From a virus, in IMG/VR virus record IMGVR_UViG_3300038441_000168, positions 1 through 56,220 of that record: a DNA stretch of 56,220 nucleotides. One strand, written 5' to 3'. Made by a program: the position numbers and the translations under genes. Shown piece after piece: positions 1-56,220 of this stretch (its first letter is position 1; each line of letters begins with the position of its first letter). The notes below the pieces were generated by a model. It was not told where the DNA came from, made no database searches, and saw only the letters and a list, made by a program, of their open reading frames with translations.

Positions 1-69
1 GGCCTGCTTCAGGGTTCTTCTGACGAGGAACTCGCGACGCACGCGGAGGAGCTGAAGAGCATGTTCGGC
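1..69. repeat. 69-bp terminal overlap, left copy
   Basis: Bases 1-69 are identical to bases 56152-56220 at the right end. The repeat lies inside the scaffolding-protein gene and keeps its reading frame, so joining the ends restores one intact gene. That is what an assembly of a circular or circularly permuted molecule produces. A genuine short physical terminal repeat is possible but less likely, because it lies in the middle of a coding sequence. Confidence 0.95.
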
Positions 70-189
70 ACCCCCACCAAGATTGCTGCTGTTGATCCCT
101 CGCATGGCGCGGGTAATGGCGGTGGCGTAACGGGAATGACTACCGACGCCGCTTGGGCTGATTTGATGAAGTCGTCCGGAATCTACTAA
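1..189 (+). CDS. Capsid scaffolding protein, C-terminal part
   Basis: This is the 3' end of the gene that starts at 55855; the frame is continuous across the genome junction and ends with TAA at 187-189. The visible part carries an acidic helical stretch followed by a Gly-rich, low-complexity tail. The gene lies directly upstream of the major capsid gene, the usual place for a scaffold that guides procapsid assembly and is then lost. The function is inferred from position and composition, not from a catalytic motif. Confidence 0.8.
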   Translation, partial: GLLQGSSDEELATHAEELKSMFGTPTKIAAVDPSHGAGNGGGVTGMTTDAAWADLMKSSGIY

Positions 190-201
190 AAAGGAACATA
201 A

Positions 202-1197
202 ATGGCTCAGATTAACGAGCTTATCCCGAATAGCACGAATGACCACCAGGGTCGTCTTGCATACGTGCCAGACAACCTCCTGCCAAAGACCATCACTAAC
301 GCGATGTTCGACAAGGCGCAGGAGAACTCTCTGGTTCTTCGTCTGGGTGAGCGAATCCCGATTTCCTACGGTGAGACCGTAATCCCGGTTCAGACCAAGC
401 TTCCTGAGGTTGGTCAGGTTGGTACTGGTACCACGAATGCACAGCGTGAGGGTGGCACCAAGCCCCTGACGGGTGTTGCGTGGGACAGCCGGTCCATCCA
501 GCCCATCAAGCTGGCTGCGATTGTCACCGCTTCTACTGAGTTCGCGCGTACCAACCCACAGGGCTTCTACACGAAGCTTCAGTCGGACCTTGGTAAGGCT
601 CTGGGTCGAGGTTTTGACCTGGCGGTATTCCACGGTAAGCAGCCCCTCACGGGTGGTGCTCTGGCGGGTATCTCTTCGGCCAACGTGCTGAACAACACGA
701 CCAACGTTGTGAACACCGACTCGGTTACCAACAACACCCTGTACGACGAGCTTCTGACGGCGTACGAGATGGTTTCTACGGACTTCGACTTTGACGGTTG
801 GGCTGTTGACACCCGTTATCGTGCGCGTCTGATTCGTGAAGGTGCGGAACGGGATGTGAATGGCAACATTCAGAACCCAGCGGCTCTCAACCTGAACACC
901 ACGCAGGGCTCCATTCTGGGCTTCCCGGTCCAGTATGGCAAGGCTGTTGTTGGTGACCTGGGTGCGGCTACCGCGACTTCCACGAAGATCATTGGTGGTG
1001 AGTTCAACCAGCTCAAGTGGGGCTTTGCCGACGAGGTAACCGTAAAGGTTTCTGACCAGGCGACCCTGACTGACGGTACGAACACCATTTCGATGTGGCA
1101 GACCAACCAGGTTGCTATCCTCATTGAGGTTACCTTCGGGTGGCTCGTGGGTGACCTGGATGCCTTCGTGAAGGTTACGAACCCATCGGGTAGCTAA
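202..1197 (+). CDS. Major capsid protein (HK97-like)
   Basis: A 331-residue protein beginning 12 bases after the scaffold stop, with AAAGGAAC upstream of the ATG. The short N-terminal arm, the following E-loop-like segment with Thr/Gly-rich stretches, and the C-terminal segment ending in a Trp-Leu-Val-Gly-Asp-Leu-Asp-Ala run fit actinophage HK97-fold capsid proteins. Size and position after the scaffold and before the connectors agree. Synonymous codon use is uniform and G+C rich at third positions, as expected for a highly expressed phage gene. Confidence 0.9.
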   Translation: MAQINELIPNSTNDHQGRLAYVPDNLLPKTITNAMFDKAQENSLVLRLGERIPISYGETVIPVQTKLPEVGQVGTGTTNAQREGGTKPLTGVAWDSRSIQPIKLAAIVTASTEFARTNPQGFYTKLQSDLGKALGRGFDLAVFHGKQPLTGGALAGISSANVLNNTTNVVNTDSVTNNTLYDELLTAYEMVSTDFDFDGWAVDTRYRARLIREGAERDVNGNIQNPAALNLNTTQGSILGFPVQYGKAVVGDLGAATATSTKIIGGEFNQLKWGFADEVTVKVSDQATLTDGTNTISMWQTNQVAILIEVTFGWLVGDLDAFVKVTNPSGS

Positions 1198-1210
1198 TTC
1201 GTAGGAGAAG

Positions 1211-1229
1211 GTCGCCGTCAAAGGGCGAC
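1211..1229 (+). other. Short hairpin after capsid gene
   Basis: GTCGCC at 1211-1216 pairs with GGCGAC at 1224-1229 around a 7-base loop. No T-tract follows. It sits between the capsid gene and an inserted HNH gene. It could slow transcription or stabilise the capsid mRNA end so that capsid is made in excess over the genes downstream. Confidence 0.4.
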
Positions 1230-1281
1230 GGGTTAAATGACAATGCCAGTGTCAGCCTTCTCCTTCACAAAGGGACCGCCA

Positions 1282-1740
1282 ATGAAGATCGCAGTATTCA
1301 CCTTTCGTGAGTATCACCGCCGCAAGTTCAAGGCGGGTTCCACGATTCAATGCAAGACCTGTTCCTGTTTTGTGTTTTACACAGGGAAGGGTTCACACCT
1401 GAAAAGGTACTGCTCCCTTTGCTTGGTAAAAGCGGATCAGGCTAACTCCGCCCGATACAGGGCAAAGTACGCAGACAAGTGTTCAGAAGCACGCCACAGG
1501 CGACGTGCTGCCAAGAAGGCAGTAGAGTCCGAATCGTTTACGCTGTCTGATGTTATCAACAAGTGGGGTACCGATTGCCATCTGTGCAATAACCCAATTG
1601 ACCTGACGTTAGAATGGCCTGATCGGTTCAGCAAAAGCATGGACCACGTCATTCCAATCAGCAAGGGCGGACCTCACAAGTTGAGTAACGTCAAGCTGGC
1701 TCACTTGACCTGTAATCAAAGGAAGAGTGATAAGGTATGA
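1282..1740 (+). CDS. HNH homing-type endonuclease
   Basis: About 153 residues from the ATG at 1282, which has AAAGGGA six bases upstream; an in-frame ATG at 1237 has a poorer ribosome site. An N-terminal CxxC...CxxC zinc-binding region (around residues 24-50) is followed by a basic helix. A C-terminal HNH core follows: a CxxC pair, then Asp-His-Val-Ile-Pro (the DH of HNH), then Asn, and a final CNQRK. It sits between the capsid and connector genes, where such free-standing nucleases are typical mobile insertions. It may cut related phages that lack the insertion. Confidence 0.85.
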   Translation: MKIAVFTFREYHRRKFKAGSTIQCKTCSCFVFYTGKGSHLKRYCSLCLVKADQANSARYRAKYADKCSEARHRRRAAKKAVESESFTLSDVINKWGTDCHLCNNPIDLTLEWPDRFSKSMDHVIPISKGGPHKLSNVKLAHLTCNQRKSDKV

Positions 1741-2708
1741 AGGTAGCTTGCTTCGTTCATTTTTACATGCCCTATCGCTGTGCTGGCTCGGAAACGATGC
1801 TACACGCCATGTGTAAGGCACTGAAAGACAAGGGGCATGAGGTTATCGTGTACGCCACGGTTCTTCCTGAGGCCCCTCCGTATTACGAGTATGAAGACAT
1901 TCCCGTTCATGTTACTAACGTGGTGTATGCCAAGCAGATGATCGAGGCCTGGAGCCCCGACGTCATTATCTCCCACCACGACAACACAGACAGGGCTGCT
2001 CGTATTCACCAGAGGACCGGCATTCCATTTGTCTTCCTCATGCACAACGACTTTCCGGAGACACAGACCAAGCTTGACTACAAGCCCAATCTGGTTGTCT
2101 TCAACACCGATTGGATGGCCTCGAAGTTCAAGGGTAAAACCACGAACCACATGGTCTTGCATCCACCCGTTTTCCCAGATCAGCACCGAACCATTCCAGG
2201 AGAATGTGTCACGCTGGTAAACCTGTCGGAGAATAAGGGTGCCAATGTGTTCTACGAACTGGCTAGGCGAATGCCTGAGATTCAGTTCCTAGGCGTGGAG
2301 GGTGGTCACGGGCCACAGATCATCAGGAATGATCTCCCAAATGTGACGATCCAGGAGCAGACCCCGTACATGAAGAGGGATGTTTGGTCGAGGACCAAGA
2401 TTCTTCTCATGCCGTCCATCTACGAATCTTATGGTATGGCTGGTGCAGAAGCTCTGGCCTCTGGCATCCCCGTACTAGCACATCCAACACCAGGACTCAT
2501 CGAGTCCCAGGGTCCTTTTGGTCATTACATTGATCGAGACAACATCGATCAGTATCAAAGTGTAATCCAGAAGTACTACGACTCTGATATTTCATACAAT
2601 GCTGCTTCGGGATTGGCCCGTAAGCGGTCACAAGAACTAGACCCAACGCCTGAGTTGGCCCTGTGGGTCCGAAAGATTGAGGAGTTGGGCGATGCCCGGA
2701 TTGATTAA
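1737..2708 (+). CDS. GT4-type glycosyltransferase (GT-B fold)
   Basis: A 323-residue protein whose ATGA start overlaps the HNH stop. The N-terminal Rossmann domain begins with a beta strand and a Gly/Ser-Glu loop typical of family 4. The C-terminal nucleotide-sugar domain has the Pro-Ser-x-x-Glu-Ser-x-Gly motif followed by Glu-Ala-Leu-Ala-Ser-Gly-x-Pro-Val, the E-x7-E signature. It should move a sugar from a nucleotide donor, acting in the cytosol. In a late structural operon it may decorate capsid or tail proteins or change host surface glycans; which one cannot be told. Confidence 0.85.
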   Translation: MKVACFVHFYMPYRCAGSETMLHAMCKALKDKGHEVIVYATVLPEAPPYYEYEDIPVHVTNVVYAKQMIEAWSPDVIISHHDNTDRAARIHQRTGIPFVFLMHNDFPETQTKLDYKPNLVVFNTDWMASKFKGKTTNHMVLHPPVFPDQHRTIPGECVTLVNLSENKGANVFYELARRMPEIQFLGVEGGHGPQIIRNDLPNVTIQEQTPYMKRDVWSRTKILLMPSIYESYGMAGAEALASGIPVLAHPTPGLIESQGPFGHYIDRDNIDQYQSVIQKYYDSDISYNAASGLARKRSQELDPTPELALWVRKIEELGDARID

Positions 2709-2874
2709 GCTGATCGGGTTCCATGGTTCGGTGGTGTTCGCGACGCCTGAGAAGGCGGAGAGGCTCATTGCCATCCAGGGATACCAGGTAGCACCTGAAA
2801 GTGCCCCAGAAGCCGTCTCAGAGCCAGCAACGGCTACTCCTGCCCGCAAGGCTGGCCGACCAAAGAAGGTATAA
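2692..2874 (+). CDS. Small capsid-region protein with basic tail
   Basis: Sixty residues. I chose the ATG at 2692 because GAGGAG stands just upstream; the gene overlaps the end of the glycosyltransferase. The N-terminal half is compact and hydrophobic with a phrase like Phe-x-Thr-Pro-Glu-Lys-Ala. The C-terminal half is Ala/Pro/Glu-rich and ends in Gly-Arg-Pro-Lys-Lys, an AT-hook-like tail. Similar short proteins often lie between capsid and connector genes in actinophages. No function is known to me. Confidence 0.7.
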   Translation: MPGLIKLIGFHGSVVFATPEKAERLIAIQGYQVAPESAPEAVSEPATATPARKAGRPKKV

Positions 2875-3093
2875 GTGAAGAGCGCGCCCATTAAGGGTTA
2901 CCGGGACCTGTCTCAGTCTGAGATTGACCTGATGAACAAGCTGAAGGATGTTGCCGTAGAGGTAGGCAATTGGGTTGACATCGTTCTGGATGACCCAGAC
3001 ACCGATAAGAGGTGGGCAAACATTGCCAAGACGGATCTCCAGAAGGGCTTCATGTCCCTCATCCGAGCGGTAGCACAGCCGGAAACGTTCTAA
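2875..3093 (+). CDS. acb2: Acb2-like anti-CBASS cyclic-nucleotide sponge
   Basis: Seventy-two residues from a GTG that directly follows the upstream TAA, with AGAAGG before it. The pattern Lys-Gly-Tyr-Arg-Asp-Leu-Ser-x-x-Glu-Ile near the start, a long helix, then Arg-Trp and a closing Lys-x-x-x-Leu-Gln-Lys-Gly-Phe-Met-x-Leu-x-Arg-Ala-Val-Ala-x-Pro is how I know the Acb2/Tad1 hairpin family. Acb2 proteins form helical-hairpin oligomers that bind cyclic di- and trinucleotides and blunt CBASS (and Thoeris) immune signals. The assignment is by remembered family pattern, not by a search. Expression from the capsid operon would make the sponge when capsid-triggered immunity matters. Confidence 0.72.
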   Translation: MKSAPIKGYRDLSQSEIDLMNKLKDVAVEVGNWVDIVLDDPDTDKRWANIAKTDLQKGFMSLIRAVAQPETF

Positions 3094-3102
3094 GGAGTTT
3101 GA

Positions 3103-3594
3103 ATGGCCTATGCAACTGTTGCAGACGTAGAAGCAAGGCTGGGTAGGTCACTCGATACGTCCGAACAGACGATTGTTAATACCCGGCTAAACGATGTTGA
3201 ACTTCTTATCCGAAACAAGATCCCCGACCTGGACTCCAAGATTTCTTCGGGTGTAATCGATGTTGAAGTTCTCATCATGGTGGAGTGTGAGTCGGTTCTC
3301 CGGCTCATCAAGAACCCAGATGGCTACACCGCAGAGACTGATGGCAACTACTCGTATCAGATTTCAGCCAAGGTAGCTTCTGGTCGATTGGACATCCTGC
3401 CAGAGGAGTGGGCGCTACTGGGGATCAAGAGTGGTGCATTCACCATTCGACCTGACCTTAGCCCTTACTACACCAACTGTAGCTACCCTTGGGAGAATGT
3501 AAGCCGCCCTTTTGCTGATTTCCCGGCATGGGATAGGACCGCTCACCCTTGTTGGTGTGAGTTCGTGACGGGAGATATCAAGTGTCCTTGCTAG
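3103..3594 (+). CDS. Head-tail connector protein (gp15/Gp19-like adaptor)
   Basis: A 163-residue protein with GGAG upstream. It opens with Met-Ala-Tyr-Ala-Thr-Val-x-Asp-Val-Glu-Ala-Arg-Leu-Gly-Arg, the usual start of Gp19/Gp15-type adaptors that form the ring below the portal. The rest is helical, followed by an extended C-terminal tail rich in aromatic residues and Cys. It is followed by other small connector genes with overlapping stops and starts. Confidence 0.82.
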   Translation: MAYATVADVEARLGRSLDTSEQTIVNTRLNDVELLIRNKIPDLDSKISSGVIDVEVLIMVECESVLRLIKNPDGYTAETDGNYSYQISAKVASGRLDILPEEWALLGIKSGAFTIRPDLSPYYTNCSYPWENVSRPFADFPAWDRTAHPCWCEFVTGDIKCPC

Positions 3595-3941
3595 ATCGAG
3601 GCAGGGAAACCGTTATTGTATTCCCTGAAGAAGTCTACACAGACCCAGATGGCAATGTCCTTCGTAGGCCTCAAGCCACAGGAATCACCGTGAGCAATGC
3701 AGCAGTTCAGCTCATGGCACAATCTGGTACGTCCAGCCGTCGCTCTGAGCAGGACAACGAAGGCCTAGAAACCGAAGAGGTCTACAGGCTGCGCCTGCCA
3801 CGATCCTATTCAGGCCCCGTAATCGGGGCTCATGGTCGTGTGGAATGGCGTGGTCTTTCATGGTCCGTAATTGGTAAGGAACGTCGGTACAACGGCTCCC
3901 CCAGGACTGGTCACATCGACTATACCCTGAGGAGGAACTGA
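3582..3941 (+). CDS. Head closure / stopper-like protein
   Basis: A 119-residue protein with a GTG start inside the end of the adaptor gene (13-base overlap). Predicted to be mostly beta: the last third alternates short strands with Gly-x-His-Gly-Arg-Val-x-Trp-Arg-Gly and ends with a basic tail. Size, order and strand-rich sequence match stopper proteins that seal the head after DNA filling. Function inferred from gene order. Confidence 0.65.
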   Translation: MSLLDRGRETVIVFPEEVYTDPDGNVLRRPQATGITVSNAAVQLMAQSGTSSRRSEQDNEGLETEEVYRLRLPRSYSGPVIGAHGRVEWRGLSWSVIGKERRYNGSPRTGHIDYTLRRN

Positions 3942-4270
3942 TGGCCAACAAGGTTACGATCACCATGTCGCAGCATGAACTGAACAAGAAGCTGTCCATG
4001 GACGACAAGGTTCAGGAAGCTCTTGAGTCTGTGGCCCGCCAGATTTATACGGCTGCGTCCAGGGACCTTGCAGGGCACCGTAAGACTGGTGAACACCAGA
4101 TCGAGATCTCCAAGGTTCGCAATGTCAAGTACGGTCACATCGACTGGGTTGTATCTATGACGGGTGAGAACTCTGTTTCTGTTGAGTTTGGTCACTGGGA
4201 TCGAACCCACAACCGCTATGTTGGTGGTCTGTACATCATTAGCAACGCCATGTTTGCTGCGAGGTTCTGA
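3941..4270 (+). CDS. Minor head-tail protein (DUF5403-like)
   Basis: A 109-residue protein whose ATG overlaps the upstream TGA. Two N-terminal helices are followed by a beta hairpin containing Asp-Trp-Val-Val and a Val-Glu-Phe-Gly-His-Trp phrase. This order resembles the HK97 gp10/DUF5403 proteins found between stopper and tail terminator in actinophages. I infer a role at the neck or tail completion step. Confidence 0.65.
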   Translation: MANKVTITMSQHELNKKLSMDDKVQEALESVARQIYTAASRDLAGHRKTGEHQIEISKVRNVKYGHIDWVVSMTGENSVSVEFGHWDRTHNRYVGGLYIISNAMFAARF

Positions 4271-4689
4271 TGCCGCCAATCACACGTAAGATGAAGAGGA
4301 TCCAAGAAGTGGTTCTTCCTCTTCTGAGGGACCGCCTTGACCCTTCTATTGAAGTGGTCTCCTGGGGTGCAGACATCCTGGACCGCACATTCCCGTACAT
4401 CATGATCCGAAGGCTAGGAGGGCTACCGGTTGACGTCGATCTTCTTGACCGACCAGTTATTGAGATGACCGCCTATGGCCGTGAAAGCCTAGCCGCCACA
4501 GAAGATTTGTATCTGGACGCCCGACAGGTCCTTTGGGAAGCCTGGAAGAACCAGACGGTAGTTCCCACAAAGGGATACATCCACTCGTATTTCGAAACCC
4601 TAGGACCCACCCAGTTCGACTCCCCATGGGACGACACCTGGCGGATTCAGGGCCTGATCCAGTTGGGCCTACGCCCGGCGAAGAATTAG
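4270..4689 (+). CDS. Tail terminator protein
   Basis: A 139-residue protein translationally coupled to the previous gene. An N-terminal helix is followed by a strand reading Tyr-Ile-Met-Ile-Arg-Arg-Leu-Gly-Gly, a hallmark of actinophage tail terminators, then Asp-Arg-Pro-Val-Ile-Glu. It should cap the tail tube when it reaches the length set by the tape measure and join it to the head. The gene precedes the major tail gene, as expected. Confidence 0.75.
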   Translation: MPPITRKMKRIQEVVLPLLRDRLDPSIEVVSWGADILDRTFPYIMIRRLGGLPVDVDLLDRPVIEMTAYGRESLAATEDLYLDARQVLWEAWKNQTVVPTKGYIHSYFETLGPTQFDSPWDDTWRIQGLIQLGLRPAKN

Positions 4690-4707
4690 TCAAAGGAGTA
4701 AGCCCAA

Positions 4708-5286
4708 ATGGCACTTAATGATGCAGCGGTGGTGACTCCTGCCGTAGGTTATATCTACGTTGCAGCGGTAGACACTGCTTCCCCAACGCCTGCGCAGATT
4801 GAGGCGTTTGATCCAAACACTGGTATTGTTGGTTGGACTCAGATTGGTCACACCTCGCGTGATGACCTCCCTGTTTTCGGCTTCGATGGCGGTGAAACCG
4901 AAACCCGTGGCACCTGGCAGAACGCTTCACTGAAGCGAGTTGTAACCGAGGTTGCTGCTGACTTTGTTACGTTCAATGCACTTCAGTTGGACGAACAGGT
5001 TCTGGCGTTCTACTACGGTGAGACCTCCCCTGGTTCTGTCGTAGGTAAGTTCGATGTGAACAACGCGGCTACTGCTGGCATTGACACCGCACTTCTGATT
5101 GTCATTGTTGATGGTTCGACCAATGTTGGTTTCCACGCTTCTAAGGTAACCATGGGTCGTGAAGATTCCATTGAACTGGCGGTAGATGAGTTCGCGGCTG
5201 TGCCGCTGCGTGCTGACATCCTCAAGAGTGGCTCTAACCCACTGTTCTCGTGGTTGTCGTTCGATACTGGTGTAAACCTCACCTAA
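4708..5286 (+). CDS. Major tail tube protein
   Basis: A 192-residue, beta-rich protein with AAAGGAG upstream. A Trp-Thr-x-Ile-Gly-His-Thr phrase is followed by Phe-Gly-Phe-Asp-Gly-Gly-Glu-Thr-Glu-Thr-Arg-Gly-Thr-Trp, typical of actinophage tail tube subunits. It stands between tail terminator and chaperone genes and is followed by a strong terminator, consistent with high expression. The C-terminal Phe-Ser-Trp-Leu-Ser segment closes the fold. Confidence 0.88.
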   Translation: MALNDAAVVTPAVGYIYVAAVDTASPTPAQIEAFDPNTGIVGWTQIGHTSRDDLPVFGFDGGETETRGTWQNASLKRVVTEVAADFVTFNALQLDEQVLAFYYGETSPGSVVGKFDVNNAATAGIDTALLIVIVDGSTNVGFHASKVTMGREDSIELAVDEFAAVPLRADILKSGSNPLFSWLSFDTGVNLT

Positions 5287-5307
5287 GCCATCTGTGATGG
5301 CCTAGTG

Positions 5308-5324
5308 GAACGTCTCCGACGTTC
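5308..5324 (+). other. Perfect 7-bp hairpin after tail tube gene
   Basis: GAACGTC pairs with GACGTTC around a TCC loop. It lies just upstream of the stronger terminator hairpin, so the two may act together at the end of the tail-tube mRNA. Confidence 0.5.
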
Positions 5325-5342
5325 TACGCTAATAGGTTTGGA

Positions 5343-5384
5343 GGGGGTAGTTCCTGGCGGACCCTGCTACCCCCTTCTTTTCTC
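5343..5384 (+). terminator. Intrinsic terminator after major tail gene
   Basis: GGGGGTAG at 5343-5350 pairs with CTACCCCC at 5367-5374, followed by TTCTTTTCTC. The stem and T-rich tail are those of a rho-independent terminator. It probably lets only part of transcription pass on to the chaperone and tape-measure genes, giving much more tube protein than assembly factors. Confidence 0.85.
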
Positions 5385-5415
5385 ATAGGGTCCGATTCAA
5401 CGATTGGGTTCGCCA

Positions 5416-5748
5416 ATGTCAAACGTATTTACACTTGAGTCCCTCAACGATGAGCTTGAGACCAAGTATGGCCCGTTCAAGTTCCAGGCGGGCAAGCAGG
5501 AGTTCACTCTCCCTCCGCTGCTGCGGCTGCCAGAGACTGAGCGTGATCTGGCCATTAACCTTCTCAAGCATGCCGACGAGTCCGACGAGGACTTGAAGTC
5601 GGTACAGACCTTGCTGGAAGACCTCCTCCGTGTGGTTGTACGAGATGGTAAGGGAGATGCTCTTCTGGATGTACTGAACCACGACCTGCTGAGCATGCAG
5701 ATCATCATTGAGAAGTGGACTGCTAAGACTCAGCCGGGGGAAGCGTAG
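5416..5748 (+). CDS. Tail assembly chaperone, short form (gpG-like)
   Basis: About 110 residues from ATG 5416; a TTG at 5404 is in frame but less likely. It contains Phe-x-Phe-x-x-Gly-x-Gln-Glu-Phe-Thr-Leu-Pro-Pro-Leu, the standard opening of actinophage chaperone G. The frame ends at TAG 5746-5748 just after a G-run where ribosomes can shift by -1 to the downstream T frame. It is expected to bind the tape measure during tail assembly and be absent from the virion. Confidence 0.85.
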   Translation: MSNVFTLESLNDELETKYGPFKFQAGKQEFTLPPLLRLPETERDLAINLLKHADESDEDLKSVQTLLEDLLRVVVRDGKGDALLDVLNHDLLSMQIIIEKWTAKTQPGEA

Positions 5749-6128
5749 CCCTCGCTAAGCTCCTAGACGAGTTTGGTGAGGCTATTCTCGCTGATTTCCA
5801 GTCCGAATATGGACTGAACCTTGTACGTGAAACAGAGCAGGGTATGAGCCCTGCTCAGATTATTGTGTTGATCCGGCAACTTCCCCTGGAATCCCGAACC
5901 GTGGCAATGCGCCGGGGTGGAGAAGACTTCCTGGGTTGGGGCGTGGATCGATATATGCAAGCTCAGCTCCTCGATGCAGTGCAGATGACTACACATGCCG
6001 TGGTGCAGAGCAACAGCAAGAAGAAGGTAAAGGCTCCGAAGCCTGTTTACCGACCGGGTAAGAAGCCTAAGGTGGCAAACCCGTTTCGAACCAAGTTGGA
6101 AGCAGCTAAGCGAGCCAAAGGAGGGTAA
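5416..6128 (+). CDS. Tail assembly chaperone, frameshift product (gpGT-like)
   Basis: The -1 frame is open from the G-run at 5736-5740 to TAA 6126-6128 and adds about 130 residues. It has no start codon of its own until ATG 5844, so it should be made as a fusion. After a slip on GGG the join reads Gln-Pro-Gly-Gly-Ser-Val-Ala-Leu-Ala. The extension is helical and ends in a very basic Lys/Pro-rich tail. This is the conserved G/GT arrangement just before the tape measure. Confidence 0.82.
5736..5742 (+). other. Programmed -1 frameshift site
   Basis: Seven bases GGGGGAA, read in the zero frame as G-GGG-GAA, six bases before the zero-frame TAG. The GGG tRNA can re-pair perfectly after moving back one base; the next codon then becomes GGA. 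The second tRNA would not re-pair as well as in a textbook XXXYYYZ site, so efficiency may be low or the slip may involve the single P-site tRNA. Confidence 0.7.
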
Positions 6129-6130
6129 AC

Positions 6131-8446
6131 GTGGCTAAGGGTCCTGGCGGCTTTTCGGTAGGTCGCGTATCTGTCAAGGTCGTCCCGGACACCTCAGACT
6201 TTCGTAAGACACTCATCCGGGAACTGAAGGCAGCCGTAAAGGGTGTCGAAGTTGAGATTCCTGTTAAGATCAATGCAAAGACCGCACTTGCTCAGCTCAA
6301 GGTACTGGACCAGATTCTCAAGAAGGTTGACCGAACGGTCACCCCAAAGGTGGATCTGAAGACCAGTGTCAAGGGGGGCGGTCTGGACGAGCTAAACAAG
6401 AACCTAGACAAGCTCAAGAGTGGTGCTGACGGAGCATCACAGGGCCTGGGGCATATGTCTCGTGCCCTGCTCATCACAGTGGCCGTATTTCTACTGGCCG
6501 CACCTCTGATCGCCCTTGTGGCTACACTATTGGCAGGTTTGCCATCACTACTCTTGGCGATTCTAGCCCCCATTGCTGCTGTGTCACTGGGCATGGAGGG
6601 CTTTTCTAAGGCTGCTGAGAAGTTTCAGCCCACTGTTGATCGCCTGAAGAAGAGTTTGTCGGCAAACTTCCAGGATGGTTTGACCCCCGTGTTCGAGAGG
6701 TTGAATAAGCTCGCTCCGACACTGGACAAGGGCCTCAATCGGGTCGCGGATGGTGTGATTCACATCCTGGACCAGCTCAGTATGCTGCTGACCTCCACCG
6801 AGGGCATGGCACAGATCGAAAATGTGCTGTCCAATATTGGTGTGTTCCTCAAGGATCTATCTGTTTTCATCAACCAGTCTGCGGCTGCGTTTCTGAAGCT
6901 TGCTTCTGTCGCTTCTGACTCATTCGGCATCTTGTCTGCGACTCTCAACAGGTTCTCAACCTCGTTCCTGGAGATGACCAATAGGATTGCTGACTCTGGG
7001 CAACTCCGTGCCGCCCTTGAAGGCCTTAACAAGGTCCTTGACTCACTGCTTCAGGGTTTTGTGAAGCTCTTTGAGGCCGGTATAAAGTCCATGGCAGTGC
7101 TGGGCGGCCCGATGGCCGACTTTATCAACAGCTTTATTGACCTGATCGTCATTTTGATGCCGATTCTGACCAAGTTGTCAGAGGTTGTGTTCAATGTGCT
7201 GGGTCAGGCATTTGAAAGTCTGGGTCAGATCTTCGCTGAGCTTCGCCCAGGGCTTGAAAAGTTCTTGGACTTGGTCGGCACCCTGTTGGTTGGTGCCTTG
7301 AAGGCACTGACCCCCATTTTGACTGCTGTAGCAGACATTCTGAGTGCTGTGTTCCTTAAGGCACTAACGGCTATCGAGCCATACATCCCGGTTTTCCTGG
7401 ACTTCTTCACGAAGTTGGGCCAGTTGATCGGTGAAGTATTGCTTGCGGCTTTCCAGTCTCTTGAGCCTTTGCTGGACATGTTCCTTTCGTTCTTCGTCTC
7501 GCTTCTTGAGGCTATTACCCCTCTCCTTCCTTCGCTGTTTGAGTTGGTAACCGTAATCCTTCGGGGCTTTGCTGACATCATGGCAGAACTGGCTCCTCGA
7601 CTGGCTGAGGCTGCCAAGGAATTGCTTCCGCAGTTGCTCCAGATCGTTAAGGACCTGGTCCCAATCATCTCCGACTTCATTAAGGTCCTGATTGAGGTCT
7701 TGCCACCACTGGTGGACTTGGCTATTCAAATCCTTGATGTAGTGATCCCGGCGATGACCTCCTTGGGTGCCATTGTCGAAGAGGTATGGCCTTCTATCAA
7801 GCAGATCATCGAAGGTGCGCTTCTTTATATCCAGGGTCTTGTTGACTTGGTTATGGGTGTGATCACGGGTGACTGGGATCGTGCCATGGAGGGCCTGAAG
7901 AAGATTGCTGATGGGACAATGGAGGCCCTGAAGGGCCTTGTCAAGCTCGGGCTTACGGCAATCATTGACTTCTTCATTGGCCTGCCAAGTCGCATCATTG
8001 GCACCTTGACTGGATTGCCTGCGGATATGACCCGATCGGGTCGTGCAATGATGCAGGGTTTGATTGATGGTATCAAGGCCATGGGTCAGACTGCCATCAA
8101 TGCTGCCCTTGGTGTTGTGAATTCCATCCGTAATCTGCTCCCGTTCTCTCCTGCCAAGACAGGTCCGTTCTCCGGTAAGGGCTATACGCTCTATTCGGGT
8201 ATGGCTCTCATGGAGGACTGGGCCAAGGGCATCAAGAAGGGTGGTGCTGCGGCGCTGTCGGCTGTTGATGGTGTTGTGGGTGCCACGGCGGGTGCCATGG
8301 AAATGGAAGCCAACATCGCTGCGGATGGTTACGGCACGATTGGTGACAAGATTGCTGCTGTGCTCGCACAGTGGGGCATCCAGATTGATGCCAATGGCCT
8401 TGCTCGAATGGTAAACAACGTCAACCAGAAGAATGCACGGAGGTAA
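6131..8446 (+). CDS. Tape measure protein
   Basis: A 771-residue protein from GTG 6131, with AAAGGAGG ideally placed. It is the longest late gene after the minor tail gene. The N-terminal 110 residues are charged and helical. Residues about 111-160 are strongly hydrophobic, and the middle is a long series of amphipathic hydrophobic helices with repeated Leu-Pro-x-Leu motifs. At roughly 1.5 angstroms per residue the tail would be about 115 nm. It sets tail length and probably helps form a membrane channel for DNA entry. Confidence 0.93.
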   Translation: MAKGPGGFSVGRVSVKVVPDTSDFRKTLIRELKAAVKGVEVEIPVKINAKTALAQLKVLDQILKKVDRTVTPKVDLKTSVKGGGLDELNKNLDKLKSGADGASQGLGHMSRALLITVAVFLLAAPLIALVATLLAGLPSLLLAILAPIAAVSLGMEGFSKAAEKFQPTVDRLKKSLSANFQDGLTPVFERLNKLAPTLDKGLNRVADGVIHILDQLSMLLTSTEGMAQIENVLSNIGVFLKDLSVFINQSAAAFLKLASVASDSFGILSATLNRFSTSFLEMTNRIADSGQLRAALEGLNKVLDSLLQGFVKLFEAGIKSMAVLGGPMADFINSFIDLIVILMPILTKLSEVVFNVLGQAFESLGQIFAELRPGLEKFLDLVGTLLVGALKALTPILTAVADILSAVFLKALTAIEPYIPVFLDFFTKLGQLIGEVLLAAFQSLEPLLDMFLSFFVSLLEAITPLLPSLFELVTVILRGFADIMAELAPRLAEAAKELLPQLLQIVKDLVPIISDFIKVLIEVLPPLVDLAIQILDVVIPAMTSLGAIVEEVWPSIKQIIEGALLYIQGLVDLVMGVITGDWDRAMEGLKKIADGTMEALKGLVKLGLTAIIDFFIGLPSRIIGTLTGLPADMTRSGRAMMQGLIDGIKAMGQTAINAALGVVNSIRNLLPFSPAKTGPFSGKGYTLYSGMALMEDWAKGIKKGGAAALSAVDGVVGATAGAMEMEANIAADGYGTIGDKIAAVLAQWGIQIDANGLARMVNNVNQKNARR

Positions 8447-8449
8447 ATC

Positions 8450-9286
8450 ATGGCGGGTGAATGGTACATCGGCCCTGCCGGTGACCTGAAGCAACTCGTC
8501 TGCCCTGAGATCAGCCTCTCGGTGTCAGATGTCAGGTATGGCGGTGTCCACCAGGCTATTTCGGGTGCTCGGATTATGGATGTGACCGGCACCAAGCAGG
8601 ACATTACGCTTGCGTTTACGTTTCTCGACGAATCTGATTATCGGTGGCTCCAGGCTCTGCAAACACGACACATCCCAGGGCCTCACCGATTGATCAGTCC
8701 TCTTCGTAAGAATCGCCTGTCTGTTCAGGCGGCTGCTTTGAATGCCCAGGCTTCTATTCGTCCTGGTGTCAAGTTGTCTGCTGGTTCGTGGGACTGGGTC
8801 AATGACTGGCCCAGTGCTGCTGGCTATGGCATGCGATCTTTGAGGTGGTTTGGCCGAACGGCCTCAAGTACTTTGAAGTTGGATGTTGTTCAGGGTACCC
8901 CACTCTTCCCACTGGAACAGTTCACCGGTTCTGTCTACCTCAAGGGTGACTCGGCTATCGCATCCGGATCTCTCACGGTGGACTACTACGATCGGTATGG
9001 AGTGTTTCTCTCGTCTGCGACCCCTGAGGCCGCTTCTGTGACCACGAGCTGGGCTAGGTACACAATCACCCGCACGGCTCCTGCCAACGCGGCTACGGCC
9101 GTTCTAGGGGTCACTGCGACGGCAACAATCACCATGCGAGTGGCAGCAGCTCAGCTAGAGCCTGGGTCCTCTGCGTCGGCATGGGATCAGGGTGGAGGTG
9201 CACCTCTGGTGCTGGTGGATCAGCTTCCATCAACCTCTCCTAGGTTCCCACTCATGAATTGTTCTATCACGCTATTGGAGGCGTAA
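8450..9286 (+). CDS. Distal tail (Dit-like) minor tail protein
   Basis: A 278-residue protein with GGAGG upstream, right after the tape measure, the usual distal-tail slot. The N-terminal part is beta-rich with Trp-Tyr-Ile-Gly-Pro-Ala-Gly. Residues about 85-245 look like a carbohydrate-binding-module jelly roll: repeated Ser/Thr/Ala beta strands and a phrase Tyr-Leu-Lys-Gly-Asp. It should form the hub ring at the tail end; the module may help bind the cell wall. Confidence 0.78.
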   Translation: MAGEWYIGPAGDLKQLVCPEISLSVSDVRYGGVHQAISGARIMDVTGTKQDITLAFTFLDESDYRWLQALQTRHIPGPHRLISPLRKNRLSVQAAALNAQASIRPGVKLSAGSWDWVNDWPSAAGYGMRSLRWFGRTASSTLKLDVVQGTPLFPLEQFTGSVYLKGDSAIASGSLTVDYYDRYGVFLSSATPEAASVTTSWARYTITRTAPANAATAVLGVTATATITMRVAAAQLEPGSSASAWDQGGGAPLVLVDQLPSTSPRFPLMNCSITLLEA

Positions 9287-11713
9287 ATGCAGACCCAAGG
9301 CGGGGCAGCGGCGGAGGCCGCTATTGTCTCCGGGGAACGCCGTTTTCATGTACGCCTTTTGGCAGACTGGAATGACAACGGGTTGTACGACCACGCACTG
9401 TCTGACCTGTCTGGTTTTGTAAAGTCGGTAACCACGGACCGCTCCCTTAAGGGCGGTCTTCCGGCAGACATCACCCTGATTCAAGGTTCTGGTGCTGCTG
9501 AGATTGATATCCAACTTTCAGGTGAGTACAACGGACTCCCTTTTGTCTCAGTTTTCTCCCCCTACCAGACCTTGTCCCCTTTCTGGAACTCAACCCCGGT
9601 TGGTACCGAGATCAAATATGAGATTGGTGTTGAGGTTCTGGACGGCACCATCTATTGGTACCCCCAGTTTGTTGGTAACATCCGAACGGTAACCCCCGAC
9701 AGGGGCTCTGGCTATGTCAATGTCACTGCACTAGACCGTGTGGAGATGCTGCGTAGGCCTGTGATGTTCCCAGCATGGGCTGTCTATGAATATCACGTGT
9801 CCCGTGGTGTTGTTCAGTCTTTGCTCACCGACACTCAGTGGGTTATCGACCACTGCCTTCGAGAGTGTAAGGTTTCGCCTACACCTCTTCGTCCTACCTC
9901 TCGTGAGGAGAACGGACTTTCGGAGACTGACGTAACCGGCCCTCAGATCTGGATCAACGGTACAGGCGGTTGGCTTCCAAGTATTGGTTGGTGTGACAAC
10001 TGGAACGTAGTTGAGTTCCCCGACACCGAGTCAACTGGTATTCCGATGTACATGACTTCTGGTGCGGTACACCCATCATCTCCAGAGCCTACGACTAAGC
10101 CGCTGGCCTTTCATGCCATGCAGACCGCAGGAAATGACCACTCCAAGTATTGGTGCACCAACCGAGATCAGATGACCCCACAGGGTATCCAGGTTCTTGG
10201 GTGTACCTTGATCACCTCGGGTGCCAACGGCACGTACTACCAGACCGCTGACAAGTTCGAGCTTCTCCAGGTACGTATCGGATCTACCTATGTTATCTCG
10301 GTGTGGCTGGAAGATGGGCAGATATGGAGTGAGCATCTAGATGAGACTCTCGCCATTGTTAAGACCTCTTCCAAGGTAAACATCCCCACCACAGAACCAT
10401 TCGTGCAATGCAACATTGTGTGGGATGCATTCAATGCAGCGGGTCCCTTGGTATATGTGTCGGCTGGTGTCAACACCAATAATGCTGGTAACTACGAAGA
10501 TCTGGGTGCGGTTTACACCCACATCGGGGGTCGTACCGATGAGTTGAAGGGCTTGTTTACCGTAAGGCGACAGGTTGCGCTTAACGACATTAGGTATTCA
10601 TCTACCAACTTTGGTAACTTGACAGTGGCTCAGTCCCTTACGTGGGGTTATCGATCGGCTTCGTACGTGGCTGTACTGGATCAGGGCTCCAATGGGATCT
10701 CATACATCCCACAGCGTAAGGCCGATGACGCATGGAATATTATCTCGGATGTGGCGTCCAGTGAGTTTGGGGCAGTCTTCTGGGATGAAAACGGAGTATT
10801 CCGATTCTGGAATAGTGCTCGACTTGGGTCGCTCAAGTCCACCATTGTTCGAGAAATGTCGCTAGACGATGTGACTGGTCTTCGGATCACCAACACGCTC
10901 GACTCTGTTCGAAACATCTGGTCGGTAGATGCTGGCAAGAGGATTGCACCCCAGGGTGTGACCTTCGAGGCGTCCAGTGTTGACGAGTTCTATGTGCCTG
11001 GTGGCACTGAGAGGTTTTTCAGGTTGTGGGAGGACTCGGTTCTCTCTCCTAACCCTGGGAAGCTACCAAGGTATTCGTCTGTGGCGGGTACCTTCCCCGA
11101 GTGGACCGACGATGTAATTCAGGGCTACGTGGCGCAGTGGTGGAATGGCTCAGACTGGGCAGAGGATGAAGGCAAGATCTCGGGTATTGACATCTATTCT
11201 TACTTCGATAACGAAGGAAGGCTGGTAGTCAAGATCTGGAATGGTTATGCTGAAGACATGCGGTTGGCCACGAATAATGACCAGCCTGCTATGCGCATCG
11301 AGGGCACGGCGATCCACACCAAGGATAACCAGGTCACCGTAACCAAGGACCTGAACTCCATTGCCAAGTGGAAGGGTCGTAATATTCGACTCTCCGGTGA
11401 CTGGTATCAGGAGCACTATAACTATAAGGGTATGGTCAATACCCTGATCCAGAGCACCAAGGAACCTACTCCAACCACCGATGCTATCACCATTGCTGGT
11501 GACCCCCGGTTGCAGTTCGGCGATACTGTCCGAATCAATGACAAGTATGGCCTGGGTGAGAGCTTCAACATTCAGATCTACGGCATCCGTCGTACCTTTG
11601 ATGTTGATACAGGGCTCACCGATAACCTAACCGTTCAGCTTATTGCCCCAGGTGGTATTTGGGATGACGCCACTTACGGAATCTGGGAACAGACCTTTGT
11701 TTGGGGACCGTAA
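9287..11713 (+). CDS. Large minor tail protein / tail hub (Tal-like)
   Basis: An 808-residue protein starting one base after the Dit stop. The first 170 residues resemble baseplate hub domains (Arg-Phe-His-Val-Arg-Leu-Leu-Ala-Asp-Trp-x-Asn-x-Gly). The middle contains an inserted beta-rich, possibly sugar-binding section (about 260-420). The C-terminal half returns to hub-like folds with Ile-Ser-Asp-Val-Ala and Phe-Trp-Asp-Glu-Asn-Gly phrases. It probably forms the tail tip that contacts the host and starts penetration. Confidence 0.8.
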   Translation: MQTQGGAAAEAAIVSGERRFHVRLLADWNDNGLYDHALSDLSGFVKSVTTDRSLKGGLPADITLIQGSGAAEIDIQLSGEYNGLPFVSVFSPYQTLSPFWNSTPVGTEIKYEIGVEVLDGTIYWYPQFVGNIRTVTPDRGSGYVNVTALDRVEMLRRPVMFPAWAVYEYHVSRGVVQSLLTDTQWVIDHCLRECKVSPTPLRPTSREENGLSETDVTGPQIWINGTGGWLPSIGWCDNWNVVEFPDTESTGIPMYMTSGAVHPSSPEPTTKPLAFHAMQTAGNDHSKYWCTNRDQMTPQGIQVLGCTLITSGANGTYYQTADKFELLQVRIGSTYVISVWLEDGQIWSEHLDETLAIVKTSSKVNIPTTEPFVQCNIVWDAFNAAGPLVYVSAGVNTNNAGNYEDLGAVYTHIGGRTDELKGLFTVRRQVALNDIRYSSTNFGNLTVAQSLTWGYRSASYVAVLDQGSNGISYIPQRKADDAWNIISDVASSEFGAVFWDENGVFRFWNSARLGSLKSTIVREMSLDDVTGLRITNTLDSVRNIWSVDAGKRIAPQGVTFEASSVDEFYVPGGTERFFRLWEDSVLSPNPGKLPRYSSVAGTFPEWTDDVIQGYVAQWWNGSDWAEDEGKISGIDIYSYFDNEGRLVVKIWNGYAEDMRLATNNDQPAMRIEGTAIHTKDNQVTVTKDLNSIAKWKGRNIRLSGDWYQEHYNYKGMVNTLIQSTKEPTPTTDAITIAGDPRLQFGDTVRINDKYGLGESFNIQIYGIRRTFDVDTGLTDNLTVQLIAPGGIWDDATYGIWEQTFVWGP

Positions 11714-12249
11714 TGGCAATTGTGCCTATGGCAGATGCGGTGGCTGGCCAGATTGCCAGCTCCACCGAGTACAACAAGATCATTGATAACGTCATTGACC
11801 TGGATACACGTCTTACCGGTATTGGTGGAACCCGGTATAACATGGAGCGCCGTCTTAATGCCACCACTTCAATCACTTCGGGTGCCAACACCAAGGTTCC
11901 ATTCGATACGTCTGTCGTAGCAGGTTCGGGTATTACATACACGGGTGGAACTACCCGGTCTTTTACCCTGACCAATGCGGGTGTCTATCAGATTACGTCA
12001 AGCCTGCGGCTTGCCACATCTTCGGAGTGTTATTTGTGGGCAGCACCCACGGCAAACCAGTTTGCCGATCACGGTAAAACTTCCATCCCCAGTGGTTCAC
12101 TGAACATTGGGATGAGTACGTCTGTCCGTGCAAGCGCTGGGGAGGCTTGGTCAATCTGGACGTGGCTGGGCACCACCGTAAACCTTGCTCGCGAAGGTGC
12201 CAGTACCAACGCCCCTTGGGTGAAAATCGAATATATCGGACCACTCTAA
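11713..12249 (+). CDS. Tail tip protein with C1q/TNF-like domain
   Basis: A 178-residue protein; its ATG shares bases with the upstream TAA. The N-terminal 50 residues are a helical attachment segment with Ile-Ile-Asp-Asn-Val-Ile-Asp-Leu-Asp. The remainder has the jelly-roll pattern of C1q/TNF-like domains: Thr-Asn-Ala-Gly-Val-Tyr-Gln-Ile-Thr and alternating strands ending in Trp-Val-Lys-Ile-Glu-Tyr-Ile. Such trimeric heads serve as receptor-binding parts on actinophage tails. The receptor is unknown. Confidence 0.75.
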   Translation: MAIVPMADAVAGQIASSTEYNKIIDNVIDLDTRLTGIGGTRYNMERRLNATTSITSGANTKVPFDTSVVAGSGITYTGGTTRSFTLTNAGVYQITSSLRLATSSECYLWAAPTANQFADHGKTSIPSGSLNIGMSTSVRASAGEAWSIWTWLGTTVNLAREGASTNAPWVKIEYIGPL

Positions 12250-12539
12250 TGGGTGAGGTTATGGTTGAGAAGCATGAGATAGGGATCCCCGAATTGTATG
12301 GTGAGGTAAGACTTATCGGGGATAAGTTGACTGAGTACATCAATAGACAGGATGTTAGTTCCACCAGTCTGACACACCGCGTAGCGGAGTTAGAAAAGGA
12401 CCTCGCAGAAGTCAAGGCATGTCAGCAGTCAGACAAGGCCCAGCGTGCTCAGACATCCCGCCAGCTATGGATGGCAACACTCACCGCCTTTTTCTTCCCG
12501 TTAATCCTGTTGGGTATCGGGTTGGTCATTGCAAGATAA
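12249..12539 (+). CDS. Coiled-coil plus one-helix membrane protein (XhlA-like)
   Basis: About 96 residues from the ATG overlapping the previous stop (a second ATG at 12261 has GAGG close by). A charged coiled coil (Arg-Val-Ala-Glu-Leu-Glu-Lys-Asp-Leu-Ala-Glu) is followed by a single C-terminal transmembrane segment of about 20 residues and a basic end. This is the layout of hemolysin XhlA-type proteins, often encoded next to the holin, and it probably takes part in lysis. Confidence 0.7.
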   Translation: MGEVMVEKHEIGIPELYGEVRLIGDKLTEYINRQDVSSTSLTHRVAELEKDLAEVKACQQSDKAQRAQTSRQLWMATLTAFFFPLILLGIGLVIAR

Positions 12540-12556
12540 ACAAATAAGGAGTCCGC

Positions 12557-12784
12557 ATGTGGACCGTTAGCTATTGGAAGCAGCTCGTAGAGGATGCCGT
12601 GCAGGCAATTGCCGCTGGTGCCCTCTCTGTGCTGGGTCTGGACGTGCTTGACGTCTTCAACGCCGACTGGAAGGCAGCCCTGGGTGTAGGCCTGGGTGGT
12701 GCTGTACTGGCCGTCCTGAAGGGTATTGCCGTCAAGAACGTGGGTACGCCACAGACCACGTCTGTGGTAAAGCAGGACGCGTAA
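12557..12784 (+). CDS. Holin, r1t type
   Basis: A 75-residue protein with AAGGAG upstream. It begins Met-Trp-Thr-Val-Ser-Tyr-Trp-Lys and has two hydrophobic helices (about 15-32 and 40-58) separated by an Asp-Trp-Lys turn, then a short polar tail. This is the standard r1t-family holin pattern in actinophages. It should form the membrane lesion that triggers lysis. The lysin genes are far upstream at 47.7-49.2 kb, so the lysis genes are split. Confidence 0.88.
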   Translation: MWTVSYWKQLVEDAVQAIAAGALSVLGLDVLDVFNADWKAALGVGLGGAVLAVLKGIAVKNVGTPQTTSVVKQDA

Positions 12785-12882
12785 TGTGTTGTGCTCAGCT
12801 CGTGTGTCGTTGCCCTTCCTCGTGTAGTTGCGGGTGTCCTGGGTGCGATTGCACGGGACCGGTTACCGACCTCTATCGCTGA
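12784..12882 (+). CDS. 32-residue cysteine-rich microprotein
   Basis: Its ATG overlaps the holin TAA (TAATG). The 32 residues include nine cysteines, in the spacing C-C-x5-C-x-C-x3-C-x-C-x-C-x3-C-x-C, and end in Asp-Leu-Tyr-Arg. There is no signal peptide. Zinc binding or disulfide formation are both possible. It is the last-but-one gene of the late operon, so it would be made with the holin. Coupled start, Cys pattern and position support it being real. Confidence 0.55.
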   Translation: MCCAQLVCRCPSSCSCGCPGCDCTGPVTDLYR

Positions 12883-12938
12883 TGAAGAAGAGCAAGAAGA
12901 AGCGGCGTAGGCCTCAGAAGCCTAAGCCGAGGTACTAG
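12882..12938 (+). CDS. 18-residue basic peptide
   Basis: Starts at the TGATG overlap with the Cys-rich gene and encodes 18 residues, 11 of them Lys or Arg, closing in Pro-Arg-Tyr. Very basic, with no hydrophobic core. It could bind nucleic acid or membrane, or could be a chance reading frame; only the coupled start and the strong bias support it. Confidence 0.35.
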   Translation: MKKSKKKRRRPQKPKPRY

Positions 12939-12978
12939 TCGTAGTTGCTTTTGCAAATGTCTTAAGCCAAAAAGAAAA

Positions 12979-13017
12979 GCCCCCTCTGAGTTCCCATTAC
13001 GGGTTCCCGGAGGGGGC
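12979..13017. terminator. Bidirectional terminator between late and early blocks
   Basis: GCCCCCTC at 12979-12986 pairs with GAGGGGGC at 13010-13017. A-rich sequence (AAAAAGAAAA) on the left gives a T-tract for leftward RNA, and T-containing sequence follows on the right. It sits exactly where the rightward tail/holin operon meets the leftward early operon. Confidence 0.88.
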
Positions 13018-13031
13018 CATTTCTGTGTCTA

Positions 13032-13208
13032 TCAGTAGTGGTGGTGCGTGATGGATGCCTTACGCCTCTTGGACCGGATGAGTGTCAGAGGGAGCCACAC
13101 GAATGCTCCCCACAACCCGAACGTGCACAGGGTCATGATGAGGTGGAACGTGTGGGCAGTGTTCTTCCTCGTGTATGTCACCGATGTTCGAGGCTGCTGG
13201 TAATGCAT
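13032..13208 (-). CDS. Small membrane protein
   Basis: Fifty-eight residues, with ATG directly after the deaminase TAA. A polar Gln/Thr/Tyr-rich start and His-Thr-Phe-His-Leu lead into one hydrophobic helix (Leu-Cys-Thr-Phe-Gly-Leu-Trp-Gly-Ala-Phe-Val-Trp), followed by Arg-Ser-Lys-Arg-Arg-Lys. Similar short membrane proteins with the His-x-x-x-Thr-x-x-Thr-x-Gly-Leu-Trp pattern are frequent in actinophages. Last gene of the leftward block; function unknown. Confidence 0.78.
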   Translation of the reverse strand: MHYQQPRTSVTYTRKNTAHTFHLIMTLCTFGLWGAFVWLPLTLIRSKRRKASITHHHY

Positions 13209-13664
13209 TTACTTCCTCCCAGGTCGTAACGCTACGTGCCAGTCATGGGGCATCCTACCACCATTGTCAACCCATACGACACGTTCGACCCCAGAACCCC
13301 AGATCAGTTTCCAGCACCAAGAACAAGGTTCCCGAGTTACGTAGAGCGTAGACCCCTGAAGGTCTTCACGTCGGGTGTAGAGAAGCGCATTGGCTTCTGC
13401 GTGGATGGCAACACAGTTGTCGTAGGCGGTGAGAGGAGCCACATCTGAAACTGCCCTAGGGCATGTGCCACATCCCGCCATTCCAGCTGGTGCACCGTTG
13501 TATCCCGTTCCTGCTACTCGGTTGCTACGGTCAAGGACCACTGCACCAACTTGAGACCTAGTGCAGTCTGAGCGTGTTGCCACAACTTCAGCAATGCCCA
13601 TGCCGTACTCGTCCCAAGTTGGTCGTGGAGGGAGCTTAACGACTCCGGGGTAATCAATCGTCAC
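13209..13664 (-). CDS. Deoxycytidylate deaminase
   Basis: A 151-residue zinc enzyme. His-Ala-Glu-Ala at about residue 88 supplies the zinc ligand and the catalytic Glu, and Pro-Cys-Ser-Trp-Cys near residue 112 supplies the two Cys ligands. An Arg-Ser-x-Val-Gly-Ala-Val-Val strand precedes them. It should convert dCMP to dUMP and so feed dTMP synthesis for phage replication. No thymidylate synthase is visible, so the host enzyme would use the product. Confidence 0.9.
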   Translation of the reverse strand: MTIDYPGVVKLPPRPTWDEYGMGIAEVVATRSDCTRSQVGAVVLDRSNRVAGTGYNGAPAGMAGCGTCPRAVSDVAPLTAYDNCVAIHAEANALLYTRREDLQGSTLYVTREPCSWCWKLIWGSGVERVVWVDNGGRMPHDWHVALRPGRK

Positions 13665-13867
13665 AGTACCTCAGGGTCGAGTTCAGACTCCTTGAAGAAG
13701 GGGCTTGAACCACGAACACCATCCAGCCACACGCTGATTGGACGCTCGGGGGTTGCACCCTGATCGGGGTCACCAATGCTGACGATCTTGCCATGCTTAC
13801 CGAAGTAGGGCTCCCACTCCGTGAAGGTCTCGTTCACAATCACACGATCCCCGACTTCAAATGCCAT
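13661..13867 (-). CDS. Small SH3/KOW-like protein
   Basis: Sixty-eight residues beginning Phe-Glu-Val-Gly-Asp-Arg-Val-Ile-Val, then Gly-Lys-His-Gly-Lys-Ile-Val-Ser-Ile. This is the strand-turn pattern of small SH3-like or KOW domains. Two other genes, at 20914 and 21218, open the same way. Coupled to the deaminase gene by a four-base overlap. Function unknown; such domains often bind protein or RNA. Confidence 0.7.
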   Translation of the reverse strand: MAFEVGDRVIVNETFTEWEPYFGKHGKIVSIGDPDQGATPERPISVWLDGVRGSSPFFKESELDPEVL

Positions 13868-13883
13868 TGTTTTCTTCCTCTTT

Positions 13884-14159
13884 CTATTCTAGCGTGACAG
13901 CCCCGTTGGCTGCCTCACAAACTTCCTTCAAGAAATCCTCGAAGTCGAAATACTCGCGGTCGTACCACACCGACTGACGACCATCGGTCCAACCGGTGAT
14001 GGATACGTGAGCACTGACATCGGAAGAACAACTACAGCCGTAGCTCTGCTCCGCTTCAAGCTGAACATTAATACTGTCCAGCTCCAGGGTGTGTCCAGAA
14101 AACAGCTTGTGTTCCAGCTGCTTGGCACCCCAGGCCTTCAGGGCATCGTCATACTTCAT
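13884..14159 (-). CDS. Hypothetical protein with CSCSSD loop
   Basis: Ninety-one residues. An N-terminal helix (Ala-Leu-Lys-Ala-Trp-Gly-Ala-Lys-Gln-Leu) is followed by beta strands with Tyr-Gly-Cys-Ser-Cys-Ser-Ser-Asp and a closing acidic helix Phe-Glu-Asp-Phe-Leu-Lys-Glu-Val-Cys. It looks like a complete small alpha/beta protein. I do not recognise the family. Confidence 0.7.
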   Translation of the reverse strand: MKYDDALKAWGAKQLEHKLFSGHTLELDSINVQLEAEQSYGCSCSSDVSAHVSITGWTDGRQSVWYDREYFDFEDFLKEVCEAANGAVTLE

Positions 14160-14244
14160 TGTGCTCCTTCACAGGAGGGGGATTAGTGGGGCAGGGCATT
14201 CCGGGGTGAGCCGGACCCGTGCAATAAGGGCAAGAAGAACCCAT
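14149..14244 (-). CDS. Zinc-knuckle-like microprotein, 31 residues
   Basis: Contains Cys-Pro-Tyr-Cys, then His and Cys in the order C-x2-C-x5-H-x4-C, followed by a Pro-rich tail. The stop overlaps the start of the next gene by 11 bases. Its core closely resembles the 44-residue protein at 14334, pointing to duplication. The CCHC order is that of zinc knuckles, which bind single-stranded nucleic acid or protein. Confidence 0.65.
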   Translation of the reverse strand: MGSSCPYCTGPAHPGMPCPTNPPPVKEHNEV

Positions 14245-14253
14245 GCGTAACTC

Positions 14254-14331
14254 CTAGCACTCGGGGCAGGCGGACACGCCATCAATGGAACAGGAGGCGC
14301 TCTTACAGCGCCAACAACCTACGCAAGGCAT
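14254..14331 (-). CDS. Cysteine-cluster microprotein, 25 residues
   Basis: Starts three bases after its neighbour's stop and carries six Cys: C-x2-C-x2-C-x4-C-x7-C-x2-C. Four or more could bind one zinc. The ATG lies within the same closely packed string of Cys-rich genes. Confidence 0.55.
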   Translation of the reverse strand: MPCVGCWRCKSASCSIDGVSACPEC

Positions 14332-14333
14332 GG

Positions 14334-14468
14334 TCAGTCCTTGGGATCAAGCCAAGGAATCGGATCTTCCCTGGGCTCTGGAACCGGCTTGGGCGGAGGT
14401 GGACACGGGTTTGAGGGTGAATGGGAGCCCATGCAGTGTGGGCAATAGGGTGTTCCCTTGCCTGCCAT
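14334..14468 (-). CDS. Zinc-knuckle-like microprotein, 44 residues
   Basis: Begins Met-Ala-Gly-Lys-Gly, then Cys-Pro-His-Cys-Met-Gly-Ser-His and Cys-Pro-Pro-Pro-Pro. The ligand order C-x2-C-x3-H-x5-C and the Pro-rich tail match the 31-residue protein at 14149. The ATG shares a base with the upstream gene's TGA. Likely zinc-binding; partner unknown. Confidence 0.65.
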   Translation of the reverse strand: MAGKGTPYCPHCMGSHSPSNPCPPPPKPVPEPREDPIPWLDPKD

Positions 14469-14686
14469 CAGAGTTCTCCTGGATCTACTCGAATCAACTC
14501 ATACGGATTGATCTCGGTGGAGGAAGCACCACGAATACGGTAACACTTCAGGCCTACAAACGTGGTCTTTTCCTGGAAGTACTTCTTCAACCAGTTCTCA
14601 AGGTTGTACCTCTTGGTGTAGGCACATTTGATGTCCAGGACATCATTAACGGGGTCCCACTCAAGGGCTAGATAAACGTAGTCCAT
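14468..14686 (-). CDS. Hypothetical 72-residue protein
   Basis: Mixed alpha/beta protein with Leu-Glu-Trp-Asp-Pro, Cys-Ala-Tyr-Thr-Lys-Arg and a central helix Asn-Trp-Leu-Lys-Lys-Tyr-Phe. It overlaps the next gene by one base. No family recognised; complete length and tight coupling support it. Confidence 0.68.
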   Translation of the reverse strand: MDYVYLALEWDPVNDVLDIKCAYTKRYNLENWLKKYFQEKTTFVGLKCYRIRGASSTEINPYELIRVDPGEL

Positions 14687-14797
14687 TCACTTGTCCTTCC
14701 GGGCCTGCTCTTCACGAGCGGCTTCCTTCAAGCGTTCGACTACGTCAGCCGCAGGGGCATCCGCCAGCTGCTTCTCTTCATCGGTTGGTTCAGTCAT
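14687..14797 (-). CDS. Short charged helical protein, 36 residues
   Basis: Thirty-six residues with a long charged helix (Asp-Val-Val-Glu-Arg-Leu-Lys-Glu-Ala-Ala-Arg-Glu-Glu). Starts by ATGA overlap within the preceding gene. Resembles the next-upstream 33-residue helical peptide in design. Function unknown. Confidence 0.55.
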   Translation of the reverse strand: MTEPTDEEKQLADAPAADVVERLKEAAREEQARKDK

Positions 14798-14891
14798 TCG
14801 TGCTCTCCTTGTCCTGTTCGTCTTGCTGCTTCTCAAGAAGGTCTTGAAGGTCTTCCAAGGCCTTCTCCCAGATCATGTCACGATCTGTCAT
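14790..14891 (-). CDS. Short helical acidic protein, 33 residues
   Basis: Encodes Met-Thr-Asp-Arg-Asp-Met-Ile-Trp followed by a heptad-like helix (Leu-Glu-Asp-Leu-Gln-Asp-Leu-Leu-Glu). Its start and stop overlap both neighbours by four to eight bases. Probably a coiled-coil peptide. Function unknown. Confidence 0.55.
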   Translation of the reverse strand: MTDRDMIWEKALEDLQDLLEKQQDEQDKESTND

Positions 14892-14986
14892 GCTTGTTCA
14901 CCCCAACTTCGTCCAGTACAGGTTTCCGCACACTTACTGGCATCACGGCCTCCGCATCGATCACATACCCACTGAGGCCCATCCAT
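14888..14986 (-). CDS. Zinc-finger-like microprotein, 32 residues
   Basis: Carries Trp-Val-Cys-Asp-Arg-Cys-Gly-Gly, then Lys-Cys-Ala-Glu-Thr-Cys (C-x2-C-x6-C-x3-C). This spacing is plausible for a single zinc site. ATGA overlap with the downstream helical gene indicates coupled translation. Confidence 0.62.
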   Translation of the reverse strand: MDGPQWVCDRCGGRDASKCAETCTGRSWGEQA

Positions 14987-14987
14987 G

Positions 14988-15122
14988 CTAACTCTGGTCC
15001 TTCAGAGAACCCGGATCAGAGTCTTGGAGGACCTGTCGGCACTCTTCGTTGTACTTCTCATTGGTTCTGTTGTGGGTTGGACCGGGGTCAAAGCCGTCCA
15101 TACCCGGCTGAGGGTTCGACAT
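14988..15122 (-). CDS. Hypothetical 44-residue polar protein
   Basis: From ATG 15122 with GAGGCAGGAC upstream. Polar and proline-containing start (Gly-Met-Asp-Gly-Phe-Asp-Pro-Gly) then a short helix with Tyr-Asn-Glu-Glu-Cys-Arg. No recognisable motif. The gene follows a pair of hairpins and may begin a new translation unit. Confidence 0.5.
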   Translation of the reverse strand: MSNPQPGMDGFDPGPTHNRTNEKYNEECRQVLQDSDPGSLKDQS

Positions 15123-15153
15123 GTCCTGCCTCTTTCGTCGTATTGGTGTCTGA

Positions 15154-15228
15154 CAGGCCCGTAGAGGGCCTGAAACTGTCGTACCCATCCCATCACACCA
15201 GGAGACAGTCCCAGGCCCTTACAGGCCT
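15154..15228 (-). other. Two hairpins in a 100-base gap
   Basis: CAGGCCC/GGGCCTG (15154-15172, 5-base loop) and AGGCC/GGCCT (15213-15228) occupy the gap between two small genes. Neither has a T-tract. They may be RNA processing or pausing sites. I see no convincing gene in this gap. Confidence 0.5.
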
Positions 15229-15328
15229 ACTCAGGGTTCATGTTGTCGGGATTACTCCCACACGCAGCCTCGTGTGCTGCGATGATCTCAGATCTGAAGG
15301 GGTTGCCACAGTATTGGCAGGTTTCCAT
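15227..15328 (-). CDS. Zinc-finger microprotein, 33 residues
   Basis: Starts Met-Glu-Thr-Cys-Gln-Tyr-Cys-Gly-Asn-Pro-Phe, then a helix with His and Cys: C-x2-C-x12-H-x4-C. This is the classic CCHC finger spacing. Tail rich in Asn/Pro. One-base gap from the neighbouring finger gene. Confidence 0.68.
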   Translation of the reverse strand: METCQYCGNPFRSEIIAAHEAACGSNPDNMNPE

Positions 15329-15329
15329 C

Positions 15330-15416
15330 TTAATCCTTGGGCGGTCCAGGGCAATTGTGGTTCTCCAACGCCGTGATTGTACCAAACTTCTGAAGACAGG
15401 TCTGACACTCAATCAT
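15330..15416 (-). CDS. Zinc-finger microprotein, 28 residues
   Basis: Begins Met-Ile-Glu-Cys-Gln-Thr-Cys-Leu-Gln-Lys-Phe, with ligands C-x2-C-x12-H-x2-C and a Gly-Pro-Pro tail. It is the same design as its neighbour at 15227, so the two look like duplicates. The start overlaps the previous stop by four bases. Confidence 0.66.
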   Translation of the reverse strand: MIECQTCLQKFGTITALENHNCPGPPKD

Positions 15417-15565
15417 TCATCCTCCTCGTCGGTTGCGGGCGGGTTGGTGCATGCCCGACCGTGTGAAGCCCATCCTTCGGGATAATAACCTCCACAGTCA
15501 TCACACTTTGTCTGGCCCTGGGTGTTGAAATCACCAACCGGGTTACGACTGTTGTACCAGCTCAC
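15413..15565 (-). CDS. Zinc-finger protein, 50 residues
   Basis: GTG start inside the exonuclease stop (GTGA overlap). Lys-Cys-Asp-Asp-Cys-Gly-Gly-Tyr-Tyr is followed by His and Cys (C-x2-C-x10-H-x4-C), then Asn-Pro-Pro and an acidic tail. Third of three consecutive CCHC fingers. Likely zinc-binding; role unknown. Confidence 0.68.
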   Translation of the reverse strand: MSWYNSRNPVGDFNTQGQTKCDDCGGYYPEGWASHGRACTNPPATDEEDE

Positions 15566-16068
15566 CAGATCTGAGGTCCCATCTTGTCGTCATAGTCCTT
15601 CAGGAAGTTGTAAACGTCTTGGTTCCACCTTGCGTCATTCAACGCGTGGTGCTCCGAGGAATCCTGTTCTGGGAGCTCGGGATTGCCAAGTCGAACCGCT
15701 TCCTGCTTCAGGTCTAGCGTATAGAAAGGAATACCCTCCGGCATATCCACCATTCGGCCGAACAACTGGGCAAGCACTACATGGTCGTAGTCTGCATAGT
15801 AGCCCCACAACTCGTTGTTGTACCTGCCTTTACCAGTCAGGAAGGACTCGATGTGTTCCGCCATATGATCTTTTCGCATACCATACAGGTATGGGTCCAG
15901 ATGAGGACGGACGTTCTTCTGAAGCCAGTGATCTGATGGAACAATCTTCCAATCGAAGTCACCATTTTCCTGGTAGAACTCCCGACCATCCTCCGCGACA
16001 ATACCGAAAGAGATCAGGTGGATACGTTCACCATCCTCGTAGAACTCGGTGTCGTAGAAGAACCTCAC
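15562..16068 (-). CDS. DEDDh 3'-5' exoribonuclease (Rv2179c-like)
   Basis: A 168-residue protein. Phe-Tyr-Asp-Thr-Glu-Phe at residue 4 is the DxE exo I motif; a central Tyr-Tyr-Ala-Asp-Tyr-Asp supplies exo II; His-His-Ala-Leu-Asn-Asp-Ala supplies the catalytic His and final Asp (exo III). This short single-domain form fits the mycobacterial Rv2179c group, which trims RNA 3' ends. It may process or degrade host or phage RNA. Confidence 0.85.
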   Translation of the reverse strand: MRFFYDTEFYEDGERIHLISFGIVAEDGREFYQENGDFDWKIVPSDHWLQKNVRPHLDPYLYGMRKDHMAEHIESFLTGKGRYNNELWGYYADYDHVVLAQLFGRMVDMPEGIPFYTLDLKQEAVRLGNPELPEQDSSEHHALNDARWNQDVYNFLKDYDDKMGPQIW

Positions 16069-16289
16069 TGGACTACCGCCTTAACTACGTTGGTGGTTGG
16101 GTACAAAAAGATGGCTCCATCGGTATCGACAACCAACAGGTAACCATGTGCGTGCATATTTACCGAGTCTGCATCCTCTACGAAGTGAACATCCACGTCG
16201 TAGGTTTCCTGGATGCTCCGCTTAGGAGCAGCAGGTGGTGTGTGATGAACCACCTCGGTAAAGCTCTTGAAGTGAACTGTGGCCTTCAC
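16065..16289 (-). CDS. Hypothetical 74-residue protein
   Basis: GTG start overlapping the previous stop (GTGA). Strand-rich with Tyr-Asp-Val-Asp-Val-His-Phe-Val and Leu-Leu-Val-Val-Asp-Thr-Asp-Gly-Ala. The Val-Val-Asp-Thr-Asp-Gly phrase is hydrophobic and probably a beta hairpin. Family unknown. Confidence 0.65.
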   Translation of the reverse strand: MKATVHFKSFTEVVHHTPPAAPKRSIQETYDVDVHFVEDADSVNMHAHGYLLVVDTDGAIFLYPTTNVVKAVVQ

Positions 16290-16540
16290 AGCACCTCCAC
16301 CTCACCAACCGGACGACGAACCGCACGGTATTCCTGGTCGCTCCTGTAACCATATCGAGTAGCCCTGAGCTGAGCCAAGGCGTTGTTAGCGCTGGCCTTG
16401 CTTGGGTACCAACCATTGAAGTGGTTGGTAGATGCCATCCGCCACTCACCATAGTGAGTCGAGTAGTACTGAACTCCGTACTCGTAACCCTCAGTCAGCA
16501 GGGCACTGTCGGGAATGAGGTATCCCTCAGCAGCACTCAC
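16286..16540 (-). CDS. Hypothetical 84-residue protein
   Basis: Start chosen at GTG 16540, which overlaps the upstream TGA by 14 bases; an ATG at 16570 would add ten residues. It has Tyr-Glu-Tyr-Gly-Val-Gln-Tyr-Tyr and a Trp-Tyr-Pro-Ser-Lys-Ala-Ser-Ala helix, then an Arg-rich helix. It resembles phage proteins with a repeated Tyr/Trp beta hairpin. Function unknown. Confidence 0.6.
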   Translation of the reverse strand: MSAAEGYLIPDSALLTEGYEYGVQYYSTHYGEWRMASTNHFNGWYPSKASANNALAQLRATRYGYRSDQEYRAVRRPVGEVEVL

Positions 16541-16862
16541 AGTCGTCCCAATCTTCTTCGGGCTTTGCATCCCAGTCGGAAGGCACAGCCTTTTGGAGTG
16601 CCTGATAAAGCTCGTATGCCTGATCGAAGTGACCGCCGCAAGCGGCCACCAACTTCTTGAAGTCGTCGGGGTAATCGTAGTGAAAGTTCACAGTTTCATC
16701 AGTAAGCCGAAGTTTACGATCACGACTAATGATCTCACCTCGACTACCCCAAGCAATATATTCCTGGTCCTCTTCAAGGTGAACAATCACTCCCTTCTTA
16801 CCAGAAGCAGGAACAATCTCTACCTTGGACACAAACCTGAGGTTCAACCAGGAGTCAGTCAT
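16527..16862 (-). CDS. Hypothetical 111-residue protein
   Basis: Beta strands (Val-Glu-Ile-Val-Pro-Ala-Ser-Gly) then helices with Lys-Leu-Val-Ala-Ala-Cys-Gly-Gly-His-Phe and a very acidic Trp/Asp/Glu tail ending Cys-Glu-Cys-Cys. The terminal Cys cluster might bind metal. Overlaps both neighbours. Confidence 0.66.
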   Translation of the reverse strand: MTDSWLNLRFVSKVEIVPASGKKGVIVHLEEDQEYIAWGSRGEIISRDRKLRLTDETVNFHYDYPDDFKKLVAACGGHFDQAYELYQALQKAVPSDWDAKPEEDWDDCECC

Positions 16863-17112
16863 TGGGGAAGGTCACAATCACCTTGGCAGAAGCATGACGA
16901 TTGACAGCAAAGATGAAGTCTGTTTCCTCGTCGGTCAGCTCGAAACCAAAGTACTCATCCCAACCGTCGTAGTAAGCACAGTTCTCGATGTCCTCGATCT
17001 GAAGAGAAATCACTTCCTCTACATAATCCTTGGCGTGTTCCTTGGTGATACGACCCACCTGTGAAGTGGTCGTGTAGTCAATGTCCCGATATCCCACTTC
17101 ACAGTCCTCCAT
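16855..17112 (-). CDS. Hypothetical acidic 85-residue protein
   Basis: Acidic, helical in the middle (Glu-His-Ala-Lys-Asp-Tyr-Val-Glu-Glu-Val), with an Asp-Gly-Trp-Asp-Glu-Tyr-Phe-Gly-Phe-Glu segment. Possibly a host-protein mimic or inhibitor by its charge, but nothing specific supports that. No family recognised. Confidence 0.62.
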   Translation of the reverse strand: MEDCEVGYRDIDYTTTSQVGRITKEHAKDYVEEVISLQIEDIENCAYYDGWDEYFGFELTDEETDFIFAVNRHASAKVIVTFPND

Positions 17113-17251
17113 ATCCTGCGATGTTACGAAATGCTTTTCGCTGCTCTTCCGTCAGCTTCGCCAACTCAGCGGTTACCTCGGCGTTGCGCTTACGCTGTTC
17201 TTTCTCTCGCTCCGCATCGTCTTCTATCTGGTTGATGTCGGACTGTTCCAT
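17099..17251 (-). CDS. Charged helical protein, 50 residues
   Basis: Nearly all helix: Asp-Asp-Ala-Glu-Arg-Glu-Lys-Glu-Gln-Arg-Lys-Arg, then Leu-Thr-Glu-Glu-Gln-Arg-Lys-Ala-Phe. Ends Tyr-Gly-Gly-Leu. TGATG coupling with the 17-residue gene upstream. A coiled-coil peptide of unknown role. Confidence 0.6.
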   Translation of the reverse strand: MEQSDINQIEDDAEREKEQRKRNAEVTAELAKLTEEQRKAFRNIAGYGGL

Positions 17252-17304
17252 CAGTGCCCCTTACATTTGGTCATGGACTTAAGACACAGCGGACATACGG
17301 GCAT
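17251..17304 (-). CDS. 17-residue zinc-knuckle microprotein
   Basis: Only 17 residues: Met-Pro-Val-Cys-Pro-Leu-Cys, then Cys and His in C-x2-C-x6-C-x2-H order. Despite its size it has a strong ribosome site (GGAGGTGG) about nine bases upstream and its stop overlaps the next ATG (TGATG). It overlaps the RNA ligase 3' end by 26 bases. The C-terminal Cys-Lys-Gly-His resembles the 25-residue protein at 49790 on the other strand. Confidence 0.52.
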   Translation of the reverse strand: MPVCPLCLKSMTKCKGH

Positions 17305-18058
17305 TTTGAGCCACCTCCCACTTGTGCTTGTCATCCTCCCTAAGGAGGATCTTGTACCGCTGACGAGTTTCCCGCTGCCAAACAATGATTCCCTCAGGCT
17401 GCTTATAAACGTCAGGCTCCCAATCGTATCCTTGTCGGACCATCTCAGCACCATCCGCCTTGGACCCATGAAGGGCCAGGTCTTCCATAATGTTCGGAAT
17501 GGTCATGTAGTCTGCCGGACCATCACGGTGTTCATCATGAAGGACAGGAACCAGAGTAAGACCAGGGATATCCACCATCTTAAGCCGATCCAGGTTTGGC
17601 TTAGAACCCCAGTGCCAGGTGTTGAACAGTGCCCACCTACGGCCCGCGACTGCGAGAGGATTCTTTTGGATACCCTCCCCGTACCACTCGCCATAGTGGT
17701 AGCCGTATCCCAGAAGGTTTGCCAGACCATCAGCATTCTCCCAGACCCAAGAAGCAAATCCGAAGTTGTCATTGCCAGGGGTGATGATTCGCTTACGCGA
17801 CTGTGCCCTAACGAGAAAAGCTTGACTGGTCTGTTCATTGATAACAGGGCAAGCATCCTCGGGAATGTTGATGGTGCTGAGGTGACCAAACGGAATACCC
17901 TGGACACTCACACCAGCATTGGTGCCATCAATCTTCTCGGTGATGTGAAGACTCTTGTGGAACCTTGGGGTGGAACCCCACGACTTGAACTGCCCGAAGG
18001 TGTCTTCGTTGTCGTGGAGTTCGCTCCGCGATCCGTTCTCATGTGTCGTAGCAGTCAT
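17279..18058 (-). CDS. RNA ligase, Rnl2-like
   Basis: A 259-residue protein. Glu-Lys-Ile-Asp-Gly-Thr-Asn-Ala-Gly-Val carries motif I with the lysine that takes AMP. Glu-Trp-Tyr-Gly-Glu (about residue 125) fits motif III, Pro-Glu-Gly-Ile-Ile-Val fits motif IV, and Arg-Tyr-Lys-Ile-Leu-Leu fits motif V. It should seal 3'-OH/5'-phosphate nicks in RNA. A second, Rnl1-like ligase lies at 33364 and an end-healing kinase/phosphatase at 31726, so this is one part of a repair set. Confidence 0.88.
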   Translation of the reverse strand: MTATTHENGSRSELHDNEDTFGQFKSWGSTPRFHKSLHITEKIDGTNAGVSVQGIPFGHLSTINIPEDACPVINEQTSQAFLVRAQSRKRIITPGNDNFGFASWVWENADGLANLLGYGYHYGEWYGEGIQKNPLAVAGRRWALFNTWHWGSKPNLDRLKMVDIPGLTLVPVLHDEHRDGPADYMTIPNIMEDLALHGSKADGAEMVRQGYDWEPDVYKQPEGIIVWQRETRQRYKILLREDDKHKWEVAQNARMSAVS

Positions 18059-18507
18059 GGACGAACAACCTCCATCTCAATGCGAACATCCTCAAGGTTC
18101 TCGAAGTAACCCTTCCAGGTACCGGGGTAGATCTGCGGCTCACCAGGGACATCGAGATAACCGTAGCCACCTCGGTTGTTCTGGTTGTCCTGGAGGATCA
18201 ACGAACGAACCTCTTGAGCCTTCTCGGGACTGTTGTAGATGCCTGCAACGGTGACCTCACCCGACGAGTGGCCAAAAGAGTTTCCGGTACCGTAGATCAC
18301 GATAACCGGGTAAACCCAATCGCCTACCTTGGGCTCGAAGGAAACCTCAACCTCATTAGACCACCAGCCAATCTGGCCTCCCTTGTCACCCAGTGAGACC
18401 TTGGAACCCCTGTAGGAATGCTCGGTTGCCCAGTCACCATACTGTTCACCATCCCAGTAGTCGTGGGTAACCTGTACTTCAGTGGTGATGTGAAGCGTGT
18501 TGGTCAC
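18055..18507 (-). CDS. Hypothetical 150-residue protein
   Basis: GTG 18507 is favoured by GAGGAACG upstream; an in-frame ATG at 18546 would overlap the upstream gene. Beta-rich, with Tyr-Trp-Asp-Gly-Glu-Gln-Tyr-Gly-Asp-Trp and Gly-Asn-Ser-Phe-Gly-His-Ser-Ser-Gly. The Ser-Pro-Glu-Lys-Ala helix resembles small phage proteins of unknown role. Coupled to the RNA ligase by a four-base overlap. Confidence 0.65.
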   Translation of the reverse strand: MTNTLHITTEVQVTHDYWDGEQYGDWATEHSYRGSKVSLGDKGGQIGWWSNEVEVSFEPKVGDWVYPVIVIYGTGNSFGHSSGEVTVAGIYNSPEKAQEVRSLILQDNQNNRGGYGYLDVPGEPQIYPGTWKGYFENLEDVRIEMEVVRP

Positions 18508-18520
18508 TTGTCGTTCCTCC

Positions 18521-18760
18521 TCAGAAGTCGTGTGTGCAGTACGCACAGTAATAGATGTTGTCTACGTCTGTTTCGGGGACCCAGGGGTACAACCCCTGCT
18601 CCCACTTGAACCACATTTCGTAGTTCGAGTTGTTAAACTCAATCAGAAGCTCGTTAGCAGTCACATAGCAGTGACCGCATTCTATACAGATTCGGTAGTA
18701 CGTCTCGGGGATGGGCTCTTCACCATGGAAGTAACACCCCGGATCTTCTTGCTCATGCAT
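18521..18760 (-). CDS. Hypothetical zinc-ribbon-like protein
   Basis: Seventy-nine residues with Cys-Ile-Glu-Cys-Gly-His-Cys in the middle and Tyr-Tyr-Cys-Ala-Tyr-Cys near the end. Two CxxC knuckles about 45 residues apart is a treble-clef or ribbon layout. Likely a small zinc protein; partner unknown. Confidence 0.68.
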   Translation of the reverse strand: MHEQEDPGCYFHGEEPIPETYYRICIECGHCYVTANELLIEFNNSNYEMWFKWEQGLYPWVPETDVDNIYYCAYCTHDF

Positions 18761-18893
18761 CGTGGTCCTTGTGGGTGGGGACGACGGTTACAACCCCACC
18801 CCAGACCAGCACAGTGAAGTTGTAATCGTCATCGATTGGCTTGCTACAGAACACACAAACAACAAAGTGTTCACTTAGTCTCTCAGGCTCCAT
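18753..18893 (-). CDS. Small zinc-finger protein, 46 residues
   Basis: Cys-Val-Phe-Cys-Ser-Lys-Pro-Ile near the start and His-Lys-Asp-His at the end give a CCHH set around a hydrophobic strand pair. The CxxC-x-Lys-Pro-Ile opening is frequent in small actinophage finger proteins. Coupled at both ends. Confidence 0.65.
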   Translation of the reverse strand: MEPERLSEHFVVCVFCSKPIDDDYNFTVLVWGGVVTVVPTHKDHDA

Positions 18894-19075
18894 TAACCGA
18901 ACCTCACCAGTTGGGCCTTGTCAGACCCCTCCATCCGAACCCAGCAAACGTGGGGATCGTCTGGGCTGACGGAATAGAAACCCCTAAAGTGTAGTGCTCC
19001 ATCGTCATCGATCTGGTACACCCTGCCATGGGTGTCCGTTTCGTCGTCTTTCTTAAAGGACCACTTCGGTTTCAT
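18893..19075 (-). CDS. Hypothetical 60-residue protein
   Basis: ATG 19075 has AAAAGGAC just upstream; an earlier ATG within the polymerase end lacks that. Contains Gly-Arg-Val-Tyr-Gln-Ile-Asp-Asp-Asp-Gly and Pro-His-Val-Cys-Trp-Val-Arg. Looks like a small beta protein. Unknown. Confidence 0.6.
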   Translation of the reverse strand: MKPKWSFKKDDETDTHGRVYQIDDDGALHFRGFYSVSPDDPHVCWVRMEGSDKAQLVRFG

Positions 19076-19088
19076 CGTGTCCTTTTTA

Positions 19089-20912
19089 TCAGTGTCCAGC
19101 TTCATACCAGTTCCTTCCGGCTGGTCCTCCGGTTGCGGGGAACTCAATGCGCTGTCCTCCATGCTTGGGTTTGAAGGACCTCGTCATCAACTTCACGGCA
19201 AAGTCCCGGTACTTGTCGAAGTGCCTTGCAGGCACACTGAAGATGAACTCGTCATGCACCTGCATCTTCACGCATTTGAGCAACCACATCGGCATGTCCA
19301 AGAGGATGTCACACATGATCTCTCGGGTACCCGACTGGCCAATCAGGGCAGGAGCCTGGGTGAATTCACGCCCCTTTTCAACCGGCATCTTCCGACCCCA
19401 GTCGTTTACGACGTAACCATGAGCATGAGCATAAGCCCTGATCTTGTTCTGCCATCCAACCAAGACCTTGAAGGCCTTGGCCATTCCGTCACAGAACTGA
19501 CGGGCATCCTTCAGAGGAGTACCAGTCTGCTTAGACAGGGTGTTTGCCTGACCCCCATACGACCAACCATGCCCCAAGGGCTTGGCCAATTGCCGGAACT
19601 TCTTCGGGTCAGATTCAACCAGTGCTTTACCCCAGGCTGCCAGGGCATTGATCATATGACCATCAGCCCCTGGTTCAAACCGCTCAGCATATTTAGTATC
19701 ACCAGAGTAGGCTGCGACCACACGCGCGTCGGCATTGCTCAGGTCAATACCAAACATGACCTCATCAGGATTGTCTGGGATGAAGTAGGATTTCTCTACC
19801 GCACCTGGTCCGTTGGCAGTCCAGACTGTGAGTCCTGGTTTAGTGGTGCTCCATCTCCCCGAACGCTGAAGCATGGTGATATCGGGGTGTGCAAATCCAT
19901 CAGCATGTACTGAATCCAGAGCCAACTGAGCAAGAGATCGTTGTCCCATAAGCTCAGCCAAAGCCGATCCGAAATCCTCGGCTGGTGTTCCCTTGGTTTG
20001 TTCAAGCAGAACCTTCCCGCCTAGGGAGATGTTCCCTGTGTCTGTTCGTGGCCAGTCCTTCTGTTTCTCTGGGTTGATTCCGACGTCTTTGAGAGCCTCA
20101 ACAATGGCTGCCTTTCCCTCGTTTGAACGCCAGGGCTGCTTACCTTCGGTCGGGAAGTCGTACTCTTCTACCAGCCTGAGCATGATCTGTTCACGCTTGA
20201 CAGAAAGTTCCTCTACACGAGCCTTGGCTAGCTCCTGATCGACCCTGACACCATTGGATGCGATGACCTCCTTACGCGCCTCGATACGCTGTTCCCTCAG
20301 GGCGTAATCATTGATGGGACCAAGTTCGATCAGAGCGTCAGCAACATGTTTGGATGCCAATACATCGTGCTTCAGGTATTCTCGATACCTCGGGTCATCC
20401 TGAGGGATCTTGCCATAGCCATCCACAATGCGAGCCGCAGGCTTCAGCTCTGGATCACCGAACTCCTTGGCCAAAACTGAGAGTTCCATTGACTTACCCG
20501 GAACCCCTAGCTGATGAGCCTGCTCATCCAATCCGAACCAGGCCTTCATCTTGTCAGGGCTATCGGCCAAGGCCTTCTTACCATGACGATTGATATAGGA
20601 ATGAGGGGCTGGGTTGACCAGAACGGCATGAGTCCAGGTGTTAAGGACCCTGCCTTCCTCGGTTAGTTCCAACCACTTGTCATTCCATGGTCCGTAGACC
20701 GCTTTGAAGTCGAACGCATGGATGTTGTGACCAACAATCCACCTTGCCTTATCCATCTCCTCGATCAGTTCATCGAGGGAGGTAGTGATTCTGACCTCTT
20801 CTTTGTTCCGCCAGTTGTAGCCGATGAGCCTGGTGAAATCCTCGGGGACCATCGTGTACAACTGGGTTGCAGAGTGAGATTCTACGTCAAAATAGATAGT
20901 ACCCCGAGGCAT
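19089..20912 (-). CDS. DNA polymerase, family A with proofreading domain
   Basis: A 607-residue polymerase. N-terminal 3'-5' exonuclease: Phe-Asp-Val-Glu-Ser (exo I), Gly-His-Asn-Ile-His-Ala-Phe-Asp (exo II), Tyr-x-x-x-Leu-Lys-His-Asp (exo III). Polymerase motif A is Gly-Ile-Asp-Leu-Ser-Asn-Ala-Asp-Ala-Arg, motif B is Arg-x-x-x-Lys-x-x-x-His-x-x-x-Tyr-Gly, motif C is Val-His-Asp-Glu. No 5' nuclease domain. It should copy the phage genome with primase and helicase encoded nearby. Odd points: motif A has Asp where E. coli has Glu710, and motif B has His at the Phe762/Tyr position. Confidence 0.95.
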   Translation of the reverse strand: MPRGTIYFDVESHSATQLYTMVPEDFTRLIGYNWRNKEEVRITTSLDELIEEMDKARWIVGHNIHAFDFKAVYGPWNDKWLELTEEGRVLNTWTHAVLVNPAPHSYINRHGKKALADSPDKMKAWFGLDEQAHQLGVPGKSMELSVLAKEFGDPELKPAARIVDGYGKIPQDDPRYREYLKHDVLASKHVADALIELGPINDYALREQRIEARKEVIASNGVRVDQELAKARVEELSVKREQIMLRLVEEYDFPTEGKQPWRSNEGKAAIVEALKDVGINPEKQKDWPRTDTGNISLGGKVLLEQTKGTPAEDFGSALAELMGQRSLAQLALDSVHADGFAHPDITMLQRSGRWSTTKPGLTVWTANGPGAVEKSYFIPDNPDEVMFGIDLSNADARVVAAYSGDTKYAERFEPGADGHMINALAAWGKALVESDPKKFRQLAKPLGHGWSYGGQANTLSKQTGTPLKDARQFCDGMAKAFKVLVGWQNKIRAYAHAHGYVVNDWGRKMPVEKGREFTQAPALIGQSGTREIMCDILLDMPMWLLKCVKMQVHDEFIFSVPARHFDKYRDFAVKLMTRSFKPKHGGQRIEFPATGGPAGRNWYEAGH

Positions 20913-20913
20913 G

Positions 20914-21225
20914 TTAGACCTCCGAAAGAGTCTTGATGGCCTGCTTCAGTTCCTTGAGTTCGTTCTCTGCCTTGAGTGCCCGGTCACGCCAGCCACAATG
21001 CTCGGTGTCTTCTGCTGCAACCCTTGGGGCAACAATCAAATTCTTGTTCTCCACCCAAACACTCCAGTCCTTGGAGGGGAACTGAATCTTGTAGGTCATG
21101 TAAGCATCTGCTGCGTCTACATAACTGATCTCACCTTCAGCCCCTACCGCAATGTCATCACCATTGTCGGCCGGACCGACATAGACAACCTTGTCCCCAA
21201 CCTTGTAATCGGTATTGCTAATCAT
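20914..21225 (-). CDS. SH3/KOW-like protein with C-terminal coiled coil
   Basis: About 103 residues from ATG 21225 with GGAGAAG upstream. Tyr-Lys-Val-Gly-Asp-Lys-Val-Val-Tyr-Val-Gly begins a small beta-barrel, followed by Cys-Gly-Trp and a C-terminal charged helix (Leu-Lys-Ala-Glu-Asn-Glu-Leu-Lys-Glu-Leu). Next to the polymerase gene and sharing its opening with 21218 and 13661. May be a polymerase partner, but that is only proximity. Confidence 0.66.
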   Translation of the reverse strand: MISNTDYKVGDKVVYVGPADNGDDIAVGAEGEISYVDAADAYMTYKIQFPSKDWSVWVENKNLIVAPRVAAEDTEHCGWRDRALKAENELKELKQAIKTLSEV

Positions 21226-21403
21226 CAAGCTTCTCCAATTCATCTTCGTTGAAGGGCCACCGGAAGGGGGCCATGCCAAAGTAGTCAAACTCAACGATCA
21301 CAGGCCAGAGCTTGTGAGGTTCATAGTCGTAGACCGTGCCGACCAGTCCATTGATCTGATCACCCGGCAGGTTTACAATCACTTCCTCACCTACCTCAAA
21401 CAT
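21218..21403 (-). CDS. Small SH3/KOW-like protein
   Basis: Sixty-one residues: Phe-Glu-Val-Gly-Glu-Glu-Val-Ile-Val-Asn, then Gly-Leu-Val-Gly-Thr-Val-Tyr-Asp-Tyr. Same beta-barrel opening as 13661 and 20914, so these three are likely related by duplication. Overlaps both neighbours. Confidence 0.66.
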   Translation of the reverse strand: MFEVGEEVIVNLPGDQINGLVGTVYDYEPHKLWPVIVEFDYFGMAPFRWPFNEDELEKLDD

Positions 21404-22064
21404 AGTACCCCCTCTCTTGAATCAGCTTTAGCATGTCTTCTCGGGTATGGGTGTTGTCGTACTGGTGACACAAAGCAAAGTTATTCTTGCTCATTGTTCC
21501 TCTACGACTTGGGTCGTGCCACAAACACCGAAGCGTCAATGGCACGGGACGGGAGTCCCCACCAAGGATATGAATACTTCTCCGGAAAGCAGCATCCTCT
21601 CCTCCCCAACCTTCAAATCGCTCATCATGCCCACCCGACTCCAGGTACAAGTCTCGACGGATGAGCATGATTCCAGTCTGAAAGGGCACGGTATATTGGG
21701 GATCGGTGTCTTCGGATTCCCATCTACGGGTAGACAGGATTCGATTCGTTGCTTCCGCATTGAAGTACTCTGTTCTGTCACCTACAGGGACCCATGAAGC
21801 GTCCCGGTCCTTCAACAACCGGAGAGCCACCTTCAGGGTGTCGTGGCCTGGGATGATGTCTGCCCCTACGGTCAGAAGGTAGGGCTGTGTGGACTTCTTG
21901 AAAGCGTCGTTGCAGGCCTTGGCAGTATTGAAGGGTCCATCCTCAGCATCTACACCTTCGCAGACCTCAACGCCTTGCTTCTCCCACTCAGACTTGCAGT
22001 ACTCCCAGACCCCGATACGTTGGGGATCTTTGGATCTCCAGGGAACAAGAACACTAACATCCAT
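21396..22064 (-). CDS. GT-A glycosyltransferase (GT2/GT7/GT27-like)
   Basis: About 222 residues from ATG 22064 with AAGGGGGA upstream. Val-Ser-Val-Leu-Val-Pro-Trp-Arg opens the GT-A fold, Val-Gly-Ala-Asp-Ile-Ile-Pro gives a D-x-D-like metal site, and Phe-Glu-Gly-Trp-Gly-Gly-Glu-Asp-Ala-Ala-Phe matches the galactosyl-type acceptor motif. Together with the GT4 at 1737 the phage has two sugar transferases. In the early block this one could modify DNA bases, host envelope or proteins; the acceptor is not visible. Confidence 0.82.
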   Translation of the reverse strand: MDVSVLVPWRSKDPQRIGVWEYCKSEWEKQGVEVCEGVDAEDGPFNTAKACNDAFKKSTQPYLLTVGADIIPGHDTLKVALRLLKDRDASWVPVGDRTEYFNAEATNRILSTRRWESEDTDPQYTVPFQTGIMLIRRDLYLESGGHDERFEGWGGEDAAFRRSIHILGGDSRPVPLTLRCLWHDPSRRGTMSKNNFALCHQYDNTHTREDMLKLIQERGYYV

Positions 22065-22128
22065 CCTGTTCCCCCTTCTCGTCCTCCTCTTCACAACCCC
22101 AAATGCAGTCATCATCGTCAGGACCCAT
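22054..22128 (-). CDS. 24-residue acidic microprotein
   Basis: Starts at a TAATG overlap and encodes 24 residues, 12 of them Asp or Glu, with three Cys (one at the end). It overlaps the start of the glycosyltransferase gene by 11 bases. Mostly a coupling peptide by position; function unknown. Confidence 0.42.
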   Translation of the reverse strand: MGPDDDDCIWGCEEEDEKGEQDGC

Positions 22129-22340
22129 TACAGCCTCCTCTGCTGCTCATGTAGGAATACGATGTAATCAGCCATGTCCTTGGAGATCATCTCAGCCACC
22201 ACGTACACACCGGGTTCGCGAAAATTGATTTCCGACAGGGGCTTATCAACGGTGGCTACCGCCCAACCCCCGATCAAATCATCCAGCACAACAAACCACT
22301 TGGATGTGAGCAGGGCTTCTGTGTGCTTGTTTTCTGTCAT
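22128..22340 (-). CDS. Hypothetical 70-residue protein
   Basis: From ATG 22340. Strands Trp-Phe-Val-Val-Leu-Asp-Asp and Val-Tyr-Val-Val-Ala-Glu-Met, then a helix and basic end. The Gly-Gly-Trp-Ala-Val-Ala phrase suggests a compact alpha/beta fold. Not recognised. Confidence 0.62.
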   Translation of the reverse strand: MTENKHTEALLTSKWFVVLDDLIGGWAVATVDKPLSEINFREPGVYVVAEMISKDMADYIVFLHEQQRRL

Positions 22341-22426
22341 CCAAAGATCACCACCAACGTGATGCACACAATGACCAGGCTGAAGAAACTAGCCGCAATG
22401 ATTGCCTTCTTGATTTCGTTATCCAT
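22337..22426 (-). CDS. One-helix membrane microprotein, 29 residues
   Basis: Met-Asp-Asn-Glu-Ile-Lys-Lys followed by one hydrophobic helix running to a final Phe-Gly. GGAGGAG lies just upstream and the stop overlaps the next ATG. A cytosolic charged start and a single membrane span suggest a regulator of a host membrane protein or superinfection exclusion, which is inference. Confidence 0.6.
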   Translation of the reverse strand: MDNEIKKAIIAASFFSLVIVCITLVVIFG

Positions 22427-22440
22427 GTTCTTCTCCTCCA

Positions 22441-22734
22441 TTAGGCTGCTACGCAAACGATCCGCATACGGTTCTTAAGACCCATTCGCTTGTGTCCGGT
22501 ATCGACAATGAATCCCTCCTGACGAAGCTCGTTACAACGCTTCCAGTAACACGTGTCAAGCATGCCAGTTGCCTGAGCAGCCTCATCATCAGTGAGTCCA
22601 CGATCACCAGCCTTGATATAGGCCTGATGGATAACCTCACGAATACTGGGTGCCTTCTCTGAGATACCCTTGTCGGCGAGGACAGTGGTCTCAATGCCAG
22701 GCTGGTGCCTGGTCCCCTCAAAGGTGTCGTTCAC
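22441..22734 (-). CDS. Winged-helix DNA-binding protein
   Basis: Ninety-seven residues from GTG 22734 with GAGGAG upstream. A helix-turn-helix with Gly-Leu-Thr-Asp-Asp-Glu-Ala-Ala-Gln-Ala-Thr and Tyr-Trp-Lys-Arg-Cys-Asn-Glu-Leu, then the wing Gly-Phe-Ile-Val-Asp-Thr-Gly. This is the layout of small winged-helix regulators of phages. It opens a run of genes after a hairpin-bearing gap and may regulate the early block. Confidence 0.75.
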   Translation of the reverse strand: MNDTFEGTRHQPGIETTVLADKGISEKAPSIREVIHQAYIKAGDRGLTDDEAAQATGMLDTCYWKRCNELRQEGFIVDTGHKRMGLKNRMRIVCVAA

Positions 22735-22797
22735 TTTATCTCCTCGTTGATTGTGGTGTGGGGTTTTGTTGCTCCTGTTTAACTGTCCCCACGTTCA

Positions 22798-22814
22798 ACG
22801 CAGTCTGTCTGCGT
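22798..22814 (-). other. Hairpin in 100-base gap
   Basis: ACGCAG pairs with CTGCGT around TCTGT. It stands between the 167-residue protein and the winged-helix gene, in a gap of about 100 bases. No T-tract, so probably not a full terminator. It may be a regulator or RNA-processing site. Confidence 0.45.
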
Positions 22815-22832
22815 CACCTGGTTACTACTTAA

Positions 22833-23336
22833 TTACCGCTTGGGCTTCCAGACTGGCTTGCAGTCGTCGTCCCCACCAGGGCAGAACCCAGCCTCCCAGG
22901 CCTTGCCATTCTTCACACCCGACTGGTGCTTACGAGGACCGTGCGAGCACGCCCCAACCCATGCAGGCGTCTCAGAAGTGCCCGTGTTGGCCCCTGAGTT
23001 GGACGCAGCCGCCTTGGGAGAATCAGACGGACCAGACAGGTCAGAGAAGGTCTTACCCAGCTCTGCGGCAGCAGTGACCACATCCGTCAGGTCGGCCCAG
23101 TGCTCCTTGATCTGAGCCTTGAGGTCTGGAATCGAGTTGCCTCGAACCGAAACAGACGAACCGTCGTACCCCTTGCCCTTGATAATCATGGTTGCGTGGT
23201 TAGCATCCTGGGTCTTCAGGGTCACGTCGTAACCGCCGATCTCAGTCTGAGCCTCATCTCCGCCAGGCATGGTGTCCTGACCAGGCTCATCGATCTCGTC
23301 GTCAAACGGGGACTTCTTGGTAGTGCGTGCAGCCAT
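22833..23336 (-). CDS. Probable ssDNA-binding-type protein with zinc finger
   Basis: A 167-residue protein. Acidic low-complexity start, a beta domain with Met-Ile-Ile-Lys-Gly-Lys-Gly, a helix, a long Ser/Ala/Gly linker, then Cys-Ser-His-Gly-Pro-Arg-Lys with Trp-Glu-Ala-Gly-Phe-Cys-Pro and Cys-Lys-Pro-Val-Trp. This C-terminal CH...C...C module occurs in phage single-strand-binding and replication proteins as I recall them. The gene neighbours the DNA replication set. No canonical SSB is seen elsewhere. Confidence 0.62.
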   Translation of the reverse strand: MAARTTKKSPFDDEIDEPGQDTMPGGDEAQTEIGGYDVTLKTQDANHATMIIKGKGYDGSSVSVRGNSIPDLKAQIKEHWADLTDVVTAAAELGKTFSDLSGPSDSPKAAASNSGANTGTSETPAWVGACSHGPRKHQSGVKNGKAWEAGFCPGGDDDCKPVWKPKR

Positions 23337-23384
23337 GTTCTTTACCTTTTCCTTTTTATGTGTGCCCGTGCATTGAGCCGGGTG

Positions 23385-23561
23385 TTAGTTACAGGCGTAG
23401 CCGGGGGTATGGGCACCCCCACAGAACATCTCCAGATCGTCCTGACACCAGTTCTGGAGAACAGCAGGTCGTTCCTCCAACGAGATGTCGGGGAATACCC
23501 AGGATCGATACATGGTTCCACGAGCCAGGCCATTGAATTGTCCGTCAAAGAGGTTGTTCAT
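23385..23561 (-). CDS. Hypothetical 58-residue protein
   Basis: Starts inside the end of the sigma-like gene and encodes Phe-Asp-Gly-Gln-Phe-Asn-Gly, Tyr-Arg-Ser-Trp-Val-Phe-Pro-Asp-Ile-Ser, then three Cys near the C terminus. Complete and overlapping in phase with the operon style. Unknown function. Confidence 0.55.
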   Translation of the reverse strand: MNNLFDGQFNGLARGTMYRSWVFPDISLEERPAVLQNWCQDDLEMFCGGAHTPGYACN

Positions 23562-24139
23562 TCCCAGCTCCCGGTGATTGCCACAGAGGTGGAGTTGGAC
23601 AACACCCGTCGTGCACCAGGGCCACTATGGTATGTGAACTCCCTGACGTTGTGGATCTGGTTCATAATCAGGGTTAGCTTGACCAAAGCACGAGAGATCC
23701 TCTTGAATTGAGCATCGGTCATGGACTTGTCATGAACATAGTTGTCGATCAACACTTCGAAGTACGAGGGATTGACATCCTTCAATTCCAGAAGTGCCAG
23801 CATCAGATCGGTTCGTTCGGTGGCTGTGCCCATATCGTCTTTGACCAGCATGCCACCGGACAGCATTGCCTTGACTTCATCCTTGCCATAAACGTACTGG
23901 CCTGAATACTGTTCGTATCCGTGGATCTCAGCAACTGCTACCTGACTGCCGATCTTCCTGAGCTTCTTGTCTACCGTGTCCCATTCATCTTGAAGAATCA
24001 GCTCCAACTGATTGGGTCGCTCGAAAAGGTGAACCCAGATGTCCTGTCTGATGTCCTCCCAGTCCAGGTCATCCCACTTGTAGGAGGTGGACTTAGCCAC
24101 CTTGTCTACCTTCAGGTAAAACTCTTCACTGATATCCAC
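23558..24139 (-). CDS. Sigma-factor-like protein
   Basis: A 193-residue protein. Residues about 20-45 (Trp-Asp-Asp-Leu-Asp-Trp-Glu-Asp-Ile-Arg-Gln-Asp-Ile-Trp) fit the sigma region 2 helix, and residues about 110-165 form a second helical part with a possible helix-turn-helix (Met-Thr-Asp-Ala-Gln-Phe-Lys-Arg). The two-part layout fits ECF-like sigma factors in several actinophages. It could redirect host RNA polymerase to phage promoters, perhaps those with the GTTGTAACC box. Confidence 0.6.
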   Translation of the reverse strand: MDISEEFYLKVDKVAKSTSYKWDDLDWEDIRQDIWVHLFERPNQLELILQDEWDTVDKKLRKIGSQVAVAEIHGYEQYSGQYVYGKDEVKAMLSGGMLVKDDMGTATERTDLMLALLELKDVNPSYFEVLIDNYVHDKSMTDAQFKRISRALVKLTLIMNQIHNVREFTYHSGPGARRVLSNSTSVAITGSWE

Positions 24140-24864
24140 TACTTCACCTCCACCCTGAACTCTGCCCTTGAACTATTGAGCCACCTACCACAATCGTTGC
24201 ACCTATATCGCTGGTACTTACCGATCTGGGTGTAGTGGAAGCCCCGCTTCTGAAGGTTCACAGAACCACATCGACAAGAGAACTCGATCTCGTCATACAA
24301 ACCCTTGTGAGGCATATTCATGATCCATGGTTCGATCCTCTTAAAGACCTTCTCCGTGAGCCGAACATCTTCACAGTTGTACTGCCGCATCTTGTCCCAG
24401 GCGTCGATGTCACCATTCATGCAGTCAATCCAGAGCTGGAACCCAGCATGCTTCATTTTCTGACCAATCTTCAGTTGATCGCTGAAGTGGTCCAGCTTCG
24501 TAGAACCAAACCGGAACTTGCTCTTGTTCACCTTGTAGAGATCAACCGACTGGTAGGGAGCCGGAGGAGGGAGTTCCTGTAGGAGAAACTCTCGGTTCAT
24601 GTGCTTGTTGTCGAATGAATCCCCGTTGTAGGTGACCAGAACATCAGCCTCACTGACCAACTCATAGGCTGCCTTGACTGAGTTGGAGTGACCATCATGA
24701 AAGTCAGAGAAGAACATCACTCCGTCTTCGTCGTACCACTTAGCAGCAAAACAAATCATCCGGGTCCACTCTTCCATCTGCTGAAGAGAAAAGTTCTGGT
24801 TGAACAACCCGAAGTGAAATCCCCTGTGGGGGGAGGTCTCGATATCAAGCGTGAGAATCTTCAT
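24139..24864 (-). CDS. DEDD exonuclease with C-terminal zinc ribbon
   Basis: About 241 residues from ATG 24864. Thr-Leu-Asp-Ile-Glu-Thr-Ser (exo I), Thr-Tyr-Asn-Gly-Asp-Ser-Phe-Asp (exo II) and Tyr-Asn-Cys-Glu-Asp-Val (exo III) define a 3'-5' exonuclease of the RNase H fold. The last 55 residues hold Cys-Arg-Cys-Gly and Cys-Asn-Asp-Cys-Gly, a zinc ribbon that could recognise nucleic acid. It is separate from the polymerase's own proofreading domain. Substrate unknown. Confidence 0.85.
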   Translation of the reverse strand: MKILTLDIETSPHRGFHFGLFNQNFSLQQMEEWTRMICFAAKWYDEDGVMFFSDFHDGHSNSVKAAYELVSEADVLVTYNGDSFDNKHMNREFLLQELPPPAPYQSVDLYKVNKSKFRFGSTKLDHFSDQLKIGQKMKHAGFQLWIDCMNGDIDAWDKMRQYNCEDVRLTEKVFKRIEPWIMNMPHKGLYDEIEFSCRCGSVNLQKRGFHYTQIGKYQRYRCNDCGRWLNSSRAEFRVEVK

Positions 24865-25366
24865 CGTCCTCCTCCACACAATCGTCAGCGGACATGATTG
24901 CATTGAACAGCCGGATCATTCGAATCCGGATCATGACCAGGTAATTGAACAGGTCCAAGAGTTCCTGATCGGTCTCGTTAAACAGCTGAGGTAGCGTGTA
25001 CCCTTCGAACCGCTGATACCCGTCCATGGAGTACTGGTCATTGCCAGTGCCCCGGATACGGGAGGCGGCGTCTACTGCGAAGTCGGTTACATATCCAGCA
25101 AGATCCTCGGTGCTGAGCCCAAAGGGCTTGACCACCTTCTCAAGCTCCGTGGTTCCGACAGGATCTCCATCATCGTCCAGTTCAGTCACCGTAATAGAGG
25201 CGACCTCCTTGAGATTAAACAAGGGTTCAACCTCGTCGGGAGAATAACCGAACTCGATACCACCAATCTCAACTACGTACAGGCCGAACTCCATTCGATC
25301 GACAATGCCGACCTTGTTGAGTTTGGCACCAGTCTTAATCAGGACGGGACGTCCGACCAGACTCAT
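24845..25366 (-). CDS. Hypothetical protein with N-terminal SH3-like and helical C-terminal part
   Basis: About 173 residues from ATG 25366 with GGAGATG upstream. Residues 1-50 are a small beta fold (Leu-Val-Gly-Arg-Pro-Val-Leu-Ile-Lys). The C-terminal 60 residues form acidic helices with Glu-Thr-Asp-Gln-Glu-Leu-Leu-Asp-Leu-Phe-Asn-Tyr, reminiscent of MazG-like nucleotide hydrolase helices. I am unsure of that link. It lies between primase and exonuclease. Confidence 0.55.
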   Translation of the reverse strand: MSLVGRPVLIKTGAKLNKVGIVDRMEFGLYVVEIGGIEFGYSPDEVEPLFNLKEVASITVTELDDDGDPVGTTELEKVVKPFGLSTEDLAGYVTDFAVDAASRIRGTGNDQYSMDGYQRFEGYTLPQLFNETDQELLDLFNYLVMIRIRMIRLFNAIMSADDCVEEDDEDSHA

Positions 25367-26052
25367 GGCATCTCCTTCCCAATTGCTTTCCACAGAGCTT
25401 GTGCCCCGTGCTGAACATACGTGGCATTCACATCACCACCAGGCATGGGGATGATCTTAAACTGCGTTCGCCGCAGGTACTTGTCTTGTCCTAGTTTCTC
25501 CGCGAAGGCCATACCCTGACCCTTGGCATCGTCTGTGTCCGCACAGAAGTACACCGTCGCATACCCAGGAAAGATTCTCCCGAAGTGAGACATCCACGAC
25601 TCTGTTCCTGGCAGGCCTACCGCATCGAGTCCGACCACTTCCCAGGTAGCAGCATCCAATTCACCTTCACAGATGATGATCTCATCATGGGATCGGATTA
25701 TTGCATTGGTGTTGTAGATATGGGTACCACCACCAGTCTGCCCGATGTACTTACCCGCTTTGGGGTGAACATCCTTGCAATCGTGGTCCTCGATACACCG
25801 GAACTTGATGTTGATAACCGAGATGCCCCCAGAAGGGGCAGGACGGAGGTAGGGGATTGCTAGTCGACCCCTGAGGTATTCATGACCGGGCAGTGGATCA
25901 GCAACATATCCAAACCCGAGGGCATCAGCCCTCTCCCCAACGAGTCCTCTGTTTGCTAGGTACTCTTCGGCCGGACTTCCGTCCAGCGCCAGGTTGTATC
26001 GGCGTGAAGCTTCTACCAGAAACTTCTTCTGCGTATCTGATAGCTTCTGCAA
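25363..26052 (-). CDS. Primase, TOPRIM catalytic part
   Basis: A 229-residue protein. TTG 26052 is strongly supported by AAAGGAG seven bases upstream. The N-terminal Tyr-Leu-Ala-Asn-Arg-Gly-Leu and Gly-Phe-Gly-Tyr-Val-Ala match the DnaG core; Ile-Ile-Ile-Cys-Glu-Gly-Glu-Leu-Asp-Ala is the TOPRIM Glu motif and Ala-Asp-Thr-Asp-Asp-Ala the DxD motif. It should make RNA primers with the zinc-finger part encoded just upstream, which overlaps by 128 bases in another frame. Confidence 0.88.
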   Translation of the reverse strand: MQKLSDTQKKFLVEASRRYNLALDGSPAEEYLANRGLVGERADALGFGYVADPLPGHEYLRGRLAIPYLRPAPSGGISVINIKFRCIEDHDCKDVHPKAGKYIGQTGGGTHIYNTNAIIRSHDEIIICEGELDAATWEVVGLDAVGLPGTESWMSHFGRIFPGYATVYFCADTDDAKGQGMAFAEKLGQDKYLRRTQFKIIPMPGGDVNATYVQHGAQALWKAIGKEMP

Positions 26053-26302
26053 ATGTCAGCTCCTTTTCTAGGTACTCCCTGTGGTAATACTGGATGAGCT
26101 TGATAGCATCTCCACGCACCTCACAGGAGCTACAAACAAATGCTTGTTCTCTGTAGTTAACCCGACTGGAAGGCCTTGTCTCATCATGCCAAGGACACAG
26201 ACATACATTCCAGGCTTTGCGATGAGGCGGTGCCTCCCAATCGGGAAACCACAGGGTGAACAGGCGGTAGATCAGGGAGTTAGCTTCTCCCTCAGTTCCC
26301 AT
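25925..26302 (-). CDS. Primase, CHC2 zinc-binding part
   Basis: A 125-residue protein carrying Cys-Leu-Cys-Pro-Trp-His-Asp-Glu then Cys-Ser-Ser-Cys-Glu-Val-Arg-Gly-Asp-Ala, the CHC2 zinc finger that starts DnaG-type primases and helps choose the template start. The tail is Arg/Gly/Ser-rich and overlaps the catalytic gene by 128 bases. The two halves must meet as separate chains. Confidence 0.88.
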   Translation of the reverse strand: MGTEGEANSLIYRLFTLWFPDWEAPPHRKAWNVCLCPWHDETRPSSRVNYREQAFVCSSCEVRGDAIKLIQYYHREYLEKELTFAEAIRYAEEVSGRSFTPIQPGAGRKSGRRVPSKQRTRWGEG

Positions 26303-26481
26303 TCGAACTCCTCGAAGTCGAGGCCATTGACGTCTTCCAGGGTAGCCCTCAGGATCGTGACACCCCTGGAGGAATAAAGAGTTACCTTGGTGGTAAACCC
26401 CAGGTAAGGGCCATCAACCTCCCATGGAAAAAACTCACCAAGCTGCTCAATGATGTCTTCGCGAACCACTGCATTGTCCAT
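26272..26481 (-). CDS. Hypothetical 69-residue protein
   Basis: Alpha/beta with Leu-Gly-Glu-Phe-Phe-Pro-Trp-Glu, then strand Thr-Thr-Lys-Val-Thr-Leu-Tyr-Ser and an acidic helix. The gene is preceded by the 14-base GTTGTAACC box at 26496-26509 and so may start a leftward transcript for the primase and polymerase genes. Not recognised. Confidence 0.65.
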   Translation of the reverse strand: MDNAVVREDIIEQLGEFFPWEVDGPYLGFTTKVTLYSSRGVTILRATLEDVNGLDFEEFEWELREKLTP

Positions 26482-26495
26482 CGTGACTCCCTGGT

Positions 26496-26509
26496 TTGTG
26501 GTTACAACT
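26496..26509 (-). promoter_or_regulatory. Conserved AGTTGTAACCACAA box
   Basis: The leftward strand reads AGTTGTAACCACAA, 14 of 14 bases identical to a copy at 45439-45452 in the control region and close to a second copy at 45647-45660. It lies in a short gap before the gene at 26272, with GTTGT/ACAAC dyad symmetry in the upper-strand copy. This placement fits an operator or an atypical promoter element; which one is unknown. Confidence 0.5.
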
Positions 26510-26515
26510 TAAGTA

Positions 26516-26968
26516 CTAGGCCCAGCCGAGATCTTCAACCCGCTTGCGAACTTCGAAAGCCTCATCCTCAGAAAGGTATCGCTCTTCCAGCTTCTGCGCG
26601 ATCTCCTTGAAGGTCAGACCGTAGGTGTCGTTAGCCTCATCTGCCGGGATGGTGCTGATGTGACCATCCTCATCCTGATCCTCGTAAAGGTCAACCGTCT
26701 CATTCCAGTAATCCTCTTCGTCCTTACCCAGAACACGAGCAATTACCTCACTGTTTGGCATACCCTCACGGCCCTCGTACATGAGAACAAAGGTGCCATC
26801 ATCCAGGGAAGATTCACTCGGCTCAATGCCATCCACTTCACAGAGCACACCAAGGCAGCAGTTCGACTGCACACCTTCCGCATTCTTCCGGCCCAGCAAA
26901 CCCTGAGTCTGCTTACGCTCGGGGTTGTGAAGCTCAACGATCCAGTTCTTCATCAGCTGCGTTGCCAT
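26516..26968 (-). CDS. CCLGVL-family phage protein, copy 1
   Basis: About 150 residues from ATG 26968. It has Asn-Trp-Ile-Val-Glu-Leu and a Gln-x-x-Gly-x-Leu segment, then Ser-Asn-Cys-Cys-Leu-Gly-Val-Leu-Cys-Glu, the mark of a widespread phage family of unknown role. The C-terminal half is an acidic helix-rich module (Phe-Lys-Glu-Ile-Ala-Gln-Lys-Leu-Glu-Glu). Two more copies occur at 31269 and 38104. Confidence 0.72.
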   Translation of the reverse strand: MATQLMKNWIVELHNPERKQTQGLLGRKNAEGVQSNCCLGVLCEVDGIEPSESSLDDGTFVLMYEGREGMPNSEVIARVLGKDEEDYWNETVDLYEDQDEDGHISTIPADEANDTYGLTFKEIAQKLEERYLSEDEAFEVRKRVEDLGWA

Positions 26969-26969
26969 G

Positions 26970-27320
26970 TCAGTCCTCCAACAGATTGATCGGGCCTTCG
27001 GAAATCCATACGGTGATGCTCTTACCCTCGTACCTGGAAAGAATCTCCAGTAGATCGTGACCGCCAACCTTCAGCACATCAGGATCCATCGGGGTGTATT
27101 CCGAATAACCCCAACCCGTGTCCACGAAGAGGTCACCATCAAAGGTTTCATCGGCAATGCCAACAGTCACCAAGCCGGTGAACTTAGCCTCATCGATAGC
27201 ATCAACAACATCTACGCCACCAATGTGTACAGCCCCATTCAGGTCATCATCGGTGTCACCGTAAGAGACCCGGCAGTAATCACCATTCTGAACCAGACCT
27301 TCAAAACGCAATGCCTTCAT
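26970..27320 (-). CDS. Hypothetical 116-residue protein
   Basis: Beta-rich: Phe-Glu-Gly-Leu-Val-Gln-Asn-Gly-Asp-Tyr-Cys-Arg-Val, then Thr-Gly-Leu-Val-Thr-Val and a C-terminal Thr-Val-Trp-Ile-Ser-Glu-Gly. One base separates it from the CCLGVL gene. Small, compact, and not recognised. Confidence 0.65.
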   Translation of the reverse strand: MKALRFEGLVQNGDYCRVSYGDTDDDLNGAVHIGGVDVVDAIDEAKFTGLVTVGIADETFDGDLFVDTGWGYSEYTPMDPDVLKVGGHDLLEILSRYEGKSITVWISEGPINLLED

Positions 27321-27328
27321 TGTTCTCC

Positions 27329-27565
27329 TCAGTATTCGCTGAACTTGTCGGCAAGGTCATTCAGTGCACGCTTGATCGCGAGACCCCAACCAATTTCGGG
27401 GTCGTACTCATCTTCGGGGTTACGCTTGGCAACACCCACACCCTCGATCAGTGTGCCTGCGTCATCGTAAGACGCAACGTTGGCAACGGTGAACATCTTG
27501 GTGGGGTCAACAAAGACAACAACATCAAGGTTGACATTGAAGTCGTCTCGTACAGACTTTTGCAT
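27329..27565 (-). CDS. Hypothetical small DUF1876-like protein
   Basis: Seventy-eight residues: Asp-Val-Val-Val-Phe-Val-Asp-Pro, Gly-Val-Gly-Val-Ala-Lys-Arg-Asn-Pro, then a final helix Ala-Ile-Lys-Arg-Ala-Leu-Asn-Asp-Leu. The strand-turn-helix order resembles actinobacterial DUF1876 proteins, but I hold that loosely. Function unknown. Confidence 0.55.
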   Translation of the reverse strand: MQKSVRDDFNVNLDVVVFVDPTKMFTVANVASYDDAGTLIEGVGVAKRNPEDEYDPEIGWGLAIKRALNDLADKFSEY

Positions 27566-27578
27566 GGGTTCTCCTCTG

Positions 27579-27824
27579 TTATCGCTTGGTAGCGACAGGC
27601 TTCTTAGTTTGAGTGGCAGGGTTGGTGCGCCTCTGCTGAGGCTGAGGGATCACCTGAGGTGATGGGGTTACTGTCTTGGTCTTTGTCTTGGTGCCATCAA
27701 AATCTAGGTCTAGCTCAACTGCGGGTGGAACCGGACCCTGATTAGAAGGGACTCTCGTCGTATCGCAACCGGTGAGCACAAACACACCGACCACGAAGGC
27801 CACAGTTACGACAAATCGCTTCAC
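27579..27824 (-). CDS. Lipoprotein
   Basis: Eighty-one residues from GTG 27824 with GGAGCGA upstream. A signal helix (Phe-Val-Val-Thr-Val-Ala-Phe-Val-Val-Gly-Val) runs into Leu-Thr-Gly-Cys, a lipobox. The rest is Thr/Pro/Lys/Gln-rich and unstructured. It should be lipid-anchored outside the membrane. One of three lipoproteins here; such proteins often block superinfection. Its first 83 bases overlap the end of the endonuclease VII gene. Confidence 0.7.
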   Translation of the reverse strand: MKRFVVTVAFVVGVFVLTGCDTTRVPSNQGPVPPAVELDLDFDGTKTKTKTVTPSPQVIPQPQQRRTNPATQTKKPVATKR

Positions 27825-28275
27825 TGTTTCGCTCCAAGTATTCTCGTAGGTAATCAATGGCATTGATGAGGATCTGAATGCTATCCCCAATCCTACCGAG
27901 GAATACATTGCAGATTGTACAAAGAAACCCACGAACACATTTACCACAGGACGTCTTACCAGAGCAACAGCCATGGTCGTGGTCTACCGCTCTGCCCTTG
28001 CGCTTCCGACAGATCCAGCACATGCCGCTGTATCGCTCTGTAAGGGCTTGGTACTCCTCTGGGGTAAGATTGTACTGCTTACCTACGTACGTCAGTCTCC
28101 GTCGATCCGAGGCCCCTCTACGGGCCTTCCTGTGACACGTTGCGCACCTTGGGCCAGGGTGGGGGAGCTTTCTTGATGTGCTGCCACAACTTTTGCAGGC
28201 TCGGATCGTTGTGGAAGGCGTCGAGGATGCGCTTGGCGTCTTCAGGACTGAGGCTTTCTTGCTTCGAGATGCCAC
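27742..28275 (-). CDS. Endonuclease VII-type HNH nuclease
   Basis: A 177-residue protein from GTG 28275. Cys-Lys-Ser-Cys-Gly, Pro-Gly-Pro-Arg-Cys-Ala-Thr-Cys and Cys-Trp-Ile-Cys lead to Ala-Val-Asp-His-Asp-His, then Cys-Val-Arg-Gly-Phe-Leu-Cys and Cys-Asn, the recombination endonuclease VII core. It cuts branched DNA, needed to clear junctions before packaging. Its first 50 codons overlap another reading frame and its end overlaps a lipoprotein gene. Confidence 0.85.
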   Translation of the reverse strand: MASRSKKASVLKTPSASSTPSTTIRACKSCGSTSRKLPHPGPRCATCHRKARRGASDRRRLTYVGKQYNLTPEEYQALTERYSGMCWICRKRKGRAVDHDHGCCSGKTSCGKCVRGFLCTICNVFLGRIGDSIQILINAIDYLREYLERNSEAICRNCGLRGRCVCAHRLRYDESPF

Positions 28276-28279
28276 CCAA
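28118..28279 (-). CDS. Overlapping-frame 53-residue protein
   Basis: TTG 28279 has AAGGGAG at good spacing. It encodes Ser-Pro-Glu-Asp-Ala-Lys-Arg-Ile-Leu-Asp-Ala-Phe, a helix, then a Lys-Lys-Ala-Pro-Pro-Pro-Trp-Pro-Lys basic segment. The frame lies entirely inside the first 158 bases of the endonuclease VII gene. The helix looks protein-like, so both frames may be used, but the endonuclease could also start further in. Confidence 0.45.
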   Translation of the reverse strand: MGGISKQESLSPEDAKRILDAFHNDPSLQKLWQHIKKAPPPWPKVRNVSQEGP

Positions 28280-28371
28280 TTTTTCTCCCTTGGAAAATCG
28301 AAAATAAAAGAAAACCAAAACCCGACCCAAAATTTCTGACAGATTCAGGAACTCTGGGTCAGGCTTGGTTA

Positions 28372-28458
28372 CTAATCCAGTTCAAACCCTGAATCGTCTC
28401 CAGGGTAATCGGTGTACTCGTCTTCGAGTTCGGGTTGCCAGTCCTGTGGATCGGTCAC
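28372..28458 (-). CDS. 28-residue acidic microprotein
   Basis: GTG start overlapping the previous TGA (GTGA). Asp/Glu/Tyr-rich throughout. A 90-base A/T-rich gap follows it before the next gene, possibly a promoter. Function unknown. Confidence 0.48.
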   Translation of the reverse strand: MTDPQDWQPELEDEYTDYPGDDSGFELD

Positions 28459-28757
28459 GACTTCACCAACTGTGGGTACTCGCCCTGATCGAACGCGACC
28501 ACGAAGTCGTGCAGCGAGTCAGAATGGGGAAGATATGCGTAGTCCTCACCATTCCACTGATCCAGTGGAAGACCCATACAGGTGCCACCCACTGCCACCT
28601 TCTGGCCAGTCTTCTGGTGAATGAAGACAACAATCGCACACGATTTGCTGTTTCTCGGTTCTGCCTTGATGTTCTCATCTTCCATGAGCGTAACAATCTC
28701 CTCCTGCGACATGTCACAGAGTTTGGAGTGCCACGCCTTGGTGTCTTCACTCAGCAT
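28455..28757 (-). CDS. Hypothetical 100-residue protein
   Basis: Helices at the start (Glu-Glu-Ile-Val-Thr-Leu-Met) and a beta core with Cys-Ala-Ile-Val-Val-Phe-Ile-His and Val-Gly-Gly-Thr-Cys-Met-Gly-Leu-Pro. An acidic end follows. It looks like a complete alpha/beta protein. Not recognised. Confidence 0.68.
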   Translation of the reverse strand: MLSEDTKAWHSKLCDMSQEEIVTLMEDENIKAEPRNSKSCAIVVFIHQKTGQKVAVGGTCMGLPLDQWNGEDYAYLPHSDSLHDFVVAFDQGEYPQLVKS

Positions 28758-28942
28758 TACTTACCATCCCAATCCGGAATCTGCTTCTTGATCTCTTCCA
28801 TGACAACTGCCGTGTCTCGGGTAGGAACCGGCCGATGCTTTTCCTCACAGGCAGCCGCCTGAGACTGAGCACCAATGATGGTCCGCGCGGAGAACTGCTT
28901 TCCACAATCGGAACAGTAATCGTAGAACGTACGACCAGCCAT
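28757..28942 (-). CDS. Zinc-finger protein next to helicase
   Basis: Sixty-one residues from ATG 28942, sharing a base with the helicase stop. Tyr-Cys-Ser-Asp-Cys-Gly-Lys-Gln-Phe and a later Cys-Glu-Glu-Lys-His make a CCCH finger, followed by a helix. May assist the helicase, which is only positional. Confidence 0.65.
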   Translation of the reverse strand: MAGRTFYDYCSDCGKQFSARTIIGAQSQAAACEEKHRPVPTRDTAVVMEEIKKQIPDWDGK

Positions 28943-29796
28943 CAGACTAGATCCTCCTCGTAGTGTGCCCACTCTTCCATGGTGAGCTGTTCCTGAAGCT
29001 CTGGTGCTAGGTCAGACACCGACATCATCCCACCCACAAAGTGAAGCTCAGCGTAGGTTGATCCGGTTGGATCGGGACGACCACCACGATTCTTTACTGG
29101 TGACACACACCAGATCCAGTGATCTTCAATGTAACCCGGCTTGCGGTGAATTGTCAAAACCATTTCCGGGACTCGTGTGATCTGTCCCTTTACCCCGTTG
29201 AGGGGGATGGCCTTGTCTCCGTTGTTGTATTCGCCGGTTACGTGGTGAAGCACAACCACACAGGCAGAAGTTTCCCGTGCCATACCATGAAGGAAGTCCA
29301 TCAGGCCTTCGAGGCCTGAGAAGGGATCTCCATTGTCAGTCATATCCGACACGACGTTGGTGAGGTTATCCACGATGACCACCGAGGGGTAGAAACCGTA
29401 GACCTCCCAGTACGCCATGAGAATCTCACTGATGTCCTCGGTACTCGGGCTTGCAGAGTAGTCAATTCGAAGAGGAACTGCTCTCACTTCATTGGGCACA
29501 TTCTGTGCAAGCACCATGTCCTGAGCAATATCCAAGGGGATACTGCACATCGAGGAGATCGCGCGGGACAACTGAGTGAATGCATCCGAGTCAGCAGAGA
29601 ACATAAGGGAGGGAACCGCAGACTCTAGTGACAGGGTGAGTGCCAATACAGACTTACCGGTTCCCGGTCCAGCCGCAATCAGAACGAGTTGACCCCGTCT
29701 GAATACAATTCCCTTATCCTCGAAGGACTTCCACACTGTGGGGATTGGCTCACCCGCTGTGCCACGAACTCGCACTGACTGAGCCAGACTGATCAC
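28942..29796 (-). CDS. DnaB-like replicative helicase / RecA-fold ATPase
   Basis: A 284-residue protein from GTG 29796. Ala-Ala-Gly-Pro-Gly-Thr-Gly-Lys-Ser is Walker A, Val-Val-Ile-Val-Asp-Asn is Walker B, and Val-Val-Leu-His-His follows as the sensor strand. It lacks the N-terminal DnaB domain, so it is a lone RecA-fold motor, a common phage form. It should unwind DNA at the replication fork with the nearby primase. Confidence 0.82.
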   Translation of the reverse strand: MISLAQSVRVRGTAGEPIPTVWKSFEDKGIVFRRGQLVLIAAGPGTGKSVLALTLSLESAVPSLMFSADSDAFTQLSRAISSMCSIPLDIAQDMVLAQNVPNEVRAVPLRIDYSASPSTEDISEILMAYWEVYGFYPSVVIVDNLTNVVSDMTDNGDPFSGLEGLMDFLHGMARETSACVVVLHHVTGEYNNGDKAIPLNGVKGQITRVPEMVLTIHRKPGYIEDHWIWCVSPVKNRGGRPDPTGSTYAELHFVGGMMSVSDLAPELQEQLTMEEWAHYEEDLV

Positions 29797-30074
29797 TTAC
29801 CAAAGCCCCCGAACATGTCGCTGATGTCCTTCTCAGCCGCTTCCAGGTGACCCTCAGGCAGGAAGATCTCATCGGTCTCCTTCTTACCCGAAGCCTGGTT
29901 AAGGAGGAGGTCTCCGAAACGGTCCAGGCCATCCAACACGTTCTTTCCGGTCGAAACGTCCTTACCAGCCAGGCCCTCAAGAACCAGGTACAAGCGCAGG
30001 TTGTTTGCCAGACGCTTCAACTCACCCGCAACAACACGAGCCTCGCGGGCGGTGACGACATCATGAATAGCCAT
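29793..30074 (-). CDS. Helicase-adjacent helical protein, copy A
   Basis: Ninety-three residues from ATG 30074. Begins Val-Val-Thr-Ala-Arg-Glu-Ala-Arg-Val-Val-Ala-Gly-Glu-Leu and runs as helices to Met-Phe-Gly-Gly-Phe-Gly-Lys. It closely parallels its neighbour at 30106 (Ile-Val-Thr-Ala-Gly-Gln-Ala-Arg...Leu-Val-Leu-Glu-Gly), so this is a tandem duplication. It may load or regulate the helicase. Confidence 0.68.
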   Translation of the reverse strand: MAIHDVVTAREARVVAGELKRLANNLRLYLVLEGLAGKDVSTGKNVLDGLDRFGDLLLNQASGKKETDEIFLPEGHLEAAEKDISDMFGGFGK

Positions 30075-30105
30075 GATTATTTTATCTCCTCTTATCTGGT
30101 TTGGT

Positions 30106-30390
30106 TTAGTTGAACGGGTTGGTTCGGTCGCGCATTTCAGCTTCGAACTGGTCGAGCTGGGCAATGGCAGCCGTGGAATAGAAGACCTCCTCGTCATCTG
30201 CCTTGCCCTCAGACCAGTTGTCGTAATCCGTGGCAACCTGATCAAGGGTGTTGACCAGGGCTACTGCCATCCGGTTCTCTGTCTCTCCTTCGAGGACGAG
30301 AGCAAATGCCATCTGCTCGGCAGCATTCCGCAGTTCCTTGGCGGCCAGTCGAGCCTGACCAGCCGTAACGATGTGCTCAGACAGTGCCAT
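30106..30390 (-). CDS. Helicase-adjacent helical protein, copy B
   Basis: Ninety-four residues, tandem relative of the gene at 29793 by its Thr-Ala-x-x-Ala-Arg helix and Leu-Val-Leu-Glu-Gly. The C-terminal half differs (Asp-Tyr-Asp-Asn-Trp-Ser). RBS GGAGGAAC precedes the ATG. Role unknown. Confidence 0.68.
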   Translation of the reverse strand: MALSEHIVTAGQARLAAKELRNAAEQMAFALVLEGETENRMAVALVNTLDQVATDYDNWSEGKADDEEVFYSTAAIAQLDQFEAEMRDRTNPFN

Positions 30391-30559
30391 TGGACAGTTC
30401 CTCCGTGGTGAGTTCGTTCAGCTTCTTGTCGATGAATTCTAGATGATCTTCCATGAGCCGTACTGCTGGGAGCAGACTGGTGAGTCCACCCTCCTTTAAT
30501 GCTTCGCGATCCATCCAAATGTAATGACGGATCTCAAGGATTGCGTCAATTGGTGTCAT
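30377..30559 (-). CDS. Hypothetical helical protein, 60 residues
   Basis: From ATG 30559, sharing its A with the upstream TAA. Alpha-helical: Asp-Ala-Ile-Leu-Glu-Ile-Arg-His-Tyr-Ile-Trp and Glu-Phe-Ile-Asp-Lys-Lys-Leu. Overlaps copy B by 14 bases. Unknown. Confidence 0.6.
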   Translation of the reverse strand: MTPIDAILEIRHYIWMDREALKEGGLTSLLPAVRLMEDHLEFIDKKLNELTTEELSNGTV

Positions 30560-30720
30560 TACCCAGCCACTCCCGTGCTCTGGATGATTGACAGGATCCA
30601 CGGAAGTGCAGTGTTGACAATCCAGTCAACCGCACCAAGGATCCACGATCCGCCCACATATATTACCGTGATGTAACCAACAATGGCCATACCATTGTGA
30701 ATCTTGCTGTAGGTCTTCAC
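30559..30720 (-). CDS. Small membrane protein, 53 residues
   Basis: GTG 30720 overlaps the preceding TGA. Two hydrophobic stretches (Met-Ala-Ile-Val-Gly-Tyr-Ile-Thr-Val-Ile-Tyr and Leu-Pro-Trp-Ile-Leu-Ser-Ile-Ile) suggest one or two membrane spans. Function unknown. Confidence 0.6.
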   Translation of the reverse strand: MKTYSKIHNGMAIVGYITVIYVGGSWILGAVDWIVNTALPWILSIIQSTGVAG

Positions 30721-30818
30721 TTCTTGGAATCCTCCTTGTTGGCGAACTCTTCCATTTGCTTTTCGGACCATTCGGCCGTCTGAACAGGTGGCTCTTCGTC
30801 TACACTGTGTTTTGCCAT
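30717..30818 (-). CDS. Charged microprotein, 33 residues
   Basis: GGAAGG upstream of ATG 30818. Polar, with a Trp-Ser-Glu-Lys-Gln-Met-Glu-Glu-Phe helix, ending Lys-Lys. GTGA coupling to the membrane protein. Unknown. Confidence 0.5.
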   Translation of the reverse strand: MAKHSVDEEPPVQTAEWSEKQMEEFANKEDSKK

Positions 30819-30857
30819 GACCTTCCTTGTGTCGGCACGAATAGTACCACCCAAGAA

Positions 30858-30875
30858 CAGGGTCCTGAGACCCTG
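30858..30875 (-). other. Perfect 7-bp hairpin in gap
   Basis: CAGGGTC pairs with GACCCTG around CTGA. On the leftward strand the stem extends by a few bases and is followed by TTCTT, so it could be a weak terminator between two small genes. Confidence 0.5.
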
Positions 30876-30888
30876 CTCAAGAGAACTA

Positions 30889-31032
30889 CTACTTGCCCAG
30901 CAGCGGAACGTTCACCGCAGAAATCGGAGCGTCCGCGATGAGGTAATCGAATGACGTCTCAATCATCGTGGTTCGGACAGGCTTTTCTGCGAACTTACGT
31001 TCGCGATCGTCCCATTCGTCGTAATACGGCAC
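30889..31032 (-). CDS. Hypothetical 47-residue protein
   Basis: GTG 31032 with GAGGAG upstream. Asp/Glu/Arg-rich start (Tyr-Tyr-Asp-Glu-Trp-Asp-Asp) then Phe-Asp-Tyr-Leu-Ile-Ala-Asp-Ala-Pro. Stands alone between two gaps. Unknown. Confidence 0.52.
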   Translation of the reverse strand: MPYYDEWDDRERKFAEKPVRTTMIETSFDYLIADAPISAVNVPLLGK

Positions 31033-31071
31033 TAAATTCTCCTCAGATTATGTAACGTTCGGGTCCAAATA

Positions 31072-31269
31072 CTACTGTATGGCTGCCAGCATCATGGAAA
31101 ACGAGAAGATGGAGGCAATACCCAAGCCCAGTCCAATCCAACCCGAAGGCGGATCATCATAATCAGCAGCACTCATGAACATCCCAATTGAAAACAGGGC
31201 ACCAATGATGGTCAGTAGGATCCAGATAATCACTCCAAAGATGTGGAGTGAGTCGGCCCAGAATTCCAT
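31072..31269 (-). CDS. Two-helix membrane protein, 65 residues
   Basis: Residues about 10-30 (Val-Ile-Ile-Trp-Ile-Leu-Leu-Thr-Ile-Ile) and 44-64 are hydrophobic, separated by Asp-Tyr-Asp-Asp-Pro-Pro. A short charged start. Typical two-span phage membrane protein; role unknown. Confidence 0.68.
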   Translation of the reverse strand: MEFWADSLHIFGVIIWILLTIIGALFSIGMFMSAADYDDPPSGWIGLGLGIASIFSFSMMLAAIQ

Positions 31270-31724
31270 CAGAGGTACTCTTCCACGAGGTCAGCAATCT
31301 GGTCAAAGGTAGCGCCACTGTCGTTCAGACCCATCAGGGACGAGTCAACAAGAGGTGGGAAGGCTGCCCACGTAGCAACAGCCTCGATCAGGAAGTTAGC
31401 CGAGAAGTCGGCCTTGTTTCCGATGTCGCCAGTCTGAAAGTATTCCACCGCGTGGGTGTCCAGATGACTGATAGTCACAGAGTCAACATTCGGGACGCCT
31501 CGCTTTTTGGCTTCCTCAGACAGAACACCAAGGCAACAGAATCCAACTGGTCGAGTCGAGTCCGAAGACTCGACCACCTGAAGGTAGCCCACAGTCTGGG
31601 GGTATTGCCCCGACCGAAGAGCCTCCACCAGGATCTTCTTGACCTCTGGATTCATGGGGTGGGTTGCACGCTCCTTGAGCAGTGCAGCGTGGTACTCGAT
31701 GAGGTGCGTGTCGTTGGTTGCCAT
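31269..31724 (-). CDS. CCLGVL-family phage protein, copy 2
   Basis: About 151 residues from ATG 31724. Ile-Leu-Val-Glu-Ala-Leu-Arg-Ser-Gly-x-Tyr-x-Gln, then Phe-Cys-Cys-Leu-Gly-Val-Leu-Ser-Glu, as in the copies at 26516 and 38104. The C-terminal helix ends Leu-Val-Glu-Glu-Tyr-Leu. Function unknown. Confidence 0.7.
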   Translation of the reverse strand: MATNDTHLIEYHAALLKERATHPMNPEVKKILVEALRSGQYPQTVGYLQVVESSDSTRPVGFCCLGVLSEEAKKRGVPNVDSVTISHLDTHAVEYFQTGDIGNKADFSANFLIEAVATWAAFPPLVDSSLMGLNDSGATFDQIADLVEEYL

Positions 31725-31725
31725 T

Positions 31726-32664
31726 TCAAAAATTCCCCTCATTCACTTGGAAAACCGGAAGGCTGATAGAACGCCATGCCTTGACCACACGGTCACGGTC
31801 ATCGTAAACACCAAAGATGTTGTACTTACCTCGGATGTTCTGGTCAAACAGTTCGAGCTTCACAATGTCGTCACGTCGGGTGTCACCTTCAGGCCTCATG
31901 AACAGGCCCTCGATCGGCACCTTCACGTGCTCATAAAGCCACTGCTCGGTAACCCCTCGGAAAGCAGCATCTCGTCCGGAGACAAAGATGACCTTCTTGG
32001 GGATCGTTCGATAAGCGTAATCCTGAACGACCTTGATGACGTCCCACCTCGGCTGATCGAGGTGGTATCTGCTGGTGTCGTAGGGATCACGAATACCTTC
32101 GTGTGAGGCAACCGTCCCATCAATGTCCACGATGATGGCCTCAGGAAGCCCTGGACCCCATCGATAGGGGTCATGACCCTCGGGAACCTCTTTCAGGGCC
32201 TCTGTGAGGCTCTCAGGGGTCTCTACGGGCACGTTGCCATGGAAGAACGTCCGGTGGTAGTACCGGATGAATTCGATGCCGACAGAACGTTCTCCGTCCT
32301 GCCGCCTGATGTCGTCCCGTTGCACGCAGTGTTCTAGTGGGACGTGAGTCAAGTCGATGTACCGCAAAGGCACACCAAGGCGAACCGCAACCTTGGCCCA
32401 CTTCTGGCGATACTTCCTCCGGATGTGCATTGCGTCGATGATGACGTTCTTGCCCTGCTCAACGGCGCTCTCAACCATGGTCTCTTCCACGCGAGTAACC
32501 ATCTGTTCCTGAGGGGTCGAGTAGTTGGTGTTTTCGCCGAAGTAAGCCTCTCTGATGTCGTCACGAGAGACGATCACTGTGTTTGGCTTCAGCCGTCGCT
32601 CCTGCTTGGCCACGGTGGACTTCCCAGAAGCAGGAAGTCCGATCATCAACGTAATACTAGCCAT
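31726..32664 (-). CDS. T4-type polynucleotide 5'-kinase/3'-phosphatase
   Basis: A 312-residue protein with the T4 Pnkp layout. N-terminal kinase: Gly-Leu-Pro-Ala-Ser-Gly-Lys-Ser-Thr (P-loop), a DxR-like segment, and lid Arg. C-terminal HAD phosphatase: Ile-Val-Asp-Ile-Asp-Gly-Thr (nucleophile Asp), Phe-Val-Ser-Gly-Arg, and Tyr-Asp-Asp-Arg. It heals cut RNA ends by adding a 5' phosphate and removing a 3' phosphate so a ligase can reseal them. In T4 this repairs tRNA cut by host PrrC. Confidence 0.92.
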   Translation of the reverse strand: MASITLMIGLPASGKSTVAKQERRLKPNTVIVSRDDIREAYFGENTNYSTPQEQMVTRVEETMVESAVEQGKNVIIDAMHIRRKYRQKWAKVAVRLGVPLRYIDLTHVPLEHCVQRDDIRRQDGERSVGIEFIRYYHRTFFHGNVPVETPESLTEALKEVPEGHDPYRWGPGLPEAIIVDIDGTVASHEGIRDPYDTSRYHLDQPRWDVIKVVQDYAYRTIPKKVIFVSGRDAAFRGVTEQWLYEHVKVPIEGLFMRPEGDTRRDDIVKLELFDQNIRGKYNIFGVYDDRDRVVKAWRSISLPVFQVNEGNF

Positions 32665-32872
32665 CCACGTTCACCACCTCGTATCGAGACTCACCACCAG
32701 CAAAGTTCATCAGGTCGTCCATGTCGGCAAAGCCGGAGGGAATCCACTCGAAGTTGCCACCGGGCCAACCTACCTGGAACTCAAACCCGTCCGGACCCAT
32801 GCGGTAGCTGTCATAGTCATCCTCTCCCTCACACAGGTCATCCCAGAACTTGTAGTAAGTGTATTCGCTCAC
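32657..32872 (-). CDS. Hypothetical acidic protein, 71 residues
   Basis: Very acidic and aromatic: Tyr-Tyr-Lys-Phe-Trp-Asp-Asp-Leu-Cys-Glu-Gly, then Trp-Pro-Gly-Gly-Asn-Phe. Overlaps the kinase start by eight bases. Charge pattern could mimic DNA, but nothing proves it. Confidence 0.6.
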   Translation of the reverse strand: MSEYTYYKFWDDLCEGEDDYDSYRMGPDGFEFQVGWPGGNFEWIPSGFADMDDLMNFAGGESRYEVVNVDG

Positions 32873-33009
32873 TGTTCTCCTGCCTCCTTTACGTAGACGA
32901 TTGCGTCATTGACATAAACCTGTGCTAACTGGGGATCCTCATCGATCAGGGCGGTAATGGCCAACCCCAGTGAACGAACCGCTTCTTTGAAGGCATCTTC
33001 TCGGGTCAT
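32869..33009 (-). CDS. Hypothetical 46-residue protein
   Basis: Helix (Phe-Lys-Glu-Ala-Val-Arg-Ser-Leu-Gly-Leu-Ala-Ile) then strand Val-Tyr-Val-Asn-Asp-Ala-Ile-Val-Tyr-Val. Its stop overlaps the next ATG. Not recognised. Confidence 0.55.
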   Translation of the reverse strand: MTREDAFKEAVRSLGLAITALIDEDPQLAQVYVNDAIVYVKEAGEQ

Positions 33010-33182
33010 CAACTGCTCGCAACCGCAAAAATGAAGAATGAGGCCAGAATTCCCAGGATCAGTGCACTGAAGAAGGGACCGGACCAGTGGGCATAACCCG
33101 AAAACTCAGCAGCGCACTTGTAGAACAACTCACCAGTTTCTGATCCGATGACTTCGGAACAAACACGCTCTGCCTCGCTCAT
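33009..33182 (-). CDS. One-span membrane protein, 57 residues
   Basis: A cytosolic start with two Cys, then one C-terminal hydrophobic helix (Phe-Phe-Ser-Ala-Leu-Ile-Leu-Gly-Ile-Leu-Ala). TGATG overlap with the next gene. Unknown role. Confidence 0.62.
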   Translation of the reverse strand: MSEAERVCSEVIGSETGELFYKCAAEFSGYAHWSGPFFSALILGILASFFIFAVASS

Positions 33183-33367
33183 GGTGCCTCCACCTCGGTT
33201 ACAGATCCACCGTCGCGCTCAACGACCCGCTTGAGTTGATCGGCATCGGAGCCAATGCTCTTGAGCCACGTGCCAGTTACCGGAGACAACATCTCAAGTC
33301 CATCTTCGCCATCTCGGTAAAGATCCCCGTTGGGGGCGAGATCATCAACCACCTTGAAGTACTTCAT
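33179..33367 (-). CDS. Hypothetical 62-residue protein
   Basis: Strand-rich: Tyr-Phe-Lys-Val-Val-Asp-Asp, Gly-Thr-Trp-Leu-Lys-Ser, ending acidic. Overlaps the Rnl1-like ligase by four bases, so the two are made together. Unknown. Confidence 0.6.
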   Translation of the reverse strand: MKYFKVVDDLAPNGDLYRDGEDGLEMLSPVTGTWLKSIGSDADQLKRVVERDGGSVTEVEAP

Positions 33368-34431
33368 CGCTTCTCTCCTGTCGGTCGGACCATCTTCCAG
33401 ATCATTTCGTGGTAGCGCTTGTAGTCTTTATCCATCAACAAGAAGATCCCATGAGACAACCATGGCGGGAACTCAGACACAAGTTCGGCCATGAGGTCAC
33501 GGAACTCGTGCCAGCCCTCTTCTCGGATTTCCAACCACCTCTCGGTGATGTAGAGGTCCCATTCACAGAACTTGTTGCACAAATCCTGCAAGACTGGCAA
33601 AGCCCAGTCGTGAAGCTCCTCGGGAATATCCATCAGGATTTCCTCGATTTCCCTACCCTGGTAAAGCCACTTCCACAGCTGCTTCTTGTTCAATCCAGTG
33701 CAGATCTTGTGGAGTTCCAGGTAATCCTTCTGCTTGATCTTCACTCGAATTTCTTTACTGGACACCTTGAGAACCATTCCCTCTCGGTTCTCCCTGTCGG
33801 CAAGCTTTAACACGTCCTGGAGTTCTTGTATGTGCAGAAGCTGAGGAGTCGGGAAGGGGTGCCCAATCAACTGAACTCCCTGGTGACCCCATGAGATACC
33901 CGTCTCGTTGTTCATGATGCCCAACAGGAACAGATCATCCACATCGTGGTAATCAAGAACAATCCGGTTGTCGGGGTAAATGATCTCGAAGAGTGCAGTG
34001 GTGCCGTACGGGGCTTCCCACTCGTCGTACCGCTCCCTAAGAAGTCTGGTGGCATGAACGGCCTGTGGTGATTGGAAAGAATTCTTGGTGGCAATAGCCG
34101 GGCCGTCAGGCGTGTTATACAGAATGCCCAACGACCCATCCAACTTATCGAACGCCAGAACCCTCGTGGTTGGCTTCAACTCAGGACAAGAAGGCTCTCC
34201 GTAGTTGAAGAACTTGGCGAATGGACGTGCGGTTACAAGTCCAGTCTCGGTGTTCCAGATCAGGCCCCGGCAGGTGCGGGTTTCATGAGTCCATGCTTGT
34301 TCCCACATGGTCTGTTTGGTGTAGCACTCGGAAACCAGAGGAAGCGTGGGGTGTGTAGCCTGGCGGATATACCCGTCACGCCTCATCTTGTTAAGTTCGT
34401 TGACGTCGAGGATATCTTCCAGCTTCGTCAC
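33364..34431 (-). CDS. RNA ligase, T4 Rnl1-like
   Basis: A 355-residue protein. Arg-Gly-Leu-Ile-Trp is an N-terminal signature, Phe-Asp-Lys-Leu-Asp-Gly-Ser is motif I with the AMP-accepting Lys, Phe-Glu-Ile-Ile-Tyr-Pro-Asp-Asn is motif III, Arg-Glu-Gly-Met-Val-Leu is motif IV, and Val-Lys-Ile-Lys is motif V. It joins 5' phosphate to 3' OH in RNA, especially in loops such as anticodons. With Pnkp at 31726 it recreates the T4 tRNA repair pair. Confidence 0.9.
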   Translation of the reverse strand: MTKLEDILDVNELNKMRRDGYIRQATHPTLPLVSECYTKQTMWEQAWTHETRTCRGLIWNTETGLVTARPFAKFFNYGEPSCPELKPTTRVLAFDKLDGSLGILYNTPDGPAIATKNSFQSPQAVHATRLLRERYDEWEAPYGTTALFEIIYPDNRIVLDYHDVDDLFLLGIMNNETGISWGHQGVQLIGHPFPTPQLLHIQELQDVLKLADRENREGMVLKVSSKEIRVKIKQKDYLELHKICTGLNKKQLWKWLYQGREIEEILMDIPEELHDWALPVLQDLCNKFCEWDLYITERWLEIREEGWHEFRDLMAELVSEFPPWLSHGIFLLMDKDYKRYHEMIWKMVRPTGEKR

Positions 34432-34440
34432 CTTTTCTCC

Positions 34441-34824
34441 TTATCCTCCTGAACTTCCCTTAACTCCACCAGCACCAAATCCGCCACGGGAAATAGTGCT
34501 CTTGCTGATTACAGATCCACTGCTAGGAACTCCACCTCTTTGGTAATTCGAAGAGGTAGGCTTATACGAACCGTGTGATTTGGTCACCTTTTGACCTACG
34601 GGTGGCGCTGAGTGACCATTGTTAGCACTGTAATAGAACCAGATGGCTCCGTTACGGTCATTCCCGTCAGGGTCGCACTTGTCATCATCAATACGTTCCA
34701 TTGTCACTGGATGGTGACATACCCCGATCTCATCTGGATCAGATGACACAGAACAAGCAGAAAGCGTAGCCGCAACGGCCGACACAAGGCCAACGGTTGC
34801 GACCATTCTCCCCATTTTAGCCAC
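34441..34824 (-). CDS. Lipoprotein with Ser/Gly-rich tail (YgiB-like tail)
   Basis: A 127-residue protein. Signal helix then Ala-Thr-Leu-Ser-Ala-Cys lipobox at residue 24. Two Cys in the first mature part (Val-Cys-His-His, Lys-Cys-Asp), then Ser/Thr/Gly-rich repeats ending Ile-Ser-Arg-Gly-Gly-Phe-Gly, a phrase found in YgiB-type and many actinophage lipoproteins. Probably exposed on the host surface; may limit superinfection. Confidence 0.78.
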   Translation of the reverse strand: MAKMGRMVATVGLVSAVAATLSACSVSSDPDEIGVCHHPVTMERIDDDKCDPDGNDRNGAIWFYYSANNGHSAPPVGQKVTKSHGSYKPTSSNYQRGGVPSSGSVISKSTISRGGFGAGGVKGSSGG

Positions 34825-34837
34825 TGCGGCTTTCTCC

Positions 34838-35152
34838 TCACTCGTAGTAGGTTACAACCTTCTGCTTCTGAGAGGTTTCTCGGAAGTCACCATCCCAATA
34901 AGCTCCGTCATGGGAAACCCAATACCCAGTCTTGATGAAAAGCCGAGTTGATCCATCTTCAAGCGAAGTGATTCGCCAGACAAGCTCAAGGTCACTAGCA
35001 CCTTCACCACCGGTGTCAGCACTGATTACCTCAACACGGCCCAGCTCATCGAGGAAAAGCGGGTTTTCCTCTTCACCCCACCACGACCACTTAGCATGAT
35101 TGCGGAGGATGTCTCCAACCTCACCAACCGAAAGCTCTGAAAGTCGACTCAT
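34838..35152 (-). CDS. Paralog-trio protein A
   Basis: One hundred four residues. N-terminal helix, then strands with Ile-Lys-Thr-Gly-Tyr-Trp, Asp-Gly-x-Tyr-Trp-Asp-Gly-x-Phe-x-Glu, and a closing Lys-Val-Val-Thr-Tyr-Tyr. The last 40 residues match those of the genes at 35469 and 35812 in pattern. A repeated family of unknown role. Confidence 0.66.
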   Translation of the reverse strand: MSRLSELSVGEVGDILRNHAKWSWWGEEENPLFLDELGRVEVISADTGGEGASDLELVWRITSLEDGSTRLFIKTGYWVSHDGAYWDGDFRETSQKQKVVTYYE

Positions 35153-35332
35153 TCACTCACCACAGTAGGTCGGCGTATCGTAGGACGTGGACGAACTGGT
35201 GTCCGGCTCCCACACAGGCTCAACGGTCGTATAGGGAACCTCAACCGAATACGTCTCAATCCCCACACCCGGAATCGTGCGAGTGCGGTACTCGGTGCGC
35301 TTCTTGGTTACCGTCTTGTTCTTGTAGCCCAC
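35153..35332 (-). CDS. Hypothetical 59-residue protein
   Basis: GTG start in TAGTG overlap. Basic first half (Lys-Lys-Arg-Thr-Glu-Tyr-Arg-Thr-Arg-Thr), then Val-Glu-Val-Pro-Tyr-Thr-Thr and a Ser/Thr-rich end with Cys. Looks extended. Unknown. Confidence 0.55.
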   Translation of the reverse strand: MGYKNKTVTKKRTEYRTRTIPGVGIETYSVEVPYTTVEPVWEPDTSSSTSYDTPTYCGE

Positions 35333-35472
35333 TACTTCTTCTCCTCACCCTTGGTGTAATCCTGGTAGGTTTCCTTGTTGTCCGGGTACGTCTTGGAACT
35401 CACATTGTTCGAGTTCTCGACCGCCTTTTTGGCGGTATCCAGCCAACCCATCAACTTCTCCTTCAAGGTCAT
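35332..35472 (-). CDS. Charged helical protein, 46 residues
   Basis: Leu-Lys-Glu-Lys-Leu-Met-Gly-Trp-Leu-Asp-Thr-Ala, a positively charged amphipathic helix, then polar residues. ATGA overlap with the trio gene upstream. May be membrane-active or a binding helix. Confidence 0.52.
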   Translation of the reverse strand: MTLKEKLMGWLDTAKKAVENSNNVSSKTYPDNKETYQDYTKGEEKK

Positions 35473-35825
35473 GCGTAGTAGGTCACTTCACGAGTAGCAA
35501 CATGGGTTTCCTTGAAAACCCCATCCCACGAAGAGTTGTAGGAAGAACTGGAGCCTTCCTTCTTGTACAGCACGTCCTCGATCTCGAAAACCATGTGTGC
35601 CGACAACTGCTCGTAAGAATCGGGGTTCTCGTTCTTCCGTTCTACCAACTTCACGTCACCAACCGCAGGAACGTGGTAGGTGTTGCCCTCAATGGCACGC
35701 TCAGACCACCACTCGTAGGGGTAGTCATCGTAGTAGGCGTCCATGTGAAAGGCACCCAGCAACGTATCCAGGGTGTCATTCGTGTAGCCACCACGACCAC
35801 AGTAGTTGCACTTAGACATACTCAT
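35469..35825 (-). CDS. Paralog-trio protein B with CxxC start
   Basis: A 118-residue protein (alternative ATG at 35819). Cys-Asn-Tyr-Cys-Gly-Arg-Gly knuckle near the start, then Trp-Trp-Ser, Val-Phe-Glu-Ile-Glu-Asp-Val-Leu-Tyr and Trp-Asp-Gly-Val-Phe-Lys-Glu, ending Glu-Val-Thr-Tyr-Tyr. Shares the C-terminal pattern with neighbours A and C. Confidence 0.66.
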   Translation of the reverse strand: MSMSKCNYCGRGGYTNDTLDTLLGAFHMDAYYDDYPYEWWSERAIEGNTYHVPAVGDVKLVERKNENPDSYEQLSAHMVFEIEDVLYKKEGSSSSYNSSWDGVFKETHVATREVTYYA

Positions 35826-36135
35826 ACCGTACCTCTTTCTTCTCGGTTACTGGCTTCAGTTCACGACCCCAATCGGTACCACCATAAGAATCTTTGGCCC
35901 CGTGAATCTTGAATAGCTTGTCATTGATCTTGAAGACCATCCACACAGCATTGTACTCATTCTCAAAGCTGTAGCTGAGGTGATAATCAAACACCTCCAC
36001 CTCGCCAATACCCACCACGTCAAATTCAACCTTGGTGGGGAATTCCTCGAACAACCGGAAGTGGCCCGCCACGTGACGAGTCAACCAATCGATCGTGGTG
36101 TAATTCTCTGTGTCTGACGACTTCACGTAACTCAT
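35812..36135 (-). CDS. Paralog-trio protein C
   Basis: One hundred seven residues from ATG 36135 with GAGGAG upstream. Val-Glu-Val-Phe-Asp-Tyr-His-Leu and Met-Val-Phe-Lys-Ile-Asn-Asp-Lys-Leu-Phe-Lys, ending Lys-Glu-Val-Arg-Tyr-Glu-Tyr. Same C-terminal design as A and B, suggesting repeated duplication. Confidence 0.68.
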   Translation of the reverse strand: MSYVKSSDTENYTTIDWLTRHVAGHFRLFEEFPTKVEFDVVGIGEVEVFDYHLSYSFENEYNAVWMVFKINDKLFKIHGAKDSYGGTDWGRELKPVTEKKEVRYEYV

Positions 36136-36326
36136 CCATTCTCCTCTAGAAGCTTCTGAATTGTTTCGGTGTAGTCCAACAGCGCCAGGGTGTGAGCTTT
36201 GAGAATATCCATCTCTTCCCACTTTTCATTCCTGGTCCAACCGGTTACTTCTCCATCAGGTCCATACTTGACATTCCTGATTCCCGCATTAGACAGGATC
36301 AGTTTGATGGCGTTGGCTCTGCTCAT
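36132..36326 (-). CDS. Hypothetical helical protein, 64 residues
   Basis: Start taken at ATG 36326 because AAGGA lies eight bases upstream (ATG 36335 has it too close). Helical with Ala-Ile-Lys-Leu-Ile-Leu-Ser-Asn-Ala-Gly and Glu-Thr-Ile-Gln-Lys-Leu-Leu-Glu. Unknown. Confidence 0.58.
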   Translation of the reverse strand: MSRANAIKLILSNAGIRNVKYGPDGEVTGWTRNEKWEEMDILKAHTLALLDYTETIQKLLEENG

Positions 36327-36400
36327 GCCGAACATCCTTCACTGGGCCAATGGGCAGTTCCACAATGCCCACAGATGGGGGCAGAGCTCTCAATATTCAC
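36323..36400 (-). CDS. 25-residue zinc-knuckle microprotein
   Basis: GTG start in GTGA overlap with the membrane peptide upstream. Cys-Gly-His-Cys-Gly-Thr-Ala-His-Trp-Pro-Ser-Glu-Gly-Cys: ligands C-x2-C-x3-H-x5-C, with identical spacing to the protein at 14334. Strong zinc-knuckle look for so small a protein. Confidence 0.6.
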   Translation of the reverse strand: MNIESSAPICGHCGTAHWPSEGCSA

Positions 36401-36513
36401 GAGAACACCGACCAGAGAATCCATACAAGGCCCGTGATTACAACTCCAACCACAATGCCAATACCAATCAGGTAGACTACACAGGCCGTGACCAGATCAT
36501 CCATCGGACCCAT
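36397..36513 (-). CDS. One-span membrane microprotein, 38 residues
   Basis: TGATG start. One long hydrophobic helix from Val-Thr-Ala-Cys-Val-Val-Tyr through Trp-Ile-Leu-Trp-Ser-Val-Phe-Ser. Short acidic N terminus. Function unknown. Confidence 0.58.
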   Translation of the reverse strand: MGPMDDLVTACVVYLIGIGIVVGVVITGLVWILWSVFS

Positions 36514-36842
36514 CACGCCCTCCAAAAATTCAGGACATTCCGGTTCTTTCGAGCCCAGATTTCCTTGTGTTCCCTGTGGGTCTCAGTTGGGTACCTAATG
36601 TCGTACTCGTAACCGTGAGTGAAGTTCAAATGATCCTGGGCAGCCTCGAAGAACCAATCCCATTCACTGTTTTCTCCCTGGACATTTTCGTAAATCCGAA
36701 ACCACTCACCCGGCCATTTCTTCAGGATGGCCTTGTTCCAGTCAGCCCATTTCTTCTGTTCGATGCCATAAGGCTTCCGCTTCAGGTTGTTGCCTTCTGC
36801 TTCGGCCTTGAGGTACCGATACCCATCCGGATTAGTATTCAC
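36513..36842 (-). CDS. Hypothetical 109-residue protein
   Basis: Aromatic and charged, with Lys-Lys-Trp-Ala-Asp-Trp-Asn-Lys, Trp-Asp-Trp-Phe-Phe-Glu-Ala-Ala, then Trp-Ala-Arg-Lys-Asn-Arg. Overlaps the nucleotidyltransferase-like gene by four bases. Not recognised; could be a partner of that enzyme. Confidence 0.62.
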   Translation of the reverse strand: MNTNPDGYRYLKAEAEGNNLKRKPYGIEQKKWADWNKAILKKWPGEWFRIYENVQGENSEWDWFFEAAQDHLNFTHGYEYDIRYPTETHREHKEIWARKNRNVLNFWRA

Positions 36843-37621
36843 AGCTTTATCAACCTATCCTTGTTGTCCAGGTGACGATTGACGTAGTCAGGATCGGGGG
36901 TCATGAAGGTTTCTAGGTTGTCAATGATGAACCGAGAAGACTTGCCTTTCGTCAGTGACGTAACCGTCCGGCGTACCGACCATAGCCAGGCCGCTCCTGG
37001 GCTGCCCTTGTAGTCCCTGGGGATCACAATGCGCTCAAGAGCCGTAACGGCAATCTCTTCCTGAAATAGTTGGACGAGCTTTCCTTCAGAGAGCGACCAC
37101 ATCTTTCGTGGATCAATGTCGACAGTAGCTCCGTCTCGCAAACATTCCTCGTAGATAGGACGTTCGCCGTAGGCAACGGAGTTGTGCAACGAATCGTGGT
37201 CGTACTTTCGACGCACGGCGTCGGCAAAGAATTCGGACTTGTCTTGGTCAAGGTTCATCACCTTCTTTCCGTGGAGACCCTCCCACACCTTGTAGAGATT
37301 GGAGTAAAGAGGGTGCAGGATCTTTGCACCTTCACGCTTGAGCATCACCAGGTCATAGGCATGCTTGTTCCATGACCCGTTCTTCAGCTCCCAACCCTGA
37401 TGAGATGCCTTGATGGTATACAGCTCATCGAGAGTCGCAGCACGACAGGTACCCGAAGGGATCCACTCGCTAAAGCTTTCATCCCAGAACAGATCACCTC
37501 GTGTTTCCACAAGCTGAACCATTGCGTCCGGAGTGAACGCATCGAAATCTTTGGGGTCACGCAAGTAGAGTCCATTCGCAATCAACGCGTGAGATCCCAC
37601 GATAAGCTGTTGAACCATCAA
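36839..37621 (-). CDS. Nucleotidyltransferase-fold protein
   Basis: A 260-residue protein with Ile-Val-Gly-Ser-His-Ala-Leu followed by Lys-Asp-Phe-Asp-Ala-Phe, a minimal NTase GS...D-x-D pattern, then helices and a His/Asp-rich middle. It may add nucleotides to RNA ends or to a protein. With the ligases and Pnkp it could be a fourth RNA repair part (for example rebuilding tRNA 3' ends); that is inference. None of the phage tRNAs encodes CCA. Confidence 0.65.
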   Translation of the reverse strand: MMVQQLIVGSHALIANGLYLRDPKDFDAFTPDAMVQLVETRGDLFWDESFSEWIPSGTCRAATLDELYTIKASHQGWELKNGSWNKHAYDLVMLKREGAKILHPLYSNLYKVWEGLHGKKVMNLDQDKSEFFADAVRRKYDHDSLHNSVAYGERPIYEECLRDGATVDIDPRKMWSLSEGKLVQLFQEEIAVTALERIVIPRDYKGSPGAAWLWSVRRTVTSLTKGKSSRFIIDNLETFMTPDPDYVNRHLDNKDRLIKL

Positions 37622-38101
37622 CTACTCCCAGGTGTTCTCGATGAACTTGGCGGGACCGAAGTACTCGTGGCCGTTGATCTGATCGAAGGTCCAGTCACGG
37701 TACCCGGTTTCGTCCGCAACCTTTTTCTTGGCGATGGCCAATGCATCGGTCTGGGACTCACGTCCGCCTAGCGCAAACTTGTCAGGGGCCAACTCGAACC
37801 AGACGTCACCTTCCCGATCCCGAAGGACTCGAACCTTGCTCTCTTCACCCAGGACCATATTCAGGAAGTCCCGAAGCTTGCGCACCTCGACCTCTTCCAG
37901 AAGACCAACGCCACCGATGGTGACTGACTTCTCAATGGAGATGCCCTCACTCACCAAATGACGCTCACCATGGTAGGACGTGAGGTGAATGGACTCCCTG
38001 GGTGCATTGATTTCGACCTGGTCAACCCTTAGACCATCAGGGAGATCGGTCGGCTTGGTCTCAAGCACACCGGTGACACTGTAAACCGTCTTCTTACGCA
38101 T
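37622..38101 (-). CDS. Hypothetical 159-residue protein
   Basis: Beta-rich first half (Val-Tyr-Ser-Val-Thr-Gly-Val, Val-Asp-Gln-Val-Glu-Ile-Asn), a central helix Val-Arg-Lys-Leu-Arg-Asp-Phe-Leu, and a Trp-Phe-Glu-Leu-Ala-Pro strand. Begins right after the next gene's stop. Complete and well conserved-looking, but not recognised. Confidence 0.66.
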   Translation of the reverse strand: MRKKTVYSVTGVLETKPTDLPDGLRVDQVEINAPRESIHLTSYHGERHLVSEGISIEKSVTIGGVGLLEEVEVRKLRDFLNMVLGEESKVRVLRDREGDVWFELAPDKFALGGRESQTDALAIAKKKVADETGYRDWTFDQINGHEYFGPAKFIENTWE

Positions 38102-38103
38102 TT

Positions 38104-38559
38104 TCAGGCCTCCACGGTTTCAGGAGCGAACTCAGCACGAAGCAGGGCAGCAATCTCGGGGTGGGTGTACTTGTTGTCGTTCAGCACGTCCACACCAACT
38201 CGACCAGTGTCAAAGTAGTCATCCCCGATCCGGGCCTTGATGTCCTTCGGGGTGGAGATGTCTACACTCCAACCAATGGACCGCTCAACAATGTGAGTCT
38301 CCGGAATGCCCATGTGCTGAAGCACATCCTTGGTGGGGTAATGGGCCTTGTCATTGTAGTAGACGCCCGTACCCTCACGCTTGACGGTAATGCTCAAGTC
38401 GTCAGCGAACATGGAGGAACAGACACCCAGGCAACACATGCGCTCCACCTCCTCACCATTGGTGTTCGAGTGAATCCTGTGAAGGCTTCCAAGACCCTGC
38501 TGGATCTCGCCGGATTCCAGCTTGTCCAGCCACTGGAAGAACTTCTCATTAACCGTCAT
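38104..38559 (-). CDS. CCLGVL-family phage protein, copy 3
   Basis: A 151-residue protein. Phe-Phe-Gln-Trp-Leu-Asp-Lys-Leu-Glu-Ser-Gly-x-x-Gln, then Met-Cys-Cys-Leu-Gly-Val-Cys. Later Arg-Val-Gly-Val-Asp-Val-Leu-Asn-Asp, a helix and an acidic end. Third member of the family with 26516 and 31269. Unknown function. Confidence 0.72.
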   Translation of the reverse strand: MTVNEKFFQWLDKLESGEIQQGLGSLHRIHSNTNGEEVERMCCLGVCSSMFADDLSITVKREGTGVYYNDKAHYPTKDVLQHMGIPETHIVERSIGWSVDISTPKDIKARIGDDYFDTGRVGVDVLNDNKYTHPEIAALLRAEFAPETVEA

Positions 38560-38574
38560 TGCTTTCTCCTCTTC

Positions 38575-39393
38575 CTAGGCTCTGAACTTACATGCGTGGT
38601 TTACCGAACAAGACCAACACTTGTCAGGTTCGGGATCTGCCGGGAAGTCCCCTGCATTGATCTGATTGTCTGTGCTCTCGTACACCTCACCAAGGGCGTC
38701 GTAGGTCCACTCAGTCAGGTCATAGGATGCTCGTGTCAGATTACCGGTCTTGCCCATCCAGTAATATCCAACTGTGATTGTCTCGTCATACTTCTGCCGA
38801 ATCAAATCAGCATAGGTTCCGAGCTGGAATGAGTCACCAGGCTTGTTGCCTGTCTTCCAATCTACAACTCGTAACGCTTTGAGCTCTGTATTCCAGTAGA
38901 CAATGTCTACCTTTCCATTAACCGGAACACCCCAGAATTCCCCGGTCAGATCAAGCTCAATGGCTTTCTCGCCATCAGGCCCGATTACATAAGGGACATA
39001 TCCAGGGTTTTTACGAGTCCAGTCCACATACTTATCAACCATCAGGAGGCCGATGCCGTGTCGACGGGTGATGTCCTCCCAGGGCTCATAAGGCCCTGAG
39101 GCTGACCACGTGGAAATGTCCGGCCATGTCTCACAGAACTTGTTGCTTTCGGTGTCGTACGCCTCTGTGTAGACCTCAGACAACTCATCTGGGGTCATGA
39201 GCCTAGACGACTTCTCGAACGCCTCAGCAGCCGCGTGAACGGCCGTTCCTTGGGGTAGCCATGCTGCTGGTCTCTGAGGAACCTTCTCGATCCTCTTCAA
39301 CCAATACATGTGGGGACACCGTTGGTAATCACCCACTTGAGAAGGGGATCTCTTCTTACGTTCTACGGGGCTCGCGACTTCCAAATCATCCAT
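38575..39393 (-). CDS. RecB/Cas4-like PD-(D/E)XK nuclease
   Basis: A 272-residue protein. Ser-Gln-Val-Gly-Asp-Tyr-Gln-Arg-Cys-Pro-x-x-Tyr begins the family, Gly-Thr-Ala-Val-His-Ala supplies the His, Val-Asp-Ile-Val-Tyr and Val-Val-Asp-Trp-Lys-Thr-Gly give D...D-x-K, and Gln-Leu-x-x-Tyr the last motif. C-terminal Cys-Trp-Ser-Cys-x5-Cys with the first Cys can hold an iron-sulfur cluster. It probably degrades or processes DNA ends in recombination. Confidence 0.87.
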   Translation of the reverse strand: MDDLEVASPVERKKRSPSQVGDYQRCPHMYWLKRIEKVPQRPAAWLPQGTAVHAAAEAFEKSSRLMTPDELSEVYTEAYDTESNKFCETWPDISTWSASGPYEPWEDITRRHGIGLLMVDKYVDWTRKNPGYVPYVIGPDGEKAIELDLTGEFWGVPVNGKVDIVYWNTELKALRVVDWKTGNKPGDSFQLGTYADLIRQKYDETITVGYYWMGKTGNLTRASYDLTEWTYDALGEVYESTDNQINAGDFPADPEPDKCWSCSVNHACKFRA

Positions 39394-39449
39394 AACGCTC
39401 CAATTGCTATTGCCAAGCTAACCGCACCTCTCCAACCATCAGCGGTCAA
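39363..39449 (-). CDS. Candidate 28-residue membrane peptide
   Basis: From TTG 39449: Gly-Trp-Arg-Gly-Ala-Val-Ser-Leu-Ala-Ile-Ala-Ile-Gly-Ala-Leu-Trp-Met-Ile-Trp-Lys. One hydrophobic span. It overlaps both neighbours (11 and 31 bases), as many real genes do here, but the start codon and ribosome site are weak. Confidence 0.35.
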   Translation of the reverse strand: MTADGWRGAVSLAIAIGALWMIWKSRAP

Positions 39450-39684
39450 TTCGAAAGACCCTCCCAATTGCCTCACCAAACAGCATTGTGTCGTCACTAC
39501 AGAGTTCCGAATGAATCTGAGTCAAACGGCCGTCAGTGAGTTCCCAAACCGGGGCCATCAACTCATCGTTGTCGTCCACCACAACCGATTTGTAGACGAA
39601 CAACCTACCAGCTCGAACCACCGCCCTTACCACGTTGGGGAAGTCATACATGGTGGCTCTGTCACTGGCGTTGTCGGTTTGCAT
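39439..39684 (-). CDS. Hypothetical 81-residue protein
   Basis: From ATG 39684, beyond the hairpin terminator. Ala-Thr-Met-Tyr-Asp-Phe-Pro, Arg-Leu-Phe-Val-Tyr-Lys-Ser-Val-Val, then Val-Trp-Glu-Leu-Thr and Ile-Gly-Arg-Val-Phe-Arg-Ile. Compact beta protein. Unknown. Confidence 0.6.
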   Translation of the reverse strand: MQTDNASDRATMYDFPNVVRAVVRAGRLFVYKSVVVDDNDELMAPVWELTDGRLTQIHSELCSDDTMLFGEAIGRVFRIDR

Positions 39685-39708
39685 TTGTTTATACACCCCC
39701 ACATAAGA

Positions 39709-39734
39709 GGGGGAGGGCAACACAGCCCTCCCCC
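39709..39734 (-). terminator. Strong GC hairpin between regulator and next gene
   Basis: GGGGGAGGGC pairs with GCCCTCCCCC (10 bp) around AACACA. On the leftward strand TCTTAT follows. It separates the HTH regulator gene at 39737 from the genes to its left and should terminate or attenuate the regulator transcript. Confidence 0.75.
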
Positions 39735-39736
39735 GG

Positions 39737-40282
39737 TCACGGAACCTTAGGCGGAAATCGGTAAATAACCTGACCAATGGGGGTTAAAGAGGTGTACTCA
39801 TTGACCCTGATGATGAGGTTCCCATCGCTTTCTTCACGGGGGACGTAGTCCCACCCACCCGTGCTAGCACTTTCATTCGGAGGGAACTCCGGATTGAACT
39901 CAACAACGACGTTTTCACGCCTGAGAAGTGCGTAAAACCGACGAAGCTGGGCCAGTTTGTATTCCTTCATGTCTTTTCCACCACTGGCCATGTACTCCGC
40001 GTGGTTTCTCATGACTTTATGTAGGTATGTCTGCTGGAATTCTGACGGTACCTTCCAAGGCCATGACTTTCGGGAGAGTTCACGGGGAGTTCCCCATTCC
40101 AACCCACCCTTGATCTTCACAGCCGAAACCCACTGTTCGGTGAATCCGGTTTCGCGGGCAACATCGGCTTGCGAGTACCCAGCATTGTGAGCAGCCTTCA
40201 GAAACTCGGGAGTAATCTTGAAGTGAGTATTCTCCCTGTCTAATTCTGCCCACGTACTGATTAAGCGCTGAAGTCCGTTCAT
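39737..40282 (-). CDS. Helix-turn-helix DNA-binding protein
   Basis: A 181-residue protein. Tyr-Ser-Gln-Ala-Asp-Val-Ala-Arg-Glu-Thr-Gly-Phe-Thr-Glu-Gln-Trp-Val-Ser is a classic HTH near residue 35. A helical linker and a C-terminal beta domain (Leu-Ile-Ile-Arg-Val-Asn-Glu-Tyr) follow. It is flanked on both sides by terminator hairpins, so it is expressed as its own unit. It could be the main phage repressor or a regulator of the control region, but no integrase is seen. Confidence 0.78.
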   Translation of the reverse strand: MNGLQRLISTWAELDRENTHFKITPEFLKAAHNAGYSQADVARETGFTEQWVSAVKIKGGLEWGTPRELSRKSWPWKVPSEFQQTYLHKVMRNHAEYMASGGKDMKEYKLAQLRRFYALLRRENVVVEFNPEFPPNESASTGGWDYVPREESDGNLIIRVNEYTSLTPIGQVIYRFPPKVP

Positions 40283-40314
40283 GGCTTACCCCGACTGGTC
40301 TCCTTAAGATCATG

Positions 40315-40340
40315 CCAGGTCTATCGGTTGACAGACCTGG
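40315..40340 (-). terminator. Hairpin after Lsr2-like gene
   Basis: CCAGGTCT pairs with AGACCTGG around a 10-base loop. It lies just downstream (leftward) of the Lsr2-like gene and before the HTH gene, suggesting termination of the Lsr2 transcript. The following T content is low. Confidence 0.65.
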
Positions 40341-40373
40341 GTGTTACCTCGTTCAAACGTGAGGAGGATCTCC

Positions 40374-40907
40374 TCAGGAAGTGGTTGACTTCGGCTTACG
40401 GGTCGTGGTAGTGCGAGGCGTCCGCTTCGGCTTGTCGGCAACGGGCTTGGGCTCTTCAAACTTCAGGAGCTTGGCCAGACCAGTCGGACCGGTCTCCTTC
40501 TTGGCCGCAGGCTTGCGGGCAGGCTTCTTGGGAGCCTCGACGACAGGTGCCTGTTCCGGGGCCTGAACAGCCTTCTGAGGGGCGTTCTGTGCCGTGTGGT
40601 ACTTCTCCACCCACTCGTTCGGGATCCGGCCCCTGTCGGCAACCTCGTGACCCTGCGAACGGATCCACTCTCGCATCTTCTGGGCGTCGGTGTTCTTCGG
40701 GGTGGCCGTGCCCTTGGCACGTGCCTTCCGGACACTCACCTTGCGGGCGTGAGCCGAGTAGAGAGCCAGTGCATCGCGAAGCTTCGCGGCGTTATCGCCG
40801 TTCAGGTCGATGACGTAATCCACACCCTCAAAACCGAACTCCACCGTTTCAGTGGCTTCCGATCCGTCAAGGTCGTCGATGAGCTTGACCTCAATCTTCT
40901 GCGCCAT
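40374..40907 (-). CDS. lsr2: Lsr2-like nucleoid protein with long basic tail
   Basis: About 177 residues from ATG 40907 with AAGGTG upstream. Val-Lys-Leu-Ile-Asp-Asp-Leu-Asp-Gly-Ser, Val-Glu-Phe-Gly-Phe-Glu-Gly-Val-Asp-Tyr-Val-Ile-Asp-Leu is the Lsr2 dimerisation domain. Asp-Arg-Gly-Arg-Ile-Pro-x-Glu-Trp is the AT-hook-like DNA-binding segment. A 65-residue Lys/Pro/Ala/Thr-rich extension follows that ordinary Lsr2 lacks. It should coat A/T-rich DNA and may interfere with host Lsr2 silencing. Confidence 0.93.
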   Translation of the reverse strand: MAQKIEVKLIDDLDGSEATETVEFGFEGVDYVIDLNGDNAAKLRDALALYSAHARKVSVRKARAKGTATPKNTDAQKMREWIRSQGHEVADRGRIPNEWVEKYHTAQNAPQKAVQAPEQAPVVEAPKKPARKPAAKKETGPTGLAKLLKFEEPKPVADKPKRTPRTTTTRKPKSTTS

Positions 40908-40942
40908 GATTGGCACCTTGCCTTTCTGTGTTGTTTATGGAG

Positions 40943-41016
40943 TGGAAGTGATCGGACTCGAACCGATGTCTCGGGGCCTACATCCCCGCGTGCTATGCCT
41001 ATTAGACTACACTCCC
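40943..41016 (-). tRNA. tRNA-Tyr (GTA)
   Basis: Seven-pair acceptor (GGGAGTG/CACTTCC with one G-T), anticodon stem CGGGG/CCCCG with loop ATGTAGG (anticodon GTA), and T stem ATCGG/CCGAT with TTCGAGT loop. The variable loop is short, unlike bacterial Tyr tRNAs, and the D stem is weak, so it may be aminoacylated unusually. No encoded CCA. Confidence 0.75.
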
Positions 41017-41018
41017 GG

Positions 41019-41096
41019 AGCAGGGTACAGGGATTGCACCTGTCAGGCTAAGCGGGTTGATCAAGCCCTAACCTGTAGATTCCGGTCTAACCCTAC
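41019..41096 (-). tRNA. Degenerate tRNA-like element
   Basis: Seven-pair acceptor (GTAGGGT/ACCCTGC), T stem ACAGG/CCTGT and a D-like stem GACC/GGTT fit a 78-base tRNA directly beside tRNA-Tyr. The anticodon arm is poor: GGG/CCC with an interior loop CTTGATCAA, so no anticodon can be read with trust (GAT is one choice). It may be a decayed tRNA or a tRNA decoy. Confidence 0.4.
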
Positions 41097-41113
41097 CTGT
41101 TGGTTTTCTCTCA

Positions 41114-41175
41114 TCTGGACGTGTAGACGTGCATACAACCTTTCGGCCTCTAGTCTACCCCGTACCTTCACCAGA
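41114..41175 (-). ncRNA. Candidate structured RNA between tRNAs
   Basis: Nested pairings on the leftward strand: outer CCAGA/TCTGG (41171-41175 with 41114-41118), middle GTAGAC/GTCTAC (41153-41158 with 41123-41128), and an inner GGCC-GAAA-GGTT tetraloop. Two inner pairs are G-U in leftward RNA but A-C on the other strand, so leftward RNA is the folded one. It lies between two tRNA-type units; function unknown. Confidence 0.35.
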
Positions 41176-41182
41176 CCTCACG

Positions 41183-41254
41183 TACCCCCAACGGGAATCG
41201 AACCCGTCTTTCCACCTTGAAAGGGTGGCGTCCTGACCGATAGACGATAGGGGC
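41183..41254 (-). tRNA. tRNA-Glu (TTC)
   Basis: Complete cloverleaf: acceptor GCCCCTA/TGGGGGT, anticodon stem CCACC/GGTGG with loop CTTTCAA (anticodon TTC), T stem ACGGG/CCCGT with TTCGATT loop. No encoded CCA. Confidence 0.9.
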
Positions 41255-41349
41255 TTATGGCCCTGTGTCGTTCAAAGAACGGTTGGATACCATGCCAACC
41301 CGTCACAGGGACACTCACGAAATTCGGCCACAATCCGAAATATCGCGCT

Positions 41350-41380
41350 ATTCAGTTATTATTCAGTTGTGTTATTCAAC
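41350..41380. repeat. ATTCAGTT repeat in A/T-rich gap
   Basis: ATTCAGTT occurs at 41350-41357 and 41361-41368, with a partial ATTCAAC at 41374. The gap between tRNA-Glu and a zinc-finger gene is about 117 bases and A/T-rich, so this may hold a leftward promoter for the tRNA/Lsr2 unit or binding sites for the HTH protein or Lsr2. No clear -35/-10 pair found. Confidence 0.4.
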
Positions 41381-41488
41381 CTCTGTACCATGCACAGAGG
41401 AAGCATGGGAGATCAGCTCACCTACGGTATCAAAGGTAGCACCGCAAGTACACGATACCTCACCCTTATTGAAGCCTGGTTCAGCCAT
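41372..41488 (-). CDS. C2H2-type zinc-finger microprotein, 38 residues
   Basis: ATG 41488 with AGAGGAAA upstream. Cys-Thr-Cys-Gly-Ala-Thr-Phe-Asp-Thr-Val-Gly-Glu-Leu then His-x4-His: a short-spaced C2H2 finger (C-x-C-x12-H-x4-H). Likely binds nucleic acid. Coupled to other Cys-rich genes upstream. Confidence 0.66.
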   Translation of the reverse strand: MAEPGFNKGEVSCTCGATFDTVGELISHASSVHGTEVE

Positions 41489-41495
41489 TTTCCTC

Positions 41496-41567
41496 TTACC
41501 TCTTGGGAAACTTGCAGGCGCAGATATCCTGCGGAAGTTTGCATCCGCTACAGTAGTCATCAGGCAT
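41496..41567 (-). CDS. 23-residue cysteine-cluster microprotein
   Basis: ATG overlaps the lipoprotein TAA. Tyr-Cys-Ser-Gly-Cys-Lys-Leu-Pro-Gln-Asp-Ile-Cys-Ala-Cys-Lys: ligands C-x2-C-x6-C-x-C. Probably one zinc site. Sandwiched between a lipoprotein and a zinc-finger gene. Confidence 0.55.
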   Translation of the reverse strand: MPDDYCSGCKLPQDICACKFPKR

Positions 41568-41815
41568 TACTTGTCACTCCTTGCTTCTGCGAGTTCCTCG
41601 CGACACCGGTTCAGCTCACCCAAACCGAGCTTGTCATTCGTGACACAGTCGTACGTGAAATCCCACGGCTTCAGAAGCCCCTGGGTTTTTCGGGGCACCA
41701 CTTCCACAGCTGATGTGTTCTCACCCGTGCCCGGAACAGTTCCCTTGGGGATCTTTTCACAGGCAGATATGAGGATGCAGGCACCAATGATGATGCCTAC
41801 TATCCAGGTCCTCAT
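41567..41815 (-). CDS. Lipoprotein, 82 residues
   Basis: Met-Arg-Thr-Trp, hydrophobic helix, then Leu-Ile-Ser-Ala-Cys lipobox at residue 19. The mature part is polar with a C-terminal helix (Leu-Asn-Arg-Cys-Arg-Glu-Glu-Leu-Ala-Glu). GAAAGGAAAG precedes the ATG. Third lipoprotein of the early block. May act outside the host membrane. Confidence 0.75.
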   Translation of the reverse strand: MRTWIVGIIIGACILISACEKIPKGTVPGTGENTSAVEVVPRKTQGLLKPWDFTYDCVTNDKLGLGELNRCREELAEARSDK

Positions 41816-41825
41816 TGCTTTCCTT

Positions 41826-41897
41826 TCATTTCACGGGACAGTGTGGGGGTTTGTGACAGCAACCGCAGACACCACAGTAGATATCTGCCGGAGACAT
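41826..41897 (-). CDS. 23-residue Cys/His-cluster microprotein
   Basis: TAATG start. Tyr-Cys-Gly-Val-Cys-Gly-Cys-Cys-His-Lys-Pro-Pro-His-Cys-Pro: five Cys and two His in 14 residues. Could bind one or two metals. Coupled to the 19-residue gene upstream. Confidence 0.52.
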   Translation of the reverse strand: MSPADIYCGVCGCCHKPPHCPVK

Positions 41898-41956
41898 TAC
41901 AAACCTCTATCCTCGTTACCAGTGAGGCACCACCAACACTTTCCGCACTGGCACAT
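41897..41956 (-). CDS. 19-residue cysteine-cluster microprotein
   Basis: TGATG start at the end of the 79-residue gene. Cys-Gln-Cys-Gly-Lys-Cys-Trp-Trp-Cys: C-x-C-x2-C-x2-C in nine residues, then a short polar tail. No separate ribosome site, so it relies on coupled translation. Confidence 0.45.
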   Translation of the reverse strand: MCQCGKCWWCLTGNEDRGL

Positions 41957-42195
41957 CACTTCACCCATTCCAGCTGATCCACCCGTCCTGCTCGGGTGAG
42001 CTGGATCCGAGCAGCCTTACCGTTGGTCTTTTCCTCATCGGTCCACTCGTTCAAGATGCCGTAGCAGTAAGACCGATCGGATGACGTGATGAGTTCACCC
42101 TCAGAAGTGAACATGCGGTAGCGAGGATTGCCGTTGACAGAGTTGTTCAGGCGGTGCAAGGCGTAGACCTTGACGTCAATCAGTTTCTTAGCCAT
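41956..42195 (-). CDS. Hypothetical 79-residue protein
   Basis: Beta-rich: Val-Lys-Val-Tyr-Ala-Leu-His-Arg-Leu, Arg-Met-Phe-Thr-Ser-Glu-Gly, ending Arg-Val-Asp-Gln-Leu-Glu-Trp. AAAGGAG upstream of the ATG. Not recognised. Confidence 0.65.
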   Translation of the reverse strand: MAKKLIDVKVYALHRLNNSVNGNPRYRMFTSEGELITSSDRSYCYGILNEWTDEEKTNGKAARIQLTRAGRVDQLEWVK

Positions 42196-42218
42196 GACTT
42201 TCTCCTTTGTCGAACGAG

Positions 42219-42308
42219 TGGTGTGGCAGAGGATTCGAACCTCTCAACCAGGCAGTTCCTAGGAAACCCCTGGCAATCCTGTTGGTGAGCTACTACATCA
42301 CCCACACC
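42219..42308 (-). tRNA. tRNA-like element, unreadable anticodon
   Basis: Acceptor GGTGTGG/CCACACC is perfect and the T arm AGAGG-TTCGAAT-CCTCT is textbook, with a D-like stem GTGA/TCAC. Between them no 5-bp stem with a 7-base anticodon loop exists; instead a near-palindrome GTTTCC-TA-GGAAC lies where it should be. About 90 bases long. A class II tRNA, a decayed tRNA, or one with a small insertion. Confidence 0.4.
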
Positions 42309-42316
42309 ATGTCTTG

Positions 42317-42613
42317 CTAGTAACTACGTCCTGTGACTTCCAGAGCGTCCCTGAGACGAGACAGGATGTTGAACCAGTAGGTCACCTGGTCTTCGGTGAT
42401 GTCGCCCTGATCCATGAACCCCAGCCATGCCTTTGCACGCCACGACAATCCGGAGTCGGGGTCAAGGCCCGGTCGGTACCCCGAGAGGCACTGACCAGAC
42501 GAGAGGTACCACGCGTCACAGAGATCGAACAGGGCTCCCATGACACTACCCCATGCATCGTGCGTGTCGTAATCGATGTCCGCACGAATGTCGGCATCGG
42601 TGTACTTAGCCAT
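42317..42613 (-). CDS. Hypothetical acidic helical protein, 98 residues
   Basis: From ATG 42613. Asp-Ala-Asp-Ile-Arg-Ala-Asp-Ile-Asp, then Val-Met-Gly-Ala-Leu-Phe-Asp-Leu-Cys and Trp-Phe-Asn-Ile-Leu-Ser-Arg-Leu. Helical bundle by pattern. A TATACT upstream of it may be part of a leftward promoter. Not recognised. Confidence 0.63.
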   Translation of the reverse strand: MAKYTDADIRADIDYDTHDAWGSVMGALFDLCDAWYLSSGQCLSGYRPGLDPDSGLSWRAKAWLGFMDQGDITEDQVTYWFNILSRLRDALEVTGRSY

Positions 42614-42689
42614 AACGGTGGTCATCTCTTTCGCTCCCTAAGTGAGGAACCCAGTATAGAGTACTCCGCCTCTACACCAGGCACAACAC

Positions 42690-43007
42690 TTAGACCTTGG
42701 GAATCATGCAGTAGGCCAAGAACCGATCACCATGTAACGTGTCACCACATCCTTCACACCACGAACTGGAGTAACCCAGCTCGAACTGTGTGCATTCGTG
42801 GGTGTCATCATGCATGTCACGTTCACAGTCCTCATCACAGTCAGAACCGGAAACGAGATATTTGGCGTTGTCTCCCCATTCCTTTACCTGACCAGCGGCA
42901 CACTTCTCTGCGGCATCTGTGCCATCGTCGAACTCACCATTTGCCATCAGGTGAATACAGACGAGACACACCCGAAGCTCATGGATGTTGAATCTTTCGT
43001 TTTCCAC
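42690..43007 (-). CDS. Cys-rich zinc protein, 105 residues
   Basis: Arg-Val-Cys-Leu-Val-Cys-Ile-His-Leu-Met-Ala-Asn-Gly-Glu begins a family common in actinophages (C-x2-C...Ala-Asn-Gly). Further Cys at Asp-Cys-Asp-Glu-Asp-Cys and Trp-Cys-Glu-Gly-Cys-Gly-Asp-Thr-Leu-x-Gly-Asp-Arg. Two zinc sites are likely. Function unknown. Confidence 0.75.
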   Translation of the reverse strand: MENERFNIHELRVCLVCIHLMANGEFDDGTDAAEKCAAGQVKEWGDNAKYLVSGSDCDEDCERDMHDDTHECTQFELGYSSSWCEGCGDTLHGDRFLAYCMIPKV

Positions 43008-43019
43008 GTCTCTTGCCTT

Positions 43020-43457
43020 TCAGGCAGAAGCGAGAACAATGTCTGAAGTCTCTGCCATCATCCGCAGGTGCTTGCGACGGAAGTACATCGGGTCATGCGG
43101 TCCGAACCTCTTGATCCGCTTGCCCTGCTCCCGCATGTTCCTGCGACCGAACCGGGCGACGTTCCGACGAACCTCACGCCGTGTCTGACGGTTGAGGAAG
43201 GGAACCGGGGCCTCATCGCTTTCGGAGTCGATCTCCTGAATGGCACGTGCGATGTTTTCTGGGGTGAAATCTCCGTCTGCCCCGCCACCCACACCAATGG
43301 CCTCACGGCCTGCATCGGTGAGAACCGGCCTGTCTGCCTTCTGAACCAACAGACCACGCTTGATCAGCGCATCCACAGTACGGGGGTTCGCACCCGACCA
43401 TGCGTGGTCGTGAATGCGGTACAGGGCAGTCTGCATTGCTTCTGAAAGCTTGCTCAT
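43020..43457 (-). CDS. Winged-helix protein with basic C-terminal tail
   Basis: About 145 residues from ATG 43457. Residues 8-55 (Leu-Tyr-Arg-Ile-His, Arg-Thr-Val-Asp-Ala-Leu-Ile-Lys-Arg-Gly-Leu-Leu) form a winged helix. Then a flexible section and a strongly basic tail (Arg-Arg-Glu-Val-Arg-Arg-Asn-Val-Ala-Arg-Phe-Gly-Arg-Arg). Likely binds DNA or RNA; perhaps a regulator. Confidence 0.7.
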   Translation of the reverse strand: MSKLSEAMQTALYRIHDHAWSGANPRTVDALIKRGLLVQKADRPVLTDAGREAIGVGGGADGDFTPENIARAIQEIDSESDEAPVPFLNRQTRREVRRNVARFGRRNMREQGKRIKRFGPHDPMYFRRKHLRMMAETSDIVLASA

Positions 43458-43546
43458 GTCTTTATCCCTTACACTCGATTGAGACGAGAATCCCCCACAG
43501 GGACCTGTCACGGCCCCTGTAAGGTCCTTCAACCCTCAATCAGTTC

Positions 43547-43705
43547 TCAACGCCAGTTCAGTGGCTTGAATCCACTCGCAGACAACCAAGCGTCCAAACC
43601 TTCGAACTGTTCGGCGAGTTGTCTTGCCTCGAAACTTGAGTCTGGACTGTCGATCACGGCTTTTGCGTTTTCACGCATCAGCCTGAGTGCCTCATTCGGA
43701 TCCAT
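43547..43705 (-). CDS. Hypothetical 52-residue protein
   Basis: TGATG start. Helical: Leu-Arg-Leu-Met-Arg-Glu-Asn-Ala-Lys-Ala and Arg-Gln-Leu-Ala-Glu-Gln-Phe, ending Pro-Leu-Asn-Trp-Arg. A hairpin group follows on its left. Unknown. Confidence 0.6.
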   Translation of the reverse strand: MDPNEALRLMRENAKAVIDSPDSSFEARQLAEQFEGLDAWLSASGFKPLNWR

Positions 43706-43890
43706 CAGGCGTTCACCAACTTACCGTCTGCCCTGGTCAGCTCCGGGCGTTCAACCCTCTGGTTCAGAGAATCACGAACGTCTTCCATCTCGGAAATCGT
43801 TCCGTTCTGACCAGGAACCACGCGGTTGAGGATCTCATCGAAGACCCTTGCGGAGCCATCAAGCTCGTGAGACAACACGAATCGAGTCAT
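43705..43890 (-). CDS. Hypothetical 61-residue protein
   Basis: Begins Met-Thr-Arg-Phe-Val-Leu-Ser-His-Glu-Leu-Asp-Gly, then helices. GAAGGAG stands upstream. No motif. First of a short pair of genes followed by a hairpin. Confidence 0.62.
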   Translation of the reverse strand: MTRFVLSHELDGSARVFDEILNRVVPGQNGTISEMEDVRDSLNQRVERPELTRADGKLVNA

Positions 43891-43924
43891 TTCTTTACTC
43901 CTTCGGAGTGATGGAACACCACGA

Positions 43925-43948
43925 GTGTCGAGGCTTTCACCTCGACAC
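43925..43948 (-). other. Perfect 9-bp hairpin in gap
   Basis: GTGTCGAGG pairs with CCTCGACAC around CTTTCA. No T-tract. One of several such hairpins that separate nearly every gene between 43.5 and 45.1 kb. Confidence 0.62.
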
Positions 43949-43961
43949 GCATAGAATCACA

Positions 43962-44087
43962 TCACTTGCCCTGCTCAAGTTCCCTGAGGAGTGCCTCAGC
44001 CCTCTCATCTGCCGTTTCCTGGGATGAGATTTCATCCCAAGTCTTGGCGCTTTCGTTGATCTCGGGAATGCTCTCCGGCTCAGTCAT
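43962..44087 (-). CDS. Acidic helical microprotein, 41 residues
   Basis: ATG 44087 with GGAGG seven bases upstream (an ATG at 44093 is too close). Mostly Glu/Asp/Ser and a helix Arg-Ala-Glu-Ala-Leu-Leu-Arg-Glu-Leu-Glu. Unknown. Confidence 0.55.
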   Translation of the reverse strand: MTEPESIPEINESAKTWDEISSQETADERAEALLRELEQGK

Positions 44088-44113
44088 AACCATACCTCCA
44101 TTGATGGAACATG

Positions 44114-44143
44114 GGGACAGAGGTCGTTTCATACCTCTATCCC
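44114..44143 (-). other. 11-bp hairpin in gap
   Basis: GGGACAGAGGT with ACCTCTATCCC around a short loop. The one imperfect pair is C-A in rightward RNA but G-U in leftward RNA, so it folds best as leftward transcript, the strand of the surrounding genes. Confidence 0.62.
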
Positions 44144-44152
44144 GAAAGACCA

Positions 44153-44476
44153 TCACGCGGAGTGCACCAACACTTTACCGTGCCACTCACGTCCCACCTT
44201 CACCTGAATTGTTCCTGCCATCCTCAGGTGGGGAAAGTGATCGTGAAGAATGTCCACCACGTCCTGTTCGAGTGGTACAGGACTGTGTGAGGGCCCCAAG
44301 GCATCGATAGCCCTGGTCTCATCCCACTCCCAGTCCTGCCTACGCCAGGAACGAGGGTCATTCATGTGAAGCCTTGCTCCGATGGCCCCATTCCTTTGGC
44401 ACTGCCAGAGGTAGAGGTAACCGAACCAGCCTGCTTCGGGATGACCAGTGGAGACAGGAATTCTGATGTGCTTCAT
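44153..44476 (-). CDS. Hypothetical 107-residue protein
   Basis: Met-Lys-His-Ile-Arg-Ile-Pro-Val-Ser, Tyr-Leu-Tyr-Leu-Trp-Gln-Cys, Trp-Glu-Trp-Asp-Glu-Thr-Arg, then helical and a final Val-Leu-Val-His. Its own ribosome site and flanking hairpins suggest a separate unit. Not recognised. Confidence 0.63.
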   Translation of the reverse strand: MKHIRIPVSTGHPEAGWFGYLYLWQCQRNGAIGARLHMNDPRSWRRQDWEWDETRAIDALGPSHSPVPLEQDVVDILHDHFPHLRMAGTIQVKVGREWHGKVLVHSA

Positions 44477-44508
44477 GTCTTCTCATTCCTCTAAGTCGAA
44501 CAATCGAA

Positions 44509-44530
44509 CACACGGACTACGGTCCGTGTG
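44509..44530 (-). other. Perfect 9-bp hairpin in gap
   Basis: CACACGGAC pairs with GTCCGTGTG around TACG. No T-tract. Part of the hairpin series between early genes. Confidence 0.62.
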
Positions 44531-44542
44531 CTCTCAATCCTC

Positions 44543-44815
44543 TTAGCGGAAGTTCTTGTCATGCAAATTGATCTCGTACGTGAAGCGCTTTTCGGGCTTG
44601 ATCCAGCTGTCTCGCACCGTGTACTCCAGTGCGGTCATCTTGCCTTCCGGATCGCTGGCGATCGGGTCCGGCATCACATCCGAGAACACAGGCCCAGAGG
44701 CCATGTACTCCCAGAAGTGGTAGAGGTAAATGGAGTCCCCCGGCGAGTGCCAGAACTTCATACCTCCCATGATCTGACCCTTGTCGTCCTTTTCGACGAT
44801 GCTGATCATTTCCAT
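44543..44815 (-). CDS. Hypothetical 90-residue protein
   Basis: ATG 44815 with GAGGAG upstream. Met-Ile-Ser-Ile-Val-Glu-Lys-Asp-Asp-Lys-Gly, Phe-Trp-Glu-Tyr-Met-Ala-Ser-Gly, ending in a strand-helix. Alone between two hairpins. Unknown. Confidence 0.62.
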   Translation of the reverse strand: MEMISIVEKDDKGQIMGGMKFWHSPGDSIYLYHFWEYMASGPVFSDVMPDPIASDPEGKMTALEYTVRDSWIKPEKRFTYEINLHDKNFR

Positions 44816-44844
44816 GGTTACATCTCCTCTGGTAAGACACCGCA

Positions 44845-44866
44845 CAAGAGGGACTCAACCCTCTTG
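44845..44866 (-). other. Perfect 8-bp hairpin in gap
   Basis: CAAGAGGG pairs with CCCTCTTG around ACTCAA. Last of the series before the first early gene. Confidence 0.62.
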
Positions 44867-44878
44867 CACAGAACCTCA

Positions 44879-45082
44879 TCAGAACAGGTTCACAAACCCG
44901 TGCCACGGGGCCTCAGGCCCACAGACCAGGTTGCCCATGAAGTAGCAGTTGAAGTAGATCATGTCTTCTGAGATCCAACCCAGTTCCGACATGGCTCCGA
45001 GCATCACGAACAGGAGCAGGACCATCATCAAGGCTCCTGCAAACCACAGGCCTGCATACGCGGCCAATGCTCTGACGTTCAT
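44879..45082 (-). CDS. Membrane protein, first early gene
   Basis: About 67 residues from ATG 45082 (a second ATG is directly upstream; GGAG spacing favours this one). One long hydrophobic span with Phe-Ala-Gly-Ala-Leu-Met-Met-Val-Leu-Leu-Leu-Phe, then a Cys-containing tail. As the first gene after the control region it is probably made very early and may alter the host membrane. Confidence 0.63.
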   Translation of the reverse strand: MNVRALAAYAGLWFAGALMMVLLLFVMLGAMSELGWISEDMIYFNCYFMGNLVCGPEAPWHGFVNLF

Positions 45083-45438
45083 CATGTCTCCTTTGAGTAA
45101 CCACCAATGAGGACGATGGCTTTAGCCTGCCACCCCACTTGCACGGGCTTAGGTTACTACTCATCGCCCCCAAAGGAAGCTACTTAAAAGATCAATGGGA
45201 GCCTTGCGTTCATGTTGGCCACCCGTAGTGCTAAGCGGTTCCCCTCGCGGGTTAGCTACTGCCTGGACAAGTCGAGAGGGACAAGTCACCTCACAGGCAC
45301 CCTTTCGGGCTGCACTACCCACCCGTTCTGGTCGGGTGGAACCAATTGTGTTAGCGGGACGCATCCCGAAGATCGTGTGCGCAGACTCTGACCCTTAGGA
45401 GGGCTCACCCTGTCTGGCGGAGGTGATTGGCGTTTCTG

Positions 45439-45452
45439 TTGTGGTTACAACT
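45439..45452 (-). promoter_or_regulatory. AGTTGTAACCACAA box, module 1
   Basis: Leftward reading AGTTGTAACCACAA, identical to 26496-26509. About 32 bases upstream on that strand is AAGTTACTCC, and the same pair of boxes recurs near 45660. The repeat of two boxes at fixed spacing suggests a promoter plus operator or a phage sigma recognition site. Confidence 0.55.
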
Positions 45453-45646
45453 CTAGTCGCTCTCTCCCAGGGATGCTATCCCCCGTTCGGAGTAACTTGT
45501 CTGTGTCGGGTTGTTCCTGAGGGGGCTAGACCTCACCACCTTCGCTGGTACAAAGTCGACTTCTACTGCCCTGACAATCCAGGGCGTCCGACGCGAACGT
45601 GTAGCGCTGCTGGAACAGCAGACCCACAGACATTGAGTTGTTCTTG

Positions 45647-45660
45647 CTATGGTTACAACT
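45647..45660 (-). promoter_or_regulatory. AGTTGTAACCATAG box, module 2
   Basis: Leftward AGTTGTAACCATAG, sharing AGTTGTAACCA with module 1, and 30 bases from a second AAGTTACTCC. TTGACA lies 14 bases upstream of TAACCA, so a promoter may be embedded here. Two modules about 200 bases apart point to duplicated control. Confidence 0.5.
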
Positions 45661-46179
45661 CTACTTGCTTGTCAACCCCTTGGTACCGCCATTTGGAGTA
45701 ACTTACCTGTGCTGTTCCGCGACCTTCACCTAAGCGGTGTCGGGGCTGGTCAACAGGCCCTTGTTCACTCCTGAGCGGTCCCTGCCCACGGCCTTTCGCG
45801 CTCTCACGCTTGGTTCCTGTCGGGCTGACACAGGGGGCTCTGGGTTACACCCATCTGGCCTGGTCCCATGTCAACGGGGGTGGAGTTGTAAGCGCCGTAG
45901 GCGGGGGCTTGTCCCCGTTCCTGCGGTGTCCCGTGGTGGCGACATGGAGAACACTGCCCTACGGCTGGATACAAGTCAAGCCCAGTTTGTACCATCTTTT
46001 GTTTGCGCAGGTAAAAGGGCACTTCATACACCTGTGCTAGTACGTCCAGTCCACATGGGACGGTCCCCATAACGGCGTTTCTGTACGGGGGTACCAGTGT
46101 CACGGGTGGGTAACACCCAGAAAGGGCCTCTGAGACGCCTTCTAAGCGCCTAGAACCCCTTCCCTGGTACAACCACCCT

Positions 46180-46330
46180 AGGAGCGCGTGTGAGGGCCTG
46201 TGTGTGGCTGCTAGGGGTGCGTATGGGCGTCCTGTGTGGGCCTGGTGTGTGTGGGTGGGCCTGTGTCCCCGAGAGAGGAACGTGTGTGTGCGAGTAGCAC
46301 ACTGTGTGCTGTGTGTACAGGGCTACCTGG
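46180..46330. other. G/T-rich tract
   Basis: The upper strand is dominated by G and T with many GTGTGT and GGGTG words, unlike the balanced sequence around it. No reading frame uses it well. It could be a melting region or origin, or a transcript leader. Only composition supports this. Confidence 0.4.
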
Positions 46331-46375
46331 GAGTAAGTTAGAATGTGTGCATGTGCAAAGAGACACAACTGTGAC

Positions 46376-46404
46376 TTGACAAGAGGGGTAGGGGGTGGTA
46401 CCCT
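46376..46404 (+). promoter_or_regulatory. Sigma70-like promoter for late block
   Basis: A perfect TTGACA at 46376-46381, 17-base spacing, then TACCCT at 46399-46404. The -35 is perfect and the -10 matches three of six. It points rightward into the late block and lies about 100 bases before the first small gene. Confidence 0.6.
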
Positions 46405-46504
46405 CCCCCGGCTGCGCCGGGACCGGAGCGTATAGCGGCTACTCGTTCCCGTACGCTTGTACTAGTTAAAATTTGAACAAGTTGAAGGATTGAGGGGTAA
46501 CCAG

Positions 46505-46576
46505 ATGCCGGAAAAGCCCAGGAAGACGTGTGATGTGCACCACAGTGGGGGAGTCGGGCCTCCTACTCGCAGGTAG
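46505..46576 (+). CDS. 23-residue microprotein with Cys and His pair
   Basis: ATG 46505 with GAGGGG at good distance. Pro-Arg-Lys-Thr-Cys-Asp-Val-His-His-Ser, then a Gly/Pro/Arg tail. First gene after the rightward promoter. Possibly a small metal-binding peptide; small enough to be doubtful. Confidence 0.4.
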   Translation: MPEKPRKTCDVHHSGGVGPPTRR

Positions 46577-46631
46577 TACCAAGTAGGACACAAAGAAGAT
46601 CACCCTTACTAGTTGAAGGGAACTAGGGCTG

Positions 46632-46790
46632 ATGGCCACTTACTACCCCAAAGACCGTGTTCGAAGGGTTTTTTGCCCTTACTGCAACGCCAAGCCCCAG
46701 GAATTGTGTGTGGGTACTCGTGGAGTTCGAAAAAGGAACCATCTGGAGCGAGTCAACCACTACAAGAACTTACTATCCCGTAGGGGGTAG
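46632..46790 (+). CDS. Zinc-finger protein (CPxC...C...H type)
   Basis: Fifty-two residues. Phe-Cys-Pro-Tyr-Cys-Asn-Ala-Lys-Pro-Gln-Glu-Leu-Cys-Val, then Arg-Lys-Arg-Asn-His-Leu-Glu-Arg-Val-Asn-His. This C-P-x-C-x-A-x-P...C...H layout is a widespread actinophage finger. It is early in the late block and might regulate it. Confidence 0.72.
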   Translation: MATYYPKDRVRRVFCPYCNAKPQELCVGTRGVRKRNHLERVNHYKNLLSRRG

Positions 46791-46808
46791 GGGGTTACTA
46801 TCTTTGAA

Positions 46809-46919
46809 GTGAGGTCCGTAGGACCGAACGGAAAAGATTATTACTACTTCTACTAGTAAAAAGGCCCCTAAAGGGCCTTGGTTAAAATATTTACTAGTAT
46901 TCGGTCCTACGGACCTCAC
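46809..46919. repeat. Large nested inverted repeat
   Basis: Three nested pairs: 20-bp perfect arms at 46809-46828 and 46900-46919; TACTAGTAAA/TTTACTAGTA inside; and AGGCCC/GGGCCT with CTAAA loop at the centre. Each outer arm also folds on itself (GGTCC-GTA-GGACC). The central hairpin flanked by A and T runs could terminate both ways. It lies just before the HNH/terminase genes, where a packaging or origin site could be. Confidence 0.82.
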
Positions 46920-46987
46920 CCCACTCGAAGGTCTTCGACTTTCTCGGGGGTTGTATCGGGCCGCCCTTCGGCGGCCCTCTAGGGAAC

Positions 46988-47311
46988 ATGTCGATGAAAA
47001 ATCACAGTAGTCGATGGAACTCAAGCAATCGCCGTAAGCGATTGCCTTCAAACTGGAACAGTCTCAGGAAGACTGTCTTGAAGAGAGATCCAGAGTGCAA
47101 ACTCTGGTATGGGGGATGTCAACGGAGATCCACTGAGGTGGATCATGTGATTGCCGGAGACAATCACTCTCTGGACAACCTTCAAGGTGTCTGTGGGAAG
47201 TGTCATCGATCAAAGAGTTCTGCTGAAGGCAGACTCTCACAACAACGTCAACGAGAACTGAGGCTTAGGCCTCAGGAGAAACATCCGGGGCTCAGGAAGC
47301 CCCGTTTATAA
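46988..47311 (+). CDS. HNH endonuclease next to terminase
   Basis: A 107-residue protein. Basic start, Trp-x-x-Leu-Arg-Lys-Thr-Val-Leu-Lys-Arg-Asp, Cys-Lys-Leu-Trp, then Thr-Glu-Val-Asp-His-Val-Ile (DH), Asn-Leu-Gln-Gly-Val-Cys-x-x-Cys-His. The HNH nuclease directly upstream of terminase is a conserved arrangement in long-tailed phages and in HK97 helps cut packaging DNA. Confidence 0.88.
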   Translation: MSMKNHSSRWNSSNRRKRLPSNWNSLRKTVLKRDPECKLWYGGCQRRSTEVDHVIAGDNHSLDNLQGVCGKCHRSKSSAEGRLSQQRQRELRLRPQEKHPGLRKPRL

Positions 47312-47334
47312 CTAGACTTCCCAGGAGGTTGTCA

Positions 47335-47745
47335 ATGCCCCAAATGAGGAAGCGCTCAGAAGAGCGCATCCGGCGAAACATCGAACCGCCAACGGAGAAG
47401 GTACTAGCCTTCGGGGCAGTGACTCGACCGGATCTGGATTTCGAAGACCCACACCCCACTGTCGTGAGGTTGTGGAATGCACTCAACGAATCAGCCTTTA
47501 CCAAGTACTACGAGCCCACTGACTGGGAGATGGCTCGGGTAATGCTTCACTTCTTGGATGACCAGCTCAAGGTTTACAAGAAGAATGCCAACATGATTTC
47601 GGTTATCCAGTCGATGATGAATGATCTTCTGTTCAGCGAGGGTTCACGTCGTAGGGTTCGCCTTGAGATCGAGCGTGAGAACATCAAGCAGGGTCAGATC
47701 CTCAACATTGCTGAACTGTTGGATAAGCGAGCCATGGGAGGCTAA
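47335..47745 (+). CDS. terS: Terminase small subunit
   Basis: About 136 residues from ATG 47335 with AGGAGG upstream. Basic start, Asp-Pro-His-Pro-Thr-Val-Val-Arg-Leu-Trp-Asn-Ala-Leu, then Tyr-Glu-Pro-Thr-Asp-Trp-Glu-Met-Ala-Arg, a signature of actinophage small terminases, and a helical end. It should recognise the packaging site and bring in the large subunit, which is 4 kb downstream. Confidence 0.8.
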   Translation: MPQMRKRSEERIRRNIEPPTEKVLAFGAVTRPDLDFEDPHPTVVRLWNALNESAFTKYYEPTDWEMARVMLHFLDDQLKVYKKNANMISVIQSMMNDLLFSEGSRRRVRLEIERENIKQGQILNIAELLDKRAMGG

Positions 47746-47750
47746 GCAAC

Positions 47751-48284
47751 ATGAACATCATGGGACCGCCATCGGCGAGTCTGGAAGTAGTGCAGAGAAA
47801 GCTGCGTGAGCAGAACAGGGGTTCGGTATTTACCGATCTGATGGTACCTGCACTGTATGAGGAAGGCCTTAGGTGGGGTGTTGACCCGGTCGTAATGATC
47901 GCACAGTCGGCCAAGGAAACTGCATGGGGCACCTTCCCTGGTAAGGTCAAGGGTTGGTTCAACAACCCAGCCGGTATCAAGGTTCACCCCATGGAGCAGG
48001 CTTTGCTTGCTGAGGTGTCCAAGGAACCTACCCGAGGTGAGTCCTCGCTGGACCATGCAAGGTTTGCGAACTGGACCCAGGGTGCTCGTGCACAGGCTCA
48101 GCACCTCCGGCGATACGCGGGTATGCCAGTCCCCGACAACGAGGTTGTTTACCAGCGTCACTGGGTTGTTCAGCTCTTCAGACTGAAGACGGTATTTGAT
48201 TTGAGTGGTCGCTGGGCTCCTAGCCCCTCATATGGCTCTGAGATCGTCGACATCGCACGAACGCTGATTGAGGTGGGTCTGTAG
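47751..48284 (+). CDS. Endolysin, glucosaminidase-like
   Basis: A 177-residue protein. Met-Ile-Ala-Gln-Ser-Ala-Lys-Glu-Thr-Ala-Trp-Gly contains the likely catalytic Glu of GH73-type glucosaminidases; Trp-Phe-Asn-Asn-Pro-Ala-Gly-Ile and Tyr-x-x-His follow. It should cut the sugar backbone of peptidoglycan. It is followed by a separate amidase gene, so lysin A is split into two chains. Confidence 0.82.
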   Translation: MNIMGPPSASLEVVQRKLREQNRGSVFTDLMVPALYEEGLRWGVDPVVMIAQSAKETAWGTFPGKVKGWFNNPAGIKVHPMEQALLAEVSKEPTRGESSLDHARFANWTQGARAQAQHLRRYAGMPVPDNEVVYQRHWVVQLFRLKTVFDLSGRWAPSPSYGSEIVDIARTLIEVGL

Positions 48285-48286
48285 CC

Positions 48287-49201
48287 ATGGGTGATGTTGC
48301 GAAGCTTGTAGACGCACTGAGGGCTGCTGGTGTGACTGTCCATGAGTGGGCAGGCTGGCAGGGTCGAGGTAACGAAGGTGTCCGTGAGATCCAGATCGAG
48401 GGTGCGATCCTGCACCACACCGCAACCCCGTATGGTTCCGCCTTTGCTGGATTGGTCTCCTCCACTCGTCCAGACATGCGTGGTGCCATGTTGTGTAACT
48501 TCGCGGGCAACTCAGATGGCAGTCTGACTGTTATCGGGTCTGGGCTTGCCTGGCATGCGGGTGGTGGTTATGGCCCCAATCAGGGTCCACTGGCCCCTTA
48601 CGCGAGTCGCAGGAATTACTACACCGTTGGTCTTGAGATTGTTTATCCCGGCACCTCCCCGATGACTGATGCTCAGTACCAGACCACACTGATCTTCTCG
48701 AAGGTCGTTGCAGACACGTTCTGTGGTGGTGATCTTGAGTATGTCCGTGGACACCTTGAGGTCAATGGTAAGGGCTACGAAGGTAAGTGGGACCCCGGCA
48801 AGGGTCCTGGTGTTTCGTATGACATGAATTTGCTTAGGTCACAGGCTCGATCTGTGGTCACAAACCCAATCGAGGAAGTGGAACCGATGTTTGCTGTTGT
48901 CAATCTTCCGGCCACGCCGGAAGACGTAGTTTACGAGCAGGTCATTGGCCTGCCCGATGTTGCCGGTGCGACCGGCTTTTCGGCGCGCTATGTCCATCTT
49001 CACGTAGGTAACAAGGATTCCCGTGTTGTGGTTGCTCACTGGCAGCTGAACAATGGTGGTATTGCTCAGATGGTTCCTGACGGTTCGCTGATCAAGGCCA
49101 AGGGTCGTACGCCTGGTGTTCTCGCCCCTGCTGATGCGCACTCGCTGATTGTGGACTACACGGCTCCGCTGGGTCTGTCTGTGGTAATCGAGGCCAAGTA
49201 A
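48287..49201 (+). CDS. Endolysin, N-acetylmuramoyl-L-alanine amidase
   Basis: A 304-residue protein. Ala-Ile-Leu-His-His-Thr-Ala (zinc His), Gly-Leu-Glu-Ile, Val-Arg-Gly-His-Leu-Glu and Lys-Trp-Asp-Pro-Gly define Amidase_2. Residues about 205-304 form a separate beta-rich domain, probably for wall binding. It should cut the amide between sugar and peptide. Three bases after the glucosaminidase stop, so made together. Confidence 0.88.
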   Translation: MGDVAKLVDALRAAGVTVHEWAGWQGRGNEGVREIQIEGAILHHTATPYGSAFAGLVSSTRPDMRGAMLCNFAGNSDGSLTVIGSGLAWHAGGGYGPNQGPLAPYASRRNYYTVGLEIVYPGTSPMTDAQYQTTLIFSKVVADTFCGGDLEYVRGHLEVNGKGYEGKWDPGKGPGVSYDMNLLRSQARSVVTNPIEEVEPMFAVVNLPATPEDVVYEQVIGLPDVAGATGFSARYVHLHVGNKDSRVVVAHWQLNNGGIAQMVPDGSLIKAKGRTPGVLAPADAHSLIVDYTAPLGLSVVIEAK

Positions 49202-49797
49202 TGGAAATCAGGCTGTTTGATCCGGAAAACCCTCCGGAATGGCTAGACCCAGAGTGGTGGGTCGATCAGCCTCATGTGAATCACCTCAGTAACTGGGTGC
49301 ATGAGTCGCGGCTAAACTCGGCGGCGTTCGCCGCCATGAATTGTGCCGAGGTCTTAGGCACTCATGTTATCTGTGATGTCGGATCTTGTGATGGTGGGCT
49401 TCTAGATCTCCTCCTGGAACCCTACCGTTCAGCCTCCTTTGGATACGACGTCATCGATAGTTCTATTGAGTATGCCAACGACGTTCGGGGTGTCAACGTA
49501 ACTTGGGCTAATGTCGTAGAGTCCAAGCGGACACCACTTGCAGAAGTGATTGTGTGCACCGAGATGTTGGAACATCTTCGGGATCCTCATCAGTTCCTTC
49601 GTGACCTCAAGAGTCGCGGTGTTGTTTACGGGGTCTTCTCCTCCCCCAAGAACGAAACCGCAGACCATCACGAGTGGAACCACGCTTGGGCGTGGGATAT
49701 GGATGGGTATCTCAAGATGTTTATCGACGCAGGTTGGCACGTCATCGCGCATACCGAAGTCGATTGGTCTCAACAGATTGTGGTGAAGAATGTCTGA
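49201..49797 (+). CDS. SAM-dependent methyltransferase
   Basis: A 198-residue protein. Ile-Cys-Asp-Val-Gly-Ser-Cys-Asp-Gly-Gly is motif I for S-adenosylmethionine; Val-Cys-Thr-Glu-Met-Leu-Glu-His-Leu-Arg-Asp-Pro is motif III of class I enzymes. Aromatic C-terminal end. The ATG shares a base with the amidase TAA. The substrate is unknown; sugar or small-molecule methylation is as likely as nucleic acid. Confidence 0.83.
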   Translation: MEIRLFDPENPPEWLDPEWWVDQPHVNHLSNWVHESRLNSAAFAAMNCAEVLGTHVICDVGSCDGGLLDLLLEPYRSASFGYDVIDSSIEYANDVRGVNVTWANVVESKRTPLAEVIVCTEMLEHLRDPHQFLRDLKSRGVVYGVFSSPKNETADHHEWNHAWAWDMDGYLKMFIDAGWHVIAHTEVDWSQQIVVKNV

Positions 49798-49867
49798 AGA
49801 TGAGATTATCCTGTTCTACTGCCCCAAGTGTAAGAAGTCTGTTCTTTGGGGTGGTTGCGGACACTAG
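49790..49867 (+). CDS. 25-residue zinc-ribbon microprotein
   Basis: ATG overlaps the methyltransferase end by eight bases. Phe-Tyr-Cys-Pro-Lys-Cys-Lys-Lys, then Gly-Cys-Gly-His: C-x2-C-x8-C-x-H. It resembles the 17-residue leftward protein at 17251 (C-P-x-C...C-x-G-H). Probably zinc-binding. A hairpin follows. Confidence 0.58.
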   Translation: MSEDEIILFYCPKCKKSVLWGGCGH

Positions 49868-49869
49868 GC

Positions 49870-49892
49870 GTGTAGGAATTCGCTACCTACAC
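49870..49892 (+). other. Hairpin before tRNA cluster
   Basis: GTGTAGG pairs with CCTACAC around a 9-base loop, about 35 bases before tRNA-Met. It may be a processing site that frees the tRNA cluster from the lysin mRNA. Confidence 0.55.
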
Positions 49893-49928
49893 ACGGTGAG
49901 AAGGTACACCGCAAAACAGCCTTCACCT

Positions 49929-50001
49929 GTGGACGAAGCAGTCGGTTAGGCAAGCGGGCTCATAACCCGTAGATTTGGTGGTTCGAATCCACCCGTCCCC
50001 A
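49929..50001 (+). tRNA. tRNA-Met (CAT)
   Basis: Acceptor GTGGACG/CGTCCCC (one mismatch), anticodon stem GCGGG/CCCGT with loop CTCATAA, T stem GGTGG/CCACC with TTCGAAT loop. Anticodon CAT could also be an Ile tRNA after C34 modification. No encoded CCA. Confidence 0.88.
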
Positions 50002-50048
50002 CGAACCGCAGACGGGACATTAATCGCGGTATATAAAAGTCCCACCAA

Positions 50049-50120
50049 TGCCCCTTACTTTAACTGGCAGAAGGACGCGCTCTGACCGCGTTAGTCGAGG
50101 TTCGAATCCTTGCGGGGTAG
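50049..50120 (+). tRNA. tRNA-Gln (CTG)
   Basis: Acceptor TGCCCCT/CGGGGTA with one mismatch, anticodon stem ACGCG/CGCGT with loop CTCTGAC (anticodon CTG), T stem CGAGG/CCTTG with TTCGAAT loop. Good cloverleaf. Confidence 0.87.
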
Positions 50121-50122
50121 CT

Positions 50123-50193
50123 CTGTGGTTAGTCTAGTGGTAAAACTCTGGGATGTGGCCCCAGTATCACCGGTTCGACTCCGGTACCACAGT
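50123..50193 (+). tRNA. tRNA-His (GTG)
   Basis: Acceptor CTGTGGT/ACCACAG, anticodon stem CTGGG/CCCAG with loop ATGTGGC (anticodon GTG), T stem CCGG with TTCGACT loop. The discriminator is T, not the usual C of tRNA-His. Three bases after tRNA-Gln. Confidence 0.87.
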
Positions 50194-50196
50194 CCA

Positions 50197-50268
50197 TGGC
50201 GTATAGCTCAATGGCAGAGCAGCGGCCTGTTAAGCCGCCGGTTGCTGGTTCGAATCCAGCTATGTCAG
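50197..50268 (+). tRNA. tRNA-Asn (GTT)
   Basis: Acceptor TGGCGTA/TATGTCA with G-U pairs, anticodon stem GCGGC/GCCGC with loop CTGTTAA (anticodon GTT), T stem GCTGG/CCAGC with TTCGAAT loop. Complete. Confidence 0.9.
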
Positions 50269-50308
50269 CAACCTCCCTTAAACGCGGCCCGTCAGGGTGG
50301 GAGGACAA

Positions 50309-50380
50309 GGGGAGTTAGTTTAATCGGAAAAACAGTCGGCTCCAACCCGACCGTTCTGGGTTCAAGCCCTAGACGCCCCG
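50309..50380 (+). tRNA. tRNA-Trp (CCA)
   Basis: Acceptor GGGGAGT/ACGCCCC with one mismatch, anticodon stem GTCGG/CCGAC with loop CTCCAAC (anticodon CCA), T stem CTGGG/CCTAG (closing G-C pair shifted) with TTCAAGC loop. A CCTCCC/GGGAGG hairpin precedes it. Confidence 0.87.
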
Positions 50381-50381
50381 C

Positions 50382-50483
50382 ATGTGTAATGTTGTTGAGA
50401 CCAGAGTGGATGGTAAGCTTGTCGATTCCACTTGGCATGACTGTAACAACCCAAATTGCCCAACATCGGATGCTAAAAAGTGA
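50382..50483 (+). CDS. Candidate 33-residue Cys/His protein within tRNA cluster
   Basis: ATG one base after tRNA-Trp. Carries Thr-Trp-His-Asp-Cys-Asn-Asn-Pro-Asn-Cys-Pro with an earlier Cys, a possible finger. No clear ribosome site, so expression is uncertain; its stop overlaps the next GTG, which favours both or neither. Confidence 0.42.
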   Translation: MCNVVETRVDGKLVDSTWHDCNNPNCPTSDAKK

Positions 50484-50545
50484 ATTTTGTAGTGTGGTGT
50501 GACGTGTGCGATTGTGCACACGGTTGGCCTAAGTGTCCAGGTTAG
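50480..50545 (+). CDS. 21-residue zinc-knuckle microprotein
   Basis: GTG overlaps the previous TGA (GTGA). Trp-Cys-Asp-Val-Cys-Asp-Cys-Ala-His-Gly-Trp-Pro-Lys-Cys-Pro-Gly: C-x2-C-x-C-x-H-x4-C. The core reads like the knuckles at 14149 and 36323 on the other strand. A rare rightward member. Confidence 0.5.
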   Translation: MNFVVWCDVCDCAHGWPKCPG

Positions 50546-50616
50546 TAACGCATAGAAGGGATTGTCTGTTGTCCTACCACGACTAGTGGGGCTACAGGAG
50601 GCAAGCCCCTCAGACA

Positions 50617-50658
50617 TTCGGTGAGAACCGAACGTAAAGGGACCAGTTTTACTGGTCC
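50617..50658 (+). other. Two hairpins before tRNA-Pro
   Basis: TTCGGT-GAGA-ACCGAA and GGACCAGT-TTT-ACTGGTCC follow each other. They divide the tRNA cluster and could mark processing sites. The rest of the 50546-50662 stretch holds no gene I can support. Confidence 0.55.
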
Positions 50659-50662
50659 TGTA

Positions 50663-50737
50663 TCTGATTGTAGCTCAGTTGGGAGAGTGCCGCATTTGGG
50701 GTGCGGAAGTCGCAGGTTCGAGCCCTGCCAGTCAGAC
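50663..50737 (+). tRNA. tRNA-Pro (TGG)
   Basis: Acceptor TCTGATT/AGTCAGA, anticodon stem CCGCA/TGCGG with loop TTTGGGG (anticodon TGG), T stem GCAGG/CCTGC with TTCGAGC loop. Complete cloverleaf. Confidence 0.9.
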
Positions 50738-50740
50738 TTC

Positions 50741-50812
50741 AGTCCGTTAACTCAACGGAAGAGTAGCTCCTTTACACGGAGCAGGTTGGGGGTTCAAATC
50801 CCTCACGGACTA
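50741..50812 (+). tRNA. tRNA-Val (TAC)
   Basis: Acceptor AGTCCGT/ACGGACT, anticodon stem GCTCC/GGAGC with loop TTTACAC (anticodon TAC), T stem TGGGG/CCCTC-type with TTCAAAT loop. Four bases after tRNA-Pro. Confidence 0.9.
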
Positions 50813-50827
50813 TCGAAAGGTCCTTAA

Positions 50828-51919
50828 ATGCCATTGCCCGCATCAGTGCCTGTCGGCACGGTGACCGGTCGTTACTACGAGCCTGACGGCGACAACGCAA
50901 CCGGTACTGCATACTTCCTGCTTCTGTCTGAGATTGAAGTTCCAGACGATGCGGATGGAGTGGTTATTCCACTCATGACCCAGGCCGCAATCTCGGCTGG
51001 TGTTCTGAACGTAACTCTTCCTGCTGGTTTTTACAACGCACGTGTGCGACTTGGTAACTGGTATGAGAAGGCCATCGTCATTGAAGTTGAGAGCGGCGTT
51101 GCACTCAACCTTCCTGATGCTGTTGGTGTTGTTCCACCTGAGGAGCTGCTAACCCCAGTTCGTTCTGTCAACGGGTATCTCCCAGACGCCTCAGGCAACA
51201 TCACAGTACCTGGTGGTGGAGGTGGCGGGGCAGTAGATTCTGTCTTTGGCCGCACTGGAGTTGTAACCGCCCAGTCGGGTGATTACACCAAGGCCCAGGT
51301 TGGTCTTTCCAACGTCGACAACACGTCAGATCTCAGTAAGCCAATATCCACCGCGACCCAAGCCGCGATCGACGGCAAGGAGAACGCAGGAACGGCTTCG
51401 GCTGCTGTTGCTGCTCACGTTGCAGCACTAGATCCACATCCACAGTACACGCTGGAATCGGCTATTCCAAAGCCGGTCAAGGGGTTCTCGACCACGGGAA
51501 AGATTACTGGGACCTTTGGCCCTGGTGACACCTCGGGAACCTGGACGTTGGCGTCTGCTCCATGGCGGGTAACAATTCCTGCTTCGGTGGGTGACGTGCT
51601 CTGTATGGATCCCGCAATCATTGCGCTGGTCGGTGCAGATGCTGAAATGGACGTGTGTTCCATGAATCCGGATACCCTTGCCCGATTGAGGTATTACTCG
51701 TCGGGTACATCCACCCAGGCCCCCAATGGCCACGGTGGTCTCTATATGGGTCAGCAGTACAACCACAAGGTAAACCCCGTAAGGTGGGTGGTTACTGCGG
51801 ATGACATTGTAAACGGAAACGTAACCCTGTGTTACATGTACCGTTCTGGTTCAGGTATCACCTGGGGTTCTGGGGCTTACCCCAACGAAATCACACTTAT
51901 CAACGAAGGTTCACCATAA
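50828..51919 (+). CDS. Tail fibre / minor tail protein
   Basis: A 363-residue protein with AAAGG upstream. N-terminal beta domain, a Gly-rich linker, then Val-Asp-Ser-Val-Phe-Gly-Arg-Thr-Gly-Val-Val-Thr-Ala and Leu-Ser-Asn-Val-Asp-Asn-Thr-Ser-Asp, a repeated motif of phage tail fibres, plus His-Pro-Gln-Tyr. The C-terminal half is a beta-rich head. It is likely a receptor-binding fibre despite lying upstream of terminase. Confidence 0.85.
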   Translation: MPLPASVPVGTVTGRYYEPDGDNATGTAYFLLLSEIEVPDDADGVVIPLMTQAAISAGVLNVTLPAGFYNARVRLGNWYEKAIVIEVESGVALNLPDAVGVVPPEELLTPVRSVNGYLPDASGNITVPGGGGGGAVDSVFGRTGVVTAQSGDYTKAQVGLSNVDNTSDLSKPISTATQAAIDGKENAGTASAAVAAHVAALDPHPQYTLESAIPKPVKGFSTTGKITGTFGPGDTSGTWTLASAPWRVTIPASVGDVLCMDPAIIALVGADAEMDVCSMNPDTLARLRYYSSGTSTQAPNGHGGLYMGQQYNHKVNPVRWVVTADDIVNGNVTLCYMYRSGSGITWGSGAYPNEITLINEGSP

Positions 51920-51932
51920 TCAAGGGAGTAAA

Positions 51933-53627
51933 ATGGGTTCGCCAACTCTGCTCCCCTCTCCTAGTCACGTAGTTGGACCCACCTGGCAGCGTCTTGAAGG
52001 TGGCGGATTCCACCTTCCGGAAAAGACTTTGGGTCGGGAAATTGTAAACTGGATGTTCGAATACATCCTTCAGCCATCGGGTCCACGTGCCAAGGAGCCT
52101 TTCTTGGTAACCGATGAACAGTACCGCTTTCTTTTGTGGTGGTACGCAGTAGACCCCGAGACTGGCCGGTTCATTTATCGAAATGGACTTCTGCGTCGTC
52201 TTAAGGGATGGGGCAAAGACCCCCTGGCAGCAGCTATGGCGCTTGCTGAGCTTTGTGGGCCTGTGCAGTTTGCCGGGTTTGATGAGAATGGCAACCCGAC
52301 GGGTAAGCCTAAGTCCTCCGCATGGGTTCAGATTGCTGCTGTGTCCCAGGACCAGACCCGTAACACCTTCACCCTGTTTCCGGCCATGTGCTCGAAGAGG
52401 CTGAAGGAGGATTACGGTCTAGAAATCCACAAGACCATCATCTATAACTCCGAAGGCGGAATGATTGAGGCTGTGACCTCATCTCCTCTGTCCCTGGAAG
52501 GCAAACGTCCCACGTTCGTTATCATGAATGAGGTTCAGTGGTGGGTCGAGGCTAACTCGGGTCACGAAATGGAACAGGTCATCATGGGTAACGTCACCAA
52601 GGGTGCGTATGGTACCTGTCGAGCCCTAAGTATTTGCAACGCCCACCGACCGGGCGAAGAGTCAATCGGTGAACGCTACTGGGATGCTTACCTAGCCGAG
52701 CAGGCTGGTGAGGCTATCTCCATCAAGGCGTTGGCTACGGGCTTCCTCTACGACGCCCTTGAGGCCCCTGCCGATACACCCCTAGGTGAGCTTGCAGACC
52801 TCCAGGAAGACGAGGAGGCGTTCTATGAGGGTATTGAGAAGCTCCGTAAGGGCTTGGAGATCTGTCGTGGTGATGCTGACTGGCTTGACCTGGACATCAT
52901 CCTGGAATCCCTCCTGGACATCCGTAATGATGTCACAGAGTCTCGACGTAAATTCCTGAACCAGATCAACGCGGCTGAAGATGCCTGGATTTCTCCACGA
53001 GAATGGGACAAGTGCCATGTGCCAGGTCTGCGACCGCTTGAACCAGGAGATCGAATTACTCTTGGGTTCGACGGCTCCAAGTCACAGGACTGGACAGCAC
53101 TGGTCGCTTGCCGTGTGGATGACGCAGCAATTATCCCCATCAAAATTTGGGACCCCGAGAAGTATGGCGGGGAAGTGCCTCGTGAAGACGTTAACAACAC
53201 CGTTGAATGGGCATTTGGAACATTCGATGTTGTTGCGTTTCGATCTGACGTTCGAGAGTTCGAAGCCTACGTGGATCAGTGGGGGGCCAAGTTCGGGAAG
53301 AAACTCAAGGTGCGGGCAACAGCCAAGCACCCAGTTGGATACGACATGCGATCCAACATCAAAAACTTCACAATGGACTGTGAACGATTCCAGGATGCAG
53401 TGGTCGAGCAAGAAGTCCTACACAACGGATCTGCTGCCTTAAAGCGTCATATCAACAACGCCATTAGGCGACCAAACAACTTCGGCATTTCAATCTCCAA
53501 GGCCACCAAGGACAGCGCGCGAAAGATCGATGCGGCTGTATGTGCTGTCTTGGCGTTTGGTGCCCGTAATGAATTCCTCATGAGTAAGACTGGCCAAACT
53601 GGAAAGGGGGTCACAGTCTTCCGATGA
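51933..53627 (+). CDS. terL: Terminase large subunit
   Basis: A 564-residue protein. Leu-Lys-Gly-Trp-Gly-Lys-Asp-Pro-Leu is the Walker A-type loop of actinophage terminases, Phe-Val-Ile-Met-Asn-Glu the Walker B region, and Leu-Gly-Phe-Asp-Gly-Ser-Lys-Ser the first nuclease acid. It pumps and cuts DNA into heads. GGGAG precedes the ATG. Confidence 0.93.
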   Translation: MGSPTLLPSPSHVVGPTWQRLEGGGFHLPEKTLGREIVNWMFEYILQPSGPRAKEPFLVTDEQYRFLLWWYAVDPETGRFIYRNGLLRRLKGWGKDPLAAAMALAELCGPVQFAGFDENGNPTGKPKSSAWVQIAAVSQDQTRNTFTLFPAMCSKRLKEDYGLEIHKTIIYNSEGGMIEAVTSSPLSLEGKRPTFVIMNEVQWWVEANSGHEMEQVIMGNVTKGAYGTCRALSICNAHRPGEESIGERYWDAYLAEQAGEAISIKALATGFLYDALEAPADTPLGELADLQEDEEAFYEGIEKLRKGLEICRGDADWLDLDIILESLLDIRNDVTESRRKFLNQINAAEDAWISPREWDKCHVPGLRPLEPGDRITLGFDGSKSQDWTALVACRVDDAAIIPIKIWDPEKYGGEVPREDVNNTVEWAFGTFDVVAFRSDVREFEAYVDQWGAKFGKKLKVRATAKHPVGYDMRSNIKNFTMDCERFQDAVVEQEVLHNGSAALKRHINNAIRRPNNFGISISKATKDSARKIDAAVCAVLAFGARNEFLMSKTGQTGKGVTVFR

Positions 53628-55009
53628 CCTCCAAGTATGAAACCATTGTTACGGATCTTACCAATGAGTTGAATGGGCGGCAAGGTGCCCTAGAAGAGAA
53701 CGAGCGGTACTACGAAGCTGAGAACCGTCTGAAGGCATTGGGACTTTCTGTCCCGCCTGAGATGCGTCACCTCACTGCGGCTGTTGGTTGGCCACGAATG
53801 TACCTCGACTCCGTAGAAGAGCGACTGGATGTGGAGGGCTTCCGTAACTCGGATCAGCCCGAAGGTGACTCCAGGATGATGGACTGGTGGCAGGCTAATT
53901 ACCTGGATGTTGAATCTGGGTTGGGTCACATCGAGTCCATGATGCATGGCGAGGCTTATGTTACGGTTTCTGCGCCAAATGAAGACGAGAATCCGGATAA
54001 TCCTCTCATCAAGGTGGAGTCCCCTAAGAACTTCATCGCCAAGGACGACTACCGCACCCGTAAGGTGAAGGAAGCACTGAGGGCCTACAAGGATCCTCAC
54101 ATTCCCAATGAGGAATATGTTGCTCTCTTCCTTCCGGATGAGAATGTTTACCTCGCTCGTAGTGGGCAGGGTGACTGGAAGGTAGATTACAGGGTTCCAC
54201 ATAACCTTGGTCGAGTCTGTTGTGCACGTCTGTTGAATCGCGAACGTCTGACTGAGCGTTGTGGAAAGTCTGAGATCACCAAGGAGATTCGTTCTGCTAC
54301 CGATGCAGCTTCTCGTATTCTCATGAATATGCAGGCAGCCGCAGAGCTGATGGCATTGCCTCAGCGTGTGATCTTTGGTGTGAGCATGGACGATTTTGTC
54401 CAGGATCCTTCAAACCCTGGTGCGGCTATGGAAGCCTACATGGCTCGTATTCTCGCGTTTGAGAACGAGTCGGGTAAGGCCATGTCGTTTAACGCGGCTG
54501 AGCTCAGGAACTTCGTGGATGCACTGGAAGAGATTGCCAAGTTGGTAGCCTCCTACACAGGTCTTCCGCCACAGTATCTGTCGTTCTCCTCGGAAAATCC
54601 CGCTTCTGCGGAAGCCATCAAGTCGGCTGAGTCCCGATTGGTGAAGAAGGCAGAACGTAAGGCACGAATGTTTGGTCAGGCTTGGGAAGAGGCAATGCGT
54701 CTCGGAATGTTGGTGATCGACGGGTCTATCCCGGATGACGCCTACAAGCTTGAAACTGTGTGGCGCGATCCTTCAACGCCTACGTTTGCGGCCAAGGCTG
54801 ATGGTGTAGTCAAGCTGGCTCAGGCTGGCATTCTTCCCATCGAACAGGCACGTGAAGACCTGGGCTACTCCGATGTTCAGCGTGAGCAGATGCGCACGTG
54901 GGATAAGGAGAATCCGATGGGTCAGCTCAACACGGTTCTCAATGCTGGCTTCCAGGCTGATCAGGCTGCTGCGTCAAGGGCCGGAGCACAGAAGAATGCG
55001 ACTAAGTGA
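53624..55009 (+). CDS. Portal protein
   Basis: A 461-residue protein whose ATGA start overlaps the terminase stop. Arg-Tyr-Tyr-Glu-Ala-Glu-Asn-Arg, then Ala-Ala-Val-Gly-Trp-Pro-Arg-Met, and a central Tyr-Thr-Gly-Leu-Pro-Pro-Gln-Tyr-Leu, all typical of actinophage portals. Ring for DNA entry and exit. Confidence 0.92.
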   Translation: MTSKYETIVTDLTNELNGRQGALEENERYYEAENRLKALGLSVPPEMRHLTAAVGWPRMYLDSVEERLDVEGFRNSDQPEGDSRMMDWWQANYLDVESGLGHIESMMHGEAYVTVSAPNEDENPDNPLIKVESPKNFIAKDDYRTRKVKEALRAYKDPHIPNEEYVALFLPDENVYLARSGQGDWKVDYRVPHNLGRVCCARLLNRERLTERCGKSEITKEIRSATDAASRILMNMQAAAELMALPQRVIFGVSMDDFVQDPSNPGAAMEAYMARILAFENESGKAMSFNAAELRNFVDALEEIAKLVASYTGLPPQYLSFSSENPASAEAIKSAESRLVKKAERKARMFGQAWEEAMRLGMLVIDGSIPDDAYKLETVWRDPSTPTFAAKADGVVKLAQAGILPIEQAREDLGYSDVQREQMRTWDKENPMGQLNTVLNAGFQADQAAASRAGAQKNATK

Positions 55010-55802
55010 ATATCGTGAGGCGCAGGATAGTATTACGGGAAGTGCTCTCCAGTACATCCTGTCTATCCTGCTCCCTTTCAAGAACTTGCCAATAGCCCGT
55101 GTCACGTGGCTCAGCTTGCTGGGTGCACTATTTCCCGTCGTGGTCGGTGCACGCAGGCAGTCTGCTGAATTGGCTCGTCAGTTCTACGATGAGGACCGTA
55201 TTGCCCACGGGCTGACGGATCGATTCGATATTGATCTGCCCGACTATGAGTGGGAATGGTTCCTGAATGCCATGGAGCCCTCTTACCAAGCGTTTGTTAG
55301 CGGAGACATGTCGGATGGGCAGTTCGCTCAGACCGGTCTCCGGGCAATCAAGGAAATCGAGAACGCAGGCCGTAAGGAACTCATCAAAGCAGTACGGGAT
55401 GAGAACGAAGCTTACCCCTCGGCTCGTATTGGATGGGCACGTGTGGCCACAGGCCGTGAGACCTGTGCTTTCTGTTTGATGCTGGTTTCTCGTGGCCCTG
55501 TGTATGAGGACTCCCAGCAAGCAGGTTTGAACGACGAAGAGAAGGCCCTTGAACTCCTGGAATCAGGAGCCGATAAGGCAACTCTACGAGAACTCATGAC
55601 GAGGTGGCATCCCGGTTGTGACTGCATTGCAGTGCCGGTTCGAGATATCAATTCCTGGGAAGGGCGAGATGCCTGGAAGGAAGCCGAGGATATCTGGAAG
55701 GAAACCACCAAGTCCTTCACGGGCGTTGACAAACTCAACGCCTTCCGGCGTGCCATTGAACGTGGGGACGTAAACCCACAGGACTTCGCCGTTGCGGCAT
55801 AA
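54996..55802 (+). CDS. MuF-like capsid maturation protein
   Basis: About 268 residues from ATG 54996 (inside the portal end). Helical start, then Thr-Cys-Ala-Phe-Cys-Leu-Met-Leu-Val-Ser-Arg-Gly-Pro-Val-Tyr and Trp-His-Pro-Gly-Cys-Asp-Cys, the C-terminal MuF-like head morphogenesis motif. It probably rides inside the head. No toxin domain is fused. Confidence 0.85.
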   Translation: MRLSEYREAQDSITGSALQYILSILLPFKNLPIARVTWLSLLGALFPVVVGARRQSAELARQFYDEDRIAHGLTDRFDIDLPDYEWEWFLNAMEPSYQAFVSGDMSDGQFAQTGLRAIKEIENAGRKELIKAVRDENEAYPSARIGWARVATGRETCAFCLMLVSRGPVYEDSQQAGLNDEEKALELLESGADKATLRELMTRWHPGCDCIAVPVRDINSWEGRDAWKEAEDIWKETTKSFTGVDKLNAFRRAIERGDVNPQDFAVAA

Positions 55803-55811
55803 CCCATTTCC

Positions 55812-55830
55812 CATCTCCCAGGAGGAGATG
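55812..55830 (+). other. Hairpin before scaffold gene
   Basis: CATCTCC pairs with GGAGATG around CAGGA. It lies in the 52-base gap before the scaffold start, where it could tune scaffold expression. Confidence 0.55.
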
Positions 55831-55854
55831 TAATCAAGGTCCCAGGAGGATCAC

Positions 55855-56220
55855 ATGTCCGATGACAACACCACCGAGACGAAGGTAGTTACTGAGGAAG
55901 TAATTCCTGAGTGGGCTCGGAAGAAGATTACCGAAGCCAACAACGAAGCTGCTAAGTATCGGACGGAGAAGAACAACATCGAGGCAGAAACCACGGCCCG
56001 TCTTAAGGCCGAATTCGATGCTCAGTTTAAGGCGTTGTCGGACGAAAAGTCCGCAATTCTTGCGGAGCGTGATACCAGTGCACTCAACTACAAGAAGTTG
56101 AATGCCGCCCTGGCAGCCGGGGTTCCAGGTGAGACGGCTGTCAAGTTTGCAGGCCTGCTTCAGGGTTCTTCTGACGAGGAACTCGCGACGCACGCGGAGG
56201 AGCTGAAGAGCATGTTCGGC
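55855..56220 (+). CDS. Capsid scaffolding protein, N-terminal part
   Basis: ATG 55855 with AGGAGG upstream. Acidic, highly helical protein with Ala/Glu/Lys-rich repeats (Trp-Ala-Arg-Lys-Lys-Ile-Thr-Glu-Ala-Asn-Asn-Glu). It continues through the genome join to 189, giving about 184 residues. Position before the capsid gene and helical charge pattern fit a scaffold. Confidence 0.82.
   Translation, partial: MSDDNTTETKVVTEEVIPEWARKKITEANNEAAKYRTEKNNIEAETTARLKAEFDAQFKALSDEKSAILAERDTSALNYKKLNAALAAGVPGETAVKFAGLLQGSSDEELATHAEELKSMFG
56152..56220. repeat. 69-bp terminal overlap, right copy
   Basis: Identical to bases 1-69. See the left copy for interpretation. Confidence 0.95.

Follow-up and report, generated by a model that had tools for sequence, protein, structure and literature searches.

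A predicted Acb2-type signal sponge encoded in the capsid operon of an uncultivated phage related to cluster A mycobacteriophages

A 72-residue protein encoded between the capsid and head-tail adaptor genes of an IMG/VR virus record is a predicted Acb2-type signal sponge, and we give this reading a probability of roughly 0.85. The whole 56,220-base record was analysed and is referred to here as the window. With this assignment, the known range of the Acb2 sponge comes to include a group of uncultivated relatives of cluster A mycobacteriophages, where its gene is fixed between the capsid and adaptor genes. Its interest is modest, and comes from this fixed slot and from the exchange of alleles within it. 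The capsid region of the window contains the following genes:

202 to 1197, + strand: major capsid protein, HK97-type Phage_capsid (PF05065, 3.7e-20; PHROG_10, major head protein)
1237 to 1740, + strand: HNH endonuclease, a sporadic insertion not at this site in other group members (PF01844, 5.4e-10)
1737 to 2708, + strand: GT4-type glycosyltransferase, which precedes acb2 throughout the phage group (PF13439/PF00534; phrog_26352, 1.8e-83)
2692 to 2874, + strand: small DUF7302-like protein (PF23976, 0.0016, below cut-off; phrog_748, head-tail connector, 0.0014, weak)
2875 to 3093, + strand: acb2-like gene, 72 residues, Acb2/Tad1 hairpin (PF24729), predicted cyclic-oligonucleotide sponge
3103 to 3594, + strand: head-tail adaptor Ad1 (PF09355, 3.9e-14; PHROG_137, 9.1e-38)
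3582 to 3941, + strand: head closure Hc1 (PHROG_320, 2.8e-42)

The acb2 reading frame runs from a GTG at 2875 to a TAA ending at 3093, exactly where a sequence-only reading had placed a 72-residue protein on the + strand, and its product is MKSAPIKGYRDLSQSEIDLMNKLKDVAVEVGNWVDIVLDDPDTDKRWANIAKTDLQKGFMSLIRAVAQPETF. That reading had assigned the protein to the Acb2/Tad1 family from the motifs KGYRDLS and LQKGFMxLxRA; both were found, and they are the two most conserved blocks among 27 relatives (IKGYRDLSQ and TDLQKGFM). The family claim held up in a curated HMM, in sequence matches to solved Acb2 and in the predicted fold, whose nearest neighbors are Acb2 and Vs.4. The HMM of the Acb2/Tad1 hairpin, PF24729, matched at 3.3e-16 with 59.7 bits, about twice its curated cut-off of 27 bits. 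Searching the PDB with the protein sequence returned Pseudomonas phage Acb2 chains (8ixz/8h2j, 7e-14) and T4 Vs.4 (0.003). Judged from its sequence and its model, the protein is a recognisable small member of the known Acb2 family. It also matched PHROG 717 and 29522, two families without known function; the PHROG 717 profile has 289 positions and acb2 aligns to its C-terminal part, hinting at longer forms elsewhere. None of the PADLOC models matched the 72-residue protein. A tblastn search with acb2 (E <= 0.01) gave 241 phage records, and 207 acb2 loci were confirmed in IMG/VR. The ten organism names that occurred most often in the tblastn records did not include Mycobacterium, and the tenth had three records, so at most three Mycobacterium isolates with acb2 are recognised by this query.

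Comparison with known members placed the protein closest to the Pseudomonas type (PaMx33/PaP2 type, p26; PDB 8h2j, 8h2x and 8ixz), which a profile of the 27 relatives matched over its full length at 3e-23. Both have a short N-terminal arm, two helices, a C-terminal QPxxF and the blocks KGYRDLSQ and KTDxQxGxM, with 46% identity across the structural alignment, whereas the Pseudomonas protein is longer (about 93 residues) and the loop between the helices is shorter in the 72-residue protein. T4 Acb2 (Vs.4; 7uq2) shares the fold, but its profile match was just 4e-5. Tad1 (Thoeris anti-defence 1) belongs to the same Pfam hairpin family but carries an N-terminal antiparallel β sheet (PMC12043709). 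Since the 72-residue frame encodes the helical hairpin only, we regard it as Acb2-type; an identity as Tad1 was ruled out, as the β-sheet domain is missing and an in-frame stop directly precedes the GTG.

A single-chain AlphaFold model (pLDDT 89.6) showed an antiparallel two-helix hairpin, with helices at residues 14-39 and 45-67 and no extra domain, in line with the hairpin that had been expected from sequence. Residues 1-13 contained no helix and residues 1-3 were of low confidence; known Acb2 has a short N-terminal helix before the hairpin. In a Foldseek search of the PDB, ranks 1 to 8 were all Acb2 or T4 Vs.4 with a probability of 1.00, and the next best match had 0.20. VIA-align gave Z scores of 8.3 to 7uq2 and 8.0 to 8h2j (Pseudomonas Acb2), with unrelated helical hairpins just behind (CsoR, Z 7.3). 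Since ordinary hairpins come near Z 8, the fold counts for little by itself, and most of the weight is borne by the sequence.

Residues that affect ligand binding in solved Acb2 could be traced to the window protein. In T4 Acb2, Y8A disrupted dinucleotide binding (PMC12657218, PMC12657230), T68M decreased affinity (PMC12657230), and F82 stacks on the ligand (PMC12657218), F82C being the change reported at this position (PMC12657218, PMC12657230). T4 Y8 and T68 correspond to Y9 and T53 of the 72-residue protein, both invariant in the 27 relatives. The stacking F82 is replaced by A67, and PaMx33-type Acb2 likewise has Ala there. For PaMx33 Acb2, no residue-level mutants were found in the open literature; we take Y11 and K26 to matter for dinucleotides and R67 for trinucleotides. 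The equivalents are Y9, K24 and R46; among the 27 relatives the first two never vary and R46 hardly does.

By analogy with solved Acb2, the two-helix hairpin and short N-terminal arm would most likely assemble into a hexamer, with cyclic di- and trinucleotides held in pockets between protomers. In the known hexamer, three pockets take up cyclic dinucleotides while trinucleotides occupy two sites of their own, and this sequestration prevents the activation of CBASS effectors (PMC12043709, PMC10419184). During infection the window protein may thus keep free CBASS messenger too scarce to fire the cell-killing effector, and cA3, a signal common with type III CRISPR, might be lowered too. A sponge devoted mainly to another signal, whether the Thoeris messenger gcADPR that Tad1 binds or the type III CRISPR messenger cA3, is an improbable alternative. 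The hairpin family is common to Tad1, Acb2 binds cyclic trinucleotides tighter than dinucleotides (review PMC12043709), and the diverged, exchanged alleles described below would fit changing ligands. However, the gcADPR pocket of Tad1 uses loops and the C-terminal tail as well as helices, and Tad1 has an N-terminal β sheet (PMC12043709) that the 72-residue frame does not have; cA3 as a target would be compatible with Acb2 function, with which it overlaps.

The gene order in the window (major capsid, HNH, glycosyltransferase, DUF7302-like, acb2, head-tail adaptor) lies on a single strand, and with capsid, adaptor and head closure genes all in the same direction it bore out the earlier proposal that acb2 sits inside the capsid operon. 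Since a scan for sigma-70 promoters and terminators gave nothing exceeding shuffles, we infer the transcription unit from gene order. The stop codon of the DUF7302-like frame abuts the acb2 start in the same frame (TAA-GTG), suggesting that the two genes are translationally coupled. The same-frame abutment, TAA-GTG or TAA-ATG, was also seen in relatives L026 (about 4423-4430) and L008 (4806-5001). An HNH gene between the capsid and glycosyltransferase genes was found only in the window genome, and a relic of the C-terminus of the same HNH protein lies between acb2 and the adaptor gene of L026 (4646-4753); related HNH insertions thus appear to have struck both sides of the glycosyltransferase-acb2 block. 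A search for the glycosyltransferase among named phages returned only Streptomyces phage TurkishDelight, at 41%.

This placement would imply late expression of acb2 alongside the capsid. Phages deleted for acb2 escape CBASS through capsid missense mutations (PMC10419184), and because of this the supply of the sponge together with the capsid is a reasonable idea; such co-supply may matter. If true, placement in the head operon would couple the sponge to a capsid that provokes CBASS, and the fixed position makes the idea testable. In hosts with Panoptes, Acb2 activity serves as a trigger (PMC12657218, PMC12657230), so acb2 could carry a cost there.

Every IMG/VR relative whose capsid is 76% or more identical and whose slot can be read carries the glycosyltransferase and acb2, ordered as in the window; two contigs that stop short of the slot (L092 and L093) were left out of this count. 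The examined sister lineages (capsid 45-65%) have no acb2: it was absent from the more distant IMG/VR relatives with a readable slot (46-63%), L099-L112 among them, and from prophages L114-L119. Mycobacterium phage Froghopper has one hypothetical gene between capsid and adaptor and no acb2, in the interval that holds the HNH, glycosyltransferase, DUF7302-like and acb2 genes in the window. The simplest reading of these comparisons is that acb2 entered the slot once, early in the phage group, and was then kept. One small contig of 3.7 kb (L121), recorded as Algoriphagus aestuarii, carries an actinophage-like capsid, glycosyltransferase and adaptor without acb2, and is probably contamination of that assembly.

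Actinophages with acb2 were already known, as were phages that have the gene beside their head genes. Acb2 has been annotated in mycobacteriophages Xandras and BigBubba (PMC11953737) and in Microbacterium phage Statler as gp57 (PMC13348362). Xandras gp101, from a cluster E mycobacteriophage, matched PF24729 at 5.1e-16 but gave no significant direct BLASTP match to the window Acb2, and its gene adjoins a ClpP-like protease and an SSB gene, away from head genes. Statler gene 57 lies near the HNH gene gp54, with head and tail genes elsewhere (gp24 protease, gp35-36 tail chaperones) (PMC13348362). Unrelated phages in which acb2 adjoins head genes are Acinetobacter phage Ab9, a phage of Thiohalocapsa and the Vibrio phages H188 and 1.087.A, and a Microcystis phage has it close to its portal gene; these isolates were hand-picked and are not a random sample. 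Uniqueness of the capsid placement to the window phage was thereby ruled out. To our knowledge, T4 acb2 lies outside any capsid operon. A constant association with late genes was also ruled out, since a PHROG scan of the neighbors in 55 IMG/VR acb2 loci showed a mix of head/packaging and replication families among the 25 commonest families listed.

The position between capsid and adaptor in all group members would also suit a head or head-tail accessory protein that was recruited from the hairpin family, lost ligand binding and took on a structural role. We consider this highly improbable, because the sister phages and prophages named above, with homologous head genes, manage without acb2, relatives of acb2 in other phages adjoin replication or lysis genes, and neither Y9 nor T53, both at binding-site positions, varies among the 27 relatives.

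The sequences further show strong purifying selection on acb2, with pS of 0.59-0.62 and pN of 0.03-0.05 against relatives L002, L003, L004 and L008, giving a dN/dS of about 0.03-0.05 after a Jukes-Cantor correction by hand. A chance reading frame was ruled out by this selection together with the strong family match. Two allele types occur in the group, the A-type of the window and the B-type of L011. L004 and L026 are 97% identical in the capsid and 85-87% in the glycosyltransferase and adaptor, with Acb2 only 69%; L004 and the window share 78% in the capsid, 66% in the glycosyltransferase and 77% in the adaptor, yet 93% in Acb2. In the acb2 DNA tree L004 and L009 grouped with the window lineage (support 98/100) and the backbone grouping was rejected (p 0.0035), whereas in the glycosyltransferase tree the grouping of L004, L009 and L010 with the window lineage was rejected (p 8e-6); these groupings were picked after the identity tables had been seen, so that p-values lean low. 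The acb2 protein tree rejected the backbone grouping with group members alone (p 0.038) and did not reject it with distant outgroups (p 0.09). By these sequence comparisons, phage lineages have swapped acb2 alleles independently of the genes on either side. With synonymous sites close to saturation, the swapping must be old, and it may have run in either direction. Retention of acb2 together with independent exchange of its alleles is as expected under selection by host immunity rather than for a virion part, and the alleles exchanged in a constant slot offer natural variants for testing a change in ligand preference. A broader proposal, that acb2 and capsid form a trigger-antidote pair made in step, arisen independently in unrelated phages and with alleles swapped to match the host signal, is speculative and rather unlikely.

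The window carries an identical 69-bp direct terminal repeat (1-69 and 56152-56220), so it is probably a complete genome that was circularised and then opened a short way before the capsid gene. In capsid and terminase it shares about 63% identity with cluster A-type mycobacteriophages, and a capsid search gave 1,385 related phage records. Genomes of Mycolicibacterium, Nocardia, Segniliparus, Saccharopolyspora and Longimycelium contain relatives of its capsid gene at 61-64%, which makes an actinobacterial host likely. SMODS-family nucleotidyl cyclases were present in 29 of 299 genomes from the order to which Mycolicibacterium houstonense, one host of a related prophage, belongs, so plausible hosts may produce CBASS-like signals; no such cyclase was found in 6 genomes bearing distant relatives of the window capsid gene.

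The window also encodes a polynucleotide kinase/phosphatase (31726-32664, - strand; HAD_PNKP, 1e-45), a T4-type RNA ligase (33364-34431, - strand; PF09511, 9e-13) and nine tRNA genes, which together are likely an RNA-repair counter to tRNA-cutting defence. Genes for a polynucleotide kinase and an RNA ligase also lie close to acb2 in Xandras. Outside the structural operon, the window contains a second glycosyltransferase-like gene (21396-22115, - strand; PF02709, 8.4e-06).
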